A DNA stretch of 64,000 bases. Origin: Candidatus Thalassarchaeum betae (GTDB lineage: Archaea; Thermoplasmatota; Poseidoniia; Poseidoniales; Thalassarchaeaceae). The number at the start of each line of letters is the position of its first letter. Position 1 is the first letter of the stretch. Location of the stretch: positions 1 through 64,000 of the forward strand of contig PSPG01000006.1 of assembly GCA_003193925.1 (NCBI GenBank). The letters run 5' to 3'. Below are positions 1 through 64,000 of this stretch, piece by piece. Both the position numbers and the translations under genes were made by a program. The notes below the pieces were generated by a model. The model ran no database searches and was not told where the DNA came from. It worked only from the letters and a program-made list of their open reading frames with translations.

Positions 1-3000
1 GATGGTCTTTTTGATGATTGGGAGTCAATCCCGGTTGTGTATGCCGACCCTGCCGGTGATGGAACCGATGAAGATTTCAGTATGCTGAAAATTGCTAATG
101 ACAACGATTTCATGTTCTTTTCCATTGAGTTTCATGACGGGGAGCACTTGATGCAAAACTGGAACGATATCCATCTTTATTTGGATACGGATGCAGAGGT
201 GAACACGGGTTTGCCAGTTCATGGTATTGGAGCCGAACTGGACTGGTGTTTTGGCTGCCGAAGCGGGTATTTTTACATCATGGATGGGATCATTGAAATA
301 TCTCAAAATGACTTAACCTTGAGGATTGCACCCACCATTACTGGTGAAAGATTTGAAATTGCCATCAGCCGTTCAAGCGCTATTTTAACAATGGATGGGA
401 CCCAGGAACCAACAACCATCAAGATTGTCTTACAGGGAGGCGGAGAGGCTCCTGACATTCTGCCTGATGAACCGGGAGGGATTGAATATGAGTTCGACTC
501 TACACCGGTGCCATCACCGGAAATCATTACACTTGAAAAAAATGAAATGGAGCATCTAAGAATTCTATCCTACAATGTTCGGCAAAATGGATTGTTTGAC
601 TCCGGACGTCAAGCAAGATTTGAGCGGATCATCAAAGCTTTGGAACCAGATATCATGGGATTCCAGGAAGCGTATGATGACAACGATACGAATGATGTCA
701 ACGATATAGAAGCGCTATTCGAGGATTGGTTTCCTGAAGTGAACTGGCACGTGAGCAGTGAGTGGAACGGAAATTTTGTCGTGTCCCGATATCCAATCTT
801 ACATCAGGGAAATCATTCATGGAGATCTATGGGTGTATTGCTGGATACAGAAGAGGATTTGGGGACACCATTGTTTTTCATCAATTCACATTTCAGTTGT
901 TGCGATGCCAATGATAACCGTCAGGAACAGGTGGATGAGCTCATGGGATTCGTAAGAGATTTGAAAAATGGATTGGGTCCCTTTACCTTGGAATATGGTA
1001 CTCCCATTGTACATGTGGGAGACTTCAACTTGGTCGGGTACCGACAACAATTAACGACACTTACTGACGGCGATATTGTTGATGAAGCATCCTATGGAAT
1101 TGATTTTTTACCAGATTGGGATGATTCTCCTTTGACAGATCTGTTTTCCCGCCAAACTCATATTCGAATGGGATATACCTGGAGAAAAGATAACAGTGAG
1201 TGGAATCCCGGGAAACTGGATTATATTCTTTATACGGACTCAGTTTTAGAACCGGTTAAGCATTTTGTGCTGAACACACTGGAAATGTCTGAAGAGGATT
1301 TATCCTTTTACAATCTGAATTCAGAAGACACAAAAAAAGCTTCTGATCATCTCCCGCGAGTTATGGATATCGCAGAGGATCCTGAGGAGCTCACTTGGGT
1401 GTGGCCCGACCAGCTGCCGCCGCAGGATGACGACATCATGGGCGATTCATATCTGGACATCTCGGGCACCATCGCCCCATTGTCGAACATTACTGCAACG
1501 TGGTATGCGAGCATCTCGATTCGCGACGACTATGGCACCGACCTGCTACCCGATCGCGAGTTGGGGGTGCGTGCCCAGATCGATCAGCATCTGGGTGACG
1601 GAGATGGTTGGCTGAGCATTCCCGAGATCGCTGATTTCGTCACTCTGGTGGAGAATGCTCGCAACCTGACTGACTCGGAGGATTCAGGGTGCTGCCTCAT
1701 CGACTACTCCTCGATGCACTCTGTCAAGGGGACCGACATCACCGTCATCCCGCCGGCCAACGGCTCGGTCGACAGCAACGGCAGTTGGGGTTGGATCGAG
1801 GACGCGAGCCTCATCGGCACCACCGACGGCCGTTCCACCAGAATACTCGACATACCTCGAGTCGGGGGAGTCATCGAGGAGATTCCACTCCGTGTTACCC
1901 TGCCCGGCTTCTGGGAGTTCCGCTACAGCGCAATGCTCGAGATCATCGAGGGGGAACCGAACAACTTCACCGTGTTCCGCCATCAGGCTCCCGTCGCATC
2001 CGACATCCGAATCACGCTGGGGAAGAACCAGCCTCCCAACGCGTTCTTCACCAGGGAGACCGGCGGCTCTGTGATACCGCTGGCTCTGCAGACCGCCTAC
2101 TCCGGCCAGTGCACCGACAGCGTACTCGACGATACGCAACTGTGGTGGACGGTGCATCGGAATGGGACGAAGGTGTTCGAGACTCAGCACGAGAATCTGG
2201 TATTCACCGCCTCCGAACTCAACTACTCCGACGGCGAGGTAGCGACCGTAAACCTGCACTGCCTAGACTCGTTCTCGGCTTCCGGCACTGCGACCGAGAA
2301 CATCGTCATCGACGGGCTAGATCCGACTTGGGAGGCCACGTTCGAGCTGCTTGGGGACGAAAACTCCACCGGGCTCGACGCCGGCAGCACCCATCTCGAG
2401 GTGCCCTCTGGCAGCTACATCGACTTCACCTTCAGCGCCTCCGACGTCGGCGGCCTGCCAGTTGCCATCGAAGTCACCTCAGACAAGTCCGAGAGCTGGA
2501 GGCACTCGGGCAATGACCTGCTGCAGTTCACGGACCGCTTCTCTCAGAGCGGCGAGGTGAACGGCATGCACCTCAATGTCACCGAGCGACATGAAGCGAA
2601 GGAGCCGAGCGAGTACAACCTCTCCCTGATGGTCACTGACGACGCCTGGAACACGGTGACTCACGACTGGGTATTCGTCATCTCCGACGGCCTGGGGCCA
2701 ACCATCATCCCGGACATCATCGCCAATGGCACCCCGATCTCCCCCGAGAGCCCCGCGCGCGCCGGTGATTCGATGATTCTCTCTCTGACCGATTCCTTCG
2801 ACGATCTCGATGCGATAGTCGATGTAGTCTGGGAAGTCAGGGTGAATGGTACGGCTATCGCAGAGGGAGCAATGTGGGCCGAAGTGGAGAAGCTGCCACT
2901 GTCGATCACCGAGCCGGGGATCCACCTGATCCACATCCTGGCATGGGACACGGCGGGAAACATGGAGGAGATATCCTTTGGTCTGGCCGTCTCTCCTGCG

Positions 3001-3417
3001 CGGGGCGTCTACATCTCCCTCCTCCAGCACGTTATGGTGGGCGACCCGATCGAGGGCGAGGAGATCACTATCATCGCCACATTGCAGAACACCGGCGCTG
3101 ACCTCGCAGCTGGGATGCTGTGCTCGGGCTCCGGCTGCTCGGACGAGGTCATCGTGAACGCAGCAGACTCTGTCGGGCCCGGCGTGTTCAACGTCTCGCT
3201 CGTCCTCAATCTCAAGGGCACAGCCCCGATAGACCTCAGATTCGAATGGATCAGTGACAGTGCAGGTATGAGTGGCGTGGTTCACATCGAGAACGACTAC
3301 GTCGTCGAGCCACAGTGGCAGGCGCCGATGCAAGTGCTGCTCGGCGTTCTTACAGTACTGATGCTGCTCGCATGGGGCGCACACCGGCTCTGGGGGCAGG
3401 AATCCCAGAAGCCCTGA
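1..3417 (+). CDS. Exported endonuclease/exonuclease/phosphatase (EEP) family protein, 5'-truncated
   Basis: The reading frame is open from base 1, so the true start lies outside the window; the GTG at 37 is only the first possible start here. Counting codons from base 1, residues about 1-165 resemble a sugar-binding or DOMON-like beta domain (DDWESIPV, DPAGDGTDEDF). Residues about 185-455 form an EEP fold with SYNVR, FQEAYDD, GDFN and SDHLP, the usual metal and catalytic positions of DNase I/sphingomyelinase-type phosphoesterases. The remaining 650 residues hold Ig-like beta segments and an EF-hand-like DGDGWLSIPE stretch, and end in one membrane segment (LLGVLTVLMLLAWGA) followed by a basic tail. 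It is probably anchored on the outer face of the cytoplasmic membrane and cleaves phosphodiesters. Substrate is unknown. Base composition jumps from about 42% to above 55% GC near 1390, exactly after the EEP domain. Confidence 0.8.
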   Translation, partial: DGLFDDWESIPVVYADPAGDGTDEDFSMLKIANDNDFMFFSIEFHDGEHLMQNWNDIHLYLDTDAEVNTGLPVHGIGAELDWCFGCRSGYFYIMDGIIEISQNDLTLRIAPTITGERFEIAISRSSAILTMDGTQEPTTIKIVLQGGGEAPDILPDEPGGIEYEFDSTPVPSPEIITLEKNEMEHLRILSYNVRQNGLFDSGRQARFERIIKALEPDIMGFQEAYDDNDTNDVNDIEALFEDWFPEVNWHVSSEWNGNFVVSRYPILHQGNHSWRSMGVLLDTEEDLGTPLFFINSHFSCCDANDNRQEQVDELMGFVRDLKNGLGPFTLEYGTPIVHVGDFNLVGYRQQLTTLTDGDIVDEASYGIDFLPDWDDSPLTDLFSRQTHIRMGYTWRKDNSEWNPGKLDYILYTDSVLEPVKHFVLNTLEMSEEDLSFYNLNSEDTKKASDHLPRVMDIAEDPEELTWVWPDQLPPQDDDIMGDSYLDISGTIAPLSNITATWYASISIRDDYGTDLLPDRELGVRAQIDQHLGDGDGWLSIPEIADFVTLVENARNLTDSEDSGCCLIDYSSMHSVKGTDITVIPPANGSVDSNGSWGWIEDASLIGTTDGRSTRILDIPRVGGVIEEIPLRVTLPGFWEFRYSAMLEIIEGEPNNFTVFRHQAPVASDIRITLGKNQPPNAFFTRETGGSVIPLALQTAYSGQCTDSVLDDTQLWWTVHRNGTKVFETQHENLVFTASELNYSDGEVATVNLHCLDSFSASGTATENIVIDGLDPTWEATFELLGDENSTGLDAGSTHLEVPSGSYIDFTFSASDVGGLPVAIEVTSDKSESWRHSGNDLLQFTDRFSQSGEVNGMHLNVTERHEAKEPSEYNLSLMVTDDAWNTVTHDWVFVISDGLGPTIIPDIIANGTPISPESPARAGDSMILSLTDSFDDLDAIVDVVWEVRVNGTAIAEGAMWAEVEKLPLSITEPGIHLIHILAWDTAGNMEEISFGLAVSPARGVYISLLQHVMVGDPIEGEEITIIATLQNTGADLAAGMLCSGSGCSDEVIVNAADSVGPGVFNVSLVLNLKGTAPIDLRFEWISDSAGMSGVVHIENDYVVEPQWQAPMQVLLGVLTVLMLLAWGAHRLWGQESQKP
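1370..1410. other. Abrupt base-composition breakpoint inside an open reading frame
   Basis: Left of this point codons are AT-ending and GC is about 42% (25 of 60 in the line starting at 1141). Right of it GC rises to 53% (line 1441) and 67% (line 1741), which is the level of the rest of the window. The frame is not broken. The junction falls between the SDHLP motif of the EEP domain and the downstream Ig-like part. It may be a recent domain acquisition, homologous recombination with a lower-GC relative, or an assembly join. Confidence 0.65.
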
Positions 3418-3469
3418 GCCCCGCTCAGTTATCCGCACACCTCTTGACCCCAACTCTGGGTGGCGCGAC

Positions 3470-5185
3470 ATGATCCTGCTGCCCGACTACCCCGACAAGG
3501 TCGTGCTGGCGCACCGCCTCAGGGTCGAGCGATTGGCTCTGTTCTGCACCTTAGTGCTGATTGGAGCTGGCGCTTGGTGGCTGTTGCCTGCGGTCAACGG
3601 GGGGGCCGAGCTGCTTCCGAGGAGCGGTCCGGTGCTGGCGCTCTTCGCCTCAGGACTGCTGATTGCCGATCTCATCGAGTATGGCCCGGTTGAACGCTCG
3701 AGGCTCGGTGTCGCTGCCAACATCGCCTGGCCCAGCGTGCTTGCCTTCGCGGGCATCCACTTCGGCTCCGATGATGCGATGATCGCTTCGGCGATGCTCG
3801 CAGCCACAGCCGTCCTGCTCTGGTGGTTCTCCAACCACCTGCTCGGCTCAAACCTCTCGACACGCAGGTGGCGGGGCCTGACCAGCATCGCAGGTCTTGC
3901 CATCGCTCTGGCCATCATGGTCTCTATGAGCGATGAAATCCTGCTCTGGGCCGTCGTCGTAGTAGCATGCTGTGCAACCATGATACCCGACCTCACCACC
4001 AAGGACGAGGATCACGAGGCTCGTGCAGAGTTCGGCGAGAGACTCGAGGAGGCCGAGTCGAGAATGCTCGCACTGCGAGCCGAAGGCTCAGGACTCGAGC
4101 AGGCTGCCTCGCTGCTCAAGATGGCCCGCGAGGAGGGCTGGAAGGACCCCGCGCGCGGCATGACTCTGATCTCGCAGGCCGAGGTAGAATCACAACGCGT
4201 CCTCGCTGTGGCGGGCGACCTAGACGCCATCCGCAGCGACACGATGGACGCGGTCCAGCGGGCCGAGAAGGTCACGATGGATGCCCTCGGCCCGAGGAAG
4301 GCGTTCGAGATGGGTGACAGGGAGGCCGAGCACGGCGCCCTGCGCGAGGCTGAGCTGCTTTACCGCCGCGCGAAGGCCAAGGCGGCTGTCATCGAGGAGC
4401 ACTGGCAGACTGCCGCGGACTCGATCGCCGATGCAGTGGCCGCCATCGGTGGCCAGAGTGGCCATCAGGTCGACACCGTTCGAGAAATACTCGACACCGC
4501 CAGAGAAGCACTCGAGGCTGAGGAGCCCGAGGAGGCTCTGCACATCGCCTTGGCCATCCCCGGTCACCTAGATAGCCTAGGCTCGTCTGAGGAGGAGGCT
4601 GCCAAGTCGCTGCAGGACGCCGAGCATGCCGTGGCCGCCGCTGAGAGCGACATACCCATCATGACCAAGGAGAGGCTGTCTGAGGCGCGAAAGGCACTGG
4701 AATCGGGCGATTCCGCCCTTGCAAAGGGACTCGCCGACAGCGTCCTGCGCGATGTGCGCGGGACGTCGGACGCCATGCAGGAGGTCCAGAGGGCCCTGCG
4801 CCAGAGGAAGCAGATCGAAGCCAGGTTCCCATCAGGCTCCAAGGCGGAGTGGGACGCGAGGCTCGAGGAGGTCGCATCCAAGGCAGACGCCAGCGACTGG
4901 ACCGGCGCCGCAGAGGCGCTGGGCGAGTTGACCGCCTCGCTGCAGGCCCACGAGGTCAAACTCAGCGAGGCCAGCGAGCTGATGAGATTCGTAGATGAGG
5001 AGTGGAAGACCCTGCGAAGGCGACTCGACCCATCCGGAATCGGTCCCGGCGACGCTGGCAGGATGGCTGCCGAGAAGGCTGTCACCGAGGCTGCGAGTGC
5101 CTTGGAGCAGGGCGACATCCAGTTATGCCATAAGGCCCTCGGTGCGGCTGGTGAGGCGCTCGAGGCGCTGAACCGTCGGACCTAG
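3470..5185 (+). CDS. Membrane protein with a long helical cytoplasmic domain, unknown function
   Basis: 571 residues. Six hydrophobic helices lie in the first 175 residues (for example FCTLVLIGAGAWWLLP and LLWAVVVVACCATMIP). After them come about 390 residues of almost pure Ala/Glu/Arg-rich helix with repeated patterns such as EAALEAEEPEEAL and SGDSALAKGL, typical of coiled-coil or TPR-like helical hairpins. No enzymatic motif is visible. The ATG at 3470 lies 52 nt after the preceding stop and has no clear ribosome-binding site. The lipoprotein gene downstream begins only 8 nt after its stop, so the two are probably co-transcribed. It could be a scaffold linking the membrane to a cytoplasmic complex, but that is a guess from shape alone. 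Confidence 0.75.
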   Translation: MILLPDYPDKVVLAHRLRVERLALFCTLVLIGAGAWWLLPAVNGGAELLPRSGPVLALFASGLLIADLIEYGPVERSRLGVAANIAWPSVLAFAGIHFGSDDAMIASAMLAATAVLLWWFSNHLLGSNLSTRRWRGLTSIAGLAIALAIMVSMSDEILLWAVVVVACCATMIPDLTTKDEDHEARAEFGERLEEAESRMLALRAEGSGLEQAASLLKMAREEGWKDPARGMTLISQAEVESQRVLAVAGDLDAIRSDTMDAVQRAEKVTMDALGPRKAFEMGDREAEHGALREAELLYRRAKAKAAVIEEHWQTAADSIADAVAAIGGQSGHQVDTVREILDTAREALEAEEPEEALHIALAIPGHLDSLGSSEEEAAKSLQDAEHAVAAAESDIPIMTKERLSEARKALESGDSALAKGLADSVLRDVRGTSDAMQEVQRALRQRKQIEARFPSGSKAEWDARLEEVASKADASDWTGAAEALGELTASLQAHEVKLSEASELMRFVDEEWKTLRRRLDPSGIGPGDAGRMAAEKAVTEAASALEQGDIQLCHKALGAAGEALEALNRRT

Positions 5186-5193
5186 GTGAGAGC

Positions 5194-6642
5194 GTGAAAT
5201 CCAAGAGCATGGCACTCTGCATAGCCGCATTGCTGGTCCTGACCACTCTCGCGGGTTGCTTCGAGCCGCCCGATTTGGACGGTGACGGAGCACCCGACGA
5301 ATCGGACAACTGCCCCGACATCGCGAACCCTGACCAACTCGACACCGACGACGATGGCCTAGGTGACGCCTGCGATGGCGATGACGACGGTGACGGGGTG
5401 GCCGATGAGGACGATGCACTGCCGCTCGACCCCAACGAGACTGCCGATTTGGACGGCGACGGGAAGGGGGACAATTCAGACGGCGACATTGACGGCGACG
5501 GGATCGGCAACGACAAGGACGCCTTTCCGACCGACCCGAGTGAGAGCGCAGACACCGACGGCGACGGTATCGGAAACAACGCCGACGATGACGATGACGA
5601 TGACGGCATCGTCGATGCTTCAGACCCCTTTCGCCTTACCCCGGCAACACCCTTGGACTCTCCTGGACCGTTCAAAGTGGGGACCGACGACTTCACCTTC
5701 ACCGGAAGCACAGGCATCGAGATAACGGTTCAAGCCTGGTTTCCTACCGCCGATCTCGAAGGAGAGGAGGTAGTCTATGACAACATATACCCGGGAGGGG
5801 CGTGGGATGGAGCCACCCCTGATTGCTCGCAGACTCACCCAGTGGCTGTCTACAGTCACGGAACTGGGTATGGACTCAGATGGATGTCCGCCTTCCTGAC
5901 CGAGAGGCTAGCAAGCCATGGATTCCTTGTCATCGCCCCCGATCACGTGGACGACACGCTCTTCGACTCAGACAACGCTAAGTTGCCCCAGACTCTTCTC
6001 AGACGACCTGTCGATATCTCTGACACTTTCGACTGGATGGTGGAAAAATCCGAGGGAAAGAGAGAATTCCAAGGTTGCATTGACCCTGGTGCGGGCTATG
6101 CCGTCATGGGTCACTCCGGAGGGGGATACACGGCTCTGACTGCCTCTGGGGCAACCATTTCCATCGATGATCTCGAGGCAGACTGCGAAGCGGGCATCTA
6201 TTTCTACTGCTCGATGCGTGACACCTGGCTGGAGGCTCATCCGGGTTCGGATACCATCGATCTCAGTGACGACAGAATATGGGCTACAGTAGCTCTCGCT
6301 CCGTGGGACGCATTCGTCTTGGGAACCGGACTAAGAATGGTCCAAACCCCTACGCTGGTCCTGACAGGTGATGCCGATGCCACGACTAACCTGTCAATGG
6401 TTACCACCATCGTAGGGAACCTAGAGGACCCATCTGCCCTATTCGGGGTGTTGAAGAACGCCGGACACTACCACTTCTCGCCTATCGGATGCGACGCTTA
6501 TGGCTGCGATGACCAGCTTAATCTCAGCATCTCCATGGAGCTTACGAACGAATCAGTCACTCTCTTCCTCGCTCAGCAACTCCAATGGCCAGGGTCAGAA
6601 GTTGTTGAAATGCCGGAATCCGAGTACCTTGAATGGCAATAA
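5194..6642 (+). CDS. Lipoprotein with Asp-rich calcium-type repeats and an alpha/beta-hydrolase domain
   Basis: 482 residues starting at GTG 5194. A lipoprotein-like signal peptide ends in the lipobox LAGC at about residue 21, so the mature protein is likely lipid-anchored outside the cell. Residues about 25-145 consist of tandem DxDGDG / DxDDDG units like thrombospondin type 3 or EF-hand-like calcium repeats. The remainder is an alpha/beta-hydrolase resembling platelet-activating-factor acetylhydrolase or dienelactone hydrolases: YSHGTGYG forms the oxyanion region, GHSGGGY carries the nucleophile Ser, and DADAT and a late NAGHYHF supply the acid and His. It is probably a secreted esterase or lipase; its substrate cannot be told. 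Codon use in the C-terminal part is slightly more AT-rich than in neighbours. Confidence 0.8.
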   Translation: MKSKSMALCIAALLVLTTLAGCFEPPDLDGDGAPDESDNCPDIANPDQLDTDDDGLGDACDGDDDGDGVADEDDALPLDPNETADLDGDGKGDNSDGDIDGDGIGNDKDAFPTDPSESADTDGDGIGNNADDDDDDDGIVDASDPFRLTPATPLDSPGPFKVGTDDFTFTGSTGIEITVQAWFPTADLEGEEVVYDNIYPGGAWDGATPDCSQTHPVAVYSHGTGYGLRWMSAFLTERLASHGFLVIAPDHVDDTLFDSDNAKLPQTLLRRPVDISDTFDWMVEKSEGKREFQGCIDPGAGYAVMGHSGGGYTALTASGATISIDDLEADCEAGIYFYCSMRDTWLEAHPGSDTIDLSDDRIWATVALAPWDAFVLGTGLRMVQTPTLVLTGDADATTNLSMVTTIVGNLEDPSALFGVLKNAGHYHFSPIGCDAYGCDDQLNLSISMELTNESVTLFLAQQLQWPGSEVVEMPESEYLEWQ

Positions 6643-6647
6643 TCGAG

Positions 6648-6680
6648 AGTTTTTTATTAATTATTAACAATAAACTTGTC
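6648..6680. terminator. Shared T/A-rich terminator between convergent genes
   Basis: The gap between the convergent lipoprotein and trhO genes contains a run of six T on the plus strand (6651-6656) followed by AT-only sequence, and smaller T tracts on the minus strand. T-rich tracts right after stop codons are the usual archaeal terminators. Confidence 0.5.
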
Positions 6681-7508
6681 TCAATGCGCTATTTTTCCCT
6701 TGTCCAAGCAGTAGGGACAGTGTGAATCAATCACATATTCCTCGGATTCCTGCTCTTCGAGCGAGAGTGGCTCACGGCATCTGAAGCACATCACGACCCC
6801 CGACTCGTCCAGCTGGTGGTCGAGCGCGACCCTCTGGTCGAACACGAAGCAGTCACCCCTCCAGTGCGAGCCGCCACACTCCTCGAAGTACCCGAGAATC
6901 CCACCCTCGAGCTGCCTGACGTCTTCGAACCCGGCTTTGAGCATGACAGCGGATGCCTTCTCACAGCGGATTCCCCCGGTGCAGTACAGCACCAGAGTCT
7001 TCGACTTGTACTCATCAGGTAGAGATTCGATCGCATCCGGGAAGTCCTTGAACGAGGGTATGTCAAGCTCTACCGCGCCATCGAAGGTGCCTACCCTGGT
7101 CTCGTAGTCGTTCCTAGTGTCCAGGACGACGATGTCTTCTTCTTCGTCGAGCATCTGCTTGAACTCGGTCGGCGAGATGTGCGGGCCGGTGAACTCGACC
7201 GGCCTGATGTCGTCCCTTCCGAGAGCAATTATCTCTTGCTTACGCTTGACCAGCATCCTGCGGAACGGCTGGTAGTCCGTGTGACTGACCTTAGTCGGGA
7301 TGCCTGCGAAGCGGTCGTCGGATTCGAGGTACTGCAGGTATGAGTTCGTCGCTTCCTGGGCTCCAGCGAGGAAGAAGTTGATTCCGTTCGGGCTCAGCAG
7401 GACCGTGCCCTTGAGTCCCAGTCCGAGACAGTGCTCAAGCATCGGCTCGCGGAGCTCGTCCCTGTCCGGCAGATCGACGAATCGGTAGCCGGCGACGTTG
7501 ACGACCAT
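6681..7508 (-). CDS. trhO: tRNA uridine(34) hydroxylase TrhO (rhodanese-domain, UPF0176)
   Basis: 275 residues, close to the family's usual length. TrhO makes 5-hydroxyuridine at the wobble position of certain tRNAs with oxygen. An N-terminal acylphosphatase-like domain (residues 1-95; GTVLLSPNGINFFLAG) is followed by a rhodanese domain (about 120-215) whose active-site loop YCTGGIRCEKA carries the conserved Cys. The C-terminal CFRC and HCPYC pairs look like a zinc-binding tail. The gene starts 10 nt after the stop of thrS on the same strand, so the two form a likely two-gene operon for tRNA function. TrhO is mostly known from bacteria and was probably acquired by transfer. Confidence 0.9.
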   Translation of the reverse strand: MVVNVAGYRFVDLPDRDELREPMLEHCLGLGLKGTVLLSPNGINFFLAGAQEATNSYLQYLESDDRFAGIPTKVSHTDYQPFRRMLVKRKQEIIALGRDDIRPVEFTGPHISPTEFKQMLDEEEDIVVLDTRNDYETRVGTFDGAVELDIPSFKDFPDAIESLPDEYKSKTLVLYCTGGIRCEKASAVMLKAGFEDVRQLEGGILGYFEECGGSHWRGDCFVFDQRVALDHQLDESGVVMCFRCREPLSLEEQESEEYVIDSHCPYCLDKGKIAH

Positions 7509-7518
7509 GGCTGCCCCC

Positions 7519-9471
7519 TCATTCCGGAGGCACTATGCCGAGTTCAGTGCTGCGGTTGGTTATCTCGGCGAAGATGTCGGCGACGAACTCGTCCAGGGCG
7601 ACCCCGTTGCGCTGTCCGCCGCTGCGCTCCCTGATGGAGACGGTGCCGCTCTCTGACTCCTCGTCGCCGATGATGACCATGTAGGCCGGTCTGAGCGTCC
7701 TGTGGAGGCGAATCTTCCTGCCGATGGTGCTGTCGGAGTCGTCGACCCTCACTCGCACTCCGGCCTGTTCGAGGACCTCCGCTACCCTCGCAGCGTGCCG
7801 CTTGTGTTTCTCCGAGATGGTGATGACCTGCACCTGCACCGGGGAGAGCCAAGTCGGGAAGTTGCCGGCCCAGTGCTCGATCAGGAAAGCGACGAACCTC
7901 TCGTGAGTGGAGAGCGGCGCGCGGTGGATGACGAAGACCTCGCCGTTCTCGACGCCGGTCTCGTCCATGTAGGTCAGCCCGAAGCGCCCCTTGGCTGCGA
8001 AGTCGAGCTGTATCGTGGACATCGACTCCTCCCTGCCCAGCAGTGTGGTGAACTGAATGTCGACCTTGGGCCCGTAAAACGCGGCCTCTCCGACCGCCTC
8101 GATGTAGGGCACGCCGAGGTCGTCCATAATCTGCCTCAGGTGGTTCTCACTGGCCGCCCAGTTCTCGGGCTGGTCGATGTACTTGTCAGACTTCTCGGGG
8201 TCCCAGAGAGAGAGCTGGAAGTGGTAGTCCTCGAAGCCGAAGGCCGCGTAGTAGTCCTGCACCATTCGGATGTTGTCGGCGAACTCCTGCGCGACCTGGT
8301 CGAGGGTGCAGTAGATGTGCGCGTCGTTCATCGACAGCATCCTGACGCGGAGCAGTCCGGTTAGGGTGCCCGACAGCTCGTTGCGGTAGACGGTGCCGTA
8401 CTCGGCGATGCGCAGCGGCAGGTCGCGGTAGGAGCGCTTCTTGTTACTGTAGACGAGGTGGTGCATCGGGCAGTTCATCGCCTTCAGGTAGTAGGTCCCG
8501 TCGTCCATCTCCATCGGGGGGTACATCGAATCCGCGTAGTGCGGCAGGTGCCCGCTGGTCTCGAAGAGCTGCTGCTTGGCCAGCACAGGGGTCGTCACCC
8601 TGACGTATCCGTATGCCTCCTCGGTCTCGACTGCGAAGCGCTCGATCTCGGACTTGATGATCTCGCCGTTGGGAAGCCACACAGGCAGCCCCTTGCCGAT
8701 GAGCTCGTTGATCATGTACAGTTCCATCTCCTTGCCGATCTTCTTGTGGTCACGCTTGGCGGCCTCCTCGAGCTGGCGTACGCGCTCCTGAAGTGCCTGC
8801 TTGGTCGGGTAGCACATTCCGTAGATGCGAACCAGCGACTCACGACTTGAGTCAGCCCTCCAGTAGGCCTGGCTGGTGCTGGTCAGTCTGAACCAGCGCA
8901 GGTGAGCGGTGCTCGGCACGTGCGGGCCGCGGCACAGGTCGACGAAGTCACCCTGCCTGTAGGCGGAAGAGCCGACATCGTGCCCTATCTTGTCGTCCAT
9001 GATTTCGAGCTTGAACGGATTGCCGCCGAACATCTCGCGCAGCGTGTCGTTGCCGTGCTCCTCACGCTCGATGGCGAGGTTCTGCTTGACTAGCGCCTTC
9101 ATGCGCTTCTCGATTGCGCGCAGCTCCTCATCGCCGATAGGGTCCATGTGGAAGTCGTAGTAGAAGCCGTGCTCGATCGGCGGGCCGATGGTCGGCTTGG
9201 CGTCAGGATAGAGCTGGGTGACTGCTTGGGCCAGCAGATGGGCGCAGGAGTGGCGCAGGATGTACAGGCCAGCGTCGGATTCTCCCAAGACGGGCTCGAC
9301 GCTGCAGTCTGCCTCGAGGACGTGCGAGAAGTCGCGCTCGATGCCGTCGACGAGCCCTGCGACGGCCCCGTGCTTGCTCCCGAGGACGTTGGAGATGACG
9401 TCCCCCGCCGTGACTCCGGCCGCATACTCGTGGGCTGCTTCGGCGCCCACGTCAACGGATATCATCGGCAT
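7519..9471 (-). CDS. thrS: Threonyl-tRNA synthetase, bacterial type with TGS and editing domains
   Basis: 650 residues, the bacterial length. The order is a TGS-like domain (residues 1-60), an alanyl/threonyl second additional (editing) domain with HSCAHLLAQ, a class II catalytic core with MNCPMH (zinc Cys), a motif 2 region RIAEYGTVYRNE, the NDAHIYC zinc His, and THERFVAFLIEHWAG, then an anticodon-binding domain after LSPVQVQVI. Many archaea instead have a ThrRS with a D-aminoacyl-deacylase-like editing domain, so this copy is of bacterial descent. The motif 2 loop reads VRMLSMNDAH where bacterial enzymes commonly have FTQDDAH. The start ATG is followed two codons later by another ATG (9465); a TATA-like box lies about 40 nt upstream. 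Confidence 0.96.
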   Translation of the reverse strand: MPMISVDVGAEAAHEYAAGVTAGDVISNVLGSKHGAVAGLVDGIERDFSHVLEADCSVEPVLGESDAGLYILRHSCAHLLAQAVTQLYPDAKPTIGPPIEHGFYYDFHMDPIGDEELRAIEKRMKALVKQNLAIEREEHGNDTLREMFGGNPFKLEIMDDKIGHDVGSSAYRQGDFVDLCRGPHVPSTAHLRWFRLTSTSQAYWRADSSRESLVRIYGMCYPTKQALQERVRQLEEAAKRDHKKIGKEMELYMINELIGKGLPVWLPNGEIIKSEIERFAVETEEAYGYVRVTTPVLAKQQLFETSGHLPHYADSMYPPMEMDDGTYYLKAMNCPMHHLVYSNKKRSYRDLPLRIAEYGTVYRNELSGTLTGLLRVRMLSMNDAHIYCTLDQVAQEFADNIRMVQDYYAAFGFEDYHFQLSLWDPEKSDKYIDQPENWAASENHLRQIMDDLGVPYIEAVGEAAFYGPKVDIQFTTLLGREESMSTIQLDFAAKGRFGLTYMDETGVENGEVFVIHRAPLSTHERFVAFLIEHWAGNFPTWLSPVQVQVITISEKHKRHAARVAEVLEQAGVRVRVDDSDSTIGRKIRLHRTLRPAYMVIIGDEESESGTVSIRERSGGQRNGVALDEFVADIFAEITNRSTELGIVPPE

Positions 9472-9505
9472 TTACAGCACCCTCGACGGATTGCCCGAGG
9501 CGCAT

Positions 9506-9515
9506 CGGATATGAA
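9506..9515 (-). promoter_or_regulatory. TATA-like box for thrS
   Basis: On the minus strand the sequence TTCATATCCG lies 35-44 nt upstream of the thrS ATG, which leaves room for a short leader. It sits just beyond the hairpin terminator of the upstream arcC gene. Confidence 0.4.
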
Positions 9516-9526
9516 GCCCTCTCGCG

Positions 9527-9546
9527 AAAAACAGGCCGTAGGCCTG
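9527..9546 (-). terminator. Hairpin plus T-run (intrinsic-type) terminator after arcC
   Basis: Reading the minus strand, three nucleotides after the arcC stop there is a perfect 6-bp stem (CAGGCC / GGCCTG) with a 3-nt loop, followed at once by five T. This is the layout of a bacterial Rho-independent terminator; archaea usually need only the T tract. Confidence 0.6.
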
Positions 9547-9548
9547 AA

Positions 9549-10457
9549 TCATTCGAGTACGAACTGGGTCCCAGCGGTGCCTGCCACCATGCCCTCGAGG
9601 TCCGCGAGCGCTCCTATCACGGCCCTTCCCCCGGACCTGCGGATGAAGTCGCAGGCTGCCTCCACCTTGGGCCCCATCGAACCCTCCTCGAAGTCGTACC
9701 GATCCATATCGTCGGGCGTCGCCCGCTCTATCCTGCGGGCATTATCCGTGCCCCAGTCGAGGTAGACCCCGTCGGTGTCGGTCGCGAGTATCAGAAGACC
9801 GGCGTCCAACTCGAAGGCCAGCAGGGCGCTGGCCCTGTCCTTGTCGATGACCACCTCCACTCCCTCCAGAGTCCCGTCCGGCTTGTACACGGTTGGAATC
9901 CCACCACCTCCGGCACAGATGACTGTGACGCCCTTCTCGAGAAGCCAGTGTATCGGCCTCATCTCGAAGATCCTCTGAGGCTCGGGCGAGGCGACCACCC
10001 TGCGCCAGTGCTCGCCGTCCGGGGCCACGGTCCAACCCCTCTCATCTGCCAGCGCCTTCGCCTCCTCTTCGCTGTAAACCGGACCGATCGGCTTGGTCGG
10101 GTTGTCGAAGGCAGGGTCCTCCGGGTCGACCTCGACCATGGTCAGTATAGTCGCCAGCGACTCCTCCATCGGCAGCAGGTTGCCGAGCTCCTGCTCGATT
10201 ATGTAGCCGATCATCCCCTCGGTCTGGGCCCCGAGGATGTCCAGCGGGTACTCCTCGACCTCCTTGTAGGCTGCTGACTGCAGGGAGAGCAAGCCGACCT
10301 GAGGGCCATTGCCGTGCGAGATGACCAACTGGTAGTCAGGCGCGAGCGGGGCCAGTGCCTTGGCCGCTATCGCCACGTTCGCGCGCTGGTTCTCAGCCGT
10401 CATCGGCTGACCTCGTTGCAGGAGGGCGTTGCCCCCCAGCGCCACTACGACCCTCAT
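9549..10457 (-). CDS. arcC: Carbamate kinase
   Basis: 302 residues of the amino-acid-kinase fold. It shows the N-terminal [13 protein letters not shown] phosphate-binding loop, [10 protein letters not shown], and the later [22 protein letters not shown] and [13 protein letters not shown] segments expected of carbamate kinase. It interconverts carbamoyl phosphate plus ADP with carbamate and ATP in the cytoplasm, either making ATP from arginine or purine breakdown or supplying carbamoyl phosphate. No arginine deiminase or ornithine transcarbamoylase lies nearby. The gene ends in a hairpin terminator and is therefore transcribed separately from thrS. Confidence 0.94.
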
Positions 10458-10510
10458 GAGGACGGCGCGGAAGCGTGAACCGATAAGAACACGCGCCCTT
10501 TGGACCGGTC

Positions 10511-11659
10511 ATGGTGCGTCTTGGCTTGTTGGTCAATCCCGATGCCGGATTGGGCGGAAGGTTGGGTCTGAAGGGCTCTGACGGACAGGCCGAACTGGCC
10601 CGCTCGCTGGGTGCTCAGGACCGATCCGGACCGCGTATGACCAACATGCTCGTTCACTTCTCCACCTTGCACCGAGCCGGCTTCGATGACGTCGAATGGC
10701 TCACCAGCGAAGGCAGGATGGGCACGGAATGGCTCCCACAGGGAGCCAACATCGGCACCGTGAGAACCGTTCACGCCTCTTCTGGGACCACAACCGCCTC
10801 CGACACCGCGGACGCGGTCTCAACCCTGCTGGACTCGGGGATCGGCCTGCTGGTGTACGCCGGCGGCGACGGCACCACGCGGGACATCGTCGTCGCATTC
10901 GAGTCGGCCGGCCAGCCGAAGACGCCCGTCATCGGCGTGCCGACCGGGGTCAAGATGCACTCGGGCTGCTTCGCTGCCTCGCCCAAGGCCGCCGCAGAGG
11001 TGCTCTCGGCGTGGCTCAATGACGATCTGCTGCTGGCCAGCACCGAGGTGCTTGACCTCGACGAGGAGCGCTATCGGACCGGCGAGTGGGTGGTGCAGCT
11101 CTACGCAGAGGCGATTACGCCGGCGAGTCCGCGCTGGATGCAAGGCTCGAAGCAGCGCATCGAGGCCGTCGGCGAGGACGACAGCATAGAGGGGCTGGCC
11201 GACCACATAGGGGAACTCCTGATCACCGACGAGCGTCTGATCATCTGGGGCTCTGGCGGTACCCTGCACATGATCGGTGAGATGAACGGCTACGAGCCAA
11301 GCAGGCTCGGCATAGACGCGACGATGGGCTCAGAGCAGGTCGGAACCGATCTCGACGAGGCGGGACTGCTGGAGTTGCTCGCCTCACACTCAGGCCCTGT
11401 CACCCTGCTGCTCTCTCCTATGGGCGGGCAGGGCTTCCTGATCGGTCGGGGCAACCTGCAGCTCTCTCCCGAGGTGCTCCGCGCGGTGGGAATCGACAAC
11501 ATACTCGGGGTCGTGACTCCGGCCAAGCTGCTTACCGTCAGGACGCTGAGAATCGAGACCGGAGACGAGATGCTGGACGCAGAGTTCGCCTCCAAGCGCT
11601 ACATGAAGGTCCTGCAGGGCTACCGGACGACCCGCGTTCTGCCGGTCACTGTCGACTAG
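10511..11659 (+). CDS. ATP-NAD kinase-like protein (COG3199 family)
   Basis: 382 residues. The central [10 protein letters not shown] is the nucleotide-binding GGDGT signature of the NAD-kinase/diacylglycerol-kinase fold, and [13 protein letters not shown] follows where COG3199 proteins have it. The N-terminal half begins directly with [11 protein letters not shown], as in that family. It is a probable NAD+ or lipid/nucleoside kinase; the family is poorly characterised and NADP synthesis is only the likeliest role. It is divergent from arcC, and its stop codon overlaps that of pyrG by 4 nt on the opposite strand. Confidence 0.85.
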
Positions 11660-13311
11660 ATTTCTTGCCCGCAAGCAGCCATGAGAAGCCCGAGGAAGGG
11701 CGGGCTGGGTCTGCCTGGACGCGACTTGAACTCAGGGTGATACTGAGTTCCGACGTAGTACGGATGCCCTTCGAGTTCCATGATTTCGCAACGCTGACCG
11801 GTCTCGTCCTTGCCCACGTACTTCAGACCGGCACTTTCGATCTGCTCGATGAGCTCCGGATTGACCTCATAGCGGTGCCTGTGGCGCTCGTCGACGTGGT
11901 CGGCCCCGCCGTACAGTCGGCGCATCTTGCAGTCGTCGACTAGGAACGGCGTCGGCTTGGTGCCCAGACGCATCGTGCCTCCCATGTGAGTCTTGGAGAT
12001 CTCCGGCATGAACACGACGGCAGGGTGAGGGGTGTCCGCGTCGAACTCGGTCGAGTTCGCTCCTTCCATGCCGAGCACGTTGCGGCAGAACTCGATGGTC
12101 GCGACTTGAAGCCCCAGACACACGCCCAGATAGGGGATGTTGTTCGTCCTCGCGTACTCCGCGGCCTTGATCTTGCCCTCTATGCCGCGGATGCCGAAGC
12201 CTCCTGGAACCAGCACACCGTCAGCGCCCCTCAGAAGCTCCCAGGCTGCGGCGTAGGCCTCGGGGTCGGTGGCGGACGTCTGGTCGTCGAGGTCCGCCGA
12301 CTCTATCCAGTCGATTACCAGTTTTCGTCCAACTTCGTAGGACGAGTGCTGCAGGGCCTTGATGACGCTGAGGTAGGAATCAGAGAGCCCGGTGTACTTC
12401 CCGACCGTGGCTATGTGGACTTCCCCCTCGAGGTTGTCGACACGGTCGGCCATGGCCTTCCAGTCGTCCAGCAGAGGACGTTTGGATGGGAGTTCGAATC
12501 CGAAAAGCTCAGAGAGGACACCGCTGACGCCCTGCTCCTCCAGCATCATCGGGACCCGATAGATGTTCGAGACGTCGTGCGCGGACACAATCGCCTCTTC
12601 GGGGACGTGGCAGAATGCAGCCAGCTTCGTTCGAGTCTCCTCCTGCAGCGGCTTGGCCGACCTGCACACGAGTATGTCCGGGATAATGCCGAGGCCGCGC
12701 AGCTCCTTGACGGTGTGTTGGGTCGGCTTGGTCTTCTGCTCGCCGACAGGACCCATGACCGGGACCAGGCTGACGTGGACGAAGCAGATGTTCTCGCGCC
12801 CGACCCTGAACTGGAACTGGCGGAGGGCTTCGACGAAGGGAGCGCTCTCGATGTCACCCACCGTGCCACCGAGCTCTATTATGCAGGCGTCAGGGACGCC
12901 GTTGTTGCCATCGCTAGGCACCTGCGCGACTTTCTCGATCCACTCCTGAATCTCATTGGTTATGTGCGGGATGACCTGTACGGTCTTCCCGAGATAGTCG
13001 CCGCGGCGCTCGCGCTCGACGACAGCTGCGTATACCTTGCCTGTGGTGATGTTGTTGTCCCTCATCAGAGCGATATCGAGAAACCTCTCGTAGTTACCCA
13101 GGTCCAAGTCCACTTCTCCCCCGTCGTCGAGCACGAAGACCTCCCCGTGTTCGAACGGACTCATGGTCCCGGCATCGATGTTCAGGTATGGGTCGATCTT
13201 GATCGAAGTGACGCGCAGTCCTGCGGATTTTAGCAGCACTCCGATGCTACTCGCGGTGACCCCCTTGCCCAGTCCGGAGAGAACACCGCCCGTGACCACC
13301 ACATATCGCAT
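11656..13311 (-). CDS. pyrG: CTP synthase
   Basis: 551 residues from the ATG at 13311, chosen because CTP synthases begin with this [17 protein letters not shown] segment; an upstream in-frame start at 13347 would put the start codon on top of the TATA-like box. It converts UTP to CTP using glutamine and ATP. The synthetase domain has [10 protein letters not shown] and [19 protein letters not shown]. The glutaminase domain has the nucleophile elbow LGVCLGLQ and the triad end GTQYHPEF. It is full length with no missing key residues, and stands alone between convergent and divergent neighbours. Confidence 0.97.
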
Positions 13312-13341
13312 GCAATCAACGGGATTTGAAGCCGTTGAGCC

Positions 13342-13354
13342 TTGCATATCAAGG
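13342..13354 (-). promoter_or_regulatory. TATA-like box for pyrG
   Basis: The minus-strand sequence CTTGATATGCAAG lies 31-43 nt upstream of the chosen pyrG ATG, a suitable distance for a short-leader archaeal promoter. It supports the start at 13311 over the in-frame start at 13347. Confidence 0.4.
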
Positions 13355-13419
13355 TTGGCTATGCAATTCAGATGCGGTGACTACTCCATGTTCAAGTATC
13401 GTCTGAAATACCGCCTCGC

Positions 13420-14379
13420 ATGGCGGAACCACCCGGTGACAGGATTCTCGTCACCGGAGCGCTGGGCCAGATTGGCACCGACTTGGTAGAGGCGCTGAGG
13501 GCTCGACACGGGACTGATGCCGTCATCGCAACGGACGTGCGCGAGGTCCCCGAGCACCTACTCCTCGAAGACGGCCCGTTCCGCCTTCTGAGCGTGCTCG
13601 ACGGTGATGGCATGGACGCTGTTGTCAGGGAGGAGCGAGTGGGCACGATATACCACCTCGCCGCTATACTCTCGGCCACCGGGGAGAAGGAGCCCGAGCT
13701 CTGCCAGAGGGTGAACGTAGGGGGTATCGTGTGCGTCCTTGAGACTGCTAGGAAGCGTGGCCTTCGAGTCTTCGCTCCCTCGTCGATAGCCGTCTTCGGC
13801 CCTGACTGCCCGAGCATCGCGCCTCAGGTGACTCCACTGAGCCCGACCACCGTCTACGGCAGGACGAAAGTCACCGGGGAGGTGATGGCCGTGAACTACT
13901 GGAAGCAGTACGGTGTGGATGCCCGCGGCATCCGCTATCCCGGGTTGATTTCATGGAAGACGCCAGCCGGTGGGGGTACGACGGACTACGCCGTCGAGAT
14001 CTTCCACGCCGCTCTCGAGAAAGGTCACTACGAATGCTTCGTCAGTGCTGACACACGTCTGCCGATGATGTACATCGACGATGCGATCAGGGCCACTACG
14101 AGCCTGATGGACGCCCCGGTCGAGTCGATCGGTCCAGCCCGAGGCGGGTACAACGTCTCAGGAGCCTCGTTCACCGCTCAGGAGCTTGCTGACTCCATCA
14201 CTGAGAGGGTCGACGGCTTCACCTGCGACTTCGTTCCCGACGAGCGTCAGGCATACGCCGACTCCTGGCCTGCCGATATCGACGACTCGGTCGCACGTGA
14301 GGACTGGGGGTGGAAGGCCGAGTACGACCTCGGTCGTATGGTCGAAGAGATGCTAGACAGACTGGGTGCTCAGTCCTGA
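13420..14379 (+). CDS. SDR-type NAD-dependent epimerase/dehydratase, L-threonine 3-dehydrogenase-like
   Basis: 319 residues. It has a Rossmann fold with GALGQIG near the N terminus and the extended-SDR active site: S in APSSIAVFG and YGRTK (Tyr-x-x-x-Lys). The segment YPGLISWKTPAGGGTTDYAV, and TRLPMMYIDDAIRAT, match the SDR-type threonine dehydrogenases known from Thermoplasma and Flavobacterium, so oxidation of threonine to 2-amino-3-ketobutyrate with NAD+ is the likeliest reaction. A 2-amino-3-ketobutyrate CoA ligase is not in this window. The last codons overlap the 3' end of the convergent thermosome gene by 10 nt. Confidence 0.82.
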   Translation: MAEPPGDRILVTGALGQIGTDLVEALRARHGTDAVIATDVREVPEHLLLEDGPFRLLSVLDGDGMDAVVREERVGTIYHLAAILSATGEKEPELCQRVNVGGIVCVLETARKRGLRVFAPSSIAVFGPDCPSIAPQVTPLSPTTVYGRTKVTGEVMAVNYWKQYGVDARGIRYPGLISWKTPAGGGTTDYAVEIFHAALEKGHYECFVSADTRLPMMYIDDAIRATTSLMDAPVESIGPARGGYNVSGASFTAQELADSITERVDGFTCDFVPDERQAYADSWPADIDDSVAREDWGWKAEYDLGRMVEEMLDRLGAQS

Positions 14380-15980
14380 TCCATCTCGCTCTGCCAGTCG
14401 GGTGTCTGGGCATCCTGCTTGGCCCACAGGACGTCGTCGATTCTAAGGATGCTGTTGGCCGCCTCGGTGGCCCCGGAGAGTGCGTGACGAACTACGAACA
14501 GCGGGTCGATGACTCCAGCCTCGTCCATCCGGGCCTTCTCTCCCGACATCACGTCCAAGCCTATCCAAGGCCCGTTCTCAGAGTCTGCGACCTGAGCCGC
14601 CGAGAGAGTCAATATCACGTCGATCGGGTCGAGCCCCGAGTTCTCTGCGAGGGTACGCGGCACAATCTCCAGTGCGGCCGCATATGCCTCTATGGCCAGT
14701 TGCTCGCGACCGCTCTGGCTAGGTGCGAATGCTCGCAGGTGCCGAGCTAGATGAATCTGGGAGGCACCGCCACCAGGGAGTAGTTGGGAATCTCCAGAGA
14801 GCCTGTGGGCAACCCCGAGTGCGTCGTCGAAGGCGCGTTGGGCCTCTTCTCTGACCGCTGGTGAGGTGCCGCGTATCAGAACCGTCATCGCGCCGCCCTC
14901 AGAGCCATCGATTCGAGTGTGCTTGACTCCAGAGAAGGTCTGCTCCGAGCGGCTGGAGTAAGTACCTACGTCCTCCTTCTTGATCCTACGCGCGTCGCGC
15001 ACCATGGTGGAGCCGGTGATGCGAGCCAGTCGCTCGAGATCCTCGCGCTCGAAGCGCCTGTATGCGGTGATGCCTGCATTGGTCAGCATCGTAATGGCCT
15101 CCTCGGCGACACCGTCGCGGACCACCAGCAGGTCGACGTCAAGGGACTTGAGAAGCTCGACCTGCTCCTGAAGCCTCTCACGTGCGCGCTCGTGGAAGCT
15201 GCGCAGCGCTCCCGTGCTGGTGACCTCTATCGAGGCCTCGAGCTCAAGTTTGGCGTTCTCGAGATCACCGTCGACTATGGCAATCCTGCCGCCGTCCGAG
15301 TTGGCCGGAGTGGCCATGTCCATCCTCGACTTCGCGAGAACCATCCCGTGCACGATCTCGGACTCTCTCGCAGTGCCGTCCCTGACCATCAGGCGCTTCA
15401 CTCTGAGTCTCTCCAGGTCAGCGTCGCCCTCCTCGCCTGCCAGTGCATCGGCAGCCTCCAAGGCCAGACCCGTCAGATGGGCAGTGAGCGAAGAGTCGAT
15501 CTTCCCTGCGAGGGAGGTCTCCACGACCGCGCGCCTCTCCGCTTCGCTCTGCGGCGCGCGTGCCATGTGCTCCATCTCTGCGAGTGCCTCTGCGAGTGCG
15601 ATCTGGTAGCCATTCATGATGATGGAAGGATGGACTCCGGAGCGAACCAGCTCGAGCGCGTTCTGCAGCATCTCAGCGGTCAGGATGACCGTGGTCGTGG
15701 TCCCGTCACGCGCCGCCCGGTCCTGTGAGGAAGATGTGGAGATCAGGAGCCTTGCCGCGGGATGCTCGACCTTCGCGGTCTGCAGCACCGTCACGCCATC
15801 GTTGGTCACGGTGGCAGAGCCCCCTTCCTCCACTAGCATCTTGTCGAGCCCACGCGGACCCAGAGTAGAGCGGACGGCCCCAGCGAGGGCCACGGCCGCC
15901 TTGACGTTGTCAACCAGCGCCGAGCGGCCGTGCAGGCGATCGGTGTCCTCCAAGGCTGCATCATGCTCTGGTTCGACCAT
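14370..15980 (-). CDS. Thermosome subunit (group II chaperonin)
   Basis: 536 residues from the ATG at 15980. A longer frame to 16094 exists, but its first two ATGs fall within or beyond the TATA-like box at 16063-16072; a GTG at 16028 is an alternative start. Group II chaperonin landmarks are VRSTLGPRGLDKMLV, TNDGVTVLQ, RDGTTTTVILTAEML (the ATPase aspartate) and LLPGGGASQIHLA. The protein assembles into a double ring that folds cytosolic proteins with ATP. The usual Gly-Met-rich C-terminal tail is absent: the protein ends in DAQTPDWQSEMDQD. It is divergent from the Hsp20-like/dnaK pair, making a chaperone locus. Confidence 0.95.
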   Translation of the reverse strand: MVEPEHDAALEDTDRLHGRSALVDNVKAAVALAGAVRSTLGPRGLDKMLVEEGGSATVTNDGVTVLQTAKVEHPAARLLISTSSSQDRAARDGTTTTVILTAEMLQNALELVRSGVHPSIIMNGYQIALAEALAEMEHMARAPQSEAERRAVVETSLAGKIDSSLTAHLTGLALEAADALAGEEGDADLERLRVKRLMVRDGTARESEIVHGMVLAKSRMDMATPANSDGGRIAIVDGDLENAKLELEASIEVTSTGALRSFHERARERLQEQVELLKSLDVDLLVVRDGVAEEAITMLTNAGITAYRRFEREDLERLARITGSTMVRDARRIKKEDVGTYSSRSEQTFSGVKHTRIDGSEGGAMTVLIRGTSPAVREEAQRAFDDALGVAHRLSGDSQLLPGGGASQIHLARHLRAFAPSQSGREQLAIEAYAAALEIVPRTLAENSGLDPIDVILTLSAAQVADSENGPWIGLDVMSGEKARMDEAGVIDPLFVVRHALSGATEAANSILRIDDVLWAKQDAQTPDWQSEMDQD

Positions 15981-16062
15981 AGCGAACCGCCGAACCACAG
16001 CCTTGCTTTGAACTCGACCGTTGAACACGGCATCGCCACGCCGCGCGCGCGCGACCGTGCGG

Positions 16063-16072
16063 TTCATATACG
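16063..16072 (-). promoter_or_regulatory. TATA-like box for the thermosome gene
   Basis: Minus-strand GTATATGAAC lies about 85 nt upstream of the chosen ATG and 35 nt upstream of the GTG at 16028. It argues against the most upstream start of that frame. Confidence 0.4.
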
Positions 16073-16085
16073 ACCACACTGTCCC

Positions 16086-16096
16086 ACTATACAACC
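16086..16096 (+). promoter_or_regulatory. TATA-like box for the Hsp20-like/dnaK operon
   Basis: ACTATACAACC is centred about 28 nt upstream of the ATG at 16119, which predicts a nearly leaderless transcript. It is back-to-back with the thermosome promoter, so both chaperone systems could share regulators bound between 16072 and 16086. Confidence 0.45.
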
Positions 16097-16118
16097 TAAG
16101 GTTGAGTAGTGGTATCTG

Positions 16119-16715
16119 ATGACTGGAAGCGGGCGTGATGAGTGGTCTGACGACATGTTCGCAGAGATGGCTAGGATGTTCGAGCAGATGGGCATGTCAA
16201 TCGACATCAAGGCACTCGAGGCGATGATGAATCAGATTCGCGAGCAGTTCGAGACGATGGGGATCGATCCGACCAAGATGTCTCACTCGCATATCAAGAT
16301 AGATACGAACACCGACCCAGAGGAGTTCCGCCGGGTCATGGAGTCAATGCTCAACGACCCCGACGGGATTTCAGAGCTGCTGAAGAACATGGGGGTCAAC
16401 ATCCGGCTCAACGGCCCTGGAGAGGTCGAGGCCAAGGCAGAAGAGACCGAGGAGCCAAAGGTCTCGGACTTGCCCGAGGAGGATGTCTACACGGATGATG
16501 GCAGGATGTCGGTCACCATCGATATCTCGAAGTTCCTGGACATCGGGCCCGAGGACGTGGAACTGGTACTCAGCAGCGGTGGCGAGGTCCTCCAGCTGAT
16601 GAGGAAGACCCAGGCGCGCCCGTTCAAGCGCCTCATACTGCCTCAGGCCGCTGGGCAGATAGTCGAGTGGGAGCTCAACAACGGCATCCTCGACATCACA
16701 TTCGATTTGGTTTGA
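16119..16715 (+). CDS. Small Hsp20-like protein upstream of dnaK
   Basis: 198 residues. The N-terminal half is helical and Met-rich ([12 protein letters not shown]). After an acidic linker, residues about 120-198 form a beta-rich domain ([34 protein letters not shown]) compatible with the alpha-crystallin/Hsp20 fold, though the classic GVL motif is not evident. It begins the operon and ends 32 nt before dnaK. A role as a holdase handing clients to DnaK is plausible from the position and the beta domain, but the family assignment is tentative. Confidence 0.65.
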
Positions 16716-16747
16716 GACACCGAACGAGAACACACGGAGGAAGAGGC

Positions 16748-18625
16748 ATGAGCGGACCGGTAATCGGAATCGACTTGGGAACGACGAACAGCTGTGTCGC
16801 AACGCTTGAGGGAGGTCAAGCGGTCGTGATACCGAACTCCGAGGGCTCTCGAACGACGCCGAGCGTGGTGGCCTTCGCAAAGGGCGGCGAGCGCCTAGTC
16901 GGAGTGATAGCCAAGCGTCAGGCAGTGACCAACTCAGAGCGGACCATCCTCTCAGTGAAGCGGGAGATGGGGACTGACTGGAGCAAGGAGATCGACGGCG
17001 ACACGTACACACCCCAGGAGATCTCTGCCTTCATCCTACAGAAGCTCAAGTCCGACGCCGAGGACTATCTTGGCAGGGAGGTCAAGCAAGCCGTGATCAC
17101 CTGTCCCGCGTACTTCACCGACGCCCAGAGGAAGGCGACCCACGACGCCGGCAGAATAGCCGGGCTCGAGGTGCTCCGAATCATCAACGAGCCTACCGCA
17201 GCCGCACTGGCGTTCGGCGTCGACAAGGAGGAGGATCAGACCATTCTGGTGTTCGACCTCGGCGGCGGCACCTTCGACGTCTCGATTCTCGAGATATACC
17301 AGGTCGACGGCCAGCCCCAGATCGAGGTCAAGGCCACCAGCGGCGACAACCGCCTCGGTGGCGACGACTTCGACTATGTCGTGGTAGACTGGATCGTTGC
17401 CGAGTTCAAGAAGTCCTCAGGCATCGACCTCGCCAAGGACCTGCAGGCGATGAGCCGACTTCGAGAGGCTGCCGAGAAGGCCAAGATCGAACTCTCGGGA
17501 ACAAACTCCACCCAAATCAACCTACCCTACATCACGATGAGCGATGGCCAGCCGGAGCACCTCGACCTGACTCTCTCACGAGCCAAGCTCGAGGATCTGA
17601 TTAGCGATCTCGTAGCCAGGACCATTGGCCCGACCCGCCAGGCAATGAAGGACTCCGGAGTCAAAAAGGGAGAAATCGACAAGGTCCTCCTCGTCGGAGG
17701 CTCCACTCGAGTCCCAGTCGTTCAGAAGGTGATCGAGGAGGAGGTCGGCAAGGCCCCCTTCAGGGGAATCAACCCAGATGAGGCCGTTGCCATCGGCGCT
17801 GCCCTGCAGGCCGGCATCATCGTCGGCGACGAGGGCGTGACCGACGTCCTCCTGCTCGATGTATCGCCCCTGACGCTCGGCATCGAGACCCTCGGTGGCG
17901 TGATGACCACCATGATCGAGCGCAACACCACGATTCCCACACGTCGCTCTGAGACCTTCTCGACAGCCGCCGACAACCAGCCGGCCGTCGAGGTCCACGT
18001 TCTCCAGGGCGAGCGCGAGTTCGCCAAGGACAACACCACACTCGGGCGCTTCCACCTGATGGGCATCCCGTCCGCACCGCGTGGTATCCCGCAGATCGAG
18101 GTCACCTTCGATATCGATGCCAACGGCATCGTCGACGTCTCTGCCAAGGACTTAGGTACAGGGACCGAGCAGTCGGTTAAGATTGAGAGCCAGACCTCCC
18201 TCTCCGAGGACGAGATCAAGCAGAAGGTCTCCGACGCGGAGAAGTTCGCCAAGGAGGACAAACTGCGGAGGGCGGGAATCGAGCTCATCAACTCAGCCGA
18301 CAGCATCGTCTACCAGACCAAGCGCATGCTCAAGGACGCTGGTGAGAAGCTCAGCGATCTCGACACGGACCCGGTCCATAGCAAGCTCGACGAGTTGAGG
18401 GGGCTCATCACCAAGGATGATGGTGAGACCACAATCGACGTCGAGGATCTCGATGAGGCCGCCGTCCAGGCCAAGATCAGCGAAGTCGAGCGGGAGATGC
18501 ATGGCGTCTCGACCAAGCTGTACGAGGCAGCCGCCGCCGAGATGGCCGAACAGCAGGCCGAGGACGGCGACAAGGACGTCGTCGACGCCGACTTCGAAGT
18601 CGTCGACGCCGACGATGACGAGTGA
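16748..18625 (+). CDS. dnaK: Chaperone DnaK (Hsp70)
   Basis: 625 residues from the ATG at 16748. An upstream frame extends to 16667, but this ATG has the sequence GGAGG 8 nt upstream (16736-16740) and gives the canonical N terminus [13 protein letters not shown]. The Hsp70 ATPase signatures [14 protein letters not shown] and [14 protein letters not shown], the hydrophobic linker [13 protein letters not shown], the substrate-binding beta domain and the helical lid ending in an acidic DDDE tail are all present. DnaK is of bacterial origin in archaea. Its partners DnaJ and GrpE are not adjacent here, which is less usual. The gene's last base abuts the stop codon of convergent pepA. Confidence 0.97.
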
Positions 18626-20149
18626 TCAGCCTTCGGTGATCAGTCTGTGAAGCGTCCTGACGTGGACTCCCGAGACACCGAACTGGAATAGCGGGTTAGC
18701 GCCCTCAGAGCGGGCCTTCGAGCCCGGGCCCCAAGCGGTCCCGGCGATGTCAAGGTGCACCCAAGGAATCTTGTCGGCGTCCTCGTCGTAGCCGCGGTGC
18801 GGCACGAAGAACTCTAGGAACGAGGCCGCGGTGTTGGATGAGCCAGCGCCCCCGCCGATCGAGCCGTTGCGGATGTCTGCGAATGCCGAGTCGGTCATGT
18901 ACTTGCGGAACTGGGCGTTCAGCGGCATTCGCCAGACCGCCTCTCCCGATCTGCTCGCAGCCTTCCTGACCCGTTTGCCGATGTCCTCTTCGTTGGCCCA
19001 CATCCCGGTGATCTGGTTGCCCAGAGCGACCACGATGGCACCGGTCAGTGTGGCTAGGTCGATGATGTACTCGGGGTCGAACTCGCCGGCCTTCCACAGC
19101 CCGTCGGCGAGGACGTTGCGGCCCTCGGCGTCAGTGCTGAACACCTCGATCGTCTTGCCGGAGTACGTCTTGAACACGTCACCTGGTCGGTAGGCGCCTG
19201 CTCCGGGCATGTTCTCCGCGAGGCACGCCACCCCGTTCACGCGTCGCTCGTAACCGGTCGCATGCAGGGCCTCCATGAGCCCGAAGACTGTCGCGGCCCC
19301 GCACATGTCGTACTTCATGTCCCACATGCCCTTGGACGGCTTGATCGAGATGCCGCCCGTGTCGAAGGTGATGCCCTTGCCGACGATGCAAGGTCGCTGG
19401 ACGCCCTCGTCGGCATCGGGGTTGAGCGTGAATAGCACCATGCAGGGCTTCCTGTCACTGCCCTTGCCGACGTTGACGAGGCCACCCATCCCGAGTTCGC
19501 GCAGCTTGTCCCAGTCGTAGACCTCGACCACGACGTCGTCCTTGCCTTCGGCCCACTCGACCACCCTGCGTGCGTACTCCATCGGATACAGCACGTTGGC
19601 CGGCTCGTTGCCGAGGTCCCTCGCTAGGTGCACTCCCCCAACCACCGAGTGGATATGGCCAAGGCTGTCCGCGAGCACCCCCTGATGGCGCGCGCTAGCC
19701 TGGAAGTCTACGCTCCAAGGCTCGGCGATGTGCTCGTCGTCGACCTCCTGATGCTCGAGGAACTCGTAGTCACGCAGCATCATGCCCTCTGCGAAGTCGA
19801 GCATGCGCTCGCTCGACCACCCGGTGGTGAATCTTACCGTGACGCGAAGCCCCCTCTTCTTGGACAGGGCGACCACCGTCCGGGCGCCGGTGTTCCTCGC
19901 CCCTCTGTGACCCAAGTCGCCCTTCTCGCCCATGCCGACCAGCAGCACCCTGCAACCGGGGCTCCAGACGGCCATCCGCTGCCCCTTCTTGCCCTCGAAG
20001 TCATCCGAGGCTATCGCCTCCCTGACGAGCGTCCGCTGAGTCCTGTTTAGTCCTGAGAGCGAGTTGTTGGGGGCCTTCCTGACGCCCTTGAAAAGGGGCA
20101 GTACCAGTTGATTCCCTACTTCTCCGAATTCGCTGTTATTCCATTCCAT
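18626..20149 (-). CDS. pepA: Cytosol (leucyl) aminopeptidase, M17 family
   Basis: 507 residues from the ATG at 20149. The longer frame to 20188 begins inside the TATA-like box, so the shorter start is preferred. The C-terminal M17 catalytic domain has GKGITFDTGGISIKPS (metal and catalytic Lys) and FSTDAEGRNVLAD (metal Asp/Glu and Arg). The N-terminal macro-like domain is also present. It removes N-terminal residues from peptides with two metal ions, as a cytoplasmic hexamer. A neighbouring secreted carboxypeptidase suggests a peptide-scavenging lifestyle. Confidence 0.95.
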   Translation of the reverse strand: MEWNNSEFGEVGNQLVLPLFKGVRKAPNNSLSGLNRTQRTLVREAIASDDFEGKKGQRMAVWSPGCRVLLVGMGEKGDLGHRGARNTGARTVVALSKKRGLRVTVRFTTGWSSERMLDFAEGMMLRDYEFLEHQEVDDEHIAEPWSVDFQASARHQGVLADSLGHIHSVVGGVHLARDLGNEPANVLYPMEYARRVVEWAEGKDDVVVEVYDWDKLRELGMGGLVNVGKGSDRKPCMVLFTLNPDADEGVQRPCIVGKGITFDTGGISIKPSKGMWDMKYDMCGAATVFGLMEALHATGYERRVNGVACLAENMPGAGAYRPGDVFKTYSGKTIEVFSTDAEGRNVLADGLWKAGEFDPEYIIDLATLTGAIVVALGNQITGMWANEEDIGKRVRKAASRSGEAVWRMPLNAQFRKYMTDSAFADIRNGSIGGGAGSSNTAASFLEFFVPHRGYDEDADKIPWVHLDIAGTAWGPGSKARSEGANPLFQFGVSGVHVRTLHRLITEG

Positions 20150-20177
20150 AAATGTCGCCGAACTTGCCGATTCGGTA

Positions 20178-20189
20178 GTGATATACAAA
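20178..20189 (-). promoter_or_regulatory. TATA box for pepA
   Basis: Minus-strand TTTGTATATCAC, inside a strongly AT-rich gap (20178-20244), is centred about 34 nt upstream of the ATG at 20149. Predicted transcription starts only a few bases before that ATG. Confidence 0.55.
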
Positions 20190-20244
20190 GAATTGTATTG
20201 TAAAAACGACGTTTTAATAGCGTTTTGTAATTAAAATTACATGA

Positions 20245-21585
20245 TTATTGCTCAAATCGGCGATTTTCACGATTTATCGCCGCAAGCGCGATTGCGACCA
20301 TGCTGAGCAGCAGGGACGGTGCCGGAAGCAAGTCCCACGAGTCATCGCCGGCTGCGCTCAGGACGCTCTCGTTGACTGGCTCGTTGACCCAGAGAGCGGC
20401 GTCGATCACCCGCTTCTGGTAATGGAGCTCGAAGTGACCGCCCGAGATCATGCTCAGCCCGCTCGCATCCAGCCTCACATCGGTGTGGTTGCTGGCGTTG
20501 ACGCTGAAGTTGTCCGAGTGCCACAGCGCCTCGCCCGCCTCGTCCACGTAGTGCAGGGTGGCGTTTGCCGTGCTGGCTCGCCCGAGGTTGGTGACGCTCA
20601 GGTCGGCATAGCCATCCTCGACCTCCAGCGAGTCCACGCTCAGCCTCGCTCGCCAGTACCAGACGTTCGATATCAGGTAGCGCATAACCTCCAACTCGAG
20701 CGCTAGGCGGTCGCTGACCGACTGGACGCTGCCGAGCAGGAACTGCTCGTCATCAGTCTCGAAGGTGAAGCAGGGGTAGCCCATGATGCCGTAGCCGTAG
20801 TCGCGGCTGGTGCCGTGGGTGGGGTAAATGCCTGCATTGGCATTGCGGATCGGCAGGTCGGCGTCGATCTTCTCGTGGATGTCGTCGCGGATGAACTCAA
20901 AGAGCTCCCAGTCCGAGGGCATGTTTGGCGTGAAGCCCCACGGGTACGCGAGGATCCACGTGCCCGTATGCATCGTTACGTAGAGGTCGGCCTCGGTCAC
21001 CCACTCGTGCATGTAGTCGGCGTTGTTGCTGGTCTCCGGCTCGGAGAAGGGACCGTCCCCACTCGCCGTCTCGTCCTCGGTCCAGTGGTGGTCGTAGTTG
21101 CGGTTGAGGTCGACCTGGTTCATGTTCCATCGCGTGTCGGCGTCGTTTCCGTCGGCGTTGAGCAGCACCATGATGTGAATCTCGGTGTTCTGCAGCACCT
21201 CGATGGCCTCGGCATCGCCGTTGCCCCAGCCCTCGATGTAGAACTCCGCGGTCAGGAACGCCAACTCTGTCCCGAGATGCTCGTTACCGTGGTGACCGCC
21301 ATCGATGTACACCTTCTCCTTGAGCGAGCCGTCGCTCTTGTTCTCAACCGACCAATCGGAGATCTGCAGCACCCACTGCTGTCTTCCGTACAGGGTAGTC
21401 CCCGCAGTGACCAGACGGACCACCTCCGGGTAATCGTCCTCCCAGGCCTGCAGGTCGATAGTCAGGGTGGCATAGCTGTGGTACCAGTGCTCCTGAGTTA
21501 GGTCCGGCTGCTGAGCGGTGGCGACCGGGGCGGCGCCTCCGGCGATAACCAGAGCAACCAGCGCCAGCGCCGCAGCACGCTGCAT
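20245..21585 (-). CDS. Secreted zinc carboxypeptidase, M14 family, membrane-anchored
   Basis: 446 residues. A Sec signal peptide (residues 1-24, ending VATAQQ) precedes an M14 domain with DGGHHGNEH (the HxxE zinc pair), MNQVDLNRNYDHHW (substrate Arg/Asn) and VTMHTGTWILAYPWG (third zinc His). The catalytic Glu is likely in FTFETDDE. The C-terminal 150 residues are beta-rich, ending in a membrane helix (PSLLLSMVAIALAAIN) and a positive tail, so the enzyme is probably tethered outside the membrane. It trims C-terminal residues from extracellular peptides or proteins. Confidence 0.92.
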   Translation of the reverse strand: MQRAAALALVALVIAGGAAPVATAQQPDLTQEHWYHSYATLTIDLQAWEDDYPEVVRLVTAGTTLYGRQQWVLQISDWSVENKSDGSLKEKVYIDGGHHGNEHLGTELAFLTAEFYIEGWGNGDAEAIEVLQNTEIHIMVLLNADGNDADTRWNMNQVDLNRNYDHHWTEDETASGDGPFSEPETSNNADYMHEWVTEADLYVTMHTGTWILAYPWGFTPNMPSDWELFEFIRDDIHEKIDADLPIRNANAGIYPTHGTSRDYGYGIMGYPCFTFETDDEQFLLGSVQSVSDRLALELEVMRYLISNVWYWRARLSVDSLEVEDGYADLSVTNLGRASTANATLHYVDEAGEALWHSDNFSVNASNHTDVRLDASGLSMISGGHFELHYQKRVIDAALWVNEPVNESVLSAAGDDSWDLLPAPSLLLSMVAIALAAINRENRRFEQ

Positions 21586-21610
21586 GGCAATCCGAGCGGG
21601 CGGAGCCCGT

Positions 21611-22546
21611 TCAATCCTTCTGATTCAGGCGCGATAGCGCGTGACAAGCCAGTATCTTGGTTGCTATCAGCGCCGCGTTGAATTGGGTGAGCGAGTCGTC
21701 CTGCCCCGGTGCTATCTCGTTGATGTCGGCCCCGATGACAGTGCTTCCGGTGGCCGCGAAGAGTCTCTCGATAAGATCTACTGCGGCCCAGTGGGATAGC
21801 CCCCCTGGGACGGGGGTGCCAGTGGCTGGAACGAGCGCACCATCAAGTCCGTCGACATCGAAAGTGAGCCATACGGTCCCTTCCACTTGCCCGATGCGCT
21901 CGGTCAGCCGGGCCCAGCCAGCCTGCCCATCGCACACGCCCATGAAGTCGCGGGCGAACCAAGTCTCGACGCGGCCGTCCGCCGTAGCGAAGGCAGCCTC
22001 TTCGCGTGACAGCGCCCGCGTACCGATCTGAATGACTCGTCCGACGCCCGCATCGAGCGCGCGACGCACCGCTGTGCCGTGCGAGAAGCGCTCGTCGTTC
22101 AGTTCGTCGCGCAGGTCGGCGTGAGCATCGATCTGGATGAGGGTCAGCCGCCCGAGGTCACCCCCGAGGTCGGGGTGGCCCGAGGCCGCCTCCATCAGCG
22201 GCGGCAAGATGCCGTGCTCGCCCCCGAGGACGATGGGAAACTGCTCGCCATCGAGCCACGGGGCTGCATAGTCCCGGATGGAGTCCAACTGCTCCCTGAG
22301 AGTGGGGGCATCAGAGCCCCAAGCCACGGCGGTGTGGACACTGAGCCCGCAGGGCAGATCATCCGGCAGCAGGGGGTCGTACAGCTCGATCTGAGAGCTG
22401 GCTTCGATGCACGCTGCAGGACCCTTCTCGGCCCCCTCTCCCCAACTGGTAGTCATCTCGAAGGGCACCGGGAGAACTACTACGTCCCAAGGTCCTGAGT
22501 CTGCCTCCTCCAGACCTAGGAAACGAGCCCTTTCCGAGCCTTCCAT
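21611..22546 (-). CDS. speB: Ureohydrolase, probable agmatinase
   Basis: 311 residues. The binuclear manganese motifs of the arginase/agmatinase family are complete: GGEHGI, IDAHADLRDE, and FDVDGLDGALVPATGTPVPGG, with DINEIAPGQD near the end. Agmatinase gives putrescine and urea from agmatine, a polyamine route common in archaea; arginase or formimidoylglutamase activity cannot be excluded. It ends 25 nt before the carboxypeptidase start on the same strand and may be co-transcribed with it. Confidence 0.88.
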   Translation of the reverse strand: MEGSERARFLGLEEADSGPWDVVVLPVPFEMTTSWGEGAEKGPAACIEASSQIELYDPLLPDDLPCGLSVHTAVAWGSDAPTLREQLDSIRDYAAPWLDGEQFPIVLGGEHGILPPLMEAASGHPDLGGDLGRLTLIQIDAHADLRDELNDERFSHGTAVRRALDAGVGRVIQIGTRALSREEAAFATADGRVETWFARDFMGVCDGQAGWARLTERIGQVEGTVWLTFDVDGLDGALVPATGTPVPGGLSHWAAVDLIERLFAATGSTVIGADINEIAPGQDDSLTQFNAALIATKILACHALSRLNQKD

Positions 22547-22639
22547 GCCTCCCCGAAAGTAGCAGGCAGATTAACCACTTCGGAGCGAAGAAGGGGGAAA
22601 AACGAGGCTGAGCGAGAGACGGTTGAAATAGCGCGGGCT

Positions 22640-22650
22640 TCCATATTATA
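22640..22650 (+). promoter_or_regulatory. TATA-like box for the 137-residue orphan gene
   Basis: TCCATATTATA lies about 25 nt upstream of the ATG at 22669, with a GGAGG ribosome-binding motif (22656-22660) between them. Confidence 0.5.
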
Positions 22651-22668
22651 CCACTGGAGGGAGACGCG

Positions 22669-23082
22669 ATGGGTTTGACGCTAGCACAACTCACACAGGC
22701 CATACGACGCAAGGTCGACATCGACATGGAGACTATCGTGGCCGAGTCGATCGCCGAGCACGCCCTCGGCTTCTTCGGCTTCTCGAACCGCATCATCGAC
22801 AACGCCCTCGAGCCCACCGACCGCAACCTGTTCTACCAGTTGCAGGACTACGACCTGCTCACCACCGAGTCTGAGGAAACCACCCTGTGGGACGGCCGCG
22901 AGTGGAGGATTCACTACTGGAAGTTCAAGGCCAGCGCAGAGGAGTTTGCCCGCATGCCGGTCGATGACGATAAGTCCGACGAGGAAGAGGACCCGTACGC
23001 CCACATCTACGAGGATGTCCCAGTCTCGCTGTGGCGCGAACGCTCCGGTGAGGATGACGACTACGAAGAGCCCCTGTTCTGA
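22669..23082 (+). CDS. Small acidic protein, winged-helix-like N terminus, unknown function
   Basis: 137 residues. The first 95 residues are mostly helical and end in a beta-hairpin-like stretch (LLTTESEETTLWDGREWRI), compatible with a winged-helix fold; the last 40 are very acidic (DDDKSDEEEDPY, GEDDDYEEPLF). No family is recognised. It has a good GGAGG motif 9 nt before the ATG and its own TATA-like box. Its closeness to a promoter, small size and acidic tail would fit a regulatory or RNA-polymerase-associated protein, but nothing in the sequence proves it. Confidence 0.75.
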   Translation: MGLTLAQLTQAIRRKVDIDMETIVAESIAEHALGFFGFSNRIIDNALEPTDRNLFYQLQDYDLLTTESEETTLWDGREWRIHYWKFKASAEEFARMPVDDDKSDEEEDPYAHIYEDVPVSLWRERSGEDDDYEEPLF

Positions 23083-23129
23083 GTAGCAACGTCCCCATTG
23101 TTTCATATCTCCGGGGGAGAGGCACTCCC

Positions 23130-26100
23130 GTGCCTCGCGCGAACGCCGCCGTAGCCGTACTGGCGATCCTGCTTCTCAGCGGGCCCGCTGCCATGGTCGG
23201 CGCTGCCGAAGACGACACTCCGACGACCTGCACCGTGCTGGTCGACTGGGATGCCGAGGAGCACTGGGACAGCGGCTGGAACATCACCTACGACGTCCTC
23301 CACCGATACCGCGTCGTCTTCGACCCGCCGTTCACCAACGGCAGCACGCCAAGCGCCCTCACCGTCGACGTACAGCACCTCCGCGACGGCGAGGTCATCG
23401 CCACCACCTCGAACGCCACAGTGGTGAACGCCGGCGGCGAGGTCGATGTCATCATCGACTCCGAGCCGGAGTTCAGGGACCGTATCTCGGTTTCGGTCGA
23501 GACCGGCGAGGCGAGCTGCTCGCGAGCCCTCGACATCACCAACTGGAACCAGCCAATCGCCGACCACGAGATAACCCGCGAGACCACGTGGTCGATGGAA
23601 GGCGCAGAGGACGGCCAGGGCATCGAGTTCGAGGGACGAGGCTGGCAGAAGAGGACCGGCAGCATCCTCGAGTCCAACGAGCTCGGCAACGGCACCTTGA
23701 CTCTTGATGCCATGAACGGCTCCGAGGGCCTGCAACTTGAACTCAACCTCGACAGGATCTGGCTCAACGAGACCTACGACGGCAACGAGCTTCTGCAGCA
23801 GGACTTCGAGATGAGCGGCAGCGGCTCGCTCTACCTCAACACCTCCGAACAGGGCGAGGAGGGCGAGAGCAGCGGCTTCGAGGTCCAGGTCCAGGTCAAC
23901 GACGTCTACGTACTGCGCTCCTGGTCCGGGGGCGAGCTGACCGAGAGGTTCAGGATCGACGGCACAGGGTGGCTCTCATTCAACGGAGGCGACAACAACA
24001 GCAGCGGCGGTGGTTTCGGCCAGTTGTCGACCTTCTACTTCGAGACTTGGGACGAGGACGACCGCAGGCGCCTTCAGCACCTCCAGATCGAGGCCAACGC
24101 CACGCTCCGCCTCAATGGGGGGGACAGAGACTACTTCTCCTTCGACCTCGATGAGTTCAGGATCCTCGAGCGCTGGGAGGACGGCATCCGGGAGCAGCAG
24201 CACTTCATGATACTGGGAGGCGGTGAATTCAGTTTTGAGATAAGGGACGAGTTCTTCCAGGTCGATGTAGAGGGCACCATCCCGGTGATACACTTCGAGA
24301 GCCAGGGCGGCGAGACCGTAGCGGAGACGATCCGAGTCGACGGCACCTACGACGGCGATGCCGCGGGCAGTTTCGGACTAATCAGAAGGATCGTGGACTC
24401 CGGCTCCCAGGAGAACGCGACCGGAGCCATGTTCGAGGTGGACAAGATCGAGAACGAGTTCTGGTTCAACGTCTCGGCCACCCCGATCGGGCCGATTACC
24501 GAGGAGTGGCAGGCAGAGCACAACCTGACCTACGAGTTCACCGTCCCGCAGACGGACTGGGGCAACCGCACCATCCGCTACCAATACATCGAGGACAACG
24601 GCACGGTGAACAACGAGTACCCCGAGCTCTCGCCGATCATCATGCAGGCTGAGGCTCCCGAGGCCGAGGTCATGTTCGAGAATCACATCTCGAGGGAGAC
24701 CGGCGCCGCCCCCGAGATGGTTCTCGTCGGTGACCGCTTCTCTCTTGTGGGTAACGACGCGATGATCCTCGCCATCCAGGTGACCGCCATCGTCGTCGAC
24801 GAGATGGACGGCCACACGGTCGAGGTCGCTGAGTGGCTGGGGGACTACGGCGAGAACAGCCACGCCTCGGGCAGCGTCGTCAATGAGGGCCCTCTGGCGG
24901 GCCTGCTCAACGAGATCCACCGCTGGGTAGAGATCCAATTGGGCGAGAACGGCTCAATGGGCAAGGACATCGCCTTCGTAGAGCACCAGATGGTGGACAG
25001 GGTCCTCTCGCCCTCGGTCATCACTGCCGAGGAGAACACACCGCCATCGATGATATCCATCGGCTTCCGGGAAGGCGGACTGCTGACTGAGGGCGACTCG
25101 GCGCACCTCGAGGTCGTCGTGGACGACTTCGACACCGATGTGACCGATGTCACCGTCGATCTCACTCAGATCGGCCTGGGGATAGTCGAGCTGTCAGATT
25201 CCGGTCTGCTCGGCGACCACACCATCCACGACGACATCTGGACCGCGCTGATTACCCACGACGGGCTGGAGCACGGCCTGATGGAAGTCACCGTGGGGAT
25301 GGAGGACATCTGGGTCTACGTCGAGGAGGAAGCCGCGCTCGAGGTGACCAACGCAGCTCCCAGGATGATGTCACTGGTCTTCACACCCGACTCGGTCAAG
25401 CGCGGCGATCCGGTCGGGGTGAGCGTCACCGCGGTCGACGGCCACGGAGTGGAGTCCGTTGGAATCGACTTGCTGAGCGCTGGCGGTGAGCTGACTTCGC
25501 TGTCCGAGTCCGACGGCGTCTGGAGCGGCCAGTTCACAGTGCCCTACGGAATGTCCCCCGGTGAGCGAACCATCCCCGTGCGAATCACCGACGGGGACGG
25601 AGGAACCACCATGGCAGTGCACGTGCATCCCAACGGGTATCCAGTGGAAGCTCCGACACTGACCATCGAGAACGAGGCCCCCTGGGTCAGCTCGGTGACC
25701 GTGATGAGGGACGGTGAGCAGGCCGAGACGATTCACGCGCCCGACGGGGGCGATCCGATCACGCACACGCTGGAGGCGACCATAGAGGACCCCGACGGCG
25801 TCTCCTCCGCCCAAGCGAGGATAGGCAGACTCGCTCCTATCGGGAACTCCGACAAGTGGCTTCTGATGGTCGATGACGGGAGCAGTGGCGACAGGGTCGC
25901 CGGCGATGGCGTCTACACCATCCAGTTCGATGTCCGAGCGAGTCTGCCCGAGGGCGACATAACGATCCAGATCCGCGCTACCGACACCTACCTGTCGATG
26001 ACCCCGGATGCTCTGCAGAGCCATATCCTACAGTTGGAGAAGATCGACTCCGGTGGAGGCGGAAGCAGTTGGATAAGCGACAACGCGACGACCTTGGTGT

Positions 26101-26177
26101 TCATCGCATTGGCTCTGCTGCTGGTAGTCGGAATCACAGCGGTCGCTGTGTCTTTGCGGAACTCTGAACTTGAGTAA
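23130..26177 (+). CDS. Large secreted surface protein with Ig-like domains and C-terminal membrane anchor
   Basis: 1015 residues from GTG 23130. There is a signal peptide (residues 1-25, AILLLSGPAAMVGAA), about 500 residues of beta-rich sequence with many N-glycosylation-type NxS/T sites, then Ig-like or cadherin-like repeats in the C-terminal 350 residues with recurring patterns such as DGVWSGQFTVP and GDGVYTIQFDV. A Gly/Ser linker (GGGGSSW) leads to one membrane helix (TLVFIALALLLVVGITAVAV) and a short cytoplasmic tail. It is probably a cell-surface adhesin or envelope protein with no enzymatic motif. Its stop codon directly abuts the displaced tRNA-Gly fragment at 26178. Confidence 0.8.
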   Translation: MPRANAAVAVLAILLLSGPAAMVGAAEDDTPTTCTVLVDWDAEEHWDSGWNITYDVLHRYRVVFDPPFTNGSTPSALTVDVQHLRDGEVIATTSNATVVNAGGEVDVIIDSEPEFRDRISVSVETGEASCSRALDITNWNQPIADHEITRETTWSMEGAEDGQGIEFEGRGWQKRTGSILESNELGNGTLTLDAMNGSEGLQLELNLDRIWLNETYDGNELLQQDFEMSGSGSLYLNTSEQGEEGESSGFEVQVQVNDVYVLRSWSGGELTERFRIDGTGWLSFNGGDNNSSGGGFGQLSTFYFETWDEDDRRRLQHLQIEANATLRLNGGDRDYFSFDLDEFRILERWEDGIREQQHFMILGGGEFSFEIRDEFFQVDVEGTIPVIHFESQGGETVAETIRVDGTYDGDAAGSFGLIRRIVDSGSQENATGAMFEVDKIENEFWFNVSATPIGPITEEWQAEHNLTYEFTVPQTDWGNRTIRYQYIEDNGTVNNEYPELSPIIMQAEAPEAEVMFENHISRETGAAPEMVLVGDRFSLVGNDAMILAIQVTAIVVDEMDGHTVEVAEWLGDYGENSHASGSVVNEGPLAGLLNEIHRWVEIQLGENGSMGKDIAFVEHQMVDRVLSPSVITAEENTPPSMISIGFREGGLLTEGDSAHLEVVVDDFDTDVTDVTVDLTQIGLGIVELSDSGLLGDHTIHDDIWTALITHDGLEHGLMEVTVGMEDIWVYVEEEAALEVTNAAPRMMSLVFTPDSVKRGDPVGVSVTAVDGHGVESVGIDLLSAGGELTSLSESDGVWSGQFTVPYGMSPGERTIPVRITDGDGGTTMAVHVHPNGYPVEAPTLTIENEAPWVSSVTVMRDGEQAETIHAPDGGDPITHTLEATIEDPDGVSSAQARIGRLAPIGNSDKWLLMVDDGSSGDRVAGDGVYTIQFDVRASLPEGDITIQIRATDTYLSMTPDALQSHILQLEKIDSGGGGSSWISDNATTLVFIALALLLVVGITAVAVSLRNSELE

Positions 26178-26204
26178 TGGTACGAGTGCCGGGATTTGAA
26201 CCCG
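26178..26204. repeat. Displaced tRNA-Gly 3' end (att-like direct repeat, left copy)
   Basis: 27 bp identical to 27810-27836. On the minus strand it spells the T-arm, the 3' acceptor strand, the discriminator A and CCA of the tRNA-Gly, then departs from the tRNA sequence. It begins on the base after the stop codon of the upstream surface-protein gene. Confidence 0.8.
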
Positions 26205-26339
26205 CATCGAGGCGGTCCCGTCGAGGCCATCCTGCCGGGCTACGCCGGCGCCATCCGTGACGCCCTCGAGGCCGGTGACCTCGACGCCGTGCGCCGGATG
26301 CTCGACCTCCTCGCAGCCCTGGGGGGTGAGCCGGCTTGA
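26178..26339 (+). pseudogene. C-terminal half-ORF completed only in the circular form
   Basis: An open frame without a start of its own runs from the repeat to a stop at 26337-26339 and encodes 53 residues ending in a helical segment (IRDALEAGDLDAVRRMLDLL). The same frame of the repeat is used by the right-end ORF starting at 27627. Joining the two at the repeat gives one 114-codon ORF. In the integrated state this half has no evident start or promoter. Confidence 0.5.
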
Positions 26340-26341
26340 CC

Positions 26342-26530
26342 TCAGTCCCTGACCATCGACTGGTTCAACCTACCATCTGGACCTATGACGACGTCGCCGA
26401 CCGGTCGCCATTCAAGTCTGATGAGGTCGTTGACCAGAGCGTCCAACACGGCCACCAGCTGCACGCTGTCCTCTTCCACCCCAAGGCCCCCTTTTTCGCG
26501 GGTTCCCGCAGTCACCGTCTTGTACTCCAT
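26342..26530 (-). CDS. DUF1737-like small protein
   Basis: 62 residues from the ATG at 26530. The start MEYKTVTAG, a central VAVLDALVNDLIRLEWRPVG and the end GPDGRLNQSMVRD match my recollection of the short DUF1737 pattern (YKVV, then helix, then GWxPLG, then QAMV), found in bacteria and phages with unknown function. It is convergent with the left half-ORF. A longer frame upstream to 26902 looks like non-coding extension. This is the best-supported protein inside the element. Confidence 0.6.
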   Translation of the reverse strand: MEYKTVTAGTREKGGLGVEEDSVQLVAVLDALVNDLIRLEWRPVGDVVIGPDGRLNQSMVRD

Positions 26531-26568
26531 CAAGCCGCACACTCTCTGTCGGTTGAAGGAGGCATCGC

Positions 26569-27147
26569 ATGAGCGAGGCTCTGGCAGCCTGGAACGGCTA
26601 CGTGTTCGACCGCCCACGATCGCCTCGCTGGGAGGGCGTCTATCCCGGCCCGGAGATGGCGCTGCGCCGGCTGCTGTGGGCTCGCCTGCTGTCGCAGGTC
26701 GACAAGCGACCCAGCAATCTGGCCGCTTATCCAGCCCTACACCAGGGAACGGCTCCAGGAGACCAGCACCATGAGCGCCAGGACTGCCAGACAACCCCCC
26801 AGGAGTCGCCCCAACGGGACGCTGTCCAAGCGGCTCGGTGGTTCGACATCGGTTCGGCCCGTCACAGGCGGCACCCCCATCATGCCACGCGGAGGCGGCC
26901 ACGGTCCTTCAGACCCACCCCTTACCTTGACCCTCATGAGAGAGCAACTGAGAACGCATCACCGAGGACCGAGAGGGGTACTCCAAATCCCGGCGTTCGC
27001 ACCCGAGCCAGGAGGTGGTCGGGTGAATCAGGTGGGAGTGAGGGATTAGCAAGTGCAACAACCGACAACCGACCGATGTCTATCGAGTCTATCGCGCACC
27101 AGCCCCGGGTCCCTCAGCCCCCAAGCCCCCGGGGCAACCGGCGATAG
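26569..27147 (+). CDS. Element ORF of uncertain extent, possible frameshift
   Basis: A strong ribosome-binding motif (GAAGGAGG) ends 7 nt before the ATG at 26569. The first 45 residues look protein-like (YVFDRPRSPRWEGVYPG, ALRRLLWARLLSQVDKRPS). After about 26713 the +1 frame looks more natural (DPAIWPLIQPYTRERLQETS, leading into an ORF that ends at 27049), whereas the original frame turns His/Arg/Pro-rich. This suggests a frameshift or sequencing error near 26706-26714. No family is recognised. A minus-strand ORF (26737-26937) with a hydrophobic C-terminal helix overlaps it and is a competing interpretation. Confidence 0.4.
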   Translation: MSEALAAWNGYVFDRPRSPRWEGVYPGPEMALRRLLWARLLSQVDKRPSNLAAYPALHQGTAPGDQHHERQDCQTTPQESPQRDAVQAARWFDIGSARHRRHPHHATRRRPRSFRPTPYLDPHERATENASPRTERGTPNPGVRTRARRWSGESGGSEGLASATTDNRPMSIESIAHQPRVPQPPSPRGNRR

Positions 27148-27160
27148 GAGGGAGGTTGGT

Positions 27161-27502
27161 ATGAGGATAGCGGCAGTCCCCCCGATCCGCTACCTGCGGA
27201 CGGACTCGACGGGGACCGCGATCGTCGGCCTGCCACCGCTGCGCATCACCCAGGAGTGCGCCTCGTGCCACGCCTGGCTCGATTTGTCCGCGTACCGCAC
27301 CCTGGCGGCTGCGTGCCGCTCGTGCGAGGCTGTTGAGGTGGCGGGCCGCATACAACCGACCGCCAGCCGACAAGCAGGAGGCGGCCCTGCCGATACGAGC
27401 CGGTCAAGGGCAGTTCAAAAGCCCTCCTCCGGGCGTCCCATCGCGTGCGCGGGTGAACCCCCCACTCAACCAGCCGTCAACCCGGCGTCAAAGGCACCTT
27501 AA
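27161..27502 (+). CDS. Small zinc-ribbon-like protein of the element
   Basis: 113 residues from the ATG at 27161, which has a very strong TAGGAGGGA motif 7 nt upstream (27145-27153). Residues about 30-60 hold two CxxC pairs (CASCHAWLDL and CRSC) 17 residues apart, a typical zinc-knuckle spacing. The C-terminal half is Pro/Ser/Ala-rich and low in structure. Such short zinc-ribbon proteins are common on phages and plasmids of high-GC bacteria. Function is unknown. Confidence 0.5.
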   Translation: MRIAAVPPIRYLRTDSTGTAIVGLPPLRITQECASCHAWLDLSAYRTLAAACRSCEAVEVAGRIQPTASRQAGGGPADTSRSRAVQKPSSGRPIACAGEPPTQPAVNPASKAP

Positions 27503-27626
27503 GGCGAAAAACGGGACAAACTCAGCGATTTCGAGGACCGTGGCGCGAAGTCCATAGGCCCACACTGTCCCCGGTCCGACTCGACACCGCCAGCCGCGGT
27601 CATCCGAAAGCAGGAGAACGACGAAC

Positions 27627-27863
27627 ATGACCCCGACTGATGACTCACACGACCTCACGCCGCCGATCACCTACGCCGCCTGCGAGTCGAGCGTGGGCGA
27701 TGTCCTGGTAGCCAACTTCCACCCGGTCGGCAGCGACGGACGCAGCCGCCCGCTCTGGTTGAATCGGGGTGCCCTGCACCGCGGCGCGGCCACTGCCGTG
27801 GCAGGCGGTTGGTACGAGTGCCGGGATTTGAACCCGGGTTCAGGCGTTGGCAACGCCCGGTGA
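27627..27863 (+). CDS. N-terminal half-ORF running into the tRNA-Gly gene
   Basis: 78 residues from the ATG at 27627, preceded by AGGAG (27612-27616). The first 61 codons lie inside the element (for example VGDVLVANFHPVGSDG); the last 17 are an antisense reading of the tRNA. When the repeat at 27810 is joined to its copy at 26178, the frame continues into the left half-ORF, giving 114 residues. Integration therefore replaces its natural C terminus. Function is unrecognised. Confidence 0.45.
   Translation: MTPTDDSHDLTPPITYAACESSVGDVLVANFHPVGSDGRSRPLWLNRGALHRGAATAVAGGWYECRDLNPGSGVGNAR
27810..27836. repeat. att-like direct repeat, right copy, within tRNA-Gly
   Basis: Identical 27-bp partner of 26178-26204, covering the T-arm to CCA part of the intact tRNA-Gly on the minus strand. 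Confidence 0.8.
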
Positions 27864-27884
27864 TAACCACTACACTACACTCGT
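27810..27884 (-). tRNA. tRNA-Gly(GCC), CCA encoded
   Basis: Read on the minus strand, 7-bp acceptor arms (ACGAGTG / CACTCGT) pair fully. The anticodon stem GGGCG/CGCCT encloses loop TTGCCAA with anticodon GCC, and the T-arm CCGGG/CCCGG has loop TTCAAAT. The discriminator is A and CCA is encoded (27810-27812 complement). The gene is complete, as expected for a tRNA rebuilt by an integrating element. Confidence 0.95.
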
Positions 27885-27930
27885 GCGGGCTCGGGGAAAC
27901 GAGGCTCGCTTTTCTAAGCGTCGGTAGGCC

Positions 27931-28290
27931 TCAGTCCAGCGCCTCGAGGTGGGCGCGAATCTTGTCACGGGTCTGCCTGTACAAGGCGATACTCCCGCCC
28001 ACGGGATCGTCCAGCCCCCAGTCCCGGTCCATCGGCAGGGCAGGGCACTCCACGCCGCAGCCCATGCTGATGATTCGGTCGAAACCGGTCCCTTCGATGT
28101 CGTCGACCGACTTCGGGTACTGACCGCTCATGTCTATTCCCAGTTCGCCAACGACCTCGATGGCCTCTGCTGCCACCGCACTTCCCGGTCTAGTGCCTGC
28201 AGACACTGCCTCATGCCCCATACGGCTGGCCAGAGCCTCTGCCATCTGGCTGCGGCAGGTGTTGCCGACGCATACGAACAATAGGCGCAT
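27931..28290 (-). CDS. Low-molecular-weight phosphatase / arsenate reductase-like protein
   Basis: 119 residues from the ATG at 28290; the family begins directly with LLFVCVGNTCRSQMAEA, the P-loop CxxNxCR(S). The end, MGCGVECPALPMDRDWGLDDP, has the general acid Asp-Pro and the extra Cys typical of the thioredoxin-coupled arsenate reductases of this fold, so arsenate reduction is more likely than protein-tyrosine dephosphorylation. No ars regulator or efflux pump is adjacent. The longer frame to 28413 is rejected because the extra 41 residues have no counterpart in the family. Confidence 0.85.
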   Translation of the reverse strand: MRLLFVCVGNTCRSQMAEALASRMGHEAVSAGTRPGSAVAAEAIEVVGELGIDMSGQYPKSVDDIEGTGFDRIISMGCGVECPALPMDRDWGLDDPVGGSIALYRQTRDKIRAHLEALD

Positions 28291-28400
28291 GCTATGCCTG
28301 TGATGTTCAGGATTAATGAACTGAACCGCAATATTCCCTTGAGACCCAACTGCGAGCGGATGAACAGGGTTGAAGTACGCCTCATGCCGCCATTGGCTCA

Positions 28401-29414
28401 ATGGCAGATTCACCCATCAGCCACCACTCAGGGGGCAGCGGCGAGCAGCCTGCCGAAGCCGATGCTTCGTCCGAACAGCGCGCACAGATGGAGCAGGCCT
28501 ACCAGCAGATGCAGCGCAAGCTCAGGATAACCAAACTCGACGAGGAAATCAAGTACAAGGTCATGGTGCTGTCCGGCAAGGGCGGCGTAGGCAAGACGAC
28601 GGTTGCGACCGGACTAGCTCTCTCATTCGCCCGCAGGGGGATGAAGGTAGGCCTGATGGACATCGACATCACTGGGCCGAACGTTCCCAAGATGCTGGGT
28701 CTCGACGATACCGACCTCAATGTCGAGGACGGCCAGATATTCCCAGCAATCGGCCCACACGGCATCAAGGTCATCTCGATGGCGTTCCTCATCGAGAACC
28801 CTGACAAGCCGGTCATCTGGCGCGGGCCGATCAAGCTCGGAGCCATCCAGCAGTTCATCGGGGACGTCGCTTGGGGCGAGCTTGACGCCCTCATCGTAGA
28901 CTTTCCTCCCGGCACCAGCGACGAGCCTCTGACAGTCAGCCAGAACCTGCCCGGAATCGACGGCGTGGTCATCGTCACCACGCCGCAGGAGGTCGCCCTG
29001 CTCGACAGCCGCAAGTCGATCAACTTCGCCAAGACGCTCTCGGTCCCCGTCTTGGGCGTGGTCGAGAACATGAGCGGCTTCACCATCCGCGGGACCGCCG
29101 AGCCCAATTCACAGGTCTCGGTCATTGGCCCGGTGGGGACTCCTCTTGAGGCCAATACGGACGAGGACGGGAACTGGTCGCTCACACTAAACATCTTCAA
29201 GTCCGGAGGCGGCGCCTCCGCAGCCGGCGAGATGCAGGTACCCTTCCTCGGCGCTCTGCCCTTCGACCCCGGCATCGTCAGAGGCGGGGACGACGGCGTC
29301 CATCGCATCATCGCCGAGCCGGAGGGCGAAACTGCGATAGCCTTCAACGCAATAGTGGACAACGTGTTGGCTGCTCTTGAGAAGGGCGCCGGAACGTCGG
29401 TCCGCATAACATGA
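28401..29414 (+). CDS. mrp: Mrp/NBP35-type P-loop ATPase with an Ig-like segment in place of the CxxC region
   Basis: 337 residues. A helical N-terminal extension (1-50) precedes the deviant Walker A LSGKGGVGKTTVA, DIDITGPNVPKMLG, VDFPPGTSDEPLTV and TTPQEVALLDSRKSI, all diagnostic of Mrp/ApbC iron-sulfur carriers. In normal members VVENMSGF is followed by a CPxCG pair that binds the bridging 4Fe-4S cluster, then IFKSGGG. Here residues 228-263 between NMSGF and NIFKSGGG read like one strand-turn unit of a bacterial Ig-like (Big) repeat (RGTAEPNSQVSVIG, NTDEDGNWSLTL) and contain no Cys. The ATPase core is intact. Cluster carriage by the classical site is therefore impossible, and the function is uncertain. 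Confidence 0.9.
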   Translation: MADSPISHHSGGSGEQPAEADASSEQRAQMEQAYQQMQRKLRITKLDEEIKYKVMVLSGKGGVGKTTVATGLALSFARRGMKVGLMDIDITGPNVPKMLGLDDTDLNVEDGQIFPAIGPHGIKVISMAFLIENPDKPVIWRGPIKLGAIQQFIGDVAWGELDALIVDFPPGTSDEPLTVSQNLPGIDGVVIVTTPQEVALLDSRKSINFAKTLSVPVLGVVENMSGFTIRGTAEPNSQVSVIGPVGTPLEANTDEDGNWSLTLNIFKSGGGASAAGEMQVPFLGALPFDPGIVRGGDDGVHRIIAEPEGETAIAFNAIVDNVLAALEKGAGTSVRIT

Positions 29415-29475
29415 CCGCGGTTTTTCGGGAAGGGTCGATTTCATGGCACACTCGCGACCCGAATAGGACAGGAGC

Positions 29476-31563
29476 ATGGCAGCGGGCACTGGCATCTACA
29501 TCACCTGGATAACAGGTGCAATCCTACTCAGCATAGCGATGATGCCGCTGTTCAGACCGCCTTACGCGAAACTCAGGCTCGACGGCTTCATCGACATGTT
29601 CAGACGTTACTGGGCGCACATGGTGGTGGTCTTCTCGGTCTATCTGTGGAAGGACCTGCTGGACGGGGTGGACCGGGTCCTGATGGCCAACACCCAGCTT
29701 GACATGACGCCATACGTGTACGCGATAGAGGGCGACATTGTCCTGTGGGTCCAGCAGGAGCTGCGCAACGCCGTCCTGGATCAGACGCTGACCCACCTCT
29801 ACGTCATGGGATTCATGACGGTGACCTTCGCCTCGTTCCTGTATCCGGTCTACTTCGATGACAGGCACATGGCCGACAGGGTATCGCTGTCGATGTTCTG
29901 GGTCTACGTCATAGCGATCCCGTTCTTCCTCTTCTTCAACGTCGGAGTGACCGGGGATCACATTCCCGCTATGCAGACCATCGCATACGACCTCACACCC
30001 GAGATCCACAACTGGTTCACTCGGATTGACCCGTTCTCGAACGGCATGCCGAGTCTGCACATCGGTCTCCCGTTCACCATCTGGCTCACCATGCAGAGGT
30101 GGGACGAGGACGGCAGGTGGGCGAACTTTCGCAACTTCCTGATTGGCTTCATGGCGGTCACGTCCTTCGCCGTCGTCTACCTCGGGATACACTGGATAGT
30201 TGACATCATCGGCGGCATGGCCGTCGGCATACTCGCCGTCGAGCTGACAGCCAAGACCCACTCTTCCTTCTGGAGGGTTGCCGACGAGCGCCTGTTCAGC
30301 CGACGCCTCGCCCGTGCCCTCGCAGACCCCGGCAAGTCTGTGCGTGGTACTGTGAGCAGCGTATTCTCGGTCTTCAGGCCGCTCAAGGAGCCTAACAAGA
30401 GACAGACCAGCGTGATCATCGCCGCCCTGCTGCTCTCGACGGGCTTCGTTCTGCTGTGGGACGCCACCCATCAGGACTTCCCGGTCGAGGGCGTGGAATG
30501 GCCGACATCTGCGGCTGGCTCCGACGGATGGCTGGTCTCGGTCGAGGAGATGCCGGACGGCAGCATTGCAATCAGCGCGTGGAATGTCAGCGACGAGGTC
30601 GGCAGCGTGCTCTCAGGGGTGCCTTGGACGAATCCTCCTTCGGTTTCCATCTCAGGGGCGTTCCTAGTGCTTCATGACTCCCACAGGGTGGATTTCTACG
30701 AACTCGAATCCGACGAACTCGAGTTCTCCCCCAAGTTCAGCCGGACTGAGAGCGATTCCGTGCTGGATGTGGCGATAGCGGAGTCGGGCTCAGGCGGGCC
30801 GCTGCTGGTGATAGTGCATGAGGACTCGTTGGAGATCATTGACGAGGAACAGAGACTAATCGAGACGGCTTCCTCAGAAGGCCCGTTCTCGATAGTCGCA
30901 GCCTCGGGCCAATTACTCGCATGGGCAGACACCACAGCCCCGCTGCCCACTGTCAACGTCACCTCGCTAGAGGGGCCAAGAATCGCTATCAGCCTTGTTT
31001 TGGATGCGAGTGCGACCGAATCCCAGGACAAGTACCTCGAGCAGGTTTCGGGAGTCGCGGTGGACTACGAGAACGCCGAGATAGTCGACATCGCCATGGA
31101 TCCGATGTGGGTGGCTGCGGTGGTCGATGTCGGACCGGTCAACCGGACTGTCTTGGTCAACATCCTGACAGGAGAGCAGTCGATGCTTTCCGATCCAGTG
31201 TGGCAGTCATCGTCCCCGAGCGTGGCGCACGGGCGAGTGGCATTCCTGCAGATACCACGCTGGGACCCTTCCGTCGACCCCGAGGAGATCGTCACCACGA
31301 TGGACGTCTACCTCCATGACATCGGGACCAACAGCACACTGGCCATCACGCACGACGATGACGTCGACCAGTCGGACCCGCAGGTCCTGCTGAACAACGT
31401 GGCATGGGTCGAGGTCGACGCTGATGGCGTCGCTGTGCTCAAGGTGTATTCGGAGGAGACCTTCCAGCCCTACTCCTCGGTGATCCTGCAATCCGCCATC
31501 CTAATGCTGATTCCGTTGCTTTTCCTATGGTCCTATCAGGCCGCTTCGGAGCGCCGGGGCTGA
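29476..31563 (+). CDS. PAP2-superfamily membrane phosphatase fused to an extracellular beta domain
   Basis: 695 residues. Residues 1-265 hold about six membrane helices with PAP2 motifs NGMPSLHIGLPF (PSxH) and VVYLGIHWIVDIIGG (HxxxD), as in AUR1/inositol-phosphoceramide-synthase-like and lipid phosphate phosphatases. After a further membrane helix (SVIIAALLLSTGFVLLW) about 330 residues are beta-rich with blade-like repeats, resembling a beta-propeller, and a last helix (SILQSAILMLIPLLFLW-like region) anchors the C terminus. It probably acts on lipid phosphates or phospholipid head groups at the membrane. The fusion is unusual. T-rich sequence separates it from mrp. Confidence 0.82.
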   Translation: MAAGTGIYITWITGAILLSIAMMPLFRPPYAKLRLDGFIDMFRRYWAHMVVVFSVYLWKDLLDGVDRVLMANTQLDMTPYVYAIEGDIVLWVQQELRNAVLDQTLTHLYVMGFMTVTFASFLYPVYFDDRHMADRVSLSMFWVYVIAIPFFLFFNVGVTGDHIPAMQTIAYDLTPEIHNWFTRIDPFSNGMPSLHIGLPFTIWLTMQRWDEDGRWANFRNFLIGFMAVTSFAVVYLGIHWIVDIIGGMAVGILAVELTAKTHSSFWRVADERLFSRRLARALADPGKSVRGTVSSVFSVFRPLKEPNKRQTSVIIAALLLSTGFVLLWDATHQDFPVEGVEWPTSAAGSDGWLVSVEEMPDGSIAISAWNVSDEVGSVLSGVPWTNPPSVSISGAFLVLHDSHRVDFYELESDELEFSPKFSRTESDSVLDVAIAESGSGGPLLVIVHEDSLEIIDEEQRLIETASSEGPFSIVAASGQLLAWADTTAPLPTVNVTSLEGPRIAISLVLDASATESQDKYLEQVSGVAVDYENAEIVDIAMDPMWVAAVVDVGPVNRTVLVNILTGEQSMLSDPVWQSSSPSVAHGRVAFLQIPRWDPSVDPEEIVTTMDVYLHDIGTNSTLAITHDDDVDQSDPQVLLNNVAWVEVDADGVAVLKVYSEETFQPYSSVILQSAILMLIPLLFLWSYQAASERRG

Positions 31564-32649
31564 TCACTCGGCGAGCCGGAACATCTCGTCGAGGCAGTTG
31601 CCCGCTCTTTCGATGACAGCCGACTCAATCTCGATGACCTGCTCGGACCGAGGCTCCCTCAGGGCCTGCAGGATGTCCTCTAGCTGAGTGACCTTCATGT
31701 GGCGACACATCACACACGCGCCGATCAGGTTCAGTTCCTCATCGGACTCGGCTATTACCCTGTCAGCCGTGCCGCACTCGGTGATGAGCATGAGGTCCCT
31801 CTTGCCTTCCGAGGCGAGTCGAAGAGCCTCGTTTATCAAGACCTCGCTGCTACCGACGAAGTCGCTCTCCTCGAGCACGTCGGCGTCACACTCCGGGTGA
31901 CTGAGGACCATAAGTTCCATTCCGAGTTCAGCGGTACGCTTCCTCCAGGAGCGAATCTTGTCGCCGGTGAAGATCGCGTGGACCTCGCATTCACCGTCGA
32001 ATACGATGACCTCCTTCTTCCCAGCTAGCGCGCTCTGGAGGTGCTTGCCCATGAAGCGATCGGGGACGAAGATCAGGCGCTCGCCAGGCAGCCTCTCGCA
32101 GATACTCAGGTAGTTGCTGCTGGTCACGCAGACGTCGCACTCGGCCTTGACCGCAGCGCTGGTGTTGATGTAGCAGGCGACCGGAACACCCGGATAGGCC
32201 TCCTTCAGGTCGCGGACGTCTCGCGCCGTAATGCCGTCGCTGAGCGAGCAGCCGGCCTCGGGTGAGGGGTGCAGGACCACCTTGTGGGGGCTGACTATCT
32301 TGGCCGTCTCGGCCATGAATCGGACGCTCGAGAACAGGATGGTCTGCTGGGGCGCGTCACGGGCCTCCTTGGAGAGCGCATAACTGTCGGCGACAGAGTC
32401 GGCGACGCCGTATATGATATCCGGAGTCTGATATGAGTGGGCGATAAGGAAGACATCGTTCTCACGCTTCAGCTGGTTGATTTCCAAAGTGAGCGGTGCG
32501 ATGGCTCTGCAGGTGCTGAGATTCCACTTGACGGGCTGCTTGATGACTCTCTGTAGACGACGTGACTCAGCCTCTATCTCAGCGTCCGAATAAGAGCTCG
32601 GAATCAGGCTTCCCCGGGGTAGAGGGGCGGTCAGAAGCTCGATTGTCAT
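31564..32649 (-). CDS. nadA: Quinolinate synthase
   Basis: 361 residues from ATG 32649; an upstream in-frame TTG (32685) is possible but less likely. NadA condenses iminoaspartate with dihydroxyacetone phosphate to quinolinate for NAD synthesis, using one 4Fe-4S cluster. Visible features are IAHSYQTPDI, FSSVRFMAETAKIV, HPSPEAGCSLSDG (cluster Cys), CDVCVTSSN, and LITECGTADR and CVMCRHMK near the C terminus. It is convergent with the PAP2 gene with stops directly adjacent, and divergent from bud32 across a 57-nt gap. nadB and nadC are not in the window. Confidence 0.94.
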   Translation of the reverse strand: MTIELLTAPLPRGSLIPSSYSDAEIEAESRRLQRVIKQPVKWNLSTCRAIAPLTLEINQLKRENDVFLIAHSYQTPDIIYGVADSVADSYALSKEARDAPQQTILFSSVRFMAETAKIVSPHKVVLHPSPEAGCSLSDGITARDVRDLKEAYPGVPVACYINTSAAVKAECDVCVTSSNYLSICERLPGERLIFVPDRFMGKHLQSALAGKKEVIVFDGECEVHAIFTGDKIRSWRKRTAELGMELMVLSHPECDADVLEESDFVGSSEVLINEALRLASEGKRDLMLITECGTADRVIAESDEELNLIGACVMCRHMKVTQLEDILQALREPRSEQVIEIESAVIERAGNCLDEMFRLAE

Positions 32650-32706
32650 GTCTCCCGCCCTCTCGTTAGGTGCAACCGCTTTCAAGGCATCTCATCTCGG
32701 GGTGGC

Positions 32707-33369
32707 ATGGCCACGGGCGCCATTCCGATGTGGATGCCGGAGAAAGTGCTCCACGAGGGTGCTGAGGCCACTGTGACTTCGGGGTCGTGGCTGGGCAAGC
32801 CAGCGGTGCTGAAAATGCGCAGACCACGAGGCTACAGACACCCAGATCTTGACCGAAGTCTGACTCGTCAGCGACTCTCGGTCGAGGCTAGGGTGCTGGG
32901 CAGGCTGCAGACGAGGGAGTTCCCCTCCCCCGCGGTGTACGACCTCGACATCGAAGAAGGGTGGATGCTGCTCTCGCGCATCGATGGCAGGCCGCTGTAC
33001 GATGCGCTGAAAGACGACTCTGCCGACGCCGCTTCCACGACCCCCGTCGGCGCCCTCATTCGTAACCTGCACGAGGCTGGTATCTCCCACGGGGACATGA
33101 CGACTCACAACATCCTCGTGGACACGGCTGGCGCCCTCTATCTCATCGACTTCGGACTAGCCCGTATCTCACCCGAGCTCGAGCACCTAGGGATCGACTT
33201 GCAAGTCCTGAACGAATGCCTCACTGCGAGTCATTCGGAGCATGAGGGGGCGGTACAGTCGATGGTTGACGGGTATCTTGCGGCAGACGCTGGCGGTGCA
33301 GTCGCCAGCGCCGAGGAAGTCGTAGCCAGATTTAACGCAATCAGAGGCCGAGTCCGGTATCACGGGTAG
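32707..33369 (+). CDS. bud32: KEOPS complex kinase/ATPase Bud32
   Basis: 220 residues, a minimal protein-kinase fold. The G-loop and Lys (EGAEATVTSG, AVLKMRRPRGYRHPDLD), the catalytic loop HGDMTTHNILV and the metal motif LIDFGLARIS are typical of Bud32, the ATPase subunit of KEOPS that supports t6A formation on tRNA with Kae1. It is encoded alone here, whereas several archaea have a Kae1-Bud32 fusion. Its stop is 8 nt before the ITPase start, so the two are in one operon. Confidence 0.94.
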   Translation: MATGAIPMWMPEKVLHEGAEATVTSGSWLGKPAVLKMRRPRGYRHPDLDRSLTRQRLSVEARVLGRLQTREFPSPAVYDLDIEEGWMLLSRIDGRPLYDALKDDSADAASTTPVGALIRNLHEAGISHGDMTTHNILVDTAGALYLIDFGLARISPELEHLGIDLQVLNECLTASHSEHEGAVQSMVDGYLAADAGGAVASAEEVVARFNAIRGRVRYHG

Positions 33370-33377
33370 GTGCGCGA

Positions 33378-33971
33378 ATGAGGATACTGTTCGCCACCGG
33401 AAACCCCCACAAGGTCGTCGAGGCGGTGCAGATGCTGTCTCCACTGGGCCACAGCGTTGAGCCGCTGCTCGTCGACGGCGAGATGCCCGATTTCGTCGAG
33501 CCGCAGGCGGAGGGCCTGGAGGCCGTGGCATTCGCCAAGATCGAACAGGCTCGCATGATGATGCAGGGCACCGAGTTGGAAGGCTCGGCGATAATGGTCG
33601 AGGACTCGGGGCTGTTCATCGACTCGCTGGACGGCTTCCCGGGAGCGTATTCCTCCTTCGTCGAGGGAACCGTGGGACTCGACGGCATCCTCCGGCTGCT
33701 CGAGGACGCTGGGGACCGCGGGGCCGAATACAGGGCTGTGGCGATAGTCGACTCCGAAGGCAGGACATGGCAGGCCAACGGGATCTGCAGGGGCAGGATA
33801 TCCAAGGAGATGCTCGGGAGCGGTGGTTTCGGCTACGATCCCATCTTCGTCCCAGATGAGGGTGACGGGCGCACTTGCGCGCAGATGAGCGCCGAGGAAA
33901 AATCAGCCATCTCGCATCGCGGACAGGCCCTGAGGGGCCTCTCCGAGGTCCTCAGTTCTGCGTCAAGGTGA
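33378..33971 (+). CDS. rdgB: XTP/dITP diphosphatase (RdgB/HAM1 family)
   Basis: 197 residues. The N-terminal LFATGNPHKVVEA, the central MVEDSGLFIDSLDGFPGAYSS and the C-terminal GFGYDPIFVPDEGDGRT and SHRGQAL are the hallmarks of the inosine-triphosphate pyrophosphatase family, which removes deaminated purine nucleotides from the pool. It lies in the bud32 operon and is followed after 32 nt by a Pro-rich membrane protein. Confidence 0.95.
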   Translation: MRILFATGNPHKVVEAVQMLSPLGHSVEPLLVDGEMPDFVEPQAEGLEAVAFAKIEQARMMMQGTELEGSAIMVEDSGLFIDSLDGFPGAYSSFVEGTVGLDGILRLLEDAGDRGAEYRAVAIVDSEGRTWQANGICRGRISKEMLGSGGFGYDPIFVPDEGDGRTCAQMSAEEKSAISHRGQALRGLSEVLSSASR

Positions 33972-34003
33972 AGACGGAGCGCTGTTGTGGGAGTCCGATA
34001 GCC

Positions 34004-34927
34004 ATGGTGTCGCTGACCCGGCTCGTCCTCTGGACCGCGGTTCTGGTGGGCATTCCCCTGTTCCTCGTCCTGCAGGGTGAGGCTAGCCTGATGACGCAAA
34101 TCGCAGGCGGTGCTATACTTCTCGCCCTGATATCCATCCTGATGTTCTCAGGTCGCTCACCTGTCCCGAAGCCATCTCGAAAGAAGGACACTGTGGCAGT
34201 GGAGGAGTTCAAGGATGAGATCGAACTGCCGGCCCCGGTACTCGAGCTAGAGGGCGCCAGCGAGCGGCGCGAGGGGAAAATCCAGCGAAGCAGGGGCAGA
34301 GTGGCTCAGCCTGCTATACCACCGATGCCCGCCCCTCCAGCGATGCCTATGCCCCCCCCGGCCGAGGTAGCACCTGATGGCGAGGCATCATCGCTACCTC
34401 CGATGCCAGTGATGCCGGACGATGGCAGTCAGGTTGCAGCGCGCTACGTGGCGGCGTCGGACCCTCAGTCAGAGCTGGAGACGGAGATCGAGACCTTCGT
34501 GGGACAGAGACGGGAGAGGCGCGCAGAGATACGCTCCAAGTTGGAGAGGAAGCGTCGGATGGTCCTAGCCGAGAGACGAGCAGCCAAGGTCAGAATGTGG
34601 TCTGCGGTGGAGGACGGCGAGGACCTCGCTGCCATTCTCAAGGACCCGAATCACGGTCTGATAGTGCTGGAGGAGCCCGAGAGCCCCGATACGAGCAAGC
34701 CACAAGGAATCTCGTACGTCCGAATCGATGGGAGCCGCGTGCTGAAGCTCCGAATGCCTCTGGAGGTGCCAGAGAAGGAGCAGCCGGCCCCGCCTGAGCC
34801 CGAGATGCCAGAACTGCCTCCGCTCCCGCCGCCTGGGGGCATGCCGCCCCCGCCCGGATTGCCACCGATGCCCCCTCCACCTGGCATGCCGCCGATGCCT
34901 CCTCCAGTCACTTCCGATGACGCATAG
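34004..34927 (+). CDS. Membrane protein with Pro-rich tail, unknown function
   Basis: 307 residues from the ATG at 34004; an open frame continues upstream to 33875 but overlaps the ITPase and does not look coding. Two membrane helices (LVLWTAVLVGIPLFLVL, AGGAILLALISILMF) are followed by a soluble region with a charged helix (about 160-210, RRERRAEIRSKLERKRR). There are two Pro/Met-rich stretches, the last with repeats of the type PPPxGMPP. Such tails often bind SH3-like or profilin-like domains in eukaryotes; here this is only a resemblance in composition. It likely ends the bud32-rdgB operon. Confidence 0.7.
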   Translation: MVSLTRLVLWTAVLVGIPLFLVLQGEASLMTQIAGGAILLALISILMFSGRSPVPKPSRKKDTVAVEEFKDEIELPAPVLELEGASERREGKIQRSRGRVAQPAIPPMPAPPAMPMPPPAEVAPDGEASSLPPMPVMPDDGSQVAARYVAASDPQSELETEIETFVGQRRERRAEIRSKLERKRRMVLAERRAAKVRMWSAVEDGEDLAAILKDPNHGLIVLEEPESPDTSKPQGISYVRIDGSRVLKLRMPLEVPEKEQPAPPEPEMPELPPLPPPGGMPPPPGLPPMPPPPGMPPMPPPVTSDDA

Positions 34928-34971
34928 ACCGTCGACTGAATGTTGAAGCGCGAAACGACTCTGGGCGAGCC

Positions 34972-35808
34972 ATGAGCGACGAGGTCCTGCTGGTCGAGGA
35001 CTTCGCAGTGGAGGACTGCAGCCCTGTGGGAGGCGTAATCGCGGTCTGGACGCTCAACCGCCCGGAGAAGCTCAACGCGCTGAACCGGCAGTCGCACATC
35101 GCGATCAAGGAGCAGTGCGCGCGCGTCGAGGCCGACGACTCGGTCCGCGCAGTGGTGATTCGCGGCGCCCCCCCTCCTCCGGCGCTCGAAGGCAAGCGCC
35201 CCAAGCCGGCCGCCTTCGCCGCTGGGGCCGACATCGCCGAGTTCGCGGGCAAGAACTCAGACGACGTTCGCGAGTTCTTCGGCAACAACGCCTGGGAGGC
35301 GATATGGGACCTCAGCAAGCCGACCATCGCCATGGTCGACGGATTCGCACTGGGAGGCGGCACCGAGCTGGCGCTGGCCTGTGACCTCAGAGTCGCCTCG
35401 ACCCGAGCCAAGTTCGGACAGCCTGAGATTAATCTAGGGCTGATACCTGGCGGCGGGGGGACTCAGCGTCTGTGCAGGCTGCTGGGATACGGCAAGGCGA
35501 TGGAGATGACCCTGACCGGGGAGATGGTCGGAGCAGAGGAGGCTCTGAGCATCGGACTGGTCAACAAGGTGGTCGAGCCGGATGATCTCGAGGCAGCTGC
35601 AATGGCGCTGGCCGAGAACATAGCTAGGAAATCACCTTACACAGTCAAGGTCGCCAAGCGCGCCGTCCGCGCGGCGCTCGATCTGCCGTTCACGGAGGGG
35701 GTGCTGGCCGAGCGCTCCGAGTTCGTGGCGCTTTTCGACACCGAGGACAAGGAAATCGGGGTTTCCGCCTTCTTGGAGCACAAGGACGCGGAATGGGTCG
35801 GTCGCTAA
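34972..35808 (+). CDS. Enoyl-CoA hydratase/isomerase (crotonase family)
   Basis: 278 residues. Crotonase landmarks are the oxyanion-hole strand AFAAGADIAEF, the VDGFALGGGTELALACDLR segment and GQPEINLGLIPGGGGTQRL, where the Glu of PEINLGLIPG is a catalytic residue. A short insertion (APPPPALEGKRPKP) sits before the oxyanion strand. It hydrates 2-enoyl-CoA esters in fatty-acid or aromatic CoA-ester breakdown. It is separate from the second crotonase at 43.9 kb, so this genome window has two. Confidence 0.92.
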   Translation: MSDEVLLVEDFAVEDCSPVGGVIAVWTLNRPEKLNALNRQSHIAIKEQCARVEADDSVRAVVIRGAPPPPALEGKRPKPAAFAAGADIAEFAGKNSDDVREFFGNNAWEAIWDLSKPTIAMVDGFALGGGTELALACDLRVASTRAKFGQPEINLGLIPGGGGTQRLCRLLGYGKAMEMTLTGEMVGAEEALSIGLVNKVVEPDDLEAAAMALAENIARKSPYTVKVAKRAVRAALDLPFTEGVLAERSEFVALFDTEDKEIGVSAFLEHKDAEWVGR

Positions 35809-35853
35809 CCGAACCCCAGCAAGCGTCTTGGCCGAGTGGCATGCCCTGAGTCC

Positions 35854-36402
35854 ATGGCGGGCCGCGTGATAGTGCTGTGTGGACCGCCCGGATCGGGCAA
35901 GGGCGTAGTCGTCGAGTGCGCCACCGCGCGCGGCTTGGCAGTGCTCTCCCTCGGCGACGTAGTGCGCACGGAAATGGCCGAGAGAGGCCTTCCCGAGACG
36001 CCTGAGAACGTGGGACAGACGGCGCTTGCCATGCGCGAGGAGCACGGAGAGGTCATCGTGGTGGACCGACTGATGCCGAGACTTGCCGAGGCGATGGAGT
36101 CCTCCGACGTCCTGATAGACGGAATGCGCCAGCCCGAGGAGCTGGAGCGGCTTCGTGAGCACATCGGGGATGTCACCATCGTCGCGCTGTCCGCACCTGC
36201 CCAAACTAGGGCTGAGTGGCTGGCAGAACGAGGCCGCGGCGAGGATGGCGGGGACGAGGAGTTCTCCGTGCGCGAGGAGCGCGAGTGGGGCTGGGGCCTC
36301 GAGCACCTGATGTCGCAGGCCGATGCCATCATCCTCAACGAGGGCTCGGTGGAGGAGCTTGGCCAGAGAACTGACATGATCCTCGAGACACTGGGCTTCT
36401 AA
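35854..36402 (+). CDS. Archaeal P-loop kinase, UPF0200/dephospho-CoA-kinase-like
   Basis: 182 residues from the ATG at 35854 (an upstream in-frame GTG at 35836 adds six residues). Walker A GPPGSGKGVVVE, LSLGDVVRTEMAERG and LIDGMRQPEELE match the archaeal UPF0200 family of nucleoside or CoA-type kinases (COG0237). Substrate is not established for the family. Because a DUF359-type protein that is likely the dephospho-CoA kinase lies at 54.5 kb, this one probably phosphorylates something else. It is convergent with the next gene with adjacent stops. Confidence 0.75.
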   Translation: MAGRVIVLCGPPGSGKGVVVECATARGLAVLSLGDVVRTEMAERGLPETPENVGQTALAMREEHGEVIVVDRLMPRLAEAMESSDVLIDGMRQPEELERLREHIGDVTIVALSAPAQTRAEWLAERGRGEDGGDEEFSVREEREWGWGLEHLMSQADAIILNEGSVEELGQRTDMILETLGF

Positions 36403-36987
36403 TCACTCGAATGCGTCCTCGACCATCCCGACGGGTTCGTCCTCGGCACTCGCATCCATCACGAGCCAAGCGGCTTCGCGTCCGTTCCGCATCATCTCTT
36501 CCTGGATCTCGCGAATCCTGCCGAGATTCCCGAGATAGTGAGCAAGACCCCGATTGTTGTGCCTCTCACGCTTCATAATGAACTCCTGGTGCCTGTCCTC
36601 GTCCGCAACGTAGAGGACCACACCGCAAGCGACCCCACCGGTCGCTTTCCAGTCATCGAGAATCCAGGCGCCGGGAATCACATGCACTCCCTCGAGCAGC
36701 AGGTCGGAACCCTTCATACTGGCCCGCCTGACGACCGCTGCGACTCCCTCTGAGAGGACCTTGACTGTCTCGTGCCAATCTTGTACGACTCCCGAGCCCG
36801 CCGGTTCGAACGAGGAGCGGTGCAGAGCCGGCAGTTCGTCTGCGTCGAATTGGGTCCGCAGCGTCTCGCGAATGGTGTCGGTGGTCGCGATCTTGCTGAA
36901 TTCCAACGATGCCGCAGCGCGTGCCGAGAGGGTGGATTTGCCTACCCCGCTACTCCCGGTGATGACCAGAAGCCGGGGCTTGCTCAT
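36403..36987 (-). CDS. 2-Phosphoglycerate-kinase-like P-loop protein
   Basis: 194 residues. ITGSSGVGKSTLSARAA is the Walker A; ATTDTIRETLR and LLLEGVHVIPG match the archaeal 2-phosphoglycerate kinase (COG2074) pattern. That enzyme makes 2,3-bisphosphoglycerate, a precursor of cyclic 2,3-diphosphoglycerate in methanogens. The protein here is shorter than the full-length enzymes and lacks an N-terminal ATP-cone-like region, so related kinase activity is possible. It lies 9 nt downstream of the aldehyde dehydrogenase on the same strand. Confidence 0.75.
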   Translation of the reverse strand: MSKPRLLVITGSSGVGKSTLSARAAASLEFSKIATTDTIRETLRTQFDADELPALHRSSFEPAGSGVVQDWHETVKVLSEGVAAVVRRASMKGSDLLLEGVHVIPGAWILDDWKATGGVACGVVLYVADEDRHQEFIMKRERHNNRGLAHYLGNLGRIREIQEEMMRNGREAAWLVMDASAEDEPVGMVEDAFE

Positions 36988-36996
36988 ATGTGACCC

Positions 36997-38415
36997 TCAG
37001 CGCTGGATCGACTTGATTTCGAGGTACTCCTCGAGGCCGTGGACCCCTAGTTCGCGGCCGTTTCCCGAGAACTTGTAGCCGCCGAACGGCGCTGAGACGT
37101 TGAACGCGCCTCCGTTGATGCTGACTTGTCCGGTGCGCATCTGGCGAGCGACTCGCATCGCCCGCCCCTCGTCACCAGACCAGACTCCGCCCGAGAGCCC
37201 GTAGTCGGAGTCGTTCGCGAGGGCGATAGCCTCCTCCTCTGTCGAGTAGGTGGTTATCGAGAGAACAGGCCCGAAGATCTCCTCCCGGAAGATGGCCATC
37301 TCCGGCGTCACGTCGGCGAACACCGTCGGCTTGACGAAGTACCCCGAATCAAGGCCATCGGGCATGCCTTCGCCACCTGCGACCAGAGTAGCGCCCTCCT
37401 CGATGCCGCTGGCGATGTATGAGGTCACGCTCCTCTGCTGGCGCTTGGACACCATGGGGCCACAGCGTACCGATTCGTCGAGCGGGTCACCTACGGTGTA
37501 GCGGACCATCTTACCCAATATCACGTCGACGACCTCGTCGCGCTTCGCATCGGGCACGAGTAGGCGAGTGAGCGCCGAGCACTCCTGCCCTGAGTTGTTG
37601 AAGCAGGCATAGATGGCCGAGCCAGCGGCTCTGCCGATGTCTGCGTCGTCGAGGATGATGTTGGCGCTCTTGCCGCCGAGTTCGAGGGTCACCCGCTTGA
37701 CGCTGGGTGCAGCGAGCTCGCTGACGCGCACTCCAGCGCCGGTCGAGCCGGTGAAACTGACCATGTCGACGCCCGGGTGGCTGGATAGGACCTCCCCTAT
37801 CTCTCGTCCGTGTCCCGAGACGAGGTTGAAGACGCCTGCAGGCAGGTCAATCTCATGCATGATGTCGGCCAAGGCGAAGGCGTTCAGGGGTGCTTCCTTG
37901 GACGGCTTGACTACCATTGTGCAGCCGGCTGCGATTGCCGGGGCGACCTTGCCGATTATCTGGTGGAGCGGGAAGTTCCACGGTGTGATCATCGCGACCA
38001 CACCGACGGGCTCCTTGACGACGAGCGAGTTTCGGACCTCCTCCTCCCACTCAAAGCTCTCGAGTATCTTCGCGTACGAGCGTGAGACCACTCTAGGAGT
38101 CCCCACCATGGCCATCCTGCAGTAGTTGATGGGGGTGCCGACCTCTGCTGTGATGAGTTGCGACAGCTCCTCAGTCTGTTCTTTTATCGCCGTCGAGAGC
38201 TTGTTCAGATACTCCCCCCGCTCATCTATTGAGGTTCTGGACCAAGAGGGGAAAGCGGCTCGTGCGGCGGCCACCGCGACATCGATGTCAGCCGCCGAGC
38301 CGACCGACACCGAGCCGATCAACTGCTCATTGGCGGGATTGACGACCTCGATCGAGCCCTCGCCGTGCGGGGCGACCCATTCACCCCCGATGTACAGGTG
38401 CTCCCGCGTGTGCAT
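36997..38415 (-). CDS. NAD(P)-dependent aldehyde dehydrogenase
   Basis: 472 residues from the ATG at 38415, which starts the usual family N terminus (LYIGGEWVAP); the longer frame to 38538 is rejected. ITPWNFPLHQIIGK (cofactor site), FTGSTGAGVRV, VTLELGGKSANIIL (catalytic Glu) and NNSGQECSAL (nucleophile Cys) are complete. It oxidises an aldehyde to an acid, perhaps a semialdehyde in the CoA-thioester route suggested by the cluster at 41-45 kb. The substrate cannot be read from the sequence. It is divergent from sixA. Confidence 0.93.
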   Translation of the reverse strand: MHTREHLYIGGEWVAPHGEGSIEVVNPANEQLIGSVSVGSAADIDVAVAAARAAFPSWSRTSIDERGEYLNKLSTAIKEQTEELSQLITAEVGTPINYCRMAMVGTPRVVSRSYAKILESFEWEEEVRNSLVVKEPVGVVAMITPWNFPLHQIIGKVAPAIAAGCTMVVKPSKEAPLNAFALADIMHEIDLPAGVFNLVSGHGREIGEVLSSHPGVDMVSFTGSTGAGVRVSELAAPSVKRVTLELGGKSANIILDDADIGRAAGSAIYACFNNSGQECSALTRLLVPDAKRDEVVDVILGKMVRYTVGDPLDESVRCGPMVSKRQQRSVTSYIASGIEEGATLVAGGEGMPDGLDSGYFVKPTVFADVTPEMAIFREEIFGPVLSITTYSTEEEAIALANDSDYGLSGGVWSGDEGRAMRVARQMRTGQVSINGGAFNVSAPFGGYKFSGNGRELGVHGLEEYLEIKSIQR

Positions 38416-38515
38416 GCACGCTCGACTGAGCGACGTCTTATGAGATTCATGTAATTCAAGAACAGCCCCCCCGTCTCGCGAGCATGGCCTTGAAGGTAGA
38501 GCGCCATGAGGTGGA

Positions 38516-38980
38516 GTGAGCGTGCCTCGCAGGCTCATCGTGATGCGCCACGCTGACAGCAGTCGCGACTACCCCAACATGAGCGACCACGACAGGCCCC
38601 TGAACGCGCGTGGACAGAGAGACGCTCCGCGGATGGCGGATGCGCTGTCCAAGAGGGACTGGCTGCCCCAACTGGTGTTGGTAAGCAGCGCCAGACGCAC
38701 TCTTGAGACACTGGAAGGAATGGCACCGCACATGGACGAGGCCAGGATTGACGTCAGGCCGGAGATCTACCATGCCGGCATCAGCACCCTGTTGACCCAG
38801 TTGGGGGACATGCTGGGCGGCGGTACGACCATGATACTGGGCCATAACCCGGGCTCTGAGAATCTAATCAATCACCTGACAGGCGAGTGGCGCGAGATGC
38901 AGACTGCCGCAGCCGCGTTACTGGTCGAGACTTCAGACGGTTGGACGGTCGAGGAAGTCCTCAGGCCGAGGGAACTCTGA
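38516..38980 (+). CDS. sixA: SixA-type histidine phosphatase
   Basis: 154 residues from GTG 38516 (another GTG two codons later). The histidine-phosphatase core is visible: MRHADS carries the phospho-accepting His and Arg, SSARRTLET the second Arg, and GHNPGSE the second His. SixA-like proteins remove phosphate from phosphohistidine or small phosphoesters. No two-component gene lies nearby. It precedes the ACT-domain gene by 53 nt. Confidence 0.88.
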   Translation: MSVPRRLIVMRHADSSRDYPNMSDHDRPLNARGQRDAPRMADALSKRDWLPQLVLVSSARRTLETLEGMAPHMDEARIDVRPEIYHAGISTLLTQLGDMLGGGTTMILGHNPGSENLINHLTGEWREMQTAAAALLVETSDGWTVEEVLRPREL

Positions 38981-39033
38981 GGCTTCGGACGCAGTTCGAC
39001 AGATTGAAGGCGGAAACCCTCTGACTTGGTCTC

Positions 39034-39378
39034 ATGAAGGAGTACAGAATCTCGATGAATGACGAACCTGGCGCGCTCGCCGACCACTGTGAAGCCATAG
39101 CCGCTGCGGATGTGAACATACTCGCTGTGGTCGCCATTGGAGGCGACTCTGCATCGGCTGTCATCCTGACTGACAGCCCCGATGCGACCTCCGGTGCCCT
39201 CGATGACATGGGGGCGAATTACACCGTAGCTGACCTGAAGTCGATCAAGATGGATCACGAACCAGGGGCCTTGGCCTCGTTTACGAGGGGCATGGCCAGT
39301 TCAGGTGTCAATCTCAAGTCGCTGTATATCATGTCGATCGACGGCGACAGCGCTACCATCGGGTACACGACAGACTGA
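39034..39378 (+). CDS. Tandem ACT-domain protein
   Basis: 114 residues made of two ACT-like halves. Both contain the ligand-turn pattern EPGALA (MNDEPGALADHCEAI and MDHEPGALASFTRGM) followed by a helix, VNIL or VNLKSLY, and a beta strand (IGGDSASAVILTD, IDGDSATIGYTT). Such stand-alone ACT proteins bind amino acids or other small ligands and regulate metabolism. The target is unknown. It ends 9 nt before a tRNA gene. Confidence 0.88.
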   Translation: MKEYRISMNDEPGALADHCEAIAAADVNILAVVAIGGDSASAVILTDSPDATSGALDDMGANYTVADLKSIKMDHEPGALASFTRGMASSGVNLKSLYIMSIDGDSATIGYTTD

Positions 39379-39387
39379 GACGAATTA

Positions 39388-39462
39388 GCGGGCATGGTCT
39401 AGTGGTTATGACAGCAGGTTCCCAACCTGCTAACCCGGGTTCAACTCCCGGTGTCCGCACCA
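39388..39462 (+). tRNA. tRNA-Gly(CCC), CCA encoded
   Basis: The acceptor GCGGGCA pairs with TGTCCGC (one G-T pair). The anticodon stem GCAGG/CCTGC encloses loop TTCCCAA (anticodon CCC), and the T-arm CCGGG/CCCGG has loop TTCAACT. The discriminator is A and CCA is encoded at 39460-39462. Confidence 0.95.
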
Positions 39463-39521
39463 TTCCGAACAACCCCGCCTTGAGCAACGCTAATCCGCGA
39501 TTCGCGATTCGCACGCACGCA

Positions 39522-39596
39522 GGGCCCGTGGGTTAGCTTGGCCTATACTTGGCGCTTCGGGGGCGTTAGACCCCAGTTCAAATCTGGGCGGGCCCA
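39522..39596 (+). tRNA. tRNA-Pro(CGG), CCA not encoded
   Basis: The acceptor GGGCCCG pairs perfectly with CGGGCCC. The anticodon arm GGCGC/GCGTT encloses TTCGGGG (anticodon CGG), and the T-arm CCCAG/CTGGG has loop TTCAAAT. The discriminator is A at 39596, followed by CTC, so CCA must be added after transcription, unlike the two tRNA-Gly genes here. Confidence 0.93.
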
Positions 39597-39615
39597 CTCC
39601 TATAGCGTCTGATCT

Positions 39616-41199
39616 TCAGTGGACCAGCACACTGCCCTCATCGGAATGGACCAGAATCTCCCTCGTCGACAATCCGAGCATCTTCTTGGAAGCCAGCAGC
39701 CCGCTGTAGACCGCACCCATCACCCCATGAGACGTCGTCGAGGCGCCACAGTGGTACAGACGGTCGATCTCGGTCCTTATCGGGAAGCCGAACGGACCGA
39801 TCTGCCTTGCCGACTTAGCGGTCCCGTAGAGGTTGCCGCGATGCGAGTTCACATAGTACTCGTTGGTCAGCGGGGTGCCCAACTCGCAGAGCAGCAGATG
39901 GTCGCGCAGCCCCGGTATCAGTGGCTCGAGCATGTCCAGCATCCTTTCGGTCAAGTCGCGCTTGAACTCTTCGTACTCCTCCGAACGTTCCTCGGTCAGG
40001 GTTCCGAACCACGGCCTGAAGGCGTCGTACGAGACGAAGGTGAAGGCCTCCATCGTGTGTACTCCCTGCTTCCTGTTCGAGGGGTCCTTGAGAGTGGTGA
40101 CGGTCAGGAATGCTCCCCTTATCGGGCCTGCATTGCCCAGATCCTCCTCCTCGGCGTAGCGGTAGATGCCGTCGATGTCAGCCTCCTTGCAGATCCAGTA
40201 GTTGCCCGAATCCAGCCCCATGGCCTCCAAGTCGAGGTCTGTGGCCATGAACAGACTCAGGCTGGAGACCGAGTACTCGGTTCTCCCCAGACGACGTAGC
40301 AGCTTCCCAGACAGGTGCTCGTCTCCGATCAGGTTGTGGTAGGTGACATGTGCATCTGCGTTCGAGAGCACCATTTCAGCAAGGATCTCAGTGCCATCGG
40401 TCAGACGCACCCCCGTTGCCCGACAGCCATCCGGCCCATCTTCGAGTAGAATGCTCTCAACCTCGGTGCGCAGCCTGATCTCACCGCCCTTGGACCTCAA
40501 CCTGCGAATGAATGCCTTCGGGAAGGCACCGCCTCCCCCCTTGGGATACCAGCCCCCGTCCCAGTAGTGTGCATCGATGGCGATGTGCTGTGCAGCGGGA
40601 ACGCGCTCCGGACTCATTCCATGGTCCCCGGAACGCGCCTCGAGTATGGTTATGAGGAACGGGTCACTGACGTACTTCCTGATTCTGCCTGATATCGGCC
40701 GCAGCCCTGTGAGGGCTAGCCAGGGTGCGACAAAGAGAGTCTTCAGAGGGGCAAGCGGACCGCGCACCCTCCTGCTCCGACTCATCTCCTCATCGATTCG
40801 CTGCATGTAGCGGAAGTACCGCTCGATTCCCCTGCGCTCGTGGGGGAAGCGCTCGCAGAGCCTCTCCCTGAAGGCAGGCATCCCCTTGGGTATGTCGAAA
40901 CGCTCCTCGCCGACGAGGACGTGGTCGTAGCCGTCAGGGTTCAGCTCGTAGAACTCCATGTCCCCCCCGACTCCTAGCCCCTCTAGGATGGCTCGCATAT
41001 CGCCTCCCTCCTGCAGACCACCTAGGTAGTGTACACCGGGGCTGAAGCGATGCCCGTCGAGGGAGAAGGAATGCGTCCATCCTCCCGGCAGGTAGTGCTG
41101 TTCTAGCACGAGTACCCGCTTTCCCGAGTTGGCAAGAGCCACGGCCGCAGTCATACCACCGGCTCCCGAGCCGACCACTACGACGTCCCATCGCTCCAT
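39616..41199 (-). CDS. FAD-dependent oxidoreductase, RetSat/CrtISO-like
   Basis: 527 residues. An N-terminal FAD dinucleotide fold (VVVGSGAGGMTAAVALANSG) is followed by LEQHYLPGGWTHSF and FSPGVHYLGGL, the signature of the carotenoid isomerase/retinol saturase branch of phytoene-desaturase-like enzymes. YHCGASTTSHGVMGAVYSG closes the FAD site. It would saturate, desaturate or isomerise a polyprenoid or fatty-acyl chain at the membrane. It lies 32 nt downstream of the hydroxyacyl-CoA dehydrogenase, at the 3' end of the oxidative cluster. Substrate is unknown. Confidence 0.88.
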   Translation of the reverse strand: MERWDVVVVGSGAGGMTAAVALANSGKRVLVLEQHYLPGGWTHSFSLDGHRFSPGVHYLGGLQEGGDMRAILEGLGVGGDMEFYELNPDGYDHVLVGEERFDIPKGMPAFRERLCERFPHERRGIERYFRYMQRIDEEMSRSRRVRGPLAPLKTLFVAPWLALTGLRPISGRIRKYVSDPFLITILEARSGDHGMSPERVPAAQHIAIDAHYWDGGWYPKGGGGAFPKAFIRRLRSKGGEIRLRTEVESILLEDGPDGCRATGVRLTDGTEILAEMVLSNADAHVTYHNLIGDEHLSGKLLRRLGRTEYSVSSLSLFMATDLDLEAMGLDSGNYWICKEADIDGIYRYAEEEDLGNAGPIRGAFLTVTTLKDPSNRKQGVHTMEAFTFVSYDAFRPWFGTLTEERSEEYEEFKRDLTERMLDMLEPLIPGLRDHLLLCELGTPLTNEYYVNSHRGNLYGTAKSARQIGPFGFPIRTEIDRLYHCGASTTSHGVMGAVYSGLLASKKMLGLSTREILVHSDEGSVLVH

Positions 41200-41231
41200 G
41201 CCGTTCTATGCTCCCCTCATTGGTCCAAACG

Positions 41232-42107
41232 TCATCGCTCGACCTTCTCGCCGCTGCTCCAGTCGTAGATTCCCTTGCCGGTCTTCTTGCCGAGGTCGCC
41301 CGCCTCGACCAGCCGGTCAAGCATCGGGTGAGGCCGGTACCTCTCGTCACCAAATGCGTCCGCGAGGTTGTTGAGGATGTCCCTGCGGATGTCCAGGCCG
41401 ACGAGGTCGCCCAACTCCAGTGGCCCCATCGGATGCCTGTAGCCCAAGCGCATCGCGGTATCGATGTCGCTGGCCGAGGCGACTCCGTCAGCGAGCATAC
41501 GCATCGCTTCGTTGCCGAGCACGACACCGAGTCGGCTACTCGCGAAACCGGGAACGTCACGCACTAGAATAGTCGTTTTGCCCATCGCAGAACCGATTGA
41601 TTGTGCGGCTGCGATGGTGTCTTCTGACACAGCGTCGTGGCGCACCAGTTCGAGCAGTTCCATGAGCGGGACTGGATTGAAGAAGTGCATCCCGATGACG
41701 CGCTCCGGGCAACCCGTCGCGCCGGCGATGTCCGAGATCGGCAGGCTTGAGGTGTTGGTGGCGAGCACCGCGTGACTCGGTGCGAGCCGCTCGAGCTCCG
41801 CGAAGATGCCCTGCTTGAGCTCCATGCTCTCGGGCACCGCCTCGATGACGAGATCAGCGCCGGCCACAGCCTCGGCCAGGTCGCTGGCCGCATGCAGGTT
41901 ATCTGACCACTCGGCCTTCTGATCGGGTGTGGTCTTGCCTCGCTCGATGCCCTTGTCCCAGAAGGCATCGATCGCCGCCATTCCCTTGGCCAGTCCCTCG
42001 GGGAAGGCGTCGTACAGCCGCGTCTCCCATCCTGTCTGGGCACAGACTTGGGCTATCCCAGCGCCCATAGTGCCGGCGCCGAGGACGGCAACGGCCCGGA
42101 CCTCCAC
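41232..42107 (-). CDS. 3-Hydroxyacyl-CoA (3-hydroxybutyryl-CoA) dehydrogenase
   Basis: 291 residues, the single-domain-pair length. The Rossmann [37 protein letters not shown] and [15 protein letters not shown] (catalytic His and Asn region), and the C-terminal [17 protein letters not shown] are standard. It oxidises 3-hydroxyacyl-CoA with NAD+. It follows the unknown protein by 4 nt, in a run of four minus-strand genes including the BoxB-like epoxidase. It could serve beta-oxidation or aromatic-acid breakdown (PaaH-like). Confidence 0.93.
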
Positions 42108-42111
42108 TCAA

Positions 42112-42672
42112 TCACTCCCGGCCGTAGGCCGCGAGCGCGGCTTGGAACAGTCGCTGGCGTGGCACATCGTGCTCTAGGAAGCAGGTGAACGGCGCGACCT
42201 CCTTCAACAGCTCGATGGCGGTGACGTAGGCGCCGTAGACGAAGGGGTCTGCGACCTCGGTGGAGGGTATGTCGATGCCGAGTTTGGCCAGCCCCTTGCG
42301 GGAGTCCTCGTCCCAGATGGCGTAGGTGTGATGAGTGAAATGAAGATAGGCGGATAGCCTGCGGATGTCCGAGCGGGCCTTGTCGGTCAGGCTCTCTATG
42401 AGTAGGGTGTCAGGGTACCGGATCGCATACAGCGACAGCATGACCTCCCTCTGGGTCTCCTCGCGCCAGTCGCGCTTCTCCAGCCCCATCCAATCGTCGA
42501 TCATGTCGAGCATCTGAGGCGTGTACGGCCTGCGGATCCGATAGAGCAGCCCCTCATACGAGTTCGCATCCTGCTCCTCAGAGTGGTGATGCTCGTGGAA
42601 GTACTCAGTCAGGCGGTCGAAGAAGGGCCTGCAGCGCTCCTTGTCGAACGAGGTGAGGGCTATGTGCTGCAT
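42112..42672 (-). CDS. Unknown helical protein between BoxB-like and hydroxyacyl-CoA dehydrogenase genes
   Basis: 186 residues, apparently all-helical, with no signal peptide or membrane segment. Notable are a His/Glu-rich stretch (YFHEHHHSEEQD, residues 24-35) and LHFTHHTYAIWDEDS around 112-125. Clustered His and acidic residues could bind a metal, but spacing does not match a known motif I can name. It is packed tightly between its neighbours (19 nt and 4 nt), so it is almost certainly co-transcribed and may be a subunit or accessory factor of the BoxB-like oxygenase. Confidence 0.75.
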   Translation of the reverse strand: MQHIALTSFDKERCRPFFDRLTEYFHEHHHSEEQDANSYEGLLYRIRRPYTPQMLDMIDDWMGLEKRDWREETQREVMLSLYAIRYPDTLLIESLTDKARSDIRRLSAYLHFTHHTYAIWDEDSRKGLAKLGIDIPSTEVADPFVYGAYVTAIELLKEVAPFTCFLEHDVPRQRLFQAALAAYGRE

Positions 42673-42691
42673 GGCGAGGACCCCGGGTGGT

Positions 42692-43834
42692 TCACTCTCC
42701 CTTCCACTCTCGGTACTGGATCCATTCCTGTTGCATGTACTCGTTCACCAGGCGCTCCTCTTCCTCATCTGACGGCATGACCTCAATGAGGTACTCCTCC
42801 CAAGCGGCCTCATCGCCCTCGAATGGCTCGCCGTGAACGGTATACCTCTGTCCGGCGTACTTGCCGATTTCACGGTTGAACCTGTCCGAGGGGACGTAGA
42901 GGTCTGGCTCGCCCTTCTTGCGCACCTTGCTGATTCGCCGCATCTCGTCGCACAGCTCCTGGTAGTACAACTCGCGGCTGGCCTCGTTCAGGTGCTCCCT
43001 GTCCGCAGCCCCCTGCGCCTCGCGCTCGTCGTAGCGCCCCTTGATCCCGTATACATAGGCCCACTGGGCACTGGTCGATTCGTCCGTGCCGAACAGGTCG
43101 AGGCCGGTGCTGGCCCACTTGTTGACGTACTTCTGGATTAGGGCGCACGGGATCGCTCCCTGCTTGACGATCCGGCGTAGGCCGTTCGCCCCCGTCCCGA
43201 GGTGGAACGACTCCTCCTTGAGCATCGGGCCCATGCTCGCTGCGAGAGGCTTGAACGAGGAAGTGCTGAGCATCTTCAGCTGGTACTTGCCGTCGCGGTC
43301 GATGAAGTGAGTGAACATGAAGAAGTCCAGCCAGTGGTCTATAGGCTCGTTGAACGAGCCTAGGACCCTGGTGCCCTCCTGTGCGTTGCGCTCGAGCAGC
43401 TTGGCAGCCTCACGGACGCCCCGCTCGCCGAAGAAGGTGCACAGCAGATAGGCCATCTGCCAGCCGTGGCGCTGCTCCTCGCACATGATGCGCAGCGCCG
43501 ACTTACGGTCGTACTCGGTCGGGGCGGAAGCGAGAAGGTGGTTCTGCTGCTCGACTGAGGCGAACTCGGTGTCGCCCTGGACGCTGACCATGTTGATGAT
43601 CGCGTCACGGATGGTCTGCTGGGGGATATGCATTCCACGCTCCCATTTGGGCTTGCCCTCGAAGTCCCCGAACTCGATCTGGCTGCCTGCGGTGTCCCAG
43701 TCGAACTTGATGTCGAAGCGGTAGTCGCCCAGCCACGATGGGTCGAAGCCGATTCTGGTTTGCCACTCGCTGAAATCCTGAATCCACACCTCGAAGTTCT
43801 GTGTGTAATCCTGCACAATCTCACCGTCGGCCAT
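42692..43834 (-). CDS. BoxB-like diiron epoxidase (benzoyl-CoA 2,3-epoxidase / PaaA-related)
   Basis: 380 residues, shorter than bacterial BoxB (about 470) and longer than PaaA (about 310). The ferritin-like diiron ligands fit SVQGDTEFASVEQQ, then the ExxH of MCEEQRHGWQMAYLL, and later the ExxH of LKEESFHLGTG. LGSFNEPIDHWLDFFMFTHF and DRDGKYQLKML between them follow BoxB closely as I remember it. BoxB inserts one oxygen atom into the ring of benzoyl-CoA, making an epoxide. The electron-donating BoxA is not fused or adjacent. A TATA-like box 22 nt upstream predicts a nearly leaderless mRNA, and a palindrome lies upstream of it. The true substrate may differ. Confidence 0.83.
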   Translation of the reverse strand: MADGEIVQDYTQNFEVWIQDFSEWQTRIGFDPSWLGDYRFDIKFDWDTAGSQIEFGDFEGKPKWERGMHIPQQTIRDAIINMVSVQGDTEFASVEQQNHLLASAPTEYDRKSALRIMCEEQRHGWQMAYLLCTFFGERGVREAAKLLERNAQEGTRVLGSFNEPIDHWLDFFMFTHFIDRDGKYQLKMLSTSSFKPLAASMGPMLKEESFHLGTGANGLRRIVKQGAIPCALIQKYVNKWASTGLDLFGTDESTSAQWAYVYGIKGRYDEREAQGAADREHLNEASRELYYQELCDEMRRISKVRKKGEPDLYVPSDRFNREIGKYAGQRYTVHGEPFEGDEAAWEEYLIEVMPSDEEEERLVNEYMQQEWIQYREWKGE

Positions 43835-43855
43835 GCACCAACGGCACTGATAACA

Positions 43856-43867
43856 GGTATATCAAAC
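43856..43867 (-). promoter_or_regulatory. TATA box of the BoxB-like gene
   Basis: Minus-strand GTTTGATATACC is centred about 27 nt upstream of the ATG at 43834, so transcription should start at or within a few bases of the start codon. Confidence 0.55.
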
Positions 43868-43881
43868 GCTGTATCAGAGAT

Positions 43882-43901
43882 TCGCACTCTTTAGAGTGCG
43901 A
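43882..43901. promoter_or_regulatory. Perfect palindrome (9-bp arms, 2-nt centre), candidate operator
   Basis: TCGCACTCT-TT-AGAGTGCGA lies 5 nt after the stop of the upstream crotonase and about 15 bp upstream of the BoxB-like TATA box. The position suits a regulator site controlling the BoxB-like operon. A terminator hairpin for the crotonase is the alternative, but no long T-run follows on the minus strand. Confidence 0.5.
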
Positions 43902-43906
43902 TTCGC

Positions 43907-44788
43907 TCAATTACCCTCGAATTCGGGAACTTCCCTCTTGACGTAGGCCGCGATCCCCTTCTTCGCATCGCCGCTCTGGAACAGATCCGACTGCAGCTCC
44001 CTCTCGAGGGCCAGGTGGTACTCCAGCGGTATCTCCATACCGCTCTGGACGCTTCGCTTGATGTTCCCTATTGCCTTGCTGGCAGCGTAGGGCAGAGTGA
44101 ACTGCCCGGCGTAGTCCATGACGTCCTGGCGAAACTCTTCGAGGCTGCCGGCCCAGACATCGTGGACGAGGGACATCTCCTTGGCTTCCTCGTAGGAGAA
44201 CTTGCGACCGGTCACCATGATCTCCATCGCCTTCGCCTTGCCGACTAGTCGGGAGAGGCGTGCGGTGCCGCCGGTTCCGGCGAGCACGCCGAGGGAGACC
44301 TCGGGCAGGCCGACCTGACCAGAGTCCTTGCGGCCGATTCGGATGTCGGCGGCCATAGCGATCTCCAGACCGCCGCCGACCGCGTGGCCGTTGAGGGCGG
44401 CAATGACGAGCTTGGGAGTCTGCTCGAGCCTGCTGAGGGTCTCATTGGCATGCAGGCAGAAGAAGTACTTGAAGCCGGGAGTGACCGAGTCGAGCATGCT
44501 GATGCTGGCACCCGCAGAGAAGAACTTCTCGCCGTGCCCGGTCATCACTATCACGGTGACGTCATCGTCGAAGCGAGAGCGCAGCACAGCCTCGTCGATG
44601 TCCCTCATCATGGCGTGGGTGTAGAGGTTGACCGAGGTCTTGCCTTCGACCAGGGGCTCACCCTCTGAATCGGAGCATAGTTCGATGACGGCGATTCCGT
44701 TGGCCGTCACTCCGTAGTTCACCAGGTTGTTCGGCATCGGCTCCAGTTCTGGCCAAGAGGTCATGCTCGCGCCACCGAGGGCCGCCAT
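43907..44788 (-). CDS. Enoyl-CoA hydratase/isomerase (crotonase family), second copy
   Basis: 293 residues from the ATG at 44788; an upstream TTG (44797) and an internal ATG (44764) are alternatives. FFSAGASISML is the oxyanion strand, ALNGHAVGGGLEIAMAADIRIG the central helix, and LPEVSLGVLAGTGGTARLSRL the second oxyanion and acid region. A GGTARL ending replaces the commoner GGTQRL. It is much shorter than BoxC (about 550), so it is not a simple BoxC orthologue. It lies upstream of the BoxB-like gene with 72 nt between, which contains a separate promoter. Confidence 0.9.
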   Translation of the reverse strand: MAALGGASMTSWPELEPMPNNLVNYGVTANGIAVIELCSDSEGEPLVEGKTSVNLYTHAMMRDIDEAVLRSRFDDDVTVIVMTGHGEKFFSAGASISMLDSVTPGFKYFFCLHANETLSRLEQTPKLVIAALNGHAVGGGLEIAMAADIRIGRKDSGQVGLPEVSLGVLAGTGGTARLSRLVGKAKAMEIMVTGRKFSYEEAKEMSLVHDVWAGSLEEFRQDVMDYAGQFTLPYAASKAIGNIKRSVQSGMEIPLEYHLALERELQSDLFQSGDAKKGIAAYVKREVPEFEGN

Positions 44789-44817
44789 ATCAATCAAACG
44801 GGCCCAGAGGACGCCTT

Positions 44818-46044
44818 CTAGGCGTCACTCTCGCCGAACGAGGTCTTGACCCCGCTCCTGCGGATCGCGTCCCACTGAGCACCGATTTCGACGGCGCGGA
44901 CGCTGGGCTCCCAAATGTCACGGCTCAGCGACTTCCTGAACGGCATGCGGTACACGGTCCTCCCGTCGGCCAGCCGCTTGCGACGGAGCATCCCAAGTTT
45001 CACTATCGGCCAGAGCAGACTCCAGACGATTCCCGGCTTGTACAGCCACCTCATGAAGGCCAGACCGTCCCCCTTCTTCTCTTGGTCGCGCATCCAGTGG
45101 TTGGCTACCATCTTGAAGCCGCGGTCTCCGACCCGATTCATCAGGAAGCGATTGATCGCACTGGTCCTGACGAGAGGAACGAGGCGACCACGGACCTCGG
45201 TCTCGTAGTCGCACTCGCCTAGGATCGACTTGGCGGCGAGCACGCCGCTGGTGATCGCGTATCTCATCCCGAAGCCCCACATGCAATCCTGCAGCCCGCC
45301 GGCCTCGCCGACGTAGTACCGCCCCTCATGGACGTACTTGTTCGGCTGCGCGAAGTCGCCCTTGCCGCCGACCCTCTTGATGGGTCTGCGGTTGAGCACG
45401 TAGCGCTGCTCGTACCAAGCGATGGTCTCGTTGAGGTAGCGGGAACTCTTACTCTGCTGGCGCCACAGGCACGTGCAGATCAGTCCGATGCCGTCGATGA
45501 CGATGAGGTAGGTGTACGCCCCTGGTCCCAGTTTGTCGTTGAGCTGGAAGCTAACCTGGTTGGGATGGTCGGTGTGAAAGATCTCCCCGTACGCCACCGC
45601 GCTCGTCTCCTTCGGGCCTGCGGCGATGATATGGCAGTCCCCGGGCTCCCTCCGAGTGTCGTAGTGGATCTCGGCCCCCGCCTCCACCGCCATCCGCTTG
45701 AAGCCCTGGTCGATGCAGTGCTCGTCCGTCCCACGCTCGACGACGCGGAATGCGATTCCCTCGGTGTGGACATTGGTGATCACATCGTCCGGGTGTATTA
45801 GGTCGACACCGTTGAACGCGTCTGACTTGAATTCCTCCGGGTCGAAGCCCCACTCGCGCATCTCGTCGAAGAAGTCCCGCTCGCTGGTCCAGTTCTCGAT
45901 TCCCTGGAAATCACCGTCGAACCGAGCTCCGCTGTCGCTGCGTATCTCGTGGACGTGAACTTCGTGGCCGGCCTTAGCCAGATAGGTGGCAGCGGCGAGG
46001 CCCGAGAGACCTCCGCCGAGGACGTGGATGGGCTCCTCACTCAC
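44818..46044 (-). CDS. Geranylgeranyl-reductase-like FAD oxidoreductase
   Basis: 408 residues from GTG 46044; a TTG-initiated frame reaches 46098 but that region has no family counterpart. The FAD motif IHVLGGGLSGLAAATYLAKAGHE is followed by HEIRSDSGARF, and the C-terminal half holds YYVGEAGGLQDCMWGFGMRYAITSG, typical of geranylgeranyl reductase/halogenase-type flavoproteins. In archaea such enzymes saturate the isoprenoid chains of membrane lipids. It is the first gene of the minus-strand oxidative run, 29 nt from the crotonase, and divergent from moaE. Confidence 0.82.
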   Translation of the reverse strand: MSEEPIHVLGGGLSGLAAATYLAKAGHEVHVHEIRSDSGARFDGDFQGIENWTSERDFFDEMREWGFDPEEFKSDAFNGVDLIHPDDVITNVHTEGIAFRVVERGTDEHCIDQGFKRMAVEAGAEIHYDTRREPGDCHIIAAGPKETSAVAYGEIFHTDHPNQVSFQLNDKLGPGAYTYLIVIDGIGLICTCLWRQQSKSSRYLNETIAWYEQRYVLNRRPIKRVGGKGDFAQPNKYVHEGRYYVGEAGGLQDCMWGFGMRYAITSGVLAAKSILGECDYETEVRGRLVPLVRTSAINRFLMNRVGDRGFKMVANHWMRDQEKKGDGLAFMRWLYKPGIVWSLLWPIVKLGMLRRKRLADGRTVYRMPFRKSLSRDIWEPSVRAVEIGAQWDAIRRSGVKTSFGESDA

Positions 46045-46121
46045 GGTAATGCTACCGAACACCCCCGCTTGAACGGTTGGGTGTGCCGTCGCGTTCAAGC
46101 GGCGGACCCCGATGGCACGGC

Positions 46122-46544
46122 ATGCACCGCATACACGTGCGCATCGAGCCGGAGCGACTAGACCCGGAGGAGCTGCGCGAGCTGGTCGACTCGGATGGCT
46201 GCGGCAGCGTGGTCACCTTCGTCGGGCTTACTCGTGGCGAGGACAACGGAGTGACCGTTGAGAGACTCGAGTTCGATGCTTGGGAGGAGCGCCTACCAAC
46301 GGTCCTCGAGGAACTCGCCGAGCAGGCATTCGGCCAGTTCGGCGTGAGTTCCGTGGTACTTGCTCACCGGACCGGCTCGGTCGGGCCAGGTGAGCCCATC
46401 GTGTGCATCCACGTCGGCTCGGCCCACCGAGCTGAGGGCTTCGAGGCCTGCAGTTGGCTCATTGACGAACTGAAGCGCCAGGCGCCGCTATGGAAGAAGG
46501 AGATCCGCGCCGACGGAGAGGTCTGGAAGGCAGGACTCGGCTGA
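46122..46544 (+). CDS. moaE: Molybdopterin synthase catalytic subunit
   Basis: 140 residues from the ATG at 46122; the longer frame to 46077 runs through the divergent promoter region. GCGSVVTFVGLTRGED, LEFDAWEE, VVLAHRTGSVGPGEPIVCIHVGSAHRAEGFEA and PLWKKEIRADGEVWKAG follow MoaE closely, including the catalytic Lys pair in WKKE. With MoaD thiocarboxylate (not in this window) it inserts sulfur into cPMP to make molybdopterin. It converges on the desaturase-like gene with adjacent stops. Confidence 0.94.
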   Translation: MHRIHVRIEPERLDPEELRELVDSDGCGSVVTFVGLTRGEDNGVTVERLEFDAWEERLPTVLEELAEQAFGQFGVSSVVLAHRTGSVGPGEPIVCIHVGSAHRAEGFEACSWLIDELKRQAPLWKKEIRADGEVWKAGLG

Positions 46545-47891
46545 TCATCTCGCGTCCATGGCCCCGCTCACGCTGGCGACGGCCTCGGGCACGTTCGCCG
46601 CGATCCCCTCGACCATCATCCAGCCGTGTCCCTTCACGCCGTCGCCGACTAGACGGACTCCCTCCACGCCGATGTCCGAGGGCAGCTCAGCGCCTTGCGG
46701 GGCACGGTTGCACGGCCAGTTTCGGTGGTAGGTGTGCACGCACAACTCCTCACCGTGGTCGGCAAGCCAGGGAATCGCATCGTGGAGATCCTCGCGACCC
46801 TTGTCGATCTCGGACTTGACGCTCGGGTCGGGGACGTGCTGGTGTGTGATCATCATGTGCTTGCCCTCGGGGGCCAGACTCGGCTCTGAGAAGGTAGGGA
46901 GAACGTAACCACCGACCCTCTCGAGATTTGGCAGCATGGTGACGCCGCTGCTGCGATGCGGGATGTCGTCGTCCAGGGCGAACACGAATCCGATTCCGCC
47001 GACCGCCTGAGTGTTGCGCACTTGCTCTCTGACTCCAGCGGCGACCTCGAAGTCGTCTGAGAGCGCCGCCAGAAGGTTCGGATGGCCGCCGTTGTGGATG
47101 ATCGAGTCGGCGCCGACCCAGATCCCCTCTTGGCGCCCCCTGCGCCTCACACCTATGCAGAACCGATTGCCCTTGGTCGACTCCTCAGCGTCACCGGGGA
47201 GTATCTCGGTCACCTCGTTGGAGAGTTTCACTCGAGCGCCATTCTCCCTTAGATCCGCGCGCAGACCGTTTATCACGCCCTTGCACCCGCCCTTGGGGAC
47301 TGCTGGCCTGTCGCTCCAGAACGAGTTCTGCAGCATCTTGACGACGGTAGAGGCAGGCATCTGGTCGAATCTCAGGCTGATCGCGAAGTTGGCGAAGGCA
47401 TCGGCAAAGTCGACGAACTCCTCGGAGAACCTCTTTGACATCCATGTTCTCCCATCCTCAGTCTCATCACCCCACGGGTGATTGGCACGCTTCAGCAGCA
47501 GCCTCGGGAGATTGAGGGTGTCCCTGACTGAGAACCAGGGGAGTATGCCGTATACCGAGTTCGCCTCCTGTAGCTTACCGTCTTTCATCCGGCATGCGAA
47601 CTTGGTGGTCGGGAGGAACTCCACCCCATGCCGACCGAGATCCAGACCTCCCGAGATTTTCTTGCCCAGCAGGAGTTTGGCGAAAGGACCCTTGCGACCG
47701 TGCGGGATCATGTGGACGGCGCCGGTGGGAATCTGGAAGCCGTCGTGGTCGTGCTGGGTGAACCTGCCACCGGCGAAGGACATCCTGTCGTACACCGTGA
47801 CATCGTACTTCTGTGTCTGCGCGAGGCAGGCTGCGGAGGCCAGTCCTCCGACGCCCGCGCCGATTACCACGGCCTTGGGCTTCTCGCTCAT
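46545..47891 (-). CDS. Phytoene-desaturase-like FAD oxidoreductase
   Basis: 448 residues. The FAD-binding VVIGAGVGGLASAACLAQ, then YDRMSFAGGRFTQ (normally GGR in carotenoid desaturases), IIHNGGHPNLL, and the C-terminal GVRLVGDGVKGHGWMMVEGIAANV closing the flavin site, place it among the phytoene-desaturase-like NAD(P)/FAD proteins. It is a different branch from the RetSat-like protein at 39.6 kb. It is downstream of, and possibly paired with, the ferredoxin (9 nt gap), which could pass electrons to it. Confidence 0.86.
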   Translation of the reverse strand: MSEKPKAVVIGAGVGGLASAACLAQTQKYDVTVYDRMSFAGGRFTQHDHDGFQIPTGAVHMIPHGRKGPFAKLLLGKKISGGLDLGRHGVEFLPTTKFACRMKDGKLQEANSVYGILPWFSVRDTLNLPRLLLKRANHPWGDETEDGRTWMSKRFSEEFVDFADAFANFAISLRFDQMPASTVVKMLQNSFWSDRPAVPKGGCKGVINGLRADLRENGARVKLSNEVTEILPGDAEESTKGNRFCIGVRRRGRQEGIWVGADSIIHNGGHPNLLAALSDDFEVAAGVREQVRNTQAVGGIGFVFALDDDIPHRSSGVTMLPNLERVGGYVLPTFSEPSLAPEGKHMMITHQHVPDPSVKSEIDKGREDLHDAIPWLADHGEELCVHTYHRNWPCNRAPQGAELPSDIGVEGVRLVGDGVKGHGWMMVEGIAANVPEAVASVSGAMDAR

Positions 47892-47900
47892 CGGGGCACC

Positions 47901-48161
47901 TCAGGAGTAGACGAGGGCACCGGTCGGACACCACAGCAGGCACCTCAAGCAGTCCGTGCAGTTATCGTCGATGACTTCGCACAGGCCCTCGACGATCAGC
48001 GCATCGTCCTTGCATGCCATCAGGCAGTACGAGCAGCCCACGCAGAGCTCGTCGATGACCTGTAGTTTGACGCCTTCCTTGGCCGGTCTGTCGTGCGAGA
48101 GGCCCGAGACAAGTTCGGGCACCGTGCCCGGAGTCGCCTTCTTCCGGAACGCCTCGGCCAT
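47901..48161 (-). CDS. Ferredoxin with two 4Fe-4S clusters
   Basis: 86 residues from the ATG at 48161. Two CxxCxxCxxxC motifs are complete: CVGCSYCLMAC and CTDCLRCLLWC, the last continuing to PTGAL. The N-terminal 35 residues are basic and non-ferredoxin-like. The longer frame to 48461 is antisense to moaC and rejected. It probably donates electrons to the adjacent phytoene-desaturase-like enzyme, and perhaps to the BoxB-like oxygenase, since BoxA normally combines such a two-cluster domain with a flavin reductase. Confidence 0.92.
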   Translation of the reverse strand: MAEAFRKKATPGTVPELVSGLSHDRPAKEGVKLQVIDELCVGCSYCLMACKDDALIVEGLCEVIDDNCTDCLRCLLWCPTGALVYS

Positions 48162-48267
48162 GCAGGCCCATTTCGCCCTCCATATTTCAGTTCGATGCAG
48201 TCCCGCCGCCGGTCTGAATAGGGATGATGCCCTCGGCGAGGTGCGCGCAAAGGCGGATGGTGCTGGT

Positions 48268-48726
48268 ATGGAGGAGTCCTGGACCGGAATCGTGGATGTC
48301 GGCTCGAAGCCGGTGGTTGCGCGCGAGGCCGTGGCCACGGGGCTGCTGGTGCTCTCGAACGAGGGCATCGACGTCGTCGCAAACGGGCGCTCGCCCAAGG
48401 GAGATGTCCGCGAGGCCTCAACGGTAGCAGTCATCCAGGCCGTCAAGGAGACCCCCCGCACTCTGCCTCACTGCCATCCCATACCTATCGAGGGCTGCAC
48501 TGTCGACTGGAAGGTCGAGGACAACGGCCTGCGTTGCACCGTCTCGGTGCGTACCCACTGGACCACCGGCGTCGAGATGGAGGCGCTGTGCGGAGTCAAT
48601 GCGGGCTTGTTGTGCGCTTGGGACATGCTCAAGCCGATCGAGAAGGACGCTGACGGGCAGTATCCCATCTCCAAGATCGAGGACGTCCGGGTCCTGCGTA
48701 AGAGCAAGGGCGACCCGCATGATTGA
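48268..48726 (+). CDS. moaC: Cyclic pyranopterin monophosphate synthase
   Basis: 152 residues from the ATG at 48268. IVDVGSKPVVAREAVATG, LPHCHPIPIEG, TGVEMEALCGVNAGLL and AWDMLKPIEKD correspond to the MoaC active-site segments (LCHPLP, GVEMEAL, YDMCK(A)xDK). MoaC makes cPMP from the MoaA product in molybdenum-cofactor synthesis. Its stop (TGA at 48724-48726) directly touches the ATG of glpX, suggesting co-transcription. Confidence 0.93.
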   Translation: MEESWTGIVDVGSKPVVAREAVATGLLVLSNEGIDVVANGRSPKGDVREASTVAVIQAVKETPRTLPHCHPIPIEGCTVDWKVEDNGLRCTVSVRTHWTTGVEMEALCGVNAGLLCAWDMLKPIEKDADGQYPISKIEDVRVLRKSKGDPHD

Positions 48727-49698
48727 ATGCTGAGGCTCACTCGGCCCACCATGGCGACTATCGACCTCGCCGAGCACTTCCTGCAGGCCACTGAGGCGGC
48801 TGCCGTCGCAGCCTCTGCTTGGAAGGGCATGGGAGACCGGAAGGCCGCCGACGGCGCGGCGGTCGAGGCCATGCGCGCTGTGTTCGACAAGGTCCCTTTC
48901 GACGGCCGAGTCGCCATCGGAGAGGGCGAGCGCGACGATGCTCCGATGCTGTGGATTGGCGAGCCTCTGGGCTCGATGCAGGGCGAGCCCGACGCACCGA
49001 GGATAGACATCGCCGTGGACCCGCTCGAGTGCACCAACCACGTCGCCCTAGACCTGCCCAACGCGATGGCCGTGCTGGCAGCCGCCCCCCGCGGCTGCCT
49101 GCTGCACGCACCCGACTGCTACATGGACAAGATAGCCGGACCGGCTGCTGTGGCAGGCGAGGTCAGCCTTGAGGCCGACGTCTCCTACAACGTCGAGGCC
49201 GCCTGCGCCGCTCTCGACAAGCCTTCTTCCGAGCTGCGCATCGTCGTCATGGACAGGCCGCGGCACGAGCAGTTGATACGCGATCTGAAAGAGCACGACG
49301 TTGACATCGTACTCATTGGCGACGGTGACATCGCAGCCGCTCTCGACTCCGCCGACCCCAACTCCGACATCGACATGCTGATGGGAATCGGGGCGGCCCC
49401 CGAGGGAGTCATCACCGCTACAGCGCTGAGGGGATTGGACGCACCGTTCGAGGGACGACTCGTGTTCAAGAACGATGGTCACAGAGAGCGCGCCGAGAGT
49501 ATGATCGACGGAGACGTCGACAGGATATGGGGGCGCGATGAACTCTGCTCATCGGATGATTCGGTGTTCATCGGCTCGGGCGTGTGCACCGGGCGGACAA
49601 GGGGGGTGGAGATCTTGGACGACGGTCGCGCCTCTGTGCATTCAGAGATTATCGACGTGAACTCTGGCGAGCACACCTATGTATCCTCCGTGCGATGA
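48727..49698 (+). CDS. glpX: Fructose-1,6-bisphosphatase class II (GlpX type)
   Basis: 323 residues from 48727; the family-like N terminus starts at the ATG at 48751 (MATIDLAEHFLQATEAAA), so that may be the true start. KAADGAAVEAMR, AIGEGERDDAPMLWIGE, VDPLECTNHVALDLPNAM, YMDKIAGPA and GIGAAPEGVITATALR are GlpX motifs. The DPLE-G-T metal loop has Cys in place of the usual Gly. Most archaea use a bifunctional aldolase/phosphatase instead. With the aldolase 41 nt downstream, it forms a gluconeogenic pair. Confidence 0.92.
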   Translation: MLRLTRPTMATIDLAEHFLQATEAAAVAASAWKGMGDRKAADGAAVEAMRAVFDKVPFDGRVAIGEGERDDAPMLWIGEPLGSMQGEPDAPRIDIAVDPLECTNHVALDLPNAMAVLAAAPRGCLLHAPDCYMDKIAGPAAVAGEVSLEADVSYNVEAACAALDKPSSELRIVVMDRPRHEQLIRDLKEHDVDIVLIGDGDIAAALDSADPNSDIDMLMGIGAAPEGVITATALRGLDAPFEGRLVFKNDGHRERAESMIDGDVDRIWGRDELCSSDDSVFIGSGVCTGRTRGVEILDDGRASVHSEIIDVNSGEHTYVSSVR

Positions 49699-49739
49699 GT
49701 TCTTCTCCATCCACTTGCACGTTCGCATGAGGCACTACT

Positions 49740-50759
49740 GTGGACACCGGATTGCTTGAGAGGGCCGCTAGCGAACTCGTGGCTCCCGGCAAGGGCGTCC
49801 TAGCAGCGGATGAGAGCAACGGCACGATGTCGAAGCGTCTGGCCGCCGTGGGGGTGGAGCCCTCGGCCGAGACCCGGAGGTCATACCGGGCCAACTTGCT
49901 TGCCACCGTCGGCTACGAGTCAGCTGTGGGAGGAGTGATACTGTTCGACGAGACCATGCGGCAGAGCATGGATGACGGGACTTCCATTCCAGACGCCCTG
50001 ATAGCCAGGGGGGTACACCCCGGAATCAAAGTCGACACCGGGGCCAAGGACCTCGCACACCGCCCCGGTGAGAAGATCACAGAGGGCCTCGACGGCCTGC
50101 GCGAGCGCTGCTCTGAGTACTTCCAGATGGGCGCTCGCTTCGCCAAGTGGCGGGCGGTGATCAAGATTGGCGACGGGATACCGAGCGCTGCTTGCCTCTC
50201 GACCAACGCCCACGCGCTCGCGCGCTACGCCTCAATCTGCCAGGAGCAGGGCCTCGTACCCATCATCGAGCCCGAGGTCCTGATGGAGGGCTCGCACGAC
50301 GCCCAGCGCTGCTACGACGTGACCGCTGAAATCCTCGATGCTACCTTCGCAGCCTGCGACGAGCAGGGAGTGCACATACCCGGTGCACTCCTCAAGCCGA
50401 ACATGATCATAGCGGGGAATGACTGTGCGAACCAGATTTCCCGTGAGGAAGTGGCGAGAATGTCAGTCGACTGCCTGACCAACCACGTTCCTCACGACCT
50501 GCCGGGGGTCGTCTTCCTCTCAGGAGGGCAGTCGGACGAGGACGCCACGGCCCATCTCAACCTGATGAACCAGATAGGAGCCGGGCATCCCTGGCAACTC
50601 TCATACTCCTACGGCCGGGCGCTTCAGGCCCACGCTCTGAAGACTTGGGCTGAAGGAGGGGCCGACTCTTCGGCGGCCAGCCAAGACATGTTCGCACACA
50701 GGGCCAAGATGAACAGCCTCGCTCGAAGCGGTGACTGGAGCTTGGACCTCGAGGCCTAA
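49740..50759 (+). CDS. fba: Class I fructose-bisphosphate aldolase, eukaryote/bacterium type
   Basis: 339 residues from GTG 49740. GKGVLAADESNGTMSKRL, FAKWRAVIKIGDG, EPEVLMEGSHD and ALLKPNMIIAG (Schiff-base Lys in LLKPNM) and LSGGQSDEDATAHLN are the motifs of the classical class I aldolase of animals, plants and some bacteria. The usual archaeal aldolases (FbaB/DhnA type, or the bifunctional FBP aldolase/phosphatase) share little sequence with it. It interconverts fructose 1,6-bisphosphate with two triose phosphates. It follows glpX on the same strand and converges with the small winged-helix-like gene with adjacent stops. Confidence 0.95.
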   Translation: MDTGLLERAASELVAPGKGVLAADESNGTMSKRLAAVGVEPSAETRRSYRANLLATVGYESAVGGVILFDETMRQSMDDGTSIPDALIARGVHPGIKVDTGAKDLAHRPGEKITEGLDGLRERCSEYFQMGARFAKWRAVIKIGDGIPSAACLSTNAHALARYASICQEQGLVPIIEPEVLMEGSHDAQRCYDVTAEILDATFAACDEQGVHIPGALLKPNMIIAGNDCANQISREEVARMSVDCLTNHVPHDLPGVVFLSGGQSDEDATAHLNLMNQIGAGHPWQLSYSYGRALQAHALKTWAEGGADSSAASQDMFAHRAKMNSLARSGDWSLDLEA

Positions 50760-51011
50760 TCAGTTTTCGTCCAAGGCACCGGGCCTCAGTTGCCAAACGC
50801 ATATCTCGTAGCGGCCGGAGAGCGCGCCGCCGCGCTTGGTTGTTGCGACCTTCATGATGTCCTTGTCCTTGGAGAGGACGTTGCCCAGTTGTTGGGGGGT
50901 GGTTCCGTGGCGCATCGTCGAGTTGACGTGCTCGAGTATCTCGGTGGTGTTCGCCTCTCCCCTCACATCCAGGAATTTCTTAATCTTCTGTCGTAGTCTT
51001 GTCGTCCTCAT
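50760..51011 (-). CDS. Small winged-helix-like protein A, tandem paralogue
   Basis: 83 residues from the ATG at 51011; a start at 51029 would overlap the upstream gene by 4 nt. A basic N-terminal helix (RTTRLRQKIKKFLDVRG), NTTEILEHVN, TPQQLGNVLSKDKDIMKVATTKRGG and a final Trp-containing strand suggest a winged helix-turn-helix. Its layout repeats that of the adjacent 88-residue protein: Arg-rich helix, NT-EI helix, L-x-x-D-x-I, T-x-R-x-G. Likely a DNA-binding or chromatin-type protein; no family name can be given. Confidence 0.75.
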   Translation of the reverse strand: MRTTRLRQKIKKFLDVRGEANTTEILEHVNSTMRHGTTPQQLGNVLSKDKDIMKVATTKRGGALSGRYEICVWQLRPGALDEN

Positions 51012-51025
51012 GGCATATCTCTCCT

Positions 51026-51292
51026 TCACTTCTTGTCGGGCTTCGCACGCTCATGGTGCCTAACCCACTTCTCGGTGGCCCACTCCGAGAGGGGGGGCGC
51101 GCTGCCGGTCATGCCGCTTCTGCGAACCGTGCCGATGCGAACGATCGAACTGTCAGACTCCAGAAGAGCCGCGACGTCAGCACCCTTGGCTTCGTCATCG
51201 TGGCGATTCAGCCAAACTGCGATTTCCGCTGTGTTGCGTGGCCGCTCTGAGAGGTAATTTCGGACAATTTCCCGGACTCTCTCCGCGCCCAT
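51026..51292 (-). CDS. Small winged-helix-like protein B, tandem paralogue
   Basis: 88 residues from the ATG at 51292; the frame is open to 51376 but that start lies upstream of the TATA-like box. ERVREIVRNYLSERP, NTAEIAVWLN, VAALLESDSSIVRIGTVRRSG and a Trp-rich C terminus (LSEWATEKW) parallel protein A. The two genes are 14 nt apart and surely co-transcribed. A promoter shared by divergence with the 873-residue HTH protein suggests joint regulation. Confidence 0.75.
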   Translation of the reverse strand: MGAERVREIVRNYLSERPRNTAEIAVWLNRHDDEAKGADVAALLESDSSIVRIGTVRRSGMTGSAPPLSEWATEKWVRHHERAKPDKK

Positions 51293-51356
51293 CTCTCCCC
51301 GCTCCAACACGATATCAGAACCGGCGACCGGTCCGATGGGCGTAGGGTGGCGGGCG

Positions 51357-51367
51357 CTGATATAACC
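51357..51367 (-). promoter_or_regulatory. TATA-like box for the tandem winged-helix pair
   Basis: Minus-strand GGTTATATCAG lies about 65 nt upstream of the ATG at 51292. It is in a 258-nt AT-rich gap between divergent genes that otherwise holds no gene. Confidence 0.4.
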
Positions 51368-51503
51368 GTTCTGCACGAAATCACTCTTCTTCGTTACACA
51401 TAGTTGCGAGAATATGGCGTGTTTTCAGGTCAGTAGTAGGTGTAGAAATGAAACTGGCACATTCTCTATAGGAAATATGTAATTAAATGTAACGAAATAG
51501 GAT

Positions 51504-51513
51504 AATTTATTAC
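51504..51513 (+). promoter_or_regulatory. TATA-like box and ribosome-binding site for the 873-residue protein
   Basis: AATTTATTAC is centred about 42 nt before the ATG at 51551. A strong GGAGGTGG motif follows at 51537-51544, 6 nt before the ATG, and fixes the start. Confidence 0.5.
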
Positions 51514-51550
51514 ATCGACCTTAGGTAGTTGTATTCGGAGGTGGTCAGTA

Positions 51551-54172
51551 ATGCCAAATGATACGCCTGAGGCCCAGAAACACGGTTCCGATACCACACC
51601 GCGAAAAATCCGGAGCATGCATCGCAGGCGCCTCCTGAATCGTCTTACTGAAGGAGGCGGCACGGTCAGCGTCCTCGCACGCGAGGTCGGGCTCAGGGTC
51701 CCACACGCCTCAGCCGAACTAAGACGGATGAGAAACGATGGACTGGTCGCCAGCGACCTGTCTGCAGGAAGCCGTGGTGCAAGGATCCACCTGACCGAAT
51801 CGGGATGGGAGTCGGTGAGGGATGACGAGTTGGCCAGGGCCACCGAGGCCTTGCCTCTGCCGGATGACACCAGCATGTGCTGTCTGCTGGCTCGTGACGG
51901 ACCCAACCTCCTGCTGGGTGTTATGGAGCCAACTGACTCCCCATTGCTGCTGATTCCGGACCGCCCTCCGAGCCCCGTCGGCGACGACTCGTCGTCCACC
52001 GGAAGCGATGGGGTACCTTGGAGTTGGGCCGTGCTGAGGGAGAGGAATCCGAGGTGGTTCGACCTCTCCTCAATGGAGGTGAAGCCTGCCCCCCCTCCCT
52101 CCTCTGATCCAGAGAGCATAGCGGCCTACGCAGGTGAACGGACAGTGATCGGGATTATCCGGGCTCGCCTGCTGGACTCGGAGCGACCCGTCGCAATAGC
52201 CCCTGGTCAGTGGTTCGGCACTCCGAGCTTCCGACCGGCGCCACCACTGCCCGAGAGCAGTTATCACAGGGGCCAGTGGGTGCTGGGCGCTTGTCACGAG
52301 CTCTCTCCGCATGTTCGACCCAAGGATCCGATTGCCGCAGTTATGGAGGAGAGACTGCCCCGCACAATGCTGCTGCGGACTGCGAGGGCCAACTCGCTGG
52401 TCATCGCCGACCTCGGCGGCCTCGACGCCGAGGGCGACGCCTATCCACTGTCCGCGCTCGATTTCTGGATTGAGCGGGCCCACCCGCGTCTGACCGACGC
52501 CGAGCGACGCAAGCGGGTGCAGGCCCTGCGCGACCGAGTCAGCGCGACGCGCAGGGTGCGGACCGACGACTCGACCTGGCGTCGCTTCAGGAGGGACTGG
52601 GGCGAGTCGGTGTTCACCGACGACGAGGACGCCATTAGGATCCTCGACCTGAGGGGCTTGGGCGGCTCATCGGGCGAGGCGCTCGTGCGATGGGCGCTCA
52701 ACGACGAGGAGCGCCCCCCGATGGTCCTCGAAGTCAGCGATGACCTGCCTGACGACCTGGTGTCTTCGATCATCTCCCACTCCAATCTGCGGCTGGCACT
52801 CCTCGAGAGGGACACCCCCGCATTCGCATCCCTCGACAGGCTGGTGGCCGACCCACTGAGGCCTCTGCCTTGGCTGCAACTCTCGACTAGGGGAGGCAGG
52901 ATCCTGCCCATTCGCCTCATGGACCCGATGCAGACTCCAATGTTCATCGCCTTGGATGACCCTGCCCCGTCCCCATGGGCCTCCCTGGGCATCGAGCTGG
53001 ATGAGCCGGCAGAACTGGACGAGGGCCACCTGTCGGTGATCAACTCGGCAATCTCGCAGCACCCGAACGGCAGCGAGGAGTGGGCCAATCAGATGGAGGC
53101 CAGATACCCGATCGCCGCTTGGATTGCGTCACCCCCACGAACTAGATGGCCGCGGTGGCAGCGACTCCGGGACCGACTGAGTTCCGAATGGCTGGTCCTC
53201 ATGGATCTCGACAACCTGCCATTGGAGAGGCTCTCGGAGGTCGCCGAGGAGGCTCCCGACTCGGTACTCGCCGAGTTTTCCAGCAAGTTGACTCTGAAGT
53301 TCAGGGAGGATTCGGAGACTGCCCTTCGAGCCAGACCGGCCACCGATCCCAAGGACGCGTCTCGCGGGGCGGCTTGGGTCGCAACCCAACTACTGTCAAA
53401 CGCCCCCTGGCTGCCTGAGCACATGCACGCAGACCTCCTGCGTTGGTCACTCGAGGCATGGCTATCCCACCCTCCCCTGCACTCCCTGCAGGCTCTCGAG
53501 GGAGTCGCGTGGCTCTACTCCTCCGGCAGGAATGACGATGCCAGTTTCCGGCCGATACTCGAGGGGATACGCAGCAGGGGGCGGGAGATGCCGAAGGGTC
53601 ACGACCTGAACACATGGGCCAGGCTCGTGGACAGGGTGCTCGAAGGGAGCGAACTCGATTTGGAGGAGTTGGAGAGGACCGCCAGCGTCCTCCCGACTGG
53701 ATGGTGGGCACCAATCTCTCCTGAGATTCTAGTCATCCTCTTGAGGGAAGAGGAGTCCACTGACTGGCTCATCTTGAACCCACTTCCCTGGTGCGCGGCA
53801 GTCCTACGCCCCGTCGGTGAGGAGTGCCAGGCCCCCGGGTTGCGTTCCTACACGCACCCCGGATGCGACCCCGAGATCCACTCCTTGCTCATTCGCAGGC
53901 TCCGTGGGAGGCGCGAGCGCGAGGGCCTGCCCGACAGCGCTGCGCCCTTGCTCGACCTGATGGAGGCGCTCGACGCCATCAACGAAGGGAGGGCCCCCCG
54001 TCCAGGCAGGACCCATCCGCTCTCGGGATGGCTGGCTCAGCCTGTCGAGAAGTGGCCCAAGTTCTCCGCCAGCGTCGCATTGGACGGCGATGCTGAGATC
54101 GCCGAGAGACTGCTGCTCCGAAGCTCGGGTTATCACACAGGAATAGTCTCCTCCACTTCGATTTCGGGCTGA
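51551..54172 (+). CDS. Large orphan protein with N-terminal winged helix-turn-helix
   Basis: 873 residues. Residues 20-90 are a MarR/ArsR-like winged helix (RRRLLNRLTEGGGTVSVLAREVGL, ELRRMRNDGLVASD, RGARIHLTESG). The next 780 residues match nothing I recognise: no membrane segment, no P-loop, no nuclease triad. They contain repeating acidic/Pro loops (LMDPMQTPMFIALDDPAPSPW, LEVSDDLPDDLV) and a helical C-terminal third. The start is fixed by a strong ribosome-binding site. It may be a transcriptional regulator with a very large sensor domain or part of a defence-like system; both are speculation. Codon use is like that of host genes. Confidence 0.8.
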   Translation: MPNDTPEAQKHGSDTTPRKIRSMHRRRLLNRLTEGGGTVSVLAREVGLRVPHASAELRRMRNDGLVASDLSAGSRGARIHLTESGWESVRDDELARATEALPLPDDTSMCCLLARDGPNLLLGVMEPTDSPLLLIPDRPPSPVGDDSSSTGSDGVPWSWAVLRERNPRWFDLSSMEVKPAPPPSSDPESIAAYAGERTVIGIIRARLLDSERPVAIAPGQWFGTPSFRPAPPLPESSYHRGQWVLGACHELSPHVRPKDPIAAVMEERLPRTMLLRTARANSLVIADLGGLDAEGDAYPLSALDFWIERAHPRLTDAERRKRVQALRDRVSATRRVRTDDSTWRRFRRDWGESVFTDDEDAIRILDLRGLGGSSGEALVRWALNDEERPPMVLEVSDDLPDDLVSSIISHSNLRLALLERDTPAFASLDRLVADPLRPLPWLQLSTRGGRILPIRLMDPMQTPMFIALDDPAPSPWASLGIELDEPAELDEGHLSVINSAISQHPNGSEEWANQMEARYPIAAWIASPPRTRWPRWQRLRDRLSSEWLVLMDLDNLPLERLSEVAEEAPDSVLAEFSSKLTLKFREDSETALRARPATDPKDASRGAAWVATQLLSNAPWLPEHMHADLLRWSLEAWLSHPPLHSLQALEGVAWLYSSGRNDDASFRPILEGIRSRGREMPKGHDLNTWARLVDRVLEGSELDLEELERTASVLPTGWWAPISPEILVILLREEESTDWLILNPLPWCAAVLRPVGEECQAPGLRSYTHPGCDPEIHSLLIRRLRGRREREGLPDSAAPLLDLMEALDAINEGRAPRPGRTHPLSGWLAQPVEKWPKFSASVALDGDAEIAERLLLRSSGYHTGIVSSTSISG

Positions 54173-54348
54173 AAGCCCGCAATATACCAACCGAGGGGTT
54201 CTTGACCACCTCCGGTGGCCGATGTACTCCCGAGCTGCAACACCGTGGCGACGAAGCCCCCCGCTGGAGGAATAGGATGAATCACGGTACCAAGTTCGGG
54301 TCGCCACTTGTCGAAGACCAGTGTGACCAGCTGCAATGGAATGATCAC
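54133..54348 (-). CDS. Possible small protein, overlapping the 3' end of the orphan gene
   Basis: 71 residues from GTG 54348. Composition is balanced and protein-like (PLQLVTLVFDKWRPELG, QEPLGWYIAGFQPEIEVEE). It overlaps the convergent 873-residue gene by 40 nt and lacks a clear promoter or ribosome-binding site. It could be a real small gene, a fragment of a decayed one, or chance. Confidence 0.3.
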   Translation of the reverse strand: MIIPLQLVTLVFDKWRPELGTVIHPIPPAGGFVATVLQLGSTSATGGGQEPLGWYIAGFQPEIEVEETIPV

Positions 54349-54535
54349 TGGAGCAAAGCAAGTGGCCGGATTGTGTTAGGTCCCCGGATGACCGGAAGGA
54401 ATGAATCAAGGGACTACCCTACAATCCGACAGACGTCCCGGGGTGGGTCAGGCGCCTGAGCCAAGCTGTGAAGGCCGCCGTTACGCCCCGGGGCACACAT
54501 TTCAACCCGGAGCAAGAAACGAGGTGGGAATTCGA
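54349..54535 (+). other. Gene-free, self-complementary leader upstream of the CoA gene
   Basis: The remainder of the 363-nt gap before the CoA gene holds no convincing ORF. It contains a perfect 12-bp palindrome (TCAGGCGCCTGA, 54448-54459) inside a longer potential stem in which 54437-54445 pairs with 54484-54492. A structured 5' leader or a small RNA is possible. Conserved motifs of SRP or RNase P RNA were looked for and not found. Confidence 0.3.
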
Positions 54536-55552
54536 ATGCACAGCGTCGGTCTGATCGGCGGCACATTCGACCGCTTCCATGCCGGCCACCTGTCCCTGCT
54601 CCAAAGCGGCCTCTCGGAATGCTCCTCGCTGGAGGTCTGGCTGACCTCCGATGCGGCAACCGGAACGAAGGATCCGCGCATCAATCCGTGGGAGACTCGC
54701 GCCGGTGAGATGAGGGAAGCGCTCGGGCAGGATGCAGAAAGGGTCAGCATGCATGTCCTTGAGGACAACCACGGACCAGCTTCGACTCACACCGACGCCT
54801 CCGCTATCGTCTGCACTGCAGAGACCCGTCCGGAGTGCGAGATAATCAATCGGATGAGGGGCGACAACGGGCTGGACGAACTGGCAATCATTGAGGCCGA
54901 GCACGTCCTCGCTTGGGACGGCGATCCGATTTCGAGCACGAGAATCAGGAACGGCGAGATCGACCGCGAGGGACTGCCTTGGATTCCGGACTCGGTCAGA
55001 GAGGGCAGAATAATACTGACTCCGGAGGTCGAGGCAGAGCTCAAGGAGCCGTTCGGCCTATTGGTGCCGGGCCCAGAGGACGACCCTTCCGTAGCCATGT
55101 CCGAGGTACTTGCCCATACTGAATGGGAGTGGGGCCCGATCATCGCCGTCGGGGATGTGACTGTCCGCGCATTGCAGGACCTCGGCCGTCCAGCTGACAT
55201 CGCTCTGGTCGACGGGCGCACTAGGAGGGAGCCTTGGGAGGGCGCCGAGGGGCTCGATCCCTCGGCCTACGATGGGGTGTTGCATTGCGAGAGCCCCGCT
55301 GGCTCCCTCACCCCCTCCTTATTGGAAGCCTGCGAGCACGCCGTGTCCTCTTGGATGGAAAGCCGAGCGACCCATCTCATTGAAGTCGACGGCGAGGAGG
55401 ACCTAGCTCCTCTGCTCCTGCATCCTCTCGCCCCGCTTGATTCGGTAGTGCTCTACGGCCAGCCTGGCAAAGGCGTCGTCGTCAGGTGGTGCAGCGAGGA
55501 AGCCAAGCAGCGCTGCCGCAGGCTGCTGAGCGGTTTTAAGCCGGCCGATTGA
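54536..55552 (+). CDS. coaD: Fused pantetheine-phosphate adenylyltransferase and DUF359-type dephospho-CoA kinase
   Basis: 338 residues from the ATG at 54536 (a longer frame to 54401 runs through the structured leader). Residues 1-155 are the archaeal PPAT (COG1019): GLIGGTFDRFHAGHLSLL is the nucleotidyltransferase HxGH motif and ISSTRIRNGEID the ISSTxIR-type motif. Residues about 175-335 match DUF359 (COG1909), shown in Thermococcus to be a GTP-dependent dephospho-CoA kinase: FGLLVPGPE, AVGDVTVRAL, ALVDGRTRREP, and HLIEVDGEEDLAPLLL. One polypeptide would thus carry out the last two steps of CoA synthesis. Confidence 0.9.
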   Translation: MHSVGLIGGTFDRFHAGHLSLLQSGLSECSSLEVWLTSDAATGTKDPRINPWETRAGEMREALGQDAERVSMHVLEDNHGPASTHTDASAIVCTAETRPECEIINRMRGDNGLDELAIIEAEHVLAWDGDPISSTRIRNGEIDREGLPWIPDSVREGRIILTPEVEAELKEPFGLLVPGPEDDPSVAMSEVLAHTEWEWGPIIAVGDVTVRALQDLGRPADIALVDGRTRREPWEGAEGLDPSAYDGVLHCESPAGSLTPSLLEACEHAVSSWMESRATHLIEVDGEEDLAPLLLHPLAPLDSVVLYGQPGKGVVVRWCSEEAKQRCRRLLSGFKPAD

Positions 55553-55553
55553 G

Positions 55554-56093
55554 TCAGGACTCGGCATCGGCCATCGCGTGGATGCCGAAGCCGAATGCGA
55601 CGAACACGATCATCACAGCGTAGACGCCAGGGTCGACCCAGGTGGTGTTCACAGCACTCCAGTACAGGTAGAACGTCACGCCCAGCACGATGAGCCAGCT
55701 GGCCAGAGTCCTGCTCGCGCCTCCCTCGGAAGAGAACAGGCTGGAGACGACTGGACGCTGCGGGATGCCTCGGGCCCAGACCCCGACTCCACCGTCGACT
55801 GCCTTGCCCATGCCCATGCTGCCCAAGGCTAGCAGCGCTATCCCGAGCAGGCCGAAGACCGCATCGTCAAGTACGAAGGACGAACCATCGTGCGCGATGT
55901 ATGATAAATCGACGCCGTGGTTACCGCCGATGAATCCGATCCACAGCACCTTGAATCCGGGGGAGTAGGCTCCGGATAACAGATTGACGACGGTCAGAGC
56001 AACGACCCAGACGCCGAGCACTATCGCAGCGCCCGATGCGGTGCCGCTGGGGCGGGTCAGAGCATCGCCCCACTCCGAATCTGCCATGGACAT
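55554..56093 (-). CDS. Four-helix membrane protein, unknown function
   Basis: 179 residues with four hydrophobic helices (AIVLGVWVVALTVVNLL, AVFGLLGIALLALGSMG, LASWLIVLGVTFYLYWSAV, VYAVMIVFVAFGFGIHAM) and a short polar N terminus. No family is recognised. It converges with the CoA gene and has a TATA-like sequence (GTTATACC on the minus strand) about 28 nt upstream of its start. Confidence 0.7.
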   Translation of the reverse strand: MSMADSEWGDALTRPSGTASGAAIVLGVWVVALTVVNLLSGAYSPGFKVLWIGFIGGNHGVDLSYIAHDGSSFVLDDAVFGLLGIALLALGSMGMGKAVDGGVGVWARGIPQRPVVSSLFSSEGGASRTLASWLIVLGVTFYLYWSAVNTTWVDPGVYAVMIVFVAFGFGIHAMADAES

Positions 56094-56148
56094 CGGGCCG
56101 GCGACCTTCCCTTTCGGTATAACGATTGTCTGAGGGCAGACGAGACTC

Positions 56149-57387
56149 TCAGAGTTGGCCCTGCAGGTTGTACCTGCCTAGAGCCGCCTCGCCGATCAGC
56201 GGCTCGCTCTCACCCATTGTGCTGATGGCGTCTATCGCCTTGGGGATGGCCGAGTTGACCTGCTTGCTCCTGCCACCTCGGCCCTTGCTCACGTTCCTAG
56301 CCATAATCAGGCCGAGCGTGTCGAGTTCGTTCAGCAGGGAGGAGATTCTCCGGGGGGTCAGAGGCTCGAAGCCGATTTTCATGCACGCGTCCGCGTAAGT
56401 CCGGTAGATCTCGCCAGTCGAGATGTTTCTCAGGCCATTCTCCTCGTTCAACTTGATCGCAAACAGCACTAGCTTCTGATGCAATGGCAGCGTCTTCAGG
56501 ACAGGCGTCACCTGGTCGTACTCCAGTTGGCTCTGCGCTAATCTCACATGTCTGGGGTCGACCTTCACCTGGGCCCTCTGCTCCGCCTTCTGAACAGAGA
56601 TGCGCAGAAGGTCGAGCGCCCTACGCGCGTCGCCATGTTCCTGGGCTGCCAAGGCCGCGCACAACTCGAGCACGCCTCCCTCCAACACGTCATCGCGCAG
56701 GCCGGTCTCGACGCGCTCGCTCAGGATGTCCTGTATCTCGGGGGCCCCGTATGGGTGGAAGACGAGGTCCTCCTGACTCAGTCTCGAACTGACCCTGGGG
56801 CCAAGTTGCTGAGTGAAGTTGAGGTCGTTGCTGATGCCGATGATGCAGCATCGGCCATTCCTCAGAACGGTGTTGAGGCTGGTGAGGTTGTACAGCAGGT
56901 CGTCGCCAGCGCGGGCGACAAGATTGTCGATCTCGTCGAGCACGATTATGTGGACTCCACCAGCCCTGTCCATCCTGTAGATCAGTGTCTCGAGGACCCT
57001 GTCGGTGGGCCAGCCAGTGAAGGGGATGGGTGTGTCCCCCCGCCTGGATAGTTGCGATGCGATGGTCTGGACCACGCGATACTTGGTGTCGACGTTGCGG
57101 CAGTTTATCTCGTAAGTCTGGACGGGCTGCCCCATCTCAACTCCCTTGTCGAGGAGTTGTCCGAGCACGAACCTCGTGACCACAGTCTTGCCCGATCCGG
57201 GCACCCCGTAGAGCAGCATGTTAGAGGGGATGTGGCCGTTTAGGGCATCGACCAAATTTCTAACCAAGGACTCGATCTCGTGGTCGCGGTGGGGGAGGTT
57301 GGAAGGCTCGAAAGCGTGGTCGAAAGCCTTCCTGTCGATGAAGAGACTATCTTGCCCTAGGATTTTCTCGAAAATGTTTCCGTCCAT
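56149..57387 (-). CDS. orc1: Origin recognition protein Orc1/Cdc6
   Basis: 412 residues. An AAA+ ATPase domain with LLYGVPGSGKTVVTRF (Walker A), IIVLDEIDNLVAR (Walker B), GISNDLNF (sensor 1) and DARRALDLLR (sensor 2 region) is followed by a winged-helix DNA-binding domain (residues about 300-412). It binds origin repeats, loads MCM helicase and is the archaeal replication initiator. The N-terminal HRDHEIESLVRNL is the usual element before the ATPase. The 401-nt AT-rich region upstream is where archaeal origins commonly lie. Confidence 0.96.
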   Translation of the reverse strand: MDGNIFEKILGQDSLFIDRKAFDHAFEPSNLPHRDHEIESLVRNLVDALNGHIPSNMLLYGVPGSGKTVVTRFVLGQLLDKGVEMGQPVQTYEINCRNVDTKYRVVQTIASQLSRRGDTPIPFTGWPTDRVLETLIYRMDRAGGVHIIVLDEIDNLVARAGDDLLYNLTSLNTVLRNGRCCIIGISNDLNFTQQLGPRVSSRLSQEDLVFHPYGAPEIQDILSERVETGLRDDVLEGGVLELCAALAAQEHGDARRALDLLRISVQKAEQRAQVKVDPRHVRLAQSQLEYDQVTPVLKTLPLHQKLVLFAIKLNEENGLRNISTGEIYRTYADACMKIGFEPLTPRRISSLLNELDTLGLIMARNVSKGRGGRSKQVNSAIPKAIDAISTMGESEPLIGEAALGRYNLQGQL

Positions 57388-57788
57388 TTTCTTCCACCAC
57401 GGGCCAAGGCGCGTCTCCTGCCTCCCATCTTACTCCACAGGAGTAGGTGCCGGCCAACGCGGATTCTCACCGAGGCCGTCAGAGGTAATAAGACTGTCCG
57501 AGTTAATTCGTCGGCGACTTGAATTCTCTCTCTCTGAGAGGCCCCATATATATGAGTTGCCACCGACGCTACAGCCCTACTTAATTTACACTCAGTACAT
57601 CGATTGTGCACATCTTTAAGCAGTGTGAAAAATACATCGTCTGCTTCGTTCCTAACCTCTCCTCGATCTGAATGGATTCACCTCCAATCACAGCTCGTCG
57701 CCACGGTCGGAGAGCCCTTCTGAGACGCCTCGATGCCACGCAATTCCATGGCTATGGTGGTGGCCAATATAAACTAAGATAATTTATC
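57388..57788. other. AT-rich gene-free region upstream of orc1, candidate replication origin
   Basis: No convincing gene lies in these 401 nt. They include a TATA-like CATATATATG (57545-57554, promoter of orc1 with a long leader), a CTCTC/GAGAG inverted repeat (about 57528-57540), and an AT-rich stretch at the far end with the perfect inverted repeat AGATAA-T-TTATCT (57777-57789) that could unwind or terminate the upstream gene. Archaeal origins often adjoin orc1/cdc6. Only a weak origin-recognition-box resemblance (CTCCACAGGAG near 57433) is seen, so the call rests on position. Confidence 0.35.
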
Positions 57789-58604
57789 TCAAGAATTAAT
57801 ATCTAGGGAAAAATTGCCATTCTCGTCGATAATCAGATTATCCCCGTCCTCGAGCTGGTGCACCGAACTTGGAAGTTCTGGCATCGGGAAACCACCCTCG
57901 ATGCCCACACCGCTGGCGTAGTTGTGGGTGACCAACACGAGGGCGTCCGGGTATCTCCGTGCAAACGAGATGACATCCGATGGGGTGTGGTGGTGAGGGC
58001 TCTGAACGAAGTCCGGAATGCCCATTTCGAGCAGGACGGCATCGGCTCTGGCGCTCCTCTGTTCTATTCCCTCGCACGGCCCCGAGTCGCCACAGTGTAG
58101 GAGGCGGAAGCCGCTCGAGTGGACCAACTCGTATCCGTGCGGGTCAGTCTCGGGCGTGTGGCAGACCGGGAACCTCTCATAGCTCCAGTCGGTACCAGCC
58201 AGTTCTCCCGACTCCGACTCCGACCAGTTCGCCCGCTCATCGAGGGCGGCGTCCAAGCTGCCGGGGAATCCAGTCCTGCACAGCACGTCGAGGATGTCTC
58301 TGCCCCCAGGCCTCAGATGCACACCGAGGGTTTTGGTGGCATCCGGATCGGAGACGTGCTGCCGCTCGAGCAGGAGAAAGGGGAACCCGAAGGTATGGTC
58401 GGCGTGCCAGTGAGTGAACAGCAGATGCTCGATGTCGGCCGGGGAGACTCCTGCGCGTCGGAGTTGGACCAACACGGTAGGCGGCGCGTCTACCAGCACG
58501 CTACTATCCAGCAGGGCCAGCGCGTGCATGCGCCCCGGAGGGGAGAATGCGTTGCCGGTGCCGAGGAAGTCAATGCGCGCCACGAACCCCGATGAGGGCC
58601 CCAT
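57789..58604 (-). CDS. Metallo-beta-lactamase-fold hydrolase (RNase Z-like)
   Basis: 271 residues. The binuclear zinc motif THWHADHTFG, an early FLGTGNAFSPPGR loop, HCGDSGPCEG (metal His/Asp) and THNYASG near the end are those of the MBL superfamily, most like ribonuclease-Z/phosphodiesterase-type members. True tRNase Z proteins have further conserved segments and an exosite, which are not clear here. Probable cytoplasmic phosphodiesterase or RNase; the substrate is open. It lies upstream of orc1 on the same strand. Confidence 0.85.
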   Translation of the reverse strand: MGPSSGFVARIDFLGTGNAFSPPGRMHALALLDSSVLVDAPPTVLVQLRRAGVSPADIEHLLFTHWHADHTFGFPFLLLERQHVSDPDATKTLGVHLRPGGRDILDVLCRTGFPGSLDAALDERANWSESESGELAGTDWSYERFPVCHTPETDPHGYELVHSSGFRLLHCGDSGPCEGIEQRSARADAVLLEMGIPDFVQSPHHHTPSDVISFARRYPDALVLVTHNYASGVGIEGGFPMPELPSSVHQLEDGDNLIIDENGNFSLDINS

Positions 58605-58660
58605 GACTTGACCTCATCGCCTGCCTCGTCAGAACGGCGGCTGCCCCCGTTCAGCATTTC

Positions 58661-58670
58661 TTCATAAACA
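58661..58670 (+). promoter_or_regulatory. TATA-like box for the flavin reductase
   Basis: TTCATAAACA is centred about 45 nt upstream of the ATG at 58711, with T-rich sequence just before it. The GTG at 58675 would lie too close to the box, which favours the ATG start. Confidence 0.4.
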
Positions 58671-58710
58671 GGCCGTGTTTCGCAAGGCCCGAAGACTTCG
58701 AGGCCTCGAT

Positions 58711-59991
58711 ATGCCAGACTGGAGTGTGAAGAATCCATACTCGTCAATACTCAGTGAGAACTTCGTTCTCAACAGCGAGGGATCACGTAAGGAGACCCGC
58801 CATGTCGTCTTCGACTTGGGCGACTCCGGATTGGAGTACAAGGCCGGCGATGCCATCGCCGTGATTCCGAGATGCCCGCCCGAACTGGTCGATGAGATAC
58901 TCTCCATGTGCAACTTCTCAGGGGACGAGAAGGTCGAGACCCACTTGGGGGCATGCAGCCTGCGGGAGGCACTCACAGACCGCTACGAGGTCCATCGTGT
59001 TTCGAAGAAGTGGATCGGGGGCTTGGGACCACGACTGACCTCTGACACCGGGACGATAGGGATTCGGATCGTCAAGCGACAGCGCGTCTCGTCCGACGAT
59101 GGCTCGCTGCTGATGGACTGGGAGGGCAGCGGAGTGGATGAAGACGTTCCCGAGGGGTACGCCGAGATAGGCTTTGCCAGCAATCCGGCCGAAGACCTGT
59201 GGAACGAACTCACTGGAGACGCCAAGGCGATGGAGGACTACATCTGGTCGCGCGACTACATCGACGTCCTCGGGGACTTCGGCCACATTGGATTCACCCC
59301 GCAGGAATTGGTCGACGGCATGGACCGGATGAAACCACGACTCTACTCGATAGCGAGCAGTCCCGAGCACGAGCCGGGCACCGTGCACCTGACCGTTGCC
59401 ACCGTGCGCTACAATCACCACGAGCGCGACCGAACCGGCCTATGTACTGGCTTCCTCGCCGAGCGCTGCGAGGTCGATGACACCGAAATCGGTGTGTTCA
59501 TGTCGCCGACCCGCTCGTTCGTTTTGCCCGAGGACGGCTCCATCGACATCATCATGGTCGGCCCGGGCACGGGCATCGCTCCGTTCCGAGCTTTCCTCCA
59601 GCAGCGTGAGTTCGATGGCGCGACCGGGCGCAATTGGCTGTTTTTCGGAGACTGGACCGAGGGGGGCGAATACTACTACCGCAAGGAGATGGAGGCTTGG
59701 AAGGAGAACGGATTGCTCGACAGGCATGACCTAGCGTGGTCCCGCGCTGGTCCGGAGAAGGTCTACGTCCAGCACCTCATGAAGCAGCACGGCGAGGAGA
59801 TCTGGAGCTGGCTCAGCGGCGGCGGCTACTTCTACGTCTGCGGCGACAAGAACTACATGGCCAAGGACGTGCATTCCACCCTCATCGAAATCTGCGCCGA
59901 GCACGGCGGCATGTCCGACGAGGAGGCGAAGGAGTTCGTCGAGACCGGCCTGATGAAGACCGAGAAGCGCTACCTGAGGGACGTCTACTGA
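58711..59991 (+). CDS. FAD/NADP ferredoxin-reductase-like protein (CysJ/CPR type without FMN domain)
   Basis: 426 residues from the ATG at 58711. It corresponds to the FAD-binding and NADP-binding part of diflavin reductases: YKAGDAIAVIP, RLYSIASSP (FAD RxYS), GLCTGFLAE, VGPGTGIAPFRAFLQQRE (NADP), FFGDWTEGGEYYYRKEME and YVCGDKNYMAKDV, ending in an aromatic-terminated KRYLRDVY. The flavodoxin (FMN) domain of CysJ or cytochrome P450 reductase is missing, so electrons probably go to a ferredoxin or another acceptor. With the ferredoxin at 47.9 kb it could stand in for a split BoxA-like reductase; that link is inference. Confidence 0.9.
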   Translation: MPDWSVKNPYSSILSENFVLNSEGSRKETRHVVFDLGDSGLEYKAGDAIAVIPRCPPELVDEILSMCNFSGDEKVETHLGACSLREALTDRYEVHRVSKKWIGGLGPRLTSDTGTIGIRIVKRQRVSSDDGSLLMDWEGSGVDEDVPEGYAEIGFASNPAEDLWNELTGDAKAMEDYIWSRDYIDVLGDFGHIGFTPQELVDGMDRMKPRLYSIASSPEHEPGTVHLTVATVRYNHHERDRTGLCTGFLAERCEVDDTEIGVFMSPTRSFVLPEDGSIDIIMVGPGTGIAPFRAFLQQREFDGATGRNWLFFGDWTEGGEYYYRKEMEAWKENGLLDRHDLAWSRAGPEKVYVQHLMKQHGEEIWSWLSGGGYFYVCGDKNYMAKDVHSTLIEICAEHGGMSDEEAKEFVETGLMKTEKRYLRDVY

Positions 59992-60044
59992 CCCCGCCTC
60001 TGGCTCCGCATGACTCATACGACGCGCACGCAGGGGGCTTCACC

Positions 60045-61388
60045 ATGTTCCGGCGCGTTCTCATCGCGAACCGCGGCGAAATCGCGCTGCGGATACTGCG
60101 CTCTCTTCGCTCCCTCGGAATCGAGGCGGTTGTCGCTCACGGCCGCGATGACCGACTGACTCTGCCGGTCCGACTGGCTGACGAGGGCGTCTTCATCGCC
60201 CGAGACGACCCCTTGGCCTCCTATCTGGACATCGAGGCGATCGTGGCCGCGGCCAAGGAGGTCGGGGCCGACGCCGTTCACCCGGGCTACGGATTCCTAG
60301 CAGAGAACCCGACCTTCGCTGAGAGGCTGGCGGAGGAAGGCATCAAGTTCATCGGACCCAGCCCCGAGGTGCTACGACTCCTAGGTGACAAACTGGCGGC
60401 AAGAGATGCTATGGTCAAGGCCGGGTTACCGGTCGCTAAGGGCTCTGGCAAGCCGGTGTCCGAGCAGGCCGAAGCCAGCAGCGTGGCCGAGGAAATCGGC
60501 TACCCGGTGATGATCAAGGCCGCGGCCGGCGGGGGCGGCATCGGCATACAGGTGGTGAACTCCGCTGACGAGTTCGAGGCCGCACTGAGGCTCTGCCAAG
60601 GCCGCGCGCTCTCGGCCTTCGGCGATGATAGGGTCTTCATAGAGAAGTTCATCGAAGGCGCCCAACACATCGAATTCCAAGTCTTGGGCGACGGCTCGGA
60701 GGCGGTGCACTTCGGCGAGAGGTTCTGCTCTATACAACGCCGCCACCAGAAGATCCTCGAGGAGGGCCCGTGGCTGTCCGACGAGATACGGCAGCAACTC
60801 GGTGCGAAGGTCGTCGCAGGAGCAGAGGCTGTCGGCTACGAGGGACTGGCGACATTCGAGTTCCTTCGAGACACCGAGGGCGAGTTCTACTTCCTCGAGG
60901 TCAATCCGAGGGTGCAGGTAGAGCACACGGTGACCGAGATGATCGCCGGCGTCGACCTCGTCTCGTTGGGAATACGCGTGGCCGCTGGGGAGTCACTACC
61001 ACTCTCCCAGGATGACATCAAGCTCAGCGGGCACGCCATTCAGGTGAGGATCAACGCGGAGAACCCGTTCACGCTCGAGCCATCGCCGGGCCGTCTCTGG
61101 GAGTGCCACTGGCCCGGCGGCCCGGGCGTGCGCGTGGACACGCACGCGCACACGGGGTACGACATGCCCCCCTCCTTCGACTCACTACTGGCCAAGCTGG
61201 TCGTGTGGGCGCCCACGCGCGAGGAGGCCATTGCCAAGATGGACGCAGCGCTGGGCGAGACCCTGATTATCGGAGTGGACACTCTGATACCCCTGCACCG
61301 GGCGATTCTGAACGAGACCGACTTCCGCAATAGAGAAGTGAACGTGGAATACCTCGACGGGCACCCAGGACTGCTGGACGGGAGGTGA
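60045..61388 (+). CDS. accC: Biotin carboxylase (acetyl/propionyl-CoA carboxylase subunit)
   Basis: 447 residues from the ATG at 60045; the upstream extension of this frame to 59736 overlaps the reductase and is not coding. FRRVLIANRGEIALRILR, HPGYGFLAENP, KAAAGGGGIGIQ (ATP-grasp Gly loop), EKFIEGAQHIEFQVLGDG, GERFCSIQRRHQK and FLEVNPRVQVEHTVTE are the biotin carboxylase motifs. The Lys-x-Met of the Gly loop, common as GGGGKGMR, reads GGGGIGIQ here. No carboxyltransferase or biotin carrier gene is in the window, so partners must be elsewhere. Confidence 0.93.
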   Translation: MFRRVLIANRGEIALRILRSLRSLGIEAVVAHGRDDRLTLPVRLADEGVFIARDDPLASYLDIEAIVAAAKEVGADAVHPGYGFLAENPTFAERLAEEGIKFIGPSPEVLRLLGDKLAARDAMVKAGLPVAKGSGKPVSEQAEASSVAEEIGYPVMIKAAAGGGGIGIQVVNSADEFEAALRLCQGRALSAFGDDRVFIEKFIEGAQHIEFQVLGDGSEAVHFGERFCSIQRRHQKILEEGPWLSDEIRQQLGAKVVAGAEAVGYEGLATFEFLRDTEGEFYFLEVNPRVQVEHTVTEMIAGVDLVSLGIRVAAGESLPLSQDDIKLSGHAIQVRINAENPFTLEPSPGRLWECHWPGGPGVRVDTHAHTGYDMPPSFDSLLAKLVVWAPTREEAIAKMDAALGETLIIGVDTLIPLHRAILNETDFRNREVNVEYLDGHPGLLDGR

Positions 61389-61392
61389 GGCA

Positions 61393-62355
61393 GTGGAGAT
61401 GGTGATCGTCGGAAGTATAGGTTTCGATGATATCGAGACTCCTGAGGCCAGCGGCTCCGATCTGCTCGGTGGGGCTGCCACTCACGCCGGCCTGTCATCT
61501 GTCTTCCATTTGCCGCTGCAACCGAGGAGGCCACCTAGGGTTGGCTTGGTCAGTGCGGTTGGAACCGACTTCCCGAGCGATGCTCAGATCATCCTCGAGG
61601 AAGCCGGACTCAACTTGGCAGGTGTGGTCCGCAGGGACGGCCGGACCTTCCGATGGGCCGGTCGATACGAGGGCTCGATGGAAGAGGTCCATACGATATC
61701 TACCGATGTCAACGTGCTGGGGGACTTCAGCCCCGAGGTCCCCGCCGCCTGGAACGACCCCGAAGTCCTGTTCTGCGCCAACACGCACCCGCGTACACAA
61801 GTCTCCGTGCTGGACCAGTGTCCCGGCGCGGCTGTGACCGCACTCGACTCCTTCATGCTGTGGATCGAGACCGAGTTCGAGGCCCTGTCAGAGGCCCTGC
61901 GCAAGGTCGACATCGCGATACTGAACGAGGAGGAGGTCTGTGCGATAGCAGGCGACGGAATCCTCTCTCGCGCCGTGGAAGCGGTTCGCTCCGGCGCCGC
62001 TCTGCACGGCGGCGAGGCCGCCGGACCAGGGCCCCGCAGCCTGATCGTCAAGCGTGGCGGGAGCGGCTCGGTCGCGCACCTTCCGTGCGGTACCATCACC
62101 CTCCCTGCCTATCCCACCGAGGACATGGTCGACCCCACGGGGTGCGGCGACTCCTTCGCCGGCGCACTGCTGGCCAACATAGCCGGGCGCAAGGGCGCGT
62201 TGAACCAGCTCGACACGATGCGCAACGCGCTTGTGCATGCTACTGTGACGGCCTCGTTCACCGTCGAGGGGCTGGGTGCATCGGGGCTTTACGAACTAGA
62301 GCGTGGGAGGTACCACGCTCGCGCTGACAAGTACCGACGAATGGTCGGGCTGTGA
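61393..62355 (+). CDS. PfkB-family sugar/nucleoside kinase
   Basis: 320 residues from GTG 61393 (ATG two codons later). The N-terminal IVGSIGFDDIETPEA and LLGGAATHAGL carry the substrate-side GG motif, and EDMVDPTGCGDSFAGALLANIAG is the PfkB signature 2 with the catalytic Asp (DPTGCGD in place of the commoner DTTGAGD). Substrate, whether a sugar, sugar phosphate or nucleoside, is not predictable. It starts 4 nt after the biotin carboxylase stop, so the pair is co-transcribed, and it abuts the stop of the convergent last gene. Confidence 0.88.
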   Translation: MEMVIVGSIGFDDIETPEASGSDLLGGAATHAGLSSVFHLPLQPRRPPRVGLVSAVGTDFPSDAQIILEEAGLNLAGVVRRDGRTFRWAGRYEGSMEEVHTISTDVNVLGDFSPEVPAAWNDPEVLFCANTHPRTQVSVLDQCPGAAVTALDSFMLWIETEFEALSEALRKVDIAILNEEEVCAIAGDGILSRAVEAVRSGAALHGGEAAGPGPRSLIVKRGGSGSVAHLPCGTITLPAYPTEDMVDPTGCGDSFAGALLANIAGRKGALNQLDTMRNALVHATVTASFTVEGLGASGLYELERGRYHARADKYRRMVGL

Positions 62356-64000
62356 TTACTCCAGCCTGCGGATTCCGGGCAGCGGATGCAGATCTCCTTT
62401 CGATGAGGTCCTCCTCAACTGCGAGAACCTCAGACCACCTGCTGGTGGGGGTAGCTCCGTGGGACCTCTCTCCTCCCCGCTCGACACCCTGTTGACGACT
62501 TCACTCAGGGCGTCCTTGGCCGAATGGCTCTGTGCCCCCTGCATCTCCCTGACTCGCGCAGCCACGTCAGCTTGGTGGTCCTGGTCGCTGCGCAGACGGA
62601 TGTGCTGTGAACTCTGGAAGCGAGCATCCGAGCTCGCGGTCCCGCCATCACCGTCACCATATTCGGAGGCATAGGAATGCACCCCCCTTCGAGCGGTTCT
62701 GGAAGCCGGGCGCAACAGGGCCTCAATCCAGCTGGGACTCGATTTTCGCATAGCCCTCTTGTTGGTCTTGACACGTCCGGTGCTCATGGAGCTCGCCAGC
62801 TTCGAGATGCCGGGAAACTCCTCGAGGCTGGCGGCGTCGAGGGCAGGCGGCGTAGGATTGCCGCCTTGGCCTAGAAGGGCCTGTCGGGCTCGGGCCTGCT
62901 TCACGACCCCCGCCCTGCATTCGTCTCTGACGGCATCTTGGGTCGGAGCGGGCAGGCCGGGTCCGAGGTAAGGTCCGGCAGGGGGTCCGAATCTGCTGTG
63001 GGCCCTCCTAATCAATTGGGAGCTGGTCGGCCTCCTCTGCACTGCCAGAGGGCCCGTGGCGTGGATGTAGGTGCTGGGTTCTGTGTAGGTCGGTGGGCTC
63101 GGCGTCGGGGTGCCCCTCGGCGGTGGAGTGGTCGGCGGCGAGTAGCTGGAAGGCGGTTCGGCATCAAAGATGCCGCCTTCGCCGAAGAGGTCCATGGCCC
63201 CGGCCGCAGCCTCCCCGAGAGCCGAGTCGATCCTGCTGTCTGCGTCAGGCTTCTCGTTGTACCAGTCGGGTGCCTCCTCACGACCCCAGGCCCTCACATA
63301 GGCATCCGGGACGGCCTCCTGCGGAGGAGCCGACGGCTGGTAGGTCTGAGGCGAGTATGACGGCTCAGTAGCGACGCGCTCCTCGGCCTCCCGGGGAAAC
63401 AACGGCTCTGTCGTGGCCTGAGGCGGCTCAGGTGCTGTGGTAGGCGCCGGAGCACCGAAATCGAAGGACATCAGCTCCTCCTCGATATCGGTCATGAGCA
63501 GGTCATCCTCGGGTGCGGCCAAGAGCCCCCTGGGCTCTGGCAGATTTCCGCCCGCATCCCTGAAAGCAGGGTATGACGGCAGTTCGGCATCGATGTGCTC
63601 GAGCCCCATCCTGGCCTCTTCCATCGAGCAGCCATGGCGGATTCGGTCGACCATCAGGCACAGTCTGAGCAGGACCCCCTCGCTGCCGGAGACGATGTGC
63701 CTGTCACCGGCCTCGGTCTCGATGGCTAGGACCGAGGTGCGAGAGACCAGGTATCCGAGCAGCGTCAGCGCGCCTGCAGCTGTCGACACCATGGCGTATG
63801 GAGGGAGCATGACGCTTACCCCGAGGTAGATTGCTAGGAAGCCCAAGGGGACCAATCCTCCAGGGAGCATCGGGACCTTCATGTGGCGCATTCTGGATAT
63901 CGACCCGAGCGTCAGTCTAATTCCGTGCCCATCGAATCTCTCCAGCGTCAGCTGACGCTTGGTGAGGACTGCGACGAACCTTCCTCCTGACCCGACCAGA
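62356..64000 (-). CDS. Membrane protein with Pro-rich cytoplasmic region, 5'-truncated at the window edge
   Basis: The minus-strand frame has an ATG at 63891 but stays open to the window end, and the extra 36 codons look coding (FVAVLTKRQLTLERFDGHG, LTLGSISRMRH), so the real start lies outside. That extra part resembles a PH-like strand pattern. Two membrane helices follow (GGLVPLGFLAIYLGVSVML, VSTAAGALTLLGYLVS). The remainder is an acidic helix, then a long Pro/Ser/Thr-rich low-complexity region (about residues 160-330) and a basic C-terminal domain. No enzymatic motif is seen and function is unknown. Confidence 0.65.
   Translation of the reverse strand, partial: LVGSGGRFVAVLTKRQLTLERFDGHGIRLTLGSISRMRHMKVPMLPGGLVPLGFLAIYLGVSVMLPPYAMVSTAAGALTLLGYLVSRTSVLAIETEAGDRHIVSGSEGVLLRLCLMVDRIRHGCSMEEARMGLEHIDAELPSYPAFRDAGGNLPEPRGLLAAPEDDLLMTDIEEELMSFDFGAPAPTTAPEPPQATTEPLFPREAEERVATEPSYSPQTYQPSAPPQEAVPDAYVRAWGREEAPDWYNEKPDADSRIDSALGEAAAGAMDLFGEGGIFDAEPPSSYSPPTTPPPRGTPTPSPPTYTEPSTYIHATGPLAVQRRPTSSQLIRRAHSRFGPPAGPYLGPGLPAPTQDAVRDECRAGVVKQARARQALLGQGGNPTPPALDAASLEEFPGISKLASSMSTGRVKTNKRAMRKSSPSWIEALLRPASRTARRGVHSYASEYGDGDGGTASSDARFQSSQHIRLRSDQDHQADVAARVREMQGAQSHSAKDALSEVVNRVSSGEERGPTELPPPAGGLRFSQLRRTSSKGDLHPLPGIRRLE

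Follow-up and report, generated by a model that had tools for sequence, protein, structure and literature searches.

Small integrated elements at tRNA genes

Suicidal integrases are partitioned within their own gene on integration and have been found only in archaea (PMC8371274). In the SSV-type elements that encode them, the attP site lies inside the integrase gene, the core is the 3′ end of a tRNA gene, and the N- and C-terminal halves of the gene come to rest at the two borders of the element (PMC8371274, PMC3293823). The unit described here shares this layout. It differs in that its split gene is no recognizable recombinase and is far too short to be one, in that no integrase is encoded at all, and in its size of only 1.6 kb.

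A second likeness is to the cis-mobilizable elements (CIMEs) and integrase-less islands, which keep attL and attR, lack genes for integration or transfer and accrete in tandem at one target (PMC5704250). One criterion of a CIME, the presence of both att sites without recombinase or transfer genes, is satisfied by the unit. CIMEs are bacterial decay products of ICEs or IMEs, whereas the unit is archaeal and has a small, recurrent backbone of its own, and descent from an ICE or IME has not been shown.

Within the host order, Poseidoniales, the Charybdis elements are also small and some are integrated next to tRNA genes (PMC12324425). They measure about 4.6 kb, encode a Gp3 protein of about 230 amino acids and methyltransferases, and carry an integrase in every integrated case (PMC12324425); the unit has none of these. 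At 1,632 bp and without an integrase it fails the size and integrase criteria of this group. The double Greek-key Gp3 (~230 aa) is ruled out by length, the longest stop-free stretch on the circle being 196 codons, although no sequence comparison with Gp3 was made. The cryptic integrated elements of Thaumarchaeota are likewise short, occur in marine archaea and hold few genes, but even the smallest on record, at 2.6 kb, encodes an integrase (PMC6563490). A further case is an insertion of 1,868 bp at a tRNA-Thr gene of Ca. Caldiarchaeum, which is also below 2 kb, lies at an archaeal tRNA gene and is flanked by a tRNA repeat. Unlike the unit, it contains an 813-bp ORF thought to encode a recombinase, and no gene spans its repeat (PMC3293823). 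No published description of the unit itself was found in the open-licence literature, to which the search was confined.

The insertion site

The window, that is, the whole stretch of 64,000 nucleotides that was analysed, comes from a 1.48-Mb draft genome in 23 contigs. The host belongs to Ca. Thalassarchaeaceae, order Poseidoniales, of the marine Group II archaea. An intact tRNA-Gly(GCC) gene, the integration target, occupies positions 27810–27884 on the minus strand. Its 27-base 3′ end (27810–27836; TGGTACGAGTGCCGGGATTTGAACCCG on the plus strand), reaching from the T-arm to the encoded CCA, has an exact second copy at 26178–26204. The two copies have the same orientation and lie 1632 bp apart from start to start, which delimits a unit of 1,632 bp. 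An exact repeat of 27 bp is far beyond chance. The right att copy is the 3′ end of the intact tRNA, and the left att copy is a displaced 3′ end that starts directly after the TAA of a host gene on the plus strand (23130–26177), which encodes a secreted Ig-like protein of 1015 aa. The coordinates given for this repeat in the preliminary description are confirmed. Integration by a tyrosine recombinase at a tRNA 3′ end is established in the literature to give this arrangement (PMC8371274).

Downstream of the 3′ ends of the genome's 41 further distinct tRNAs, scanned up to 20 kb or to the contig end where this came sooner, no comparable repeat is present except at two tandem tRNA pairs. Within the unit itself, near the middle (26984–27003), the tRNA-Gly 3′ end has a partial counterpart in inverted orientation with 85% complementarity, which is perhaps a trace of another core.

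The predicted empty site, a host stop codon with tRNA-Gly directly behind it, is present in six genomes of Ca. Thalassarchaeaceae. In the one that belongs to the same genus (G005), the homologue of the 1015-aa gene has TGA as its stop codon and adjoins the tRNA with a gap of 0 bp. The other five belong to other genera of the family, and there the homologues adjoin the tRNA with gaps of 3 bp (G020), 2 bp (G022), 41 bp (G015), 18 bp (G017) and 18 bp (G250). Since these relatives retain the empty site, the 1,632-bp unit is an insertion in the source lineage. Site-specific insertion into tRNA-Gly, as first proposed, thus finds support in the empty sites, in the exactness of the core repeat and in the foreign content between the copies. 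In a further genome of the same genus (G009; L035:3883-4203), a second 23-bp copy of the Gly core is followed by a run of 297 undetermined bases (N) and then by tRNA-Gly; this run may be inferred to represent an unassembled insertion at the same site.

A gene that runs through the core

When the unit is closed to a circle through one copy of the core, a reading frame becomes apparent that cannot be seen in the linear sequence and is an addition to the first reading. It starts at 27627, passes in frame through the core and continues into 26205–26339, giving 114 codons without a stop. In the integrated state, the N-terminal half, termed module II (27627–27809, plus strand), ends at the right core, and the C-terminal half (26178–26339, plus strand) begins with the left core. 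The requirement that attP lie inside a partitioned gene, known from suicidal-integrase elements, is met by the unit. A further segment, module I (26569–26733, plus strand), represents the beginning of the split gene, with GGAGG before its ATG, and is 64% identical over 25 aa to a sequence on contig C43 of G250 (z 21.7). In G250:C43, module I directly precedes module II. In the window, the two are about 0.9 kb apart with other ORFs between them, so the gene may itself be broken here.

The joined protein was compared with 318 genomes of the order. It matches an intact ORF that runs across a tRNA-Pro core (G251:C10:24358-24612, E 4e-9) and a half that follows a core (G312:C22, E 2.5e-7). The core in G251 is the 3′ end of a tRNA-Pro(TGG) that opens contig C9. 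To keep the shared tRNA sequence from creating the match, the stretches on either side of the core were compared separately, against 2000 shuffles. The pre-core part scores z 13.7 against G251, and the post-core part 10.1 and 15.3 against G251 and G312, with none of the 2000 shuffles reaching the score. Beyond the core, similarity of the C half extends to contig C18 of the source genome as well, the range over the three comparisons being z 10–15, again with 0 of 2000 shuffles. The GC content by codon position is 0.75/0.55/0.82 in the joined frame and 0.62/0.42/0.84 in host genes, the third position being the richest. What is new at this locus is the frame of 114 codons joined across the core; relatives encode the same protein in frames that cross tRNA-Pro(TGG) cores or reach up to them.

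Searches of Pfam, PHROG, NCBIfam, PADLOC and PDB with the split gene gave only chance-level matches, and a structure model of the G251 protein (pLDDT 51) is too poor for a fold search. A resemblance of module II to the start of a Bud32-like kinase, in 14 of 32 residues, has an E of 6e-4 per genome; with 318 genomes searched, and with no such resemblance in module II of G251 (z 1.4), it is treated as chance. Alignment A2 held no run of columns conserved enough for a collection scan.

Other genes of the unit

Next to the C-terminal half lies a small DUF1737-like gene of 62 aa on the minus strand (26342–26530), the DNA of which is 77–90% identical over 225–278 bp in six relatives. The relative of its protein in G018 matches DUF1737 at E 0.01, which is below the cut-off. 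Two further ORFs are regarded as cargo. One, on the minus strand (26737–26883), encodes 48 aa with a single membrane span and is 91% identical in DNA to positions 1338–1486 of contig C20 of the same genome. The other, on the plus strand (27161–27502), is supported by its codon-position GC and shows a zinc-ribbon-like CxxC…CxxC pattern without a family match.

Searches of Pfam, PHROGs, NCBIfam and PADLOC gave no convincing family for any ORF of the unit and revealed no recombinase, phage or defence family. The absence of a visible integrase, remarked on from the sequence alone, holds at this level also. The comparison with plasmid and virus sets that had been proposed produced no accepted relative: phage and plasmid records have no DNA match to the unit, a phage protein search with the joined frame found nothing, and IMG/VR scans with the joined frame, the zinc-ribbon ORF, the DUF1737-like protein and alignment A3 yielded no relative. 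The Gly core has no exact occurrence in IMG/VR in the one exact-pattern scan that was run. Phage-protein matches of the zinc-ribbon ORF reached only E 0.04–0.4 and were discarded, as were IMG/VR matches to the Pro core, which are phage tRNA-Met genes only.

Related units and the question of decay

Related units are found at a different tRNA. In two genomes of one genus (G250 and G251), two cores stand about 920 bp apart between a NUDIX gene and tRNA-Pro(TGG). The interval holds N and C parts of the split gene, mostly decayed, in att-gene-att units arranged as a head-to-tail tandem; in G251, one intact frame remains beside the decayed tandem unit of ~920 bp. Many relatives have only the N half left next to tRNA-Pro, in the same frame as the split gene and usually with stops or frame shifts further upstream. 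In other relatives, the NUDIX gene is followed directly by tRNA-Pro without a scar, and the source genome's own tRNA-Pro site is empty. Between the NUDIX gene and tRNA-Pro, a conserved hairpin of 60 nt (GGTGGCAGATGGCGAGCG...CGAGACCCTGAAAGAAAACG...GCCATCTACC) was also noted in three species of one genus (L097:1065-1125, L049:11700-11765, and L093 near 1780), with no Rfam match where this was searched.

A block consisting of the end of the C half, the DUF1737-like gene, a ribosome-binding site and the first codons of module I occurs in G238 and G310 in an order identical to that of the window, with DNA 88–90% identical. This conservation indicates that the pieces belong together. They thus form a backbone common to different genera, fragments of which persist elsewhere in the family. 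In the source genome, a decayed tRNA-core-like sequence with the C half of the split gene lies on contig C18 (5790–5945). In this region (L173:5740-5945), the core and C half follow a short repeat, CTCGTGAGTCCGGAAGCTCAGGGGTTTAGATCCACGAG, of which contig C20 has three exact or near-exact copies within its first 4 kb. Tiny genes are present at both places, which resemble insertion hot spots.

It could be argued that the unit is the decayed remnant of a larger integrase-bearing element, such as a provirus, a plasmid or a Charybdis-like element, which suffered an internal deletion and kept its two att sites as a CIME-like relic. This is the strongest of the alternatives, although it remains unlikely. 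The tRNA-Pro units are visibly decayed, the family has integrase-bearing loci beside tRNA-Glu, tRNA-Ala, tRNA-Gln and tRNA-Arg, and integrase-bearing elements of Poseidoniales that integrate at tRNA genes have been published (PMC12324425). However, the window copy has an undamaged split frame and an exact core, and units of similarly small size are found at another tRNA and in a second genus. No fragments of integrase or structural genes remain in the unit, and no larger relative carrying the split gene was found among the 318 genomes. The preliminary description had left the choice between a small element or satellite served by an integrase in trans and the remains of a larger one. The former is now favoured, since the att-spanning frame is intact and the tRNA-Pro units are themselves only about 0.9 kb, while the integrase in trans is still no more than an inference. 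Derivation of the unit from a larger ancestor is not excluded. Moreover, the relatives come mostly from draft genomes and all of those found are decayed or cut by contig ends, for which reason the family as a whole could have arisen by decay from a larger ancestor with an integrase.

The source of the recombinase

The source genome has one tyrosine recombinase (PF00589) gene only, located on contig C4 (position 23551) and not in the unit. Strong matches of the same kind are present in 135 of 148 genomes of relatives; as nearly every relative has such a gene, it is taken to be the host's XerA-like enzyme. Because the unit has no tyrosine recombinase, the enzyme must, by inference, come in trans. 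The layout of pNOB8-type elements, in which an intact integrase gene adjoins the rebuilt tRNA, is not met. The split gene is absent from all 12 integrase-bearing loci of relatives that were examined, and no helper with the same gene was found among these.

As the XerA-like enzyme is the only tyrosine recombinase found in the genome and is so widely kept, the unit might integrate through it, in the manner of elements that use dif sites and Xer enzymes. The support for this is weak: the core is a tRNA 3′ end, from two different tRNAs in the family, and not a single dif-like site, and tRNA 3′ ends are typical of integrases borne by elements (PMC8371274).

Still less can be said for the view that the split gene is a highly reduced suicidal integrase of the SSV type, which is very unlikely. 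An attP inside a gene partitioned by integration is a hallmark of suicidal integrases (PMC8371274), but the joined product of ~114–165 aa leaves no room for a catalytic domain of ~180 residues, and it has no Pfam, NCBIfam or PHROG match. The criterion that the split gene be a tyrosine recombinase (PF16795 or the R..KxxR..Y signature) is not fulfilled, and none of the 318 genomes of the order has a PF16795 match above cut-off. A chimeric assembly, or a segmentally duplicated tRNA end, is scarcely credible even for a draft in 23 contigs with a single copy of the element: the empty sites lie at exactly the point predicted, homologues are confined to the same archaeal family, the codon pattern is host-like and the internal content is unrelated to the host locus.

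Other observations concern tRNA loci in the same genomes. Contig C18 of the source genome ends exactly at the CCA of tRNA-Gln(CTG) (L201:9722-9797), and contig C1 starts with the same 91 bases (L200:1-91), an assembly break at a tRNA 3′ end of the kind to be expected from an inserted element that varies within the population. G022 has an integrase gene close to tRNA-Gln(CTG) (L227). On contig C15 of G307 (L232:10305-10381), the 22 bases at the 3′ end of tRNA-Arg(TCG) are repeated exactly about 6.6 kb downstream, near an integrase gene; this locus is a conventional integrated element.

Proposed mode of integration

The unit is probably a native, very small, non-autonomous integrated element of Ca. 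Thalassarchaeaceae, which is mobilized in trans and has its attP in a non-integrase gene that integration splits. In the proposed scheme, a tyrosine recombinase supplied by a virus, a plasmid or an integrase-bearing element, or less likely by the XerA-like gene of the host, would recombine attP with the 27-bp 3′ end of tRNA-Gly(GCC). The recombination would rebuild the tRNA and leave the old 3′ end at the far side of the unit. The predicted attP junction is ...GCAGGCGGT-core-CATCGAGGCGG..., and that of the empty attB is TAA-core-GGTTCAGGCG. As attP would lie inside a small gene of the element, with the reading frame passing through the tRNA-derived core, integration would cut this gene, placing the N-terminal half beside the tRNA and the C-terminal half beside the host gene. 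The whole gene would exist only on the circle or in a head-to-tail tandem. By inference, synthesis of its product would be limited to the extrachromosomal form, or to a tandem, and the product would serve the element there. The trans-acting enzyme, the circular form, the expression and function of the split gene and current mobility are likewise inferred.

It may further be postulated, tentatively and with more doubt than confidence, that a family of integrase-free archaeal elements of 1–2 kb uses an attP within a non-recombinase gene as a built-in switch. The free circle, or a tandem, would be the only source of the protein, which would act on excision, copying or transfer, and integration would turn it off.

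Implications for the Poseidoniales

In the archaeal literature surveyed, the only genes described as being cut by the integration of their own element are those of suicidal integrases. At this locus a gene of another kind is cut and no integrase is present; hence, the split is not a by-product of an enzyme gene cutting itself. The unit also offers a very small system for studying the minimal needs of an integrating element. Units of this kind easily escape notice, since they break up contigs and since searches depend on integrase or virus hallmark genes. The unit and the scars at tRNA-Pro and tRNA-Gly point to a layer of tiny mobile DNA in an archaeal group that ranks among the ocean's most abundant.
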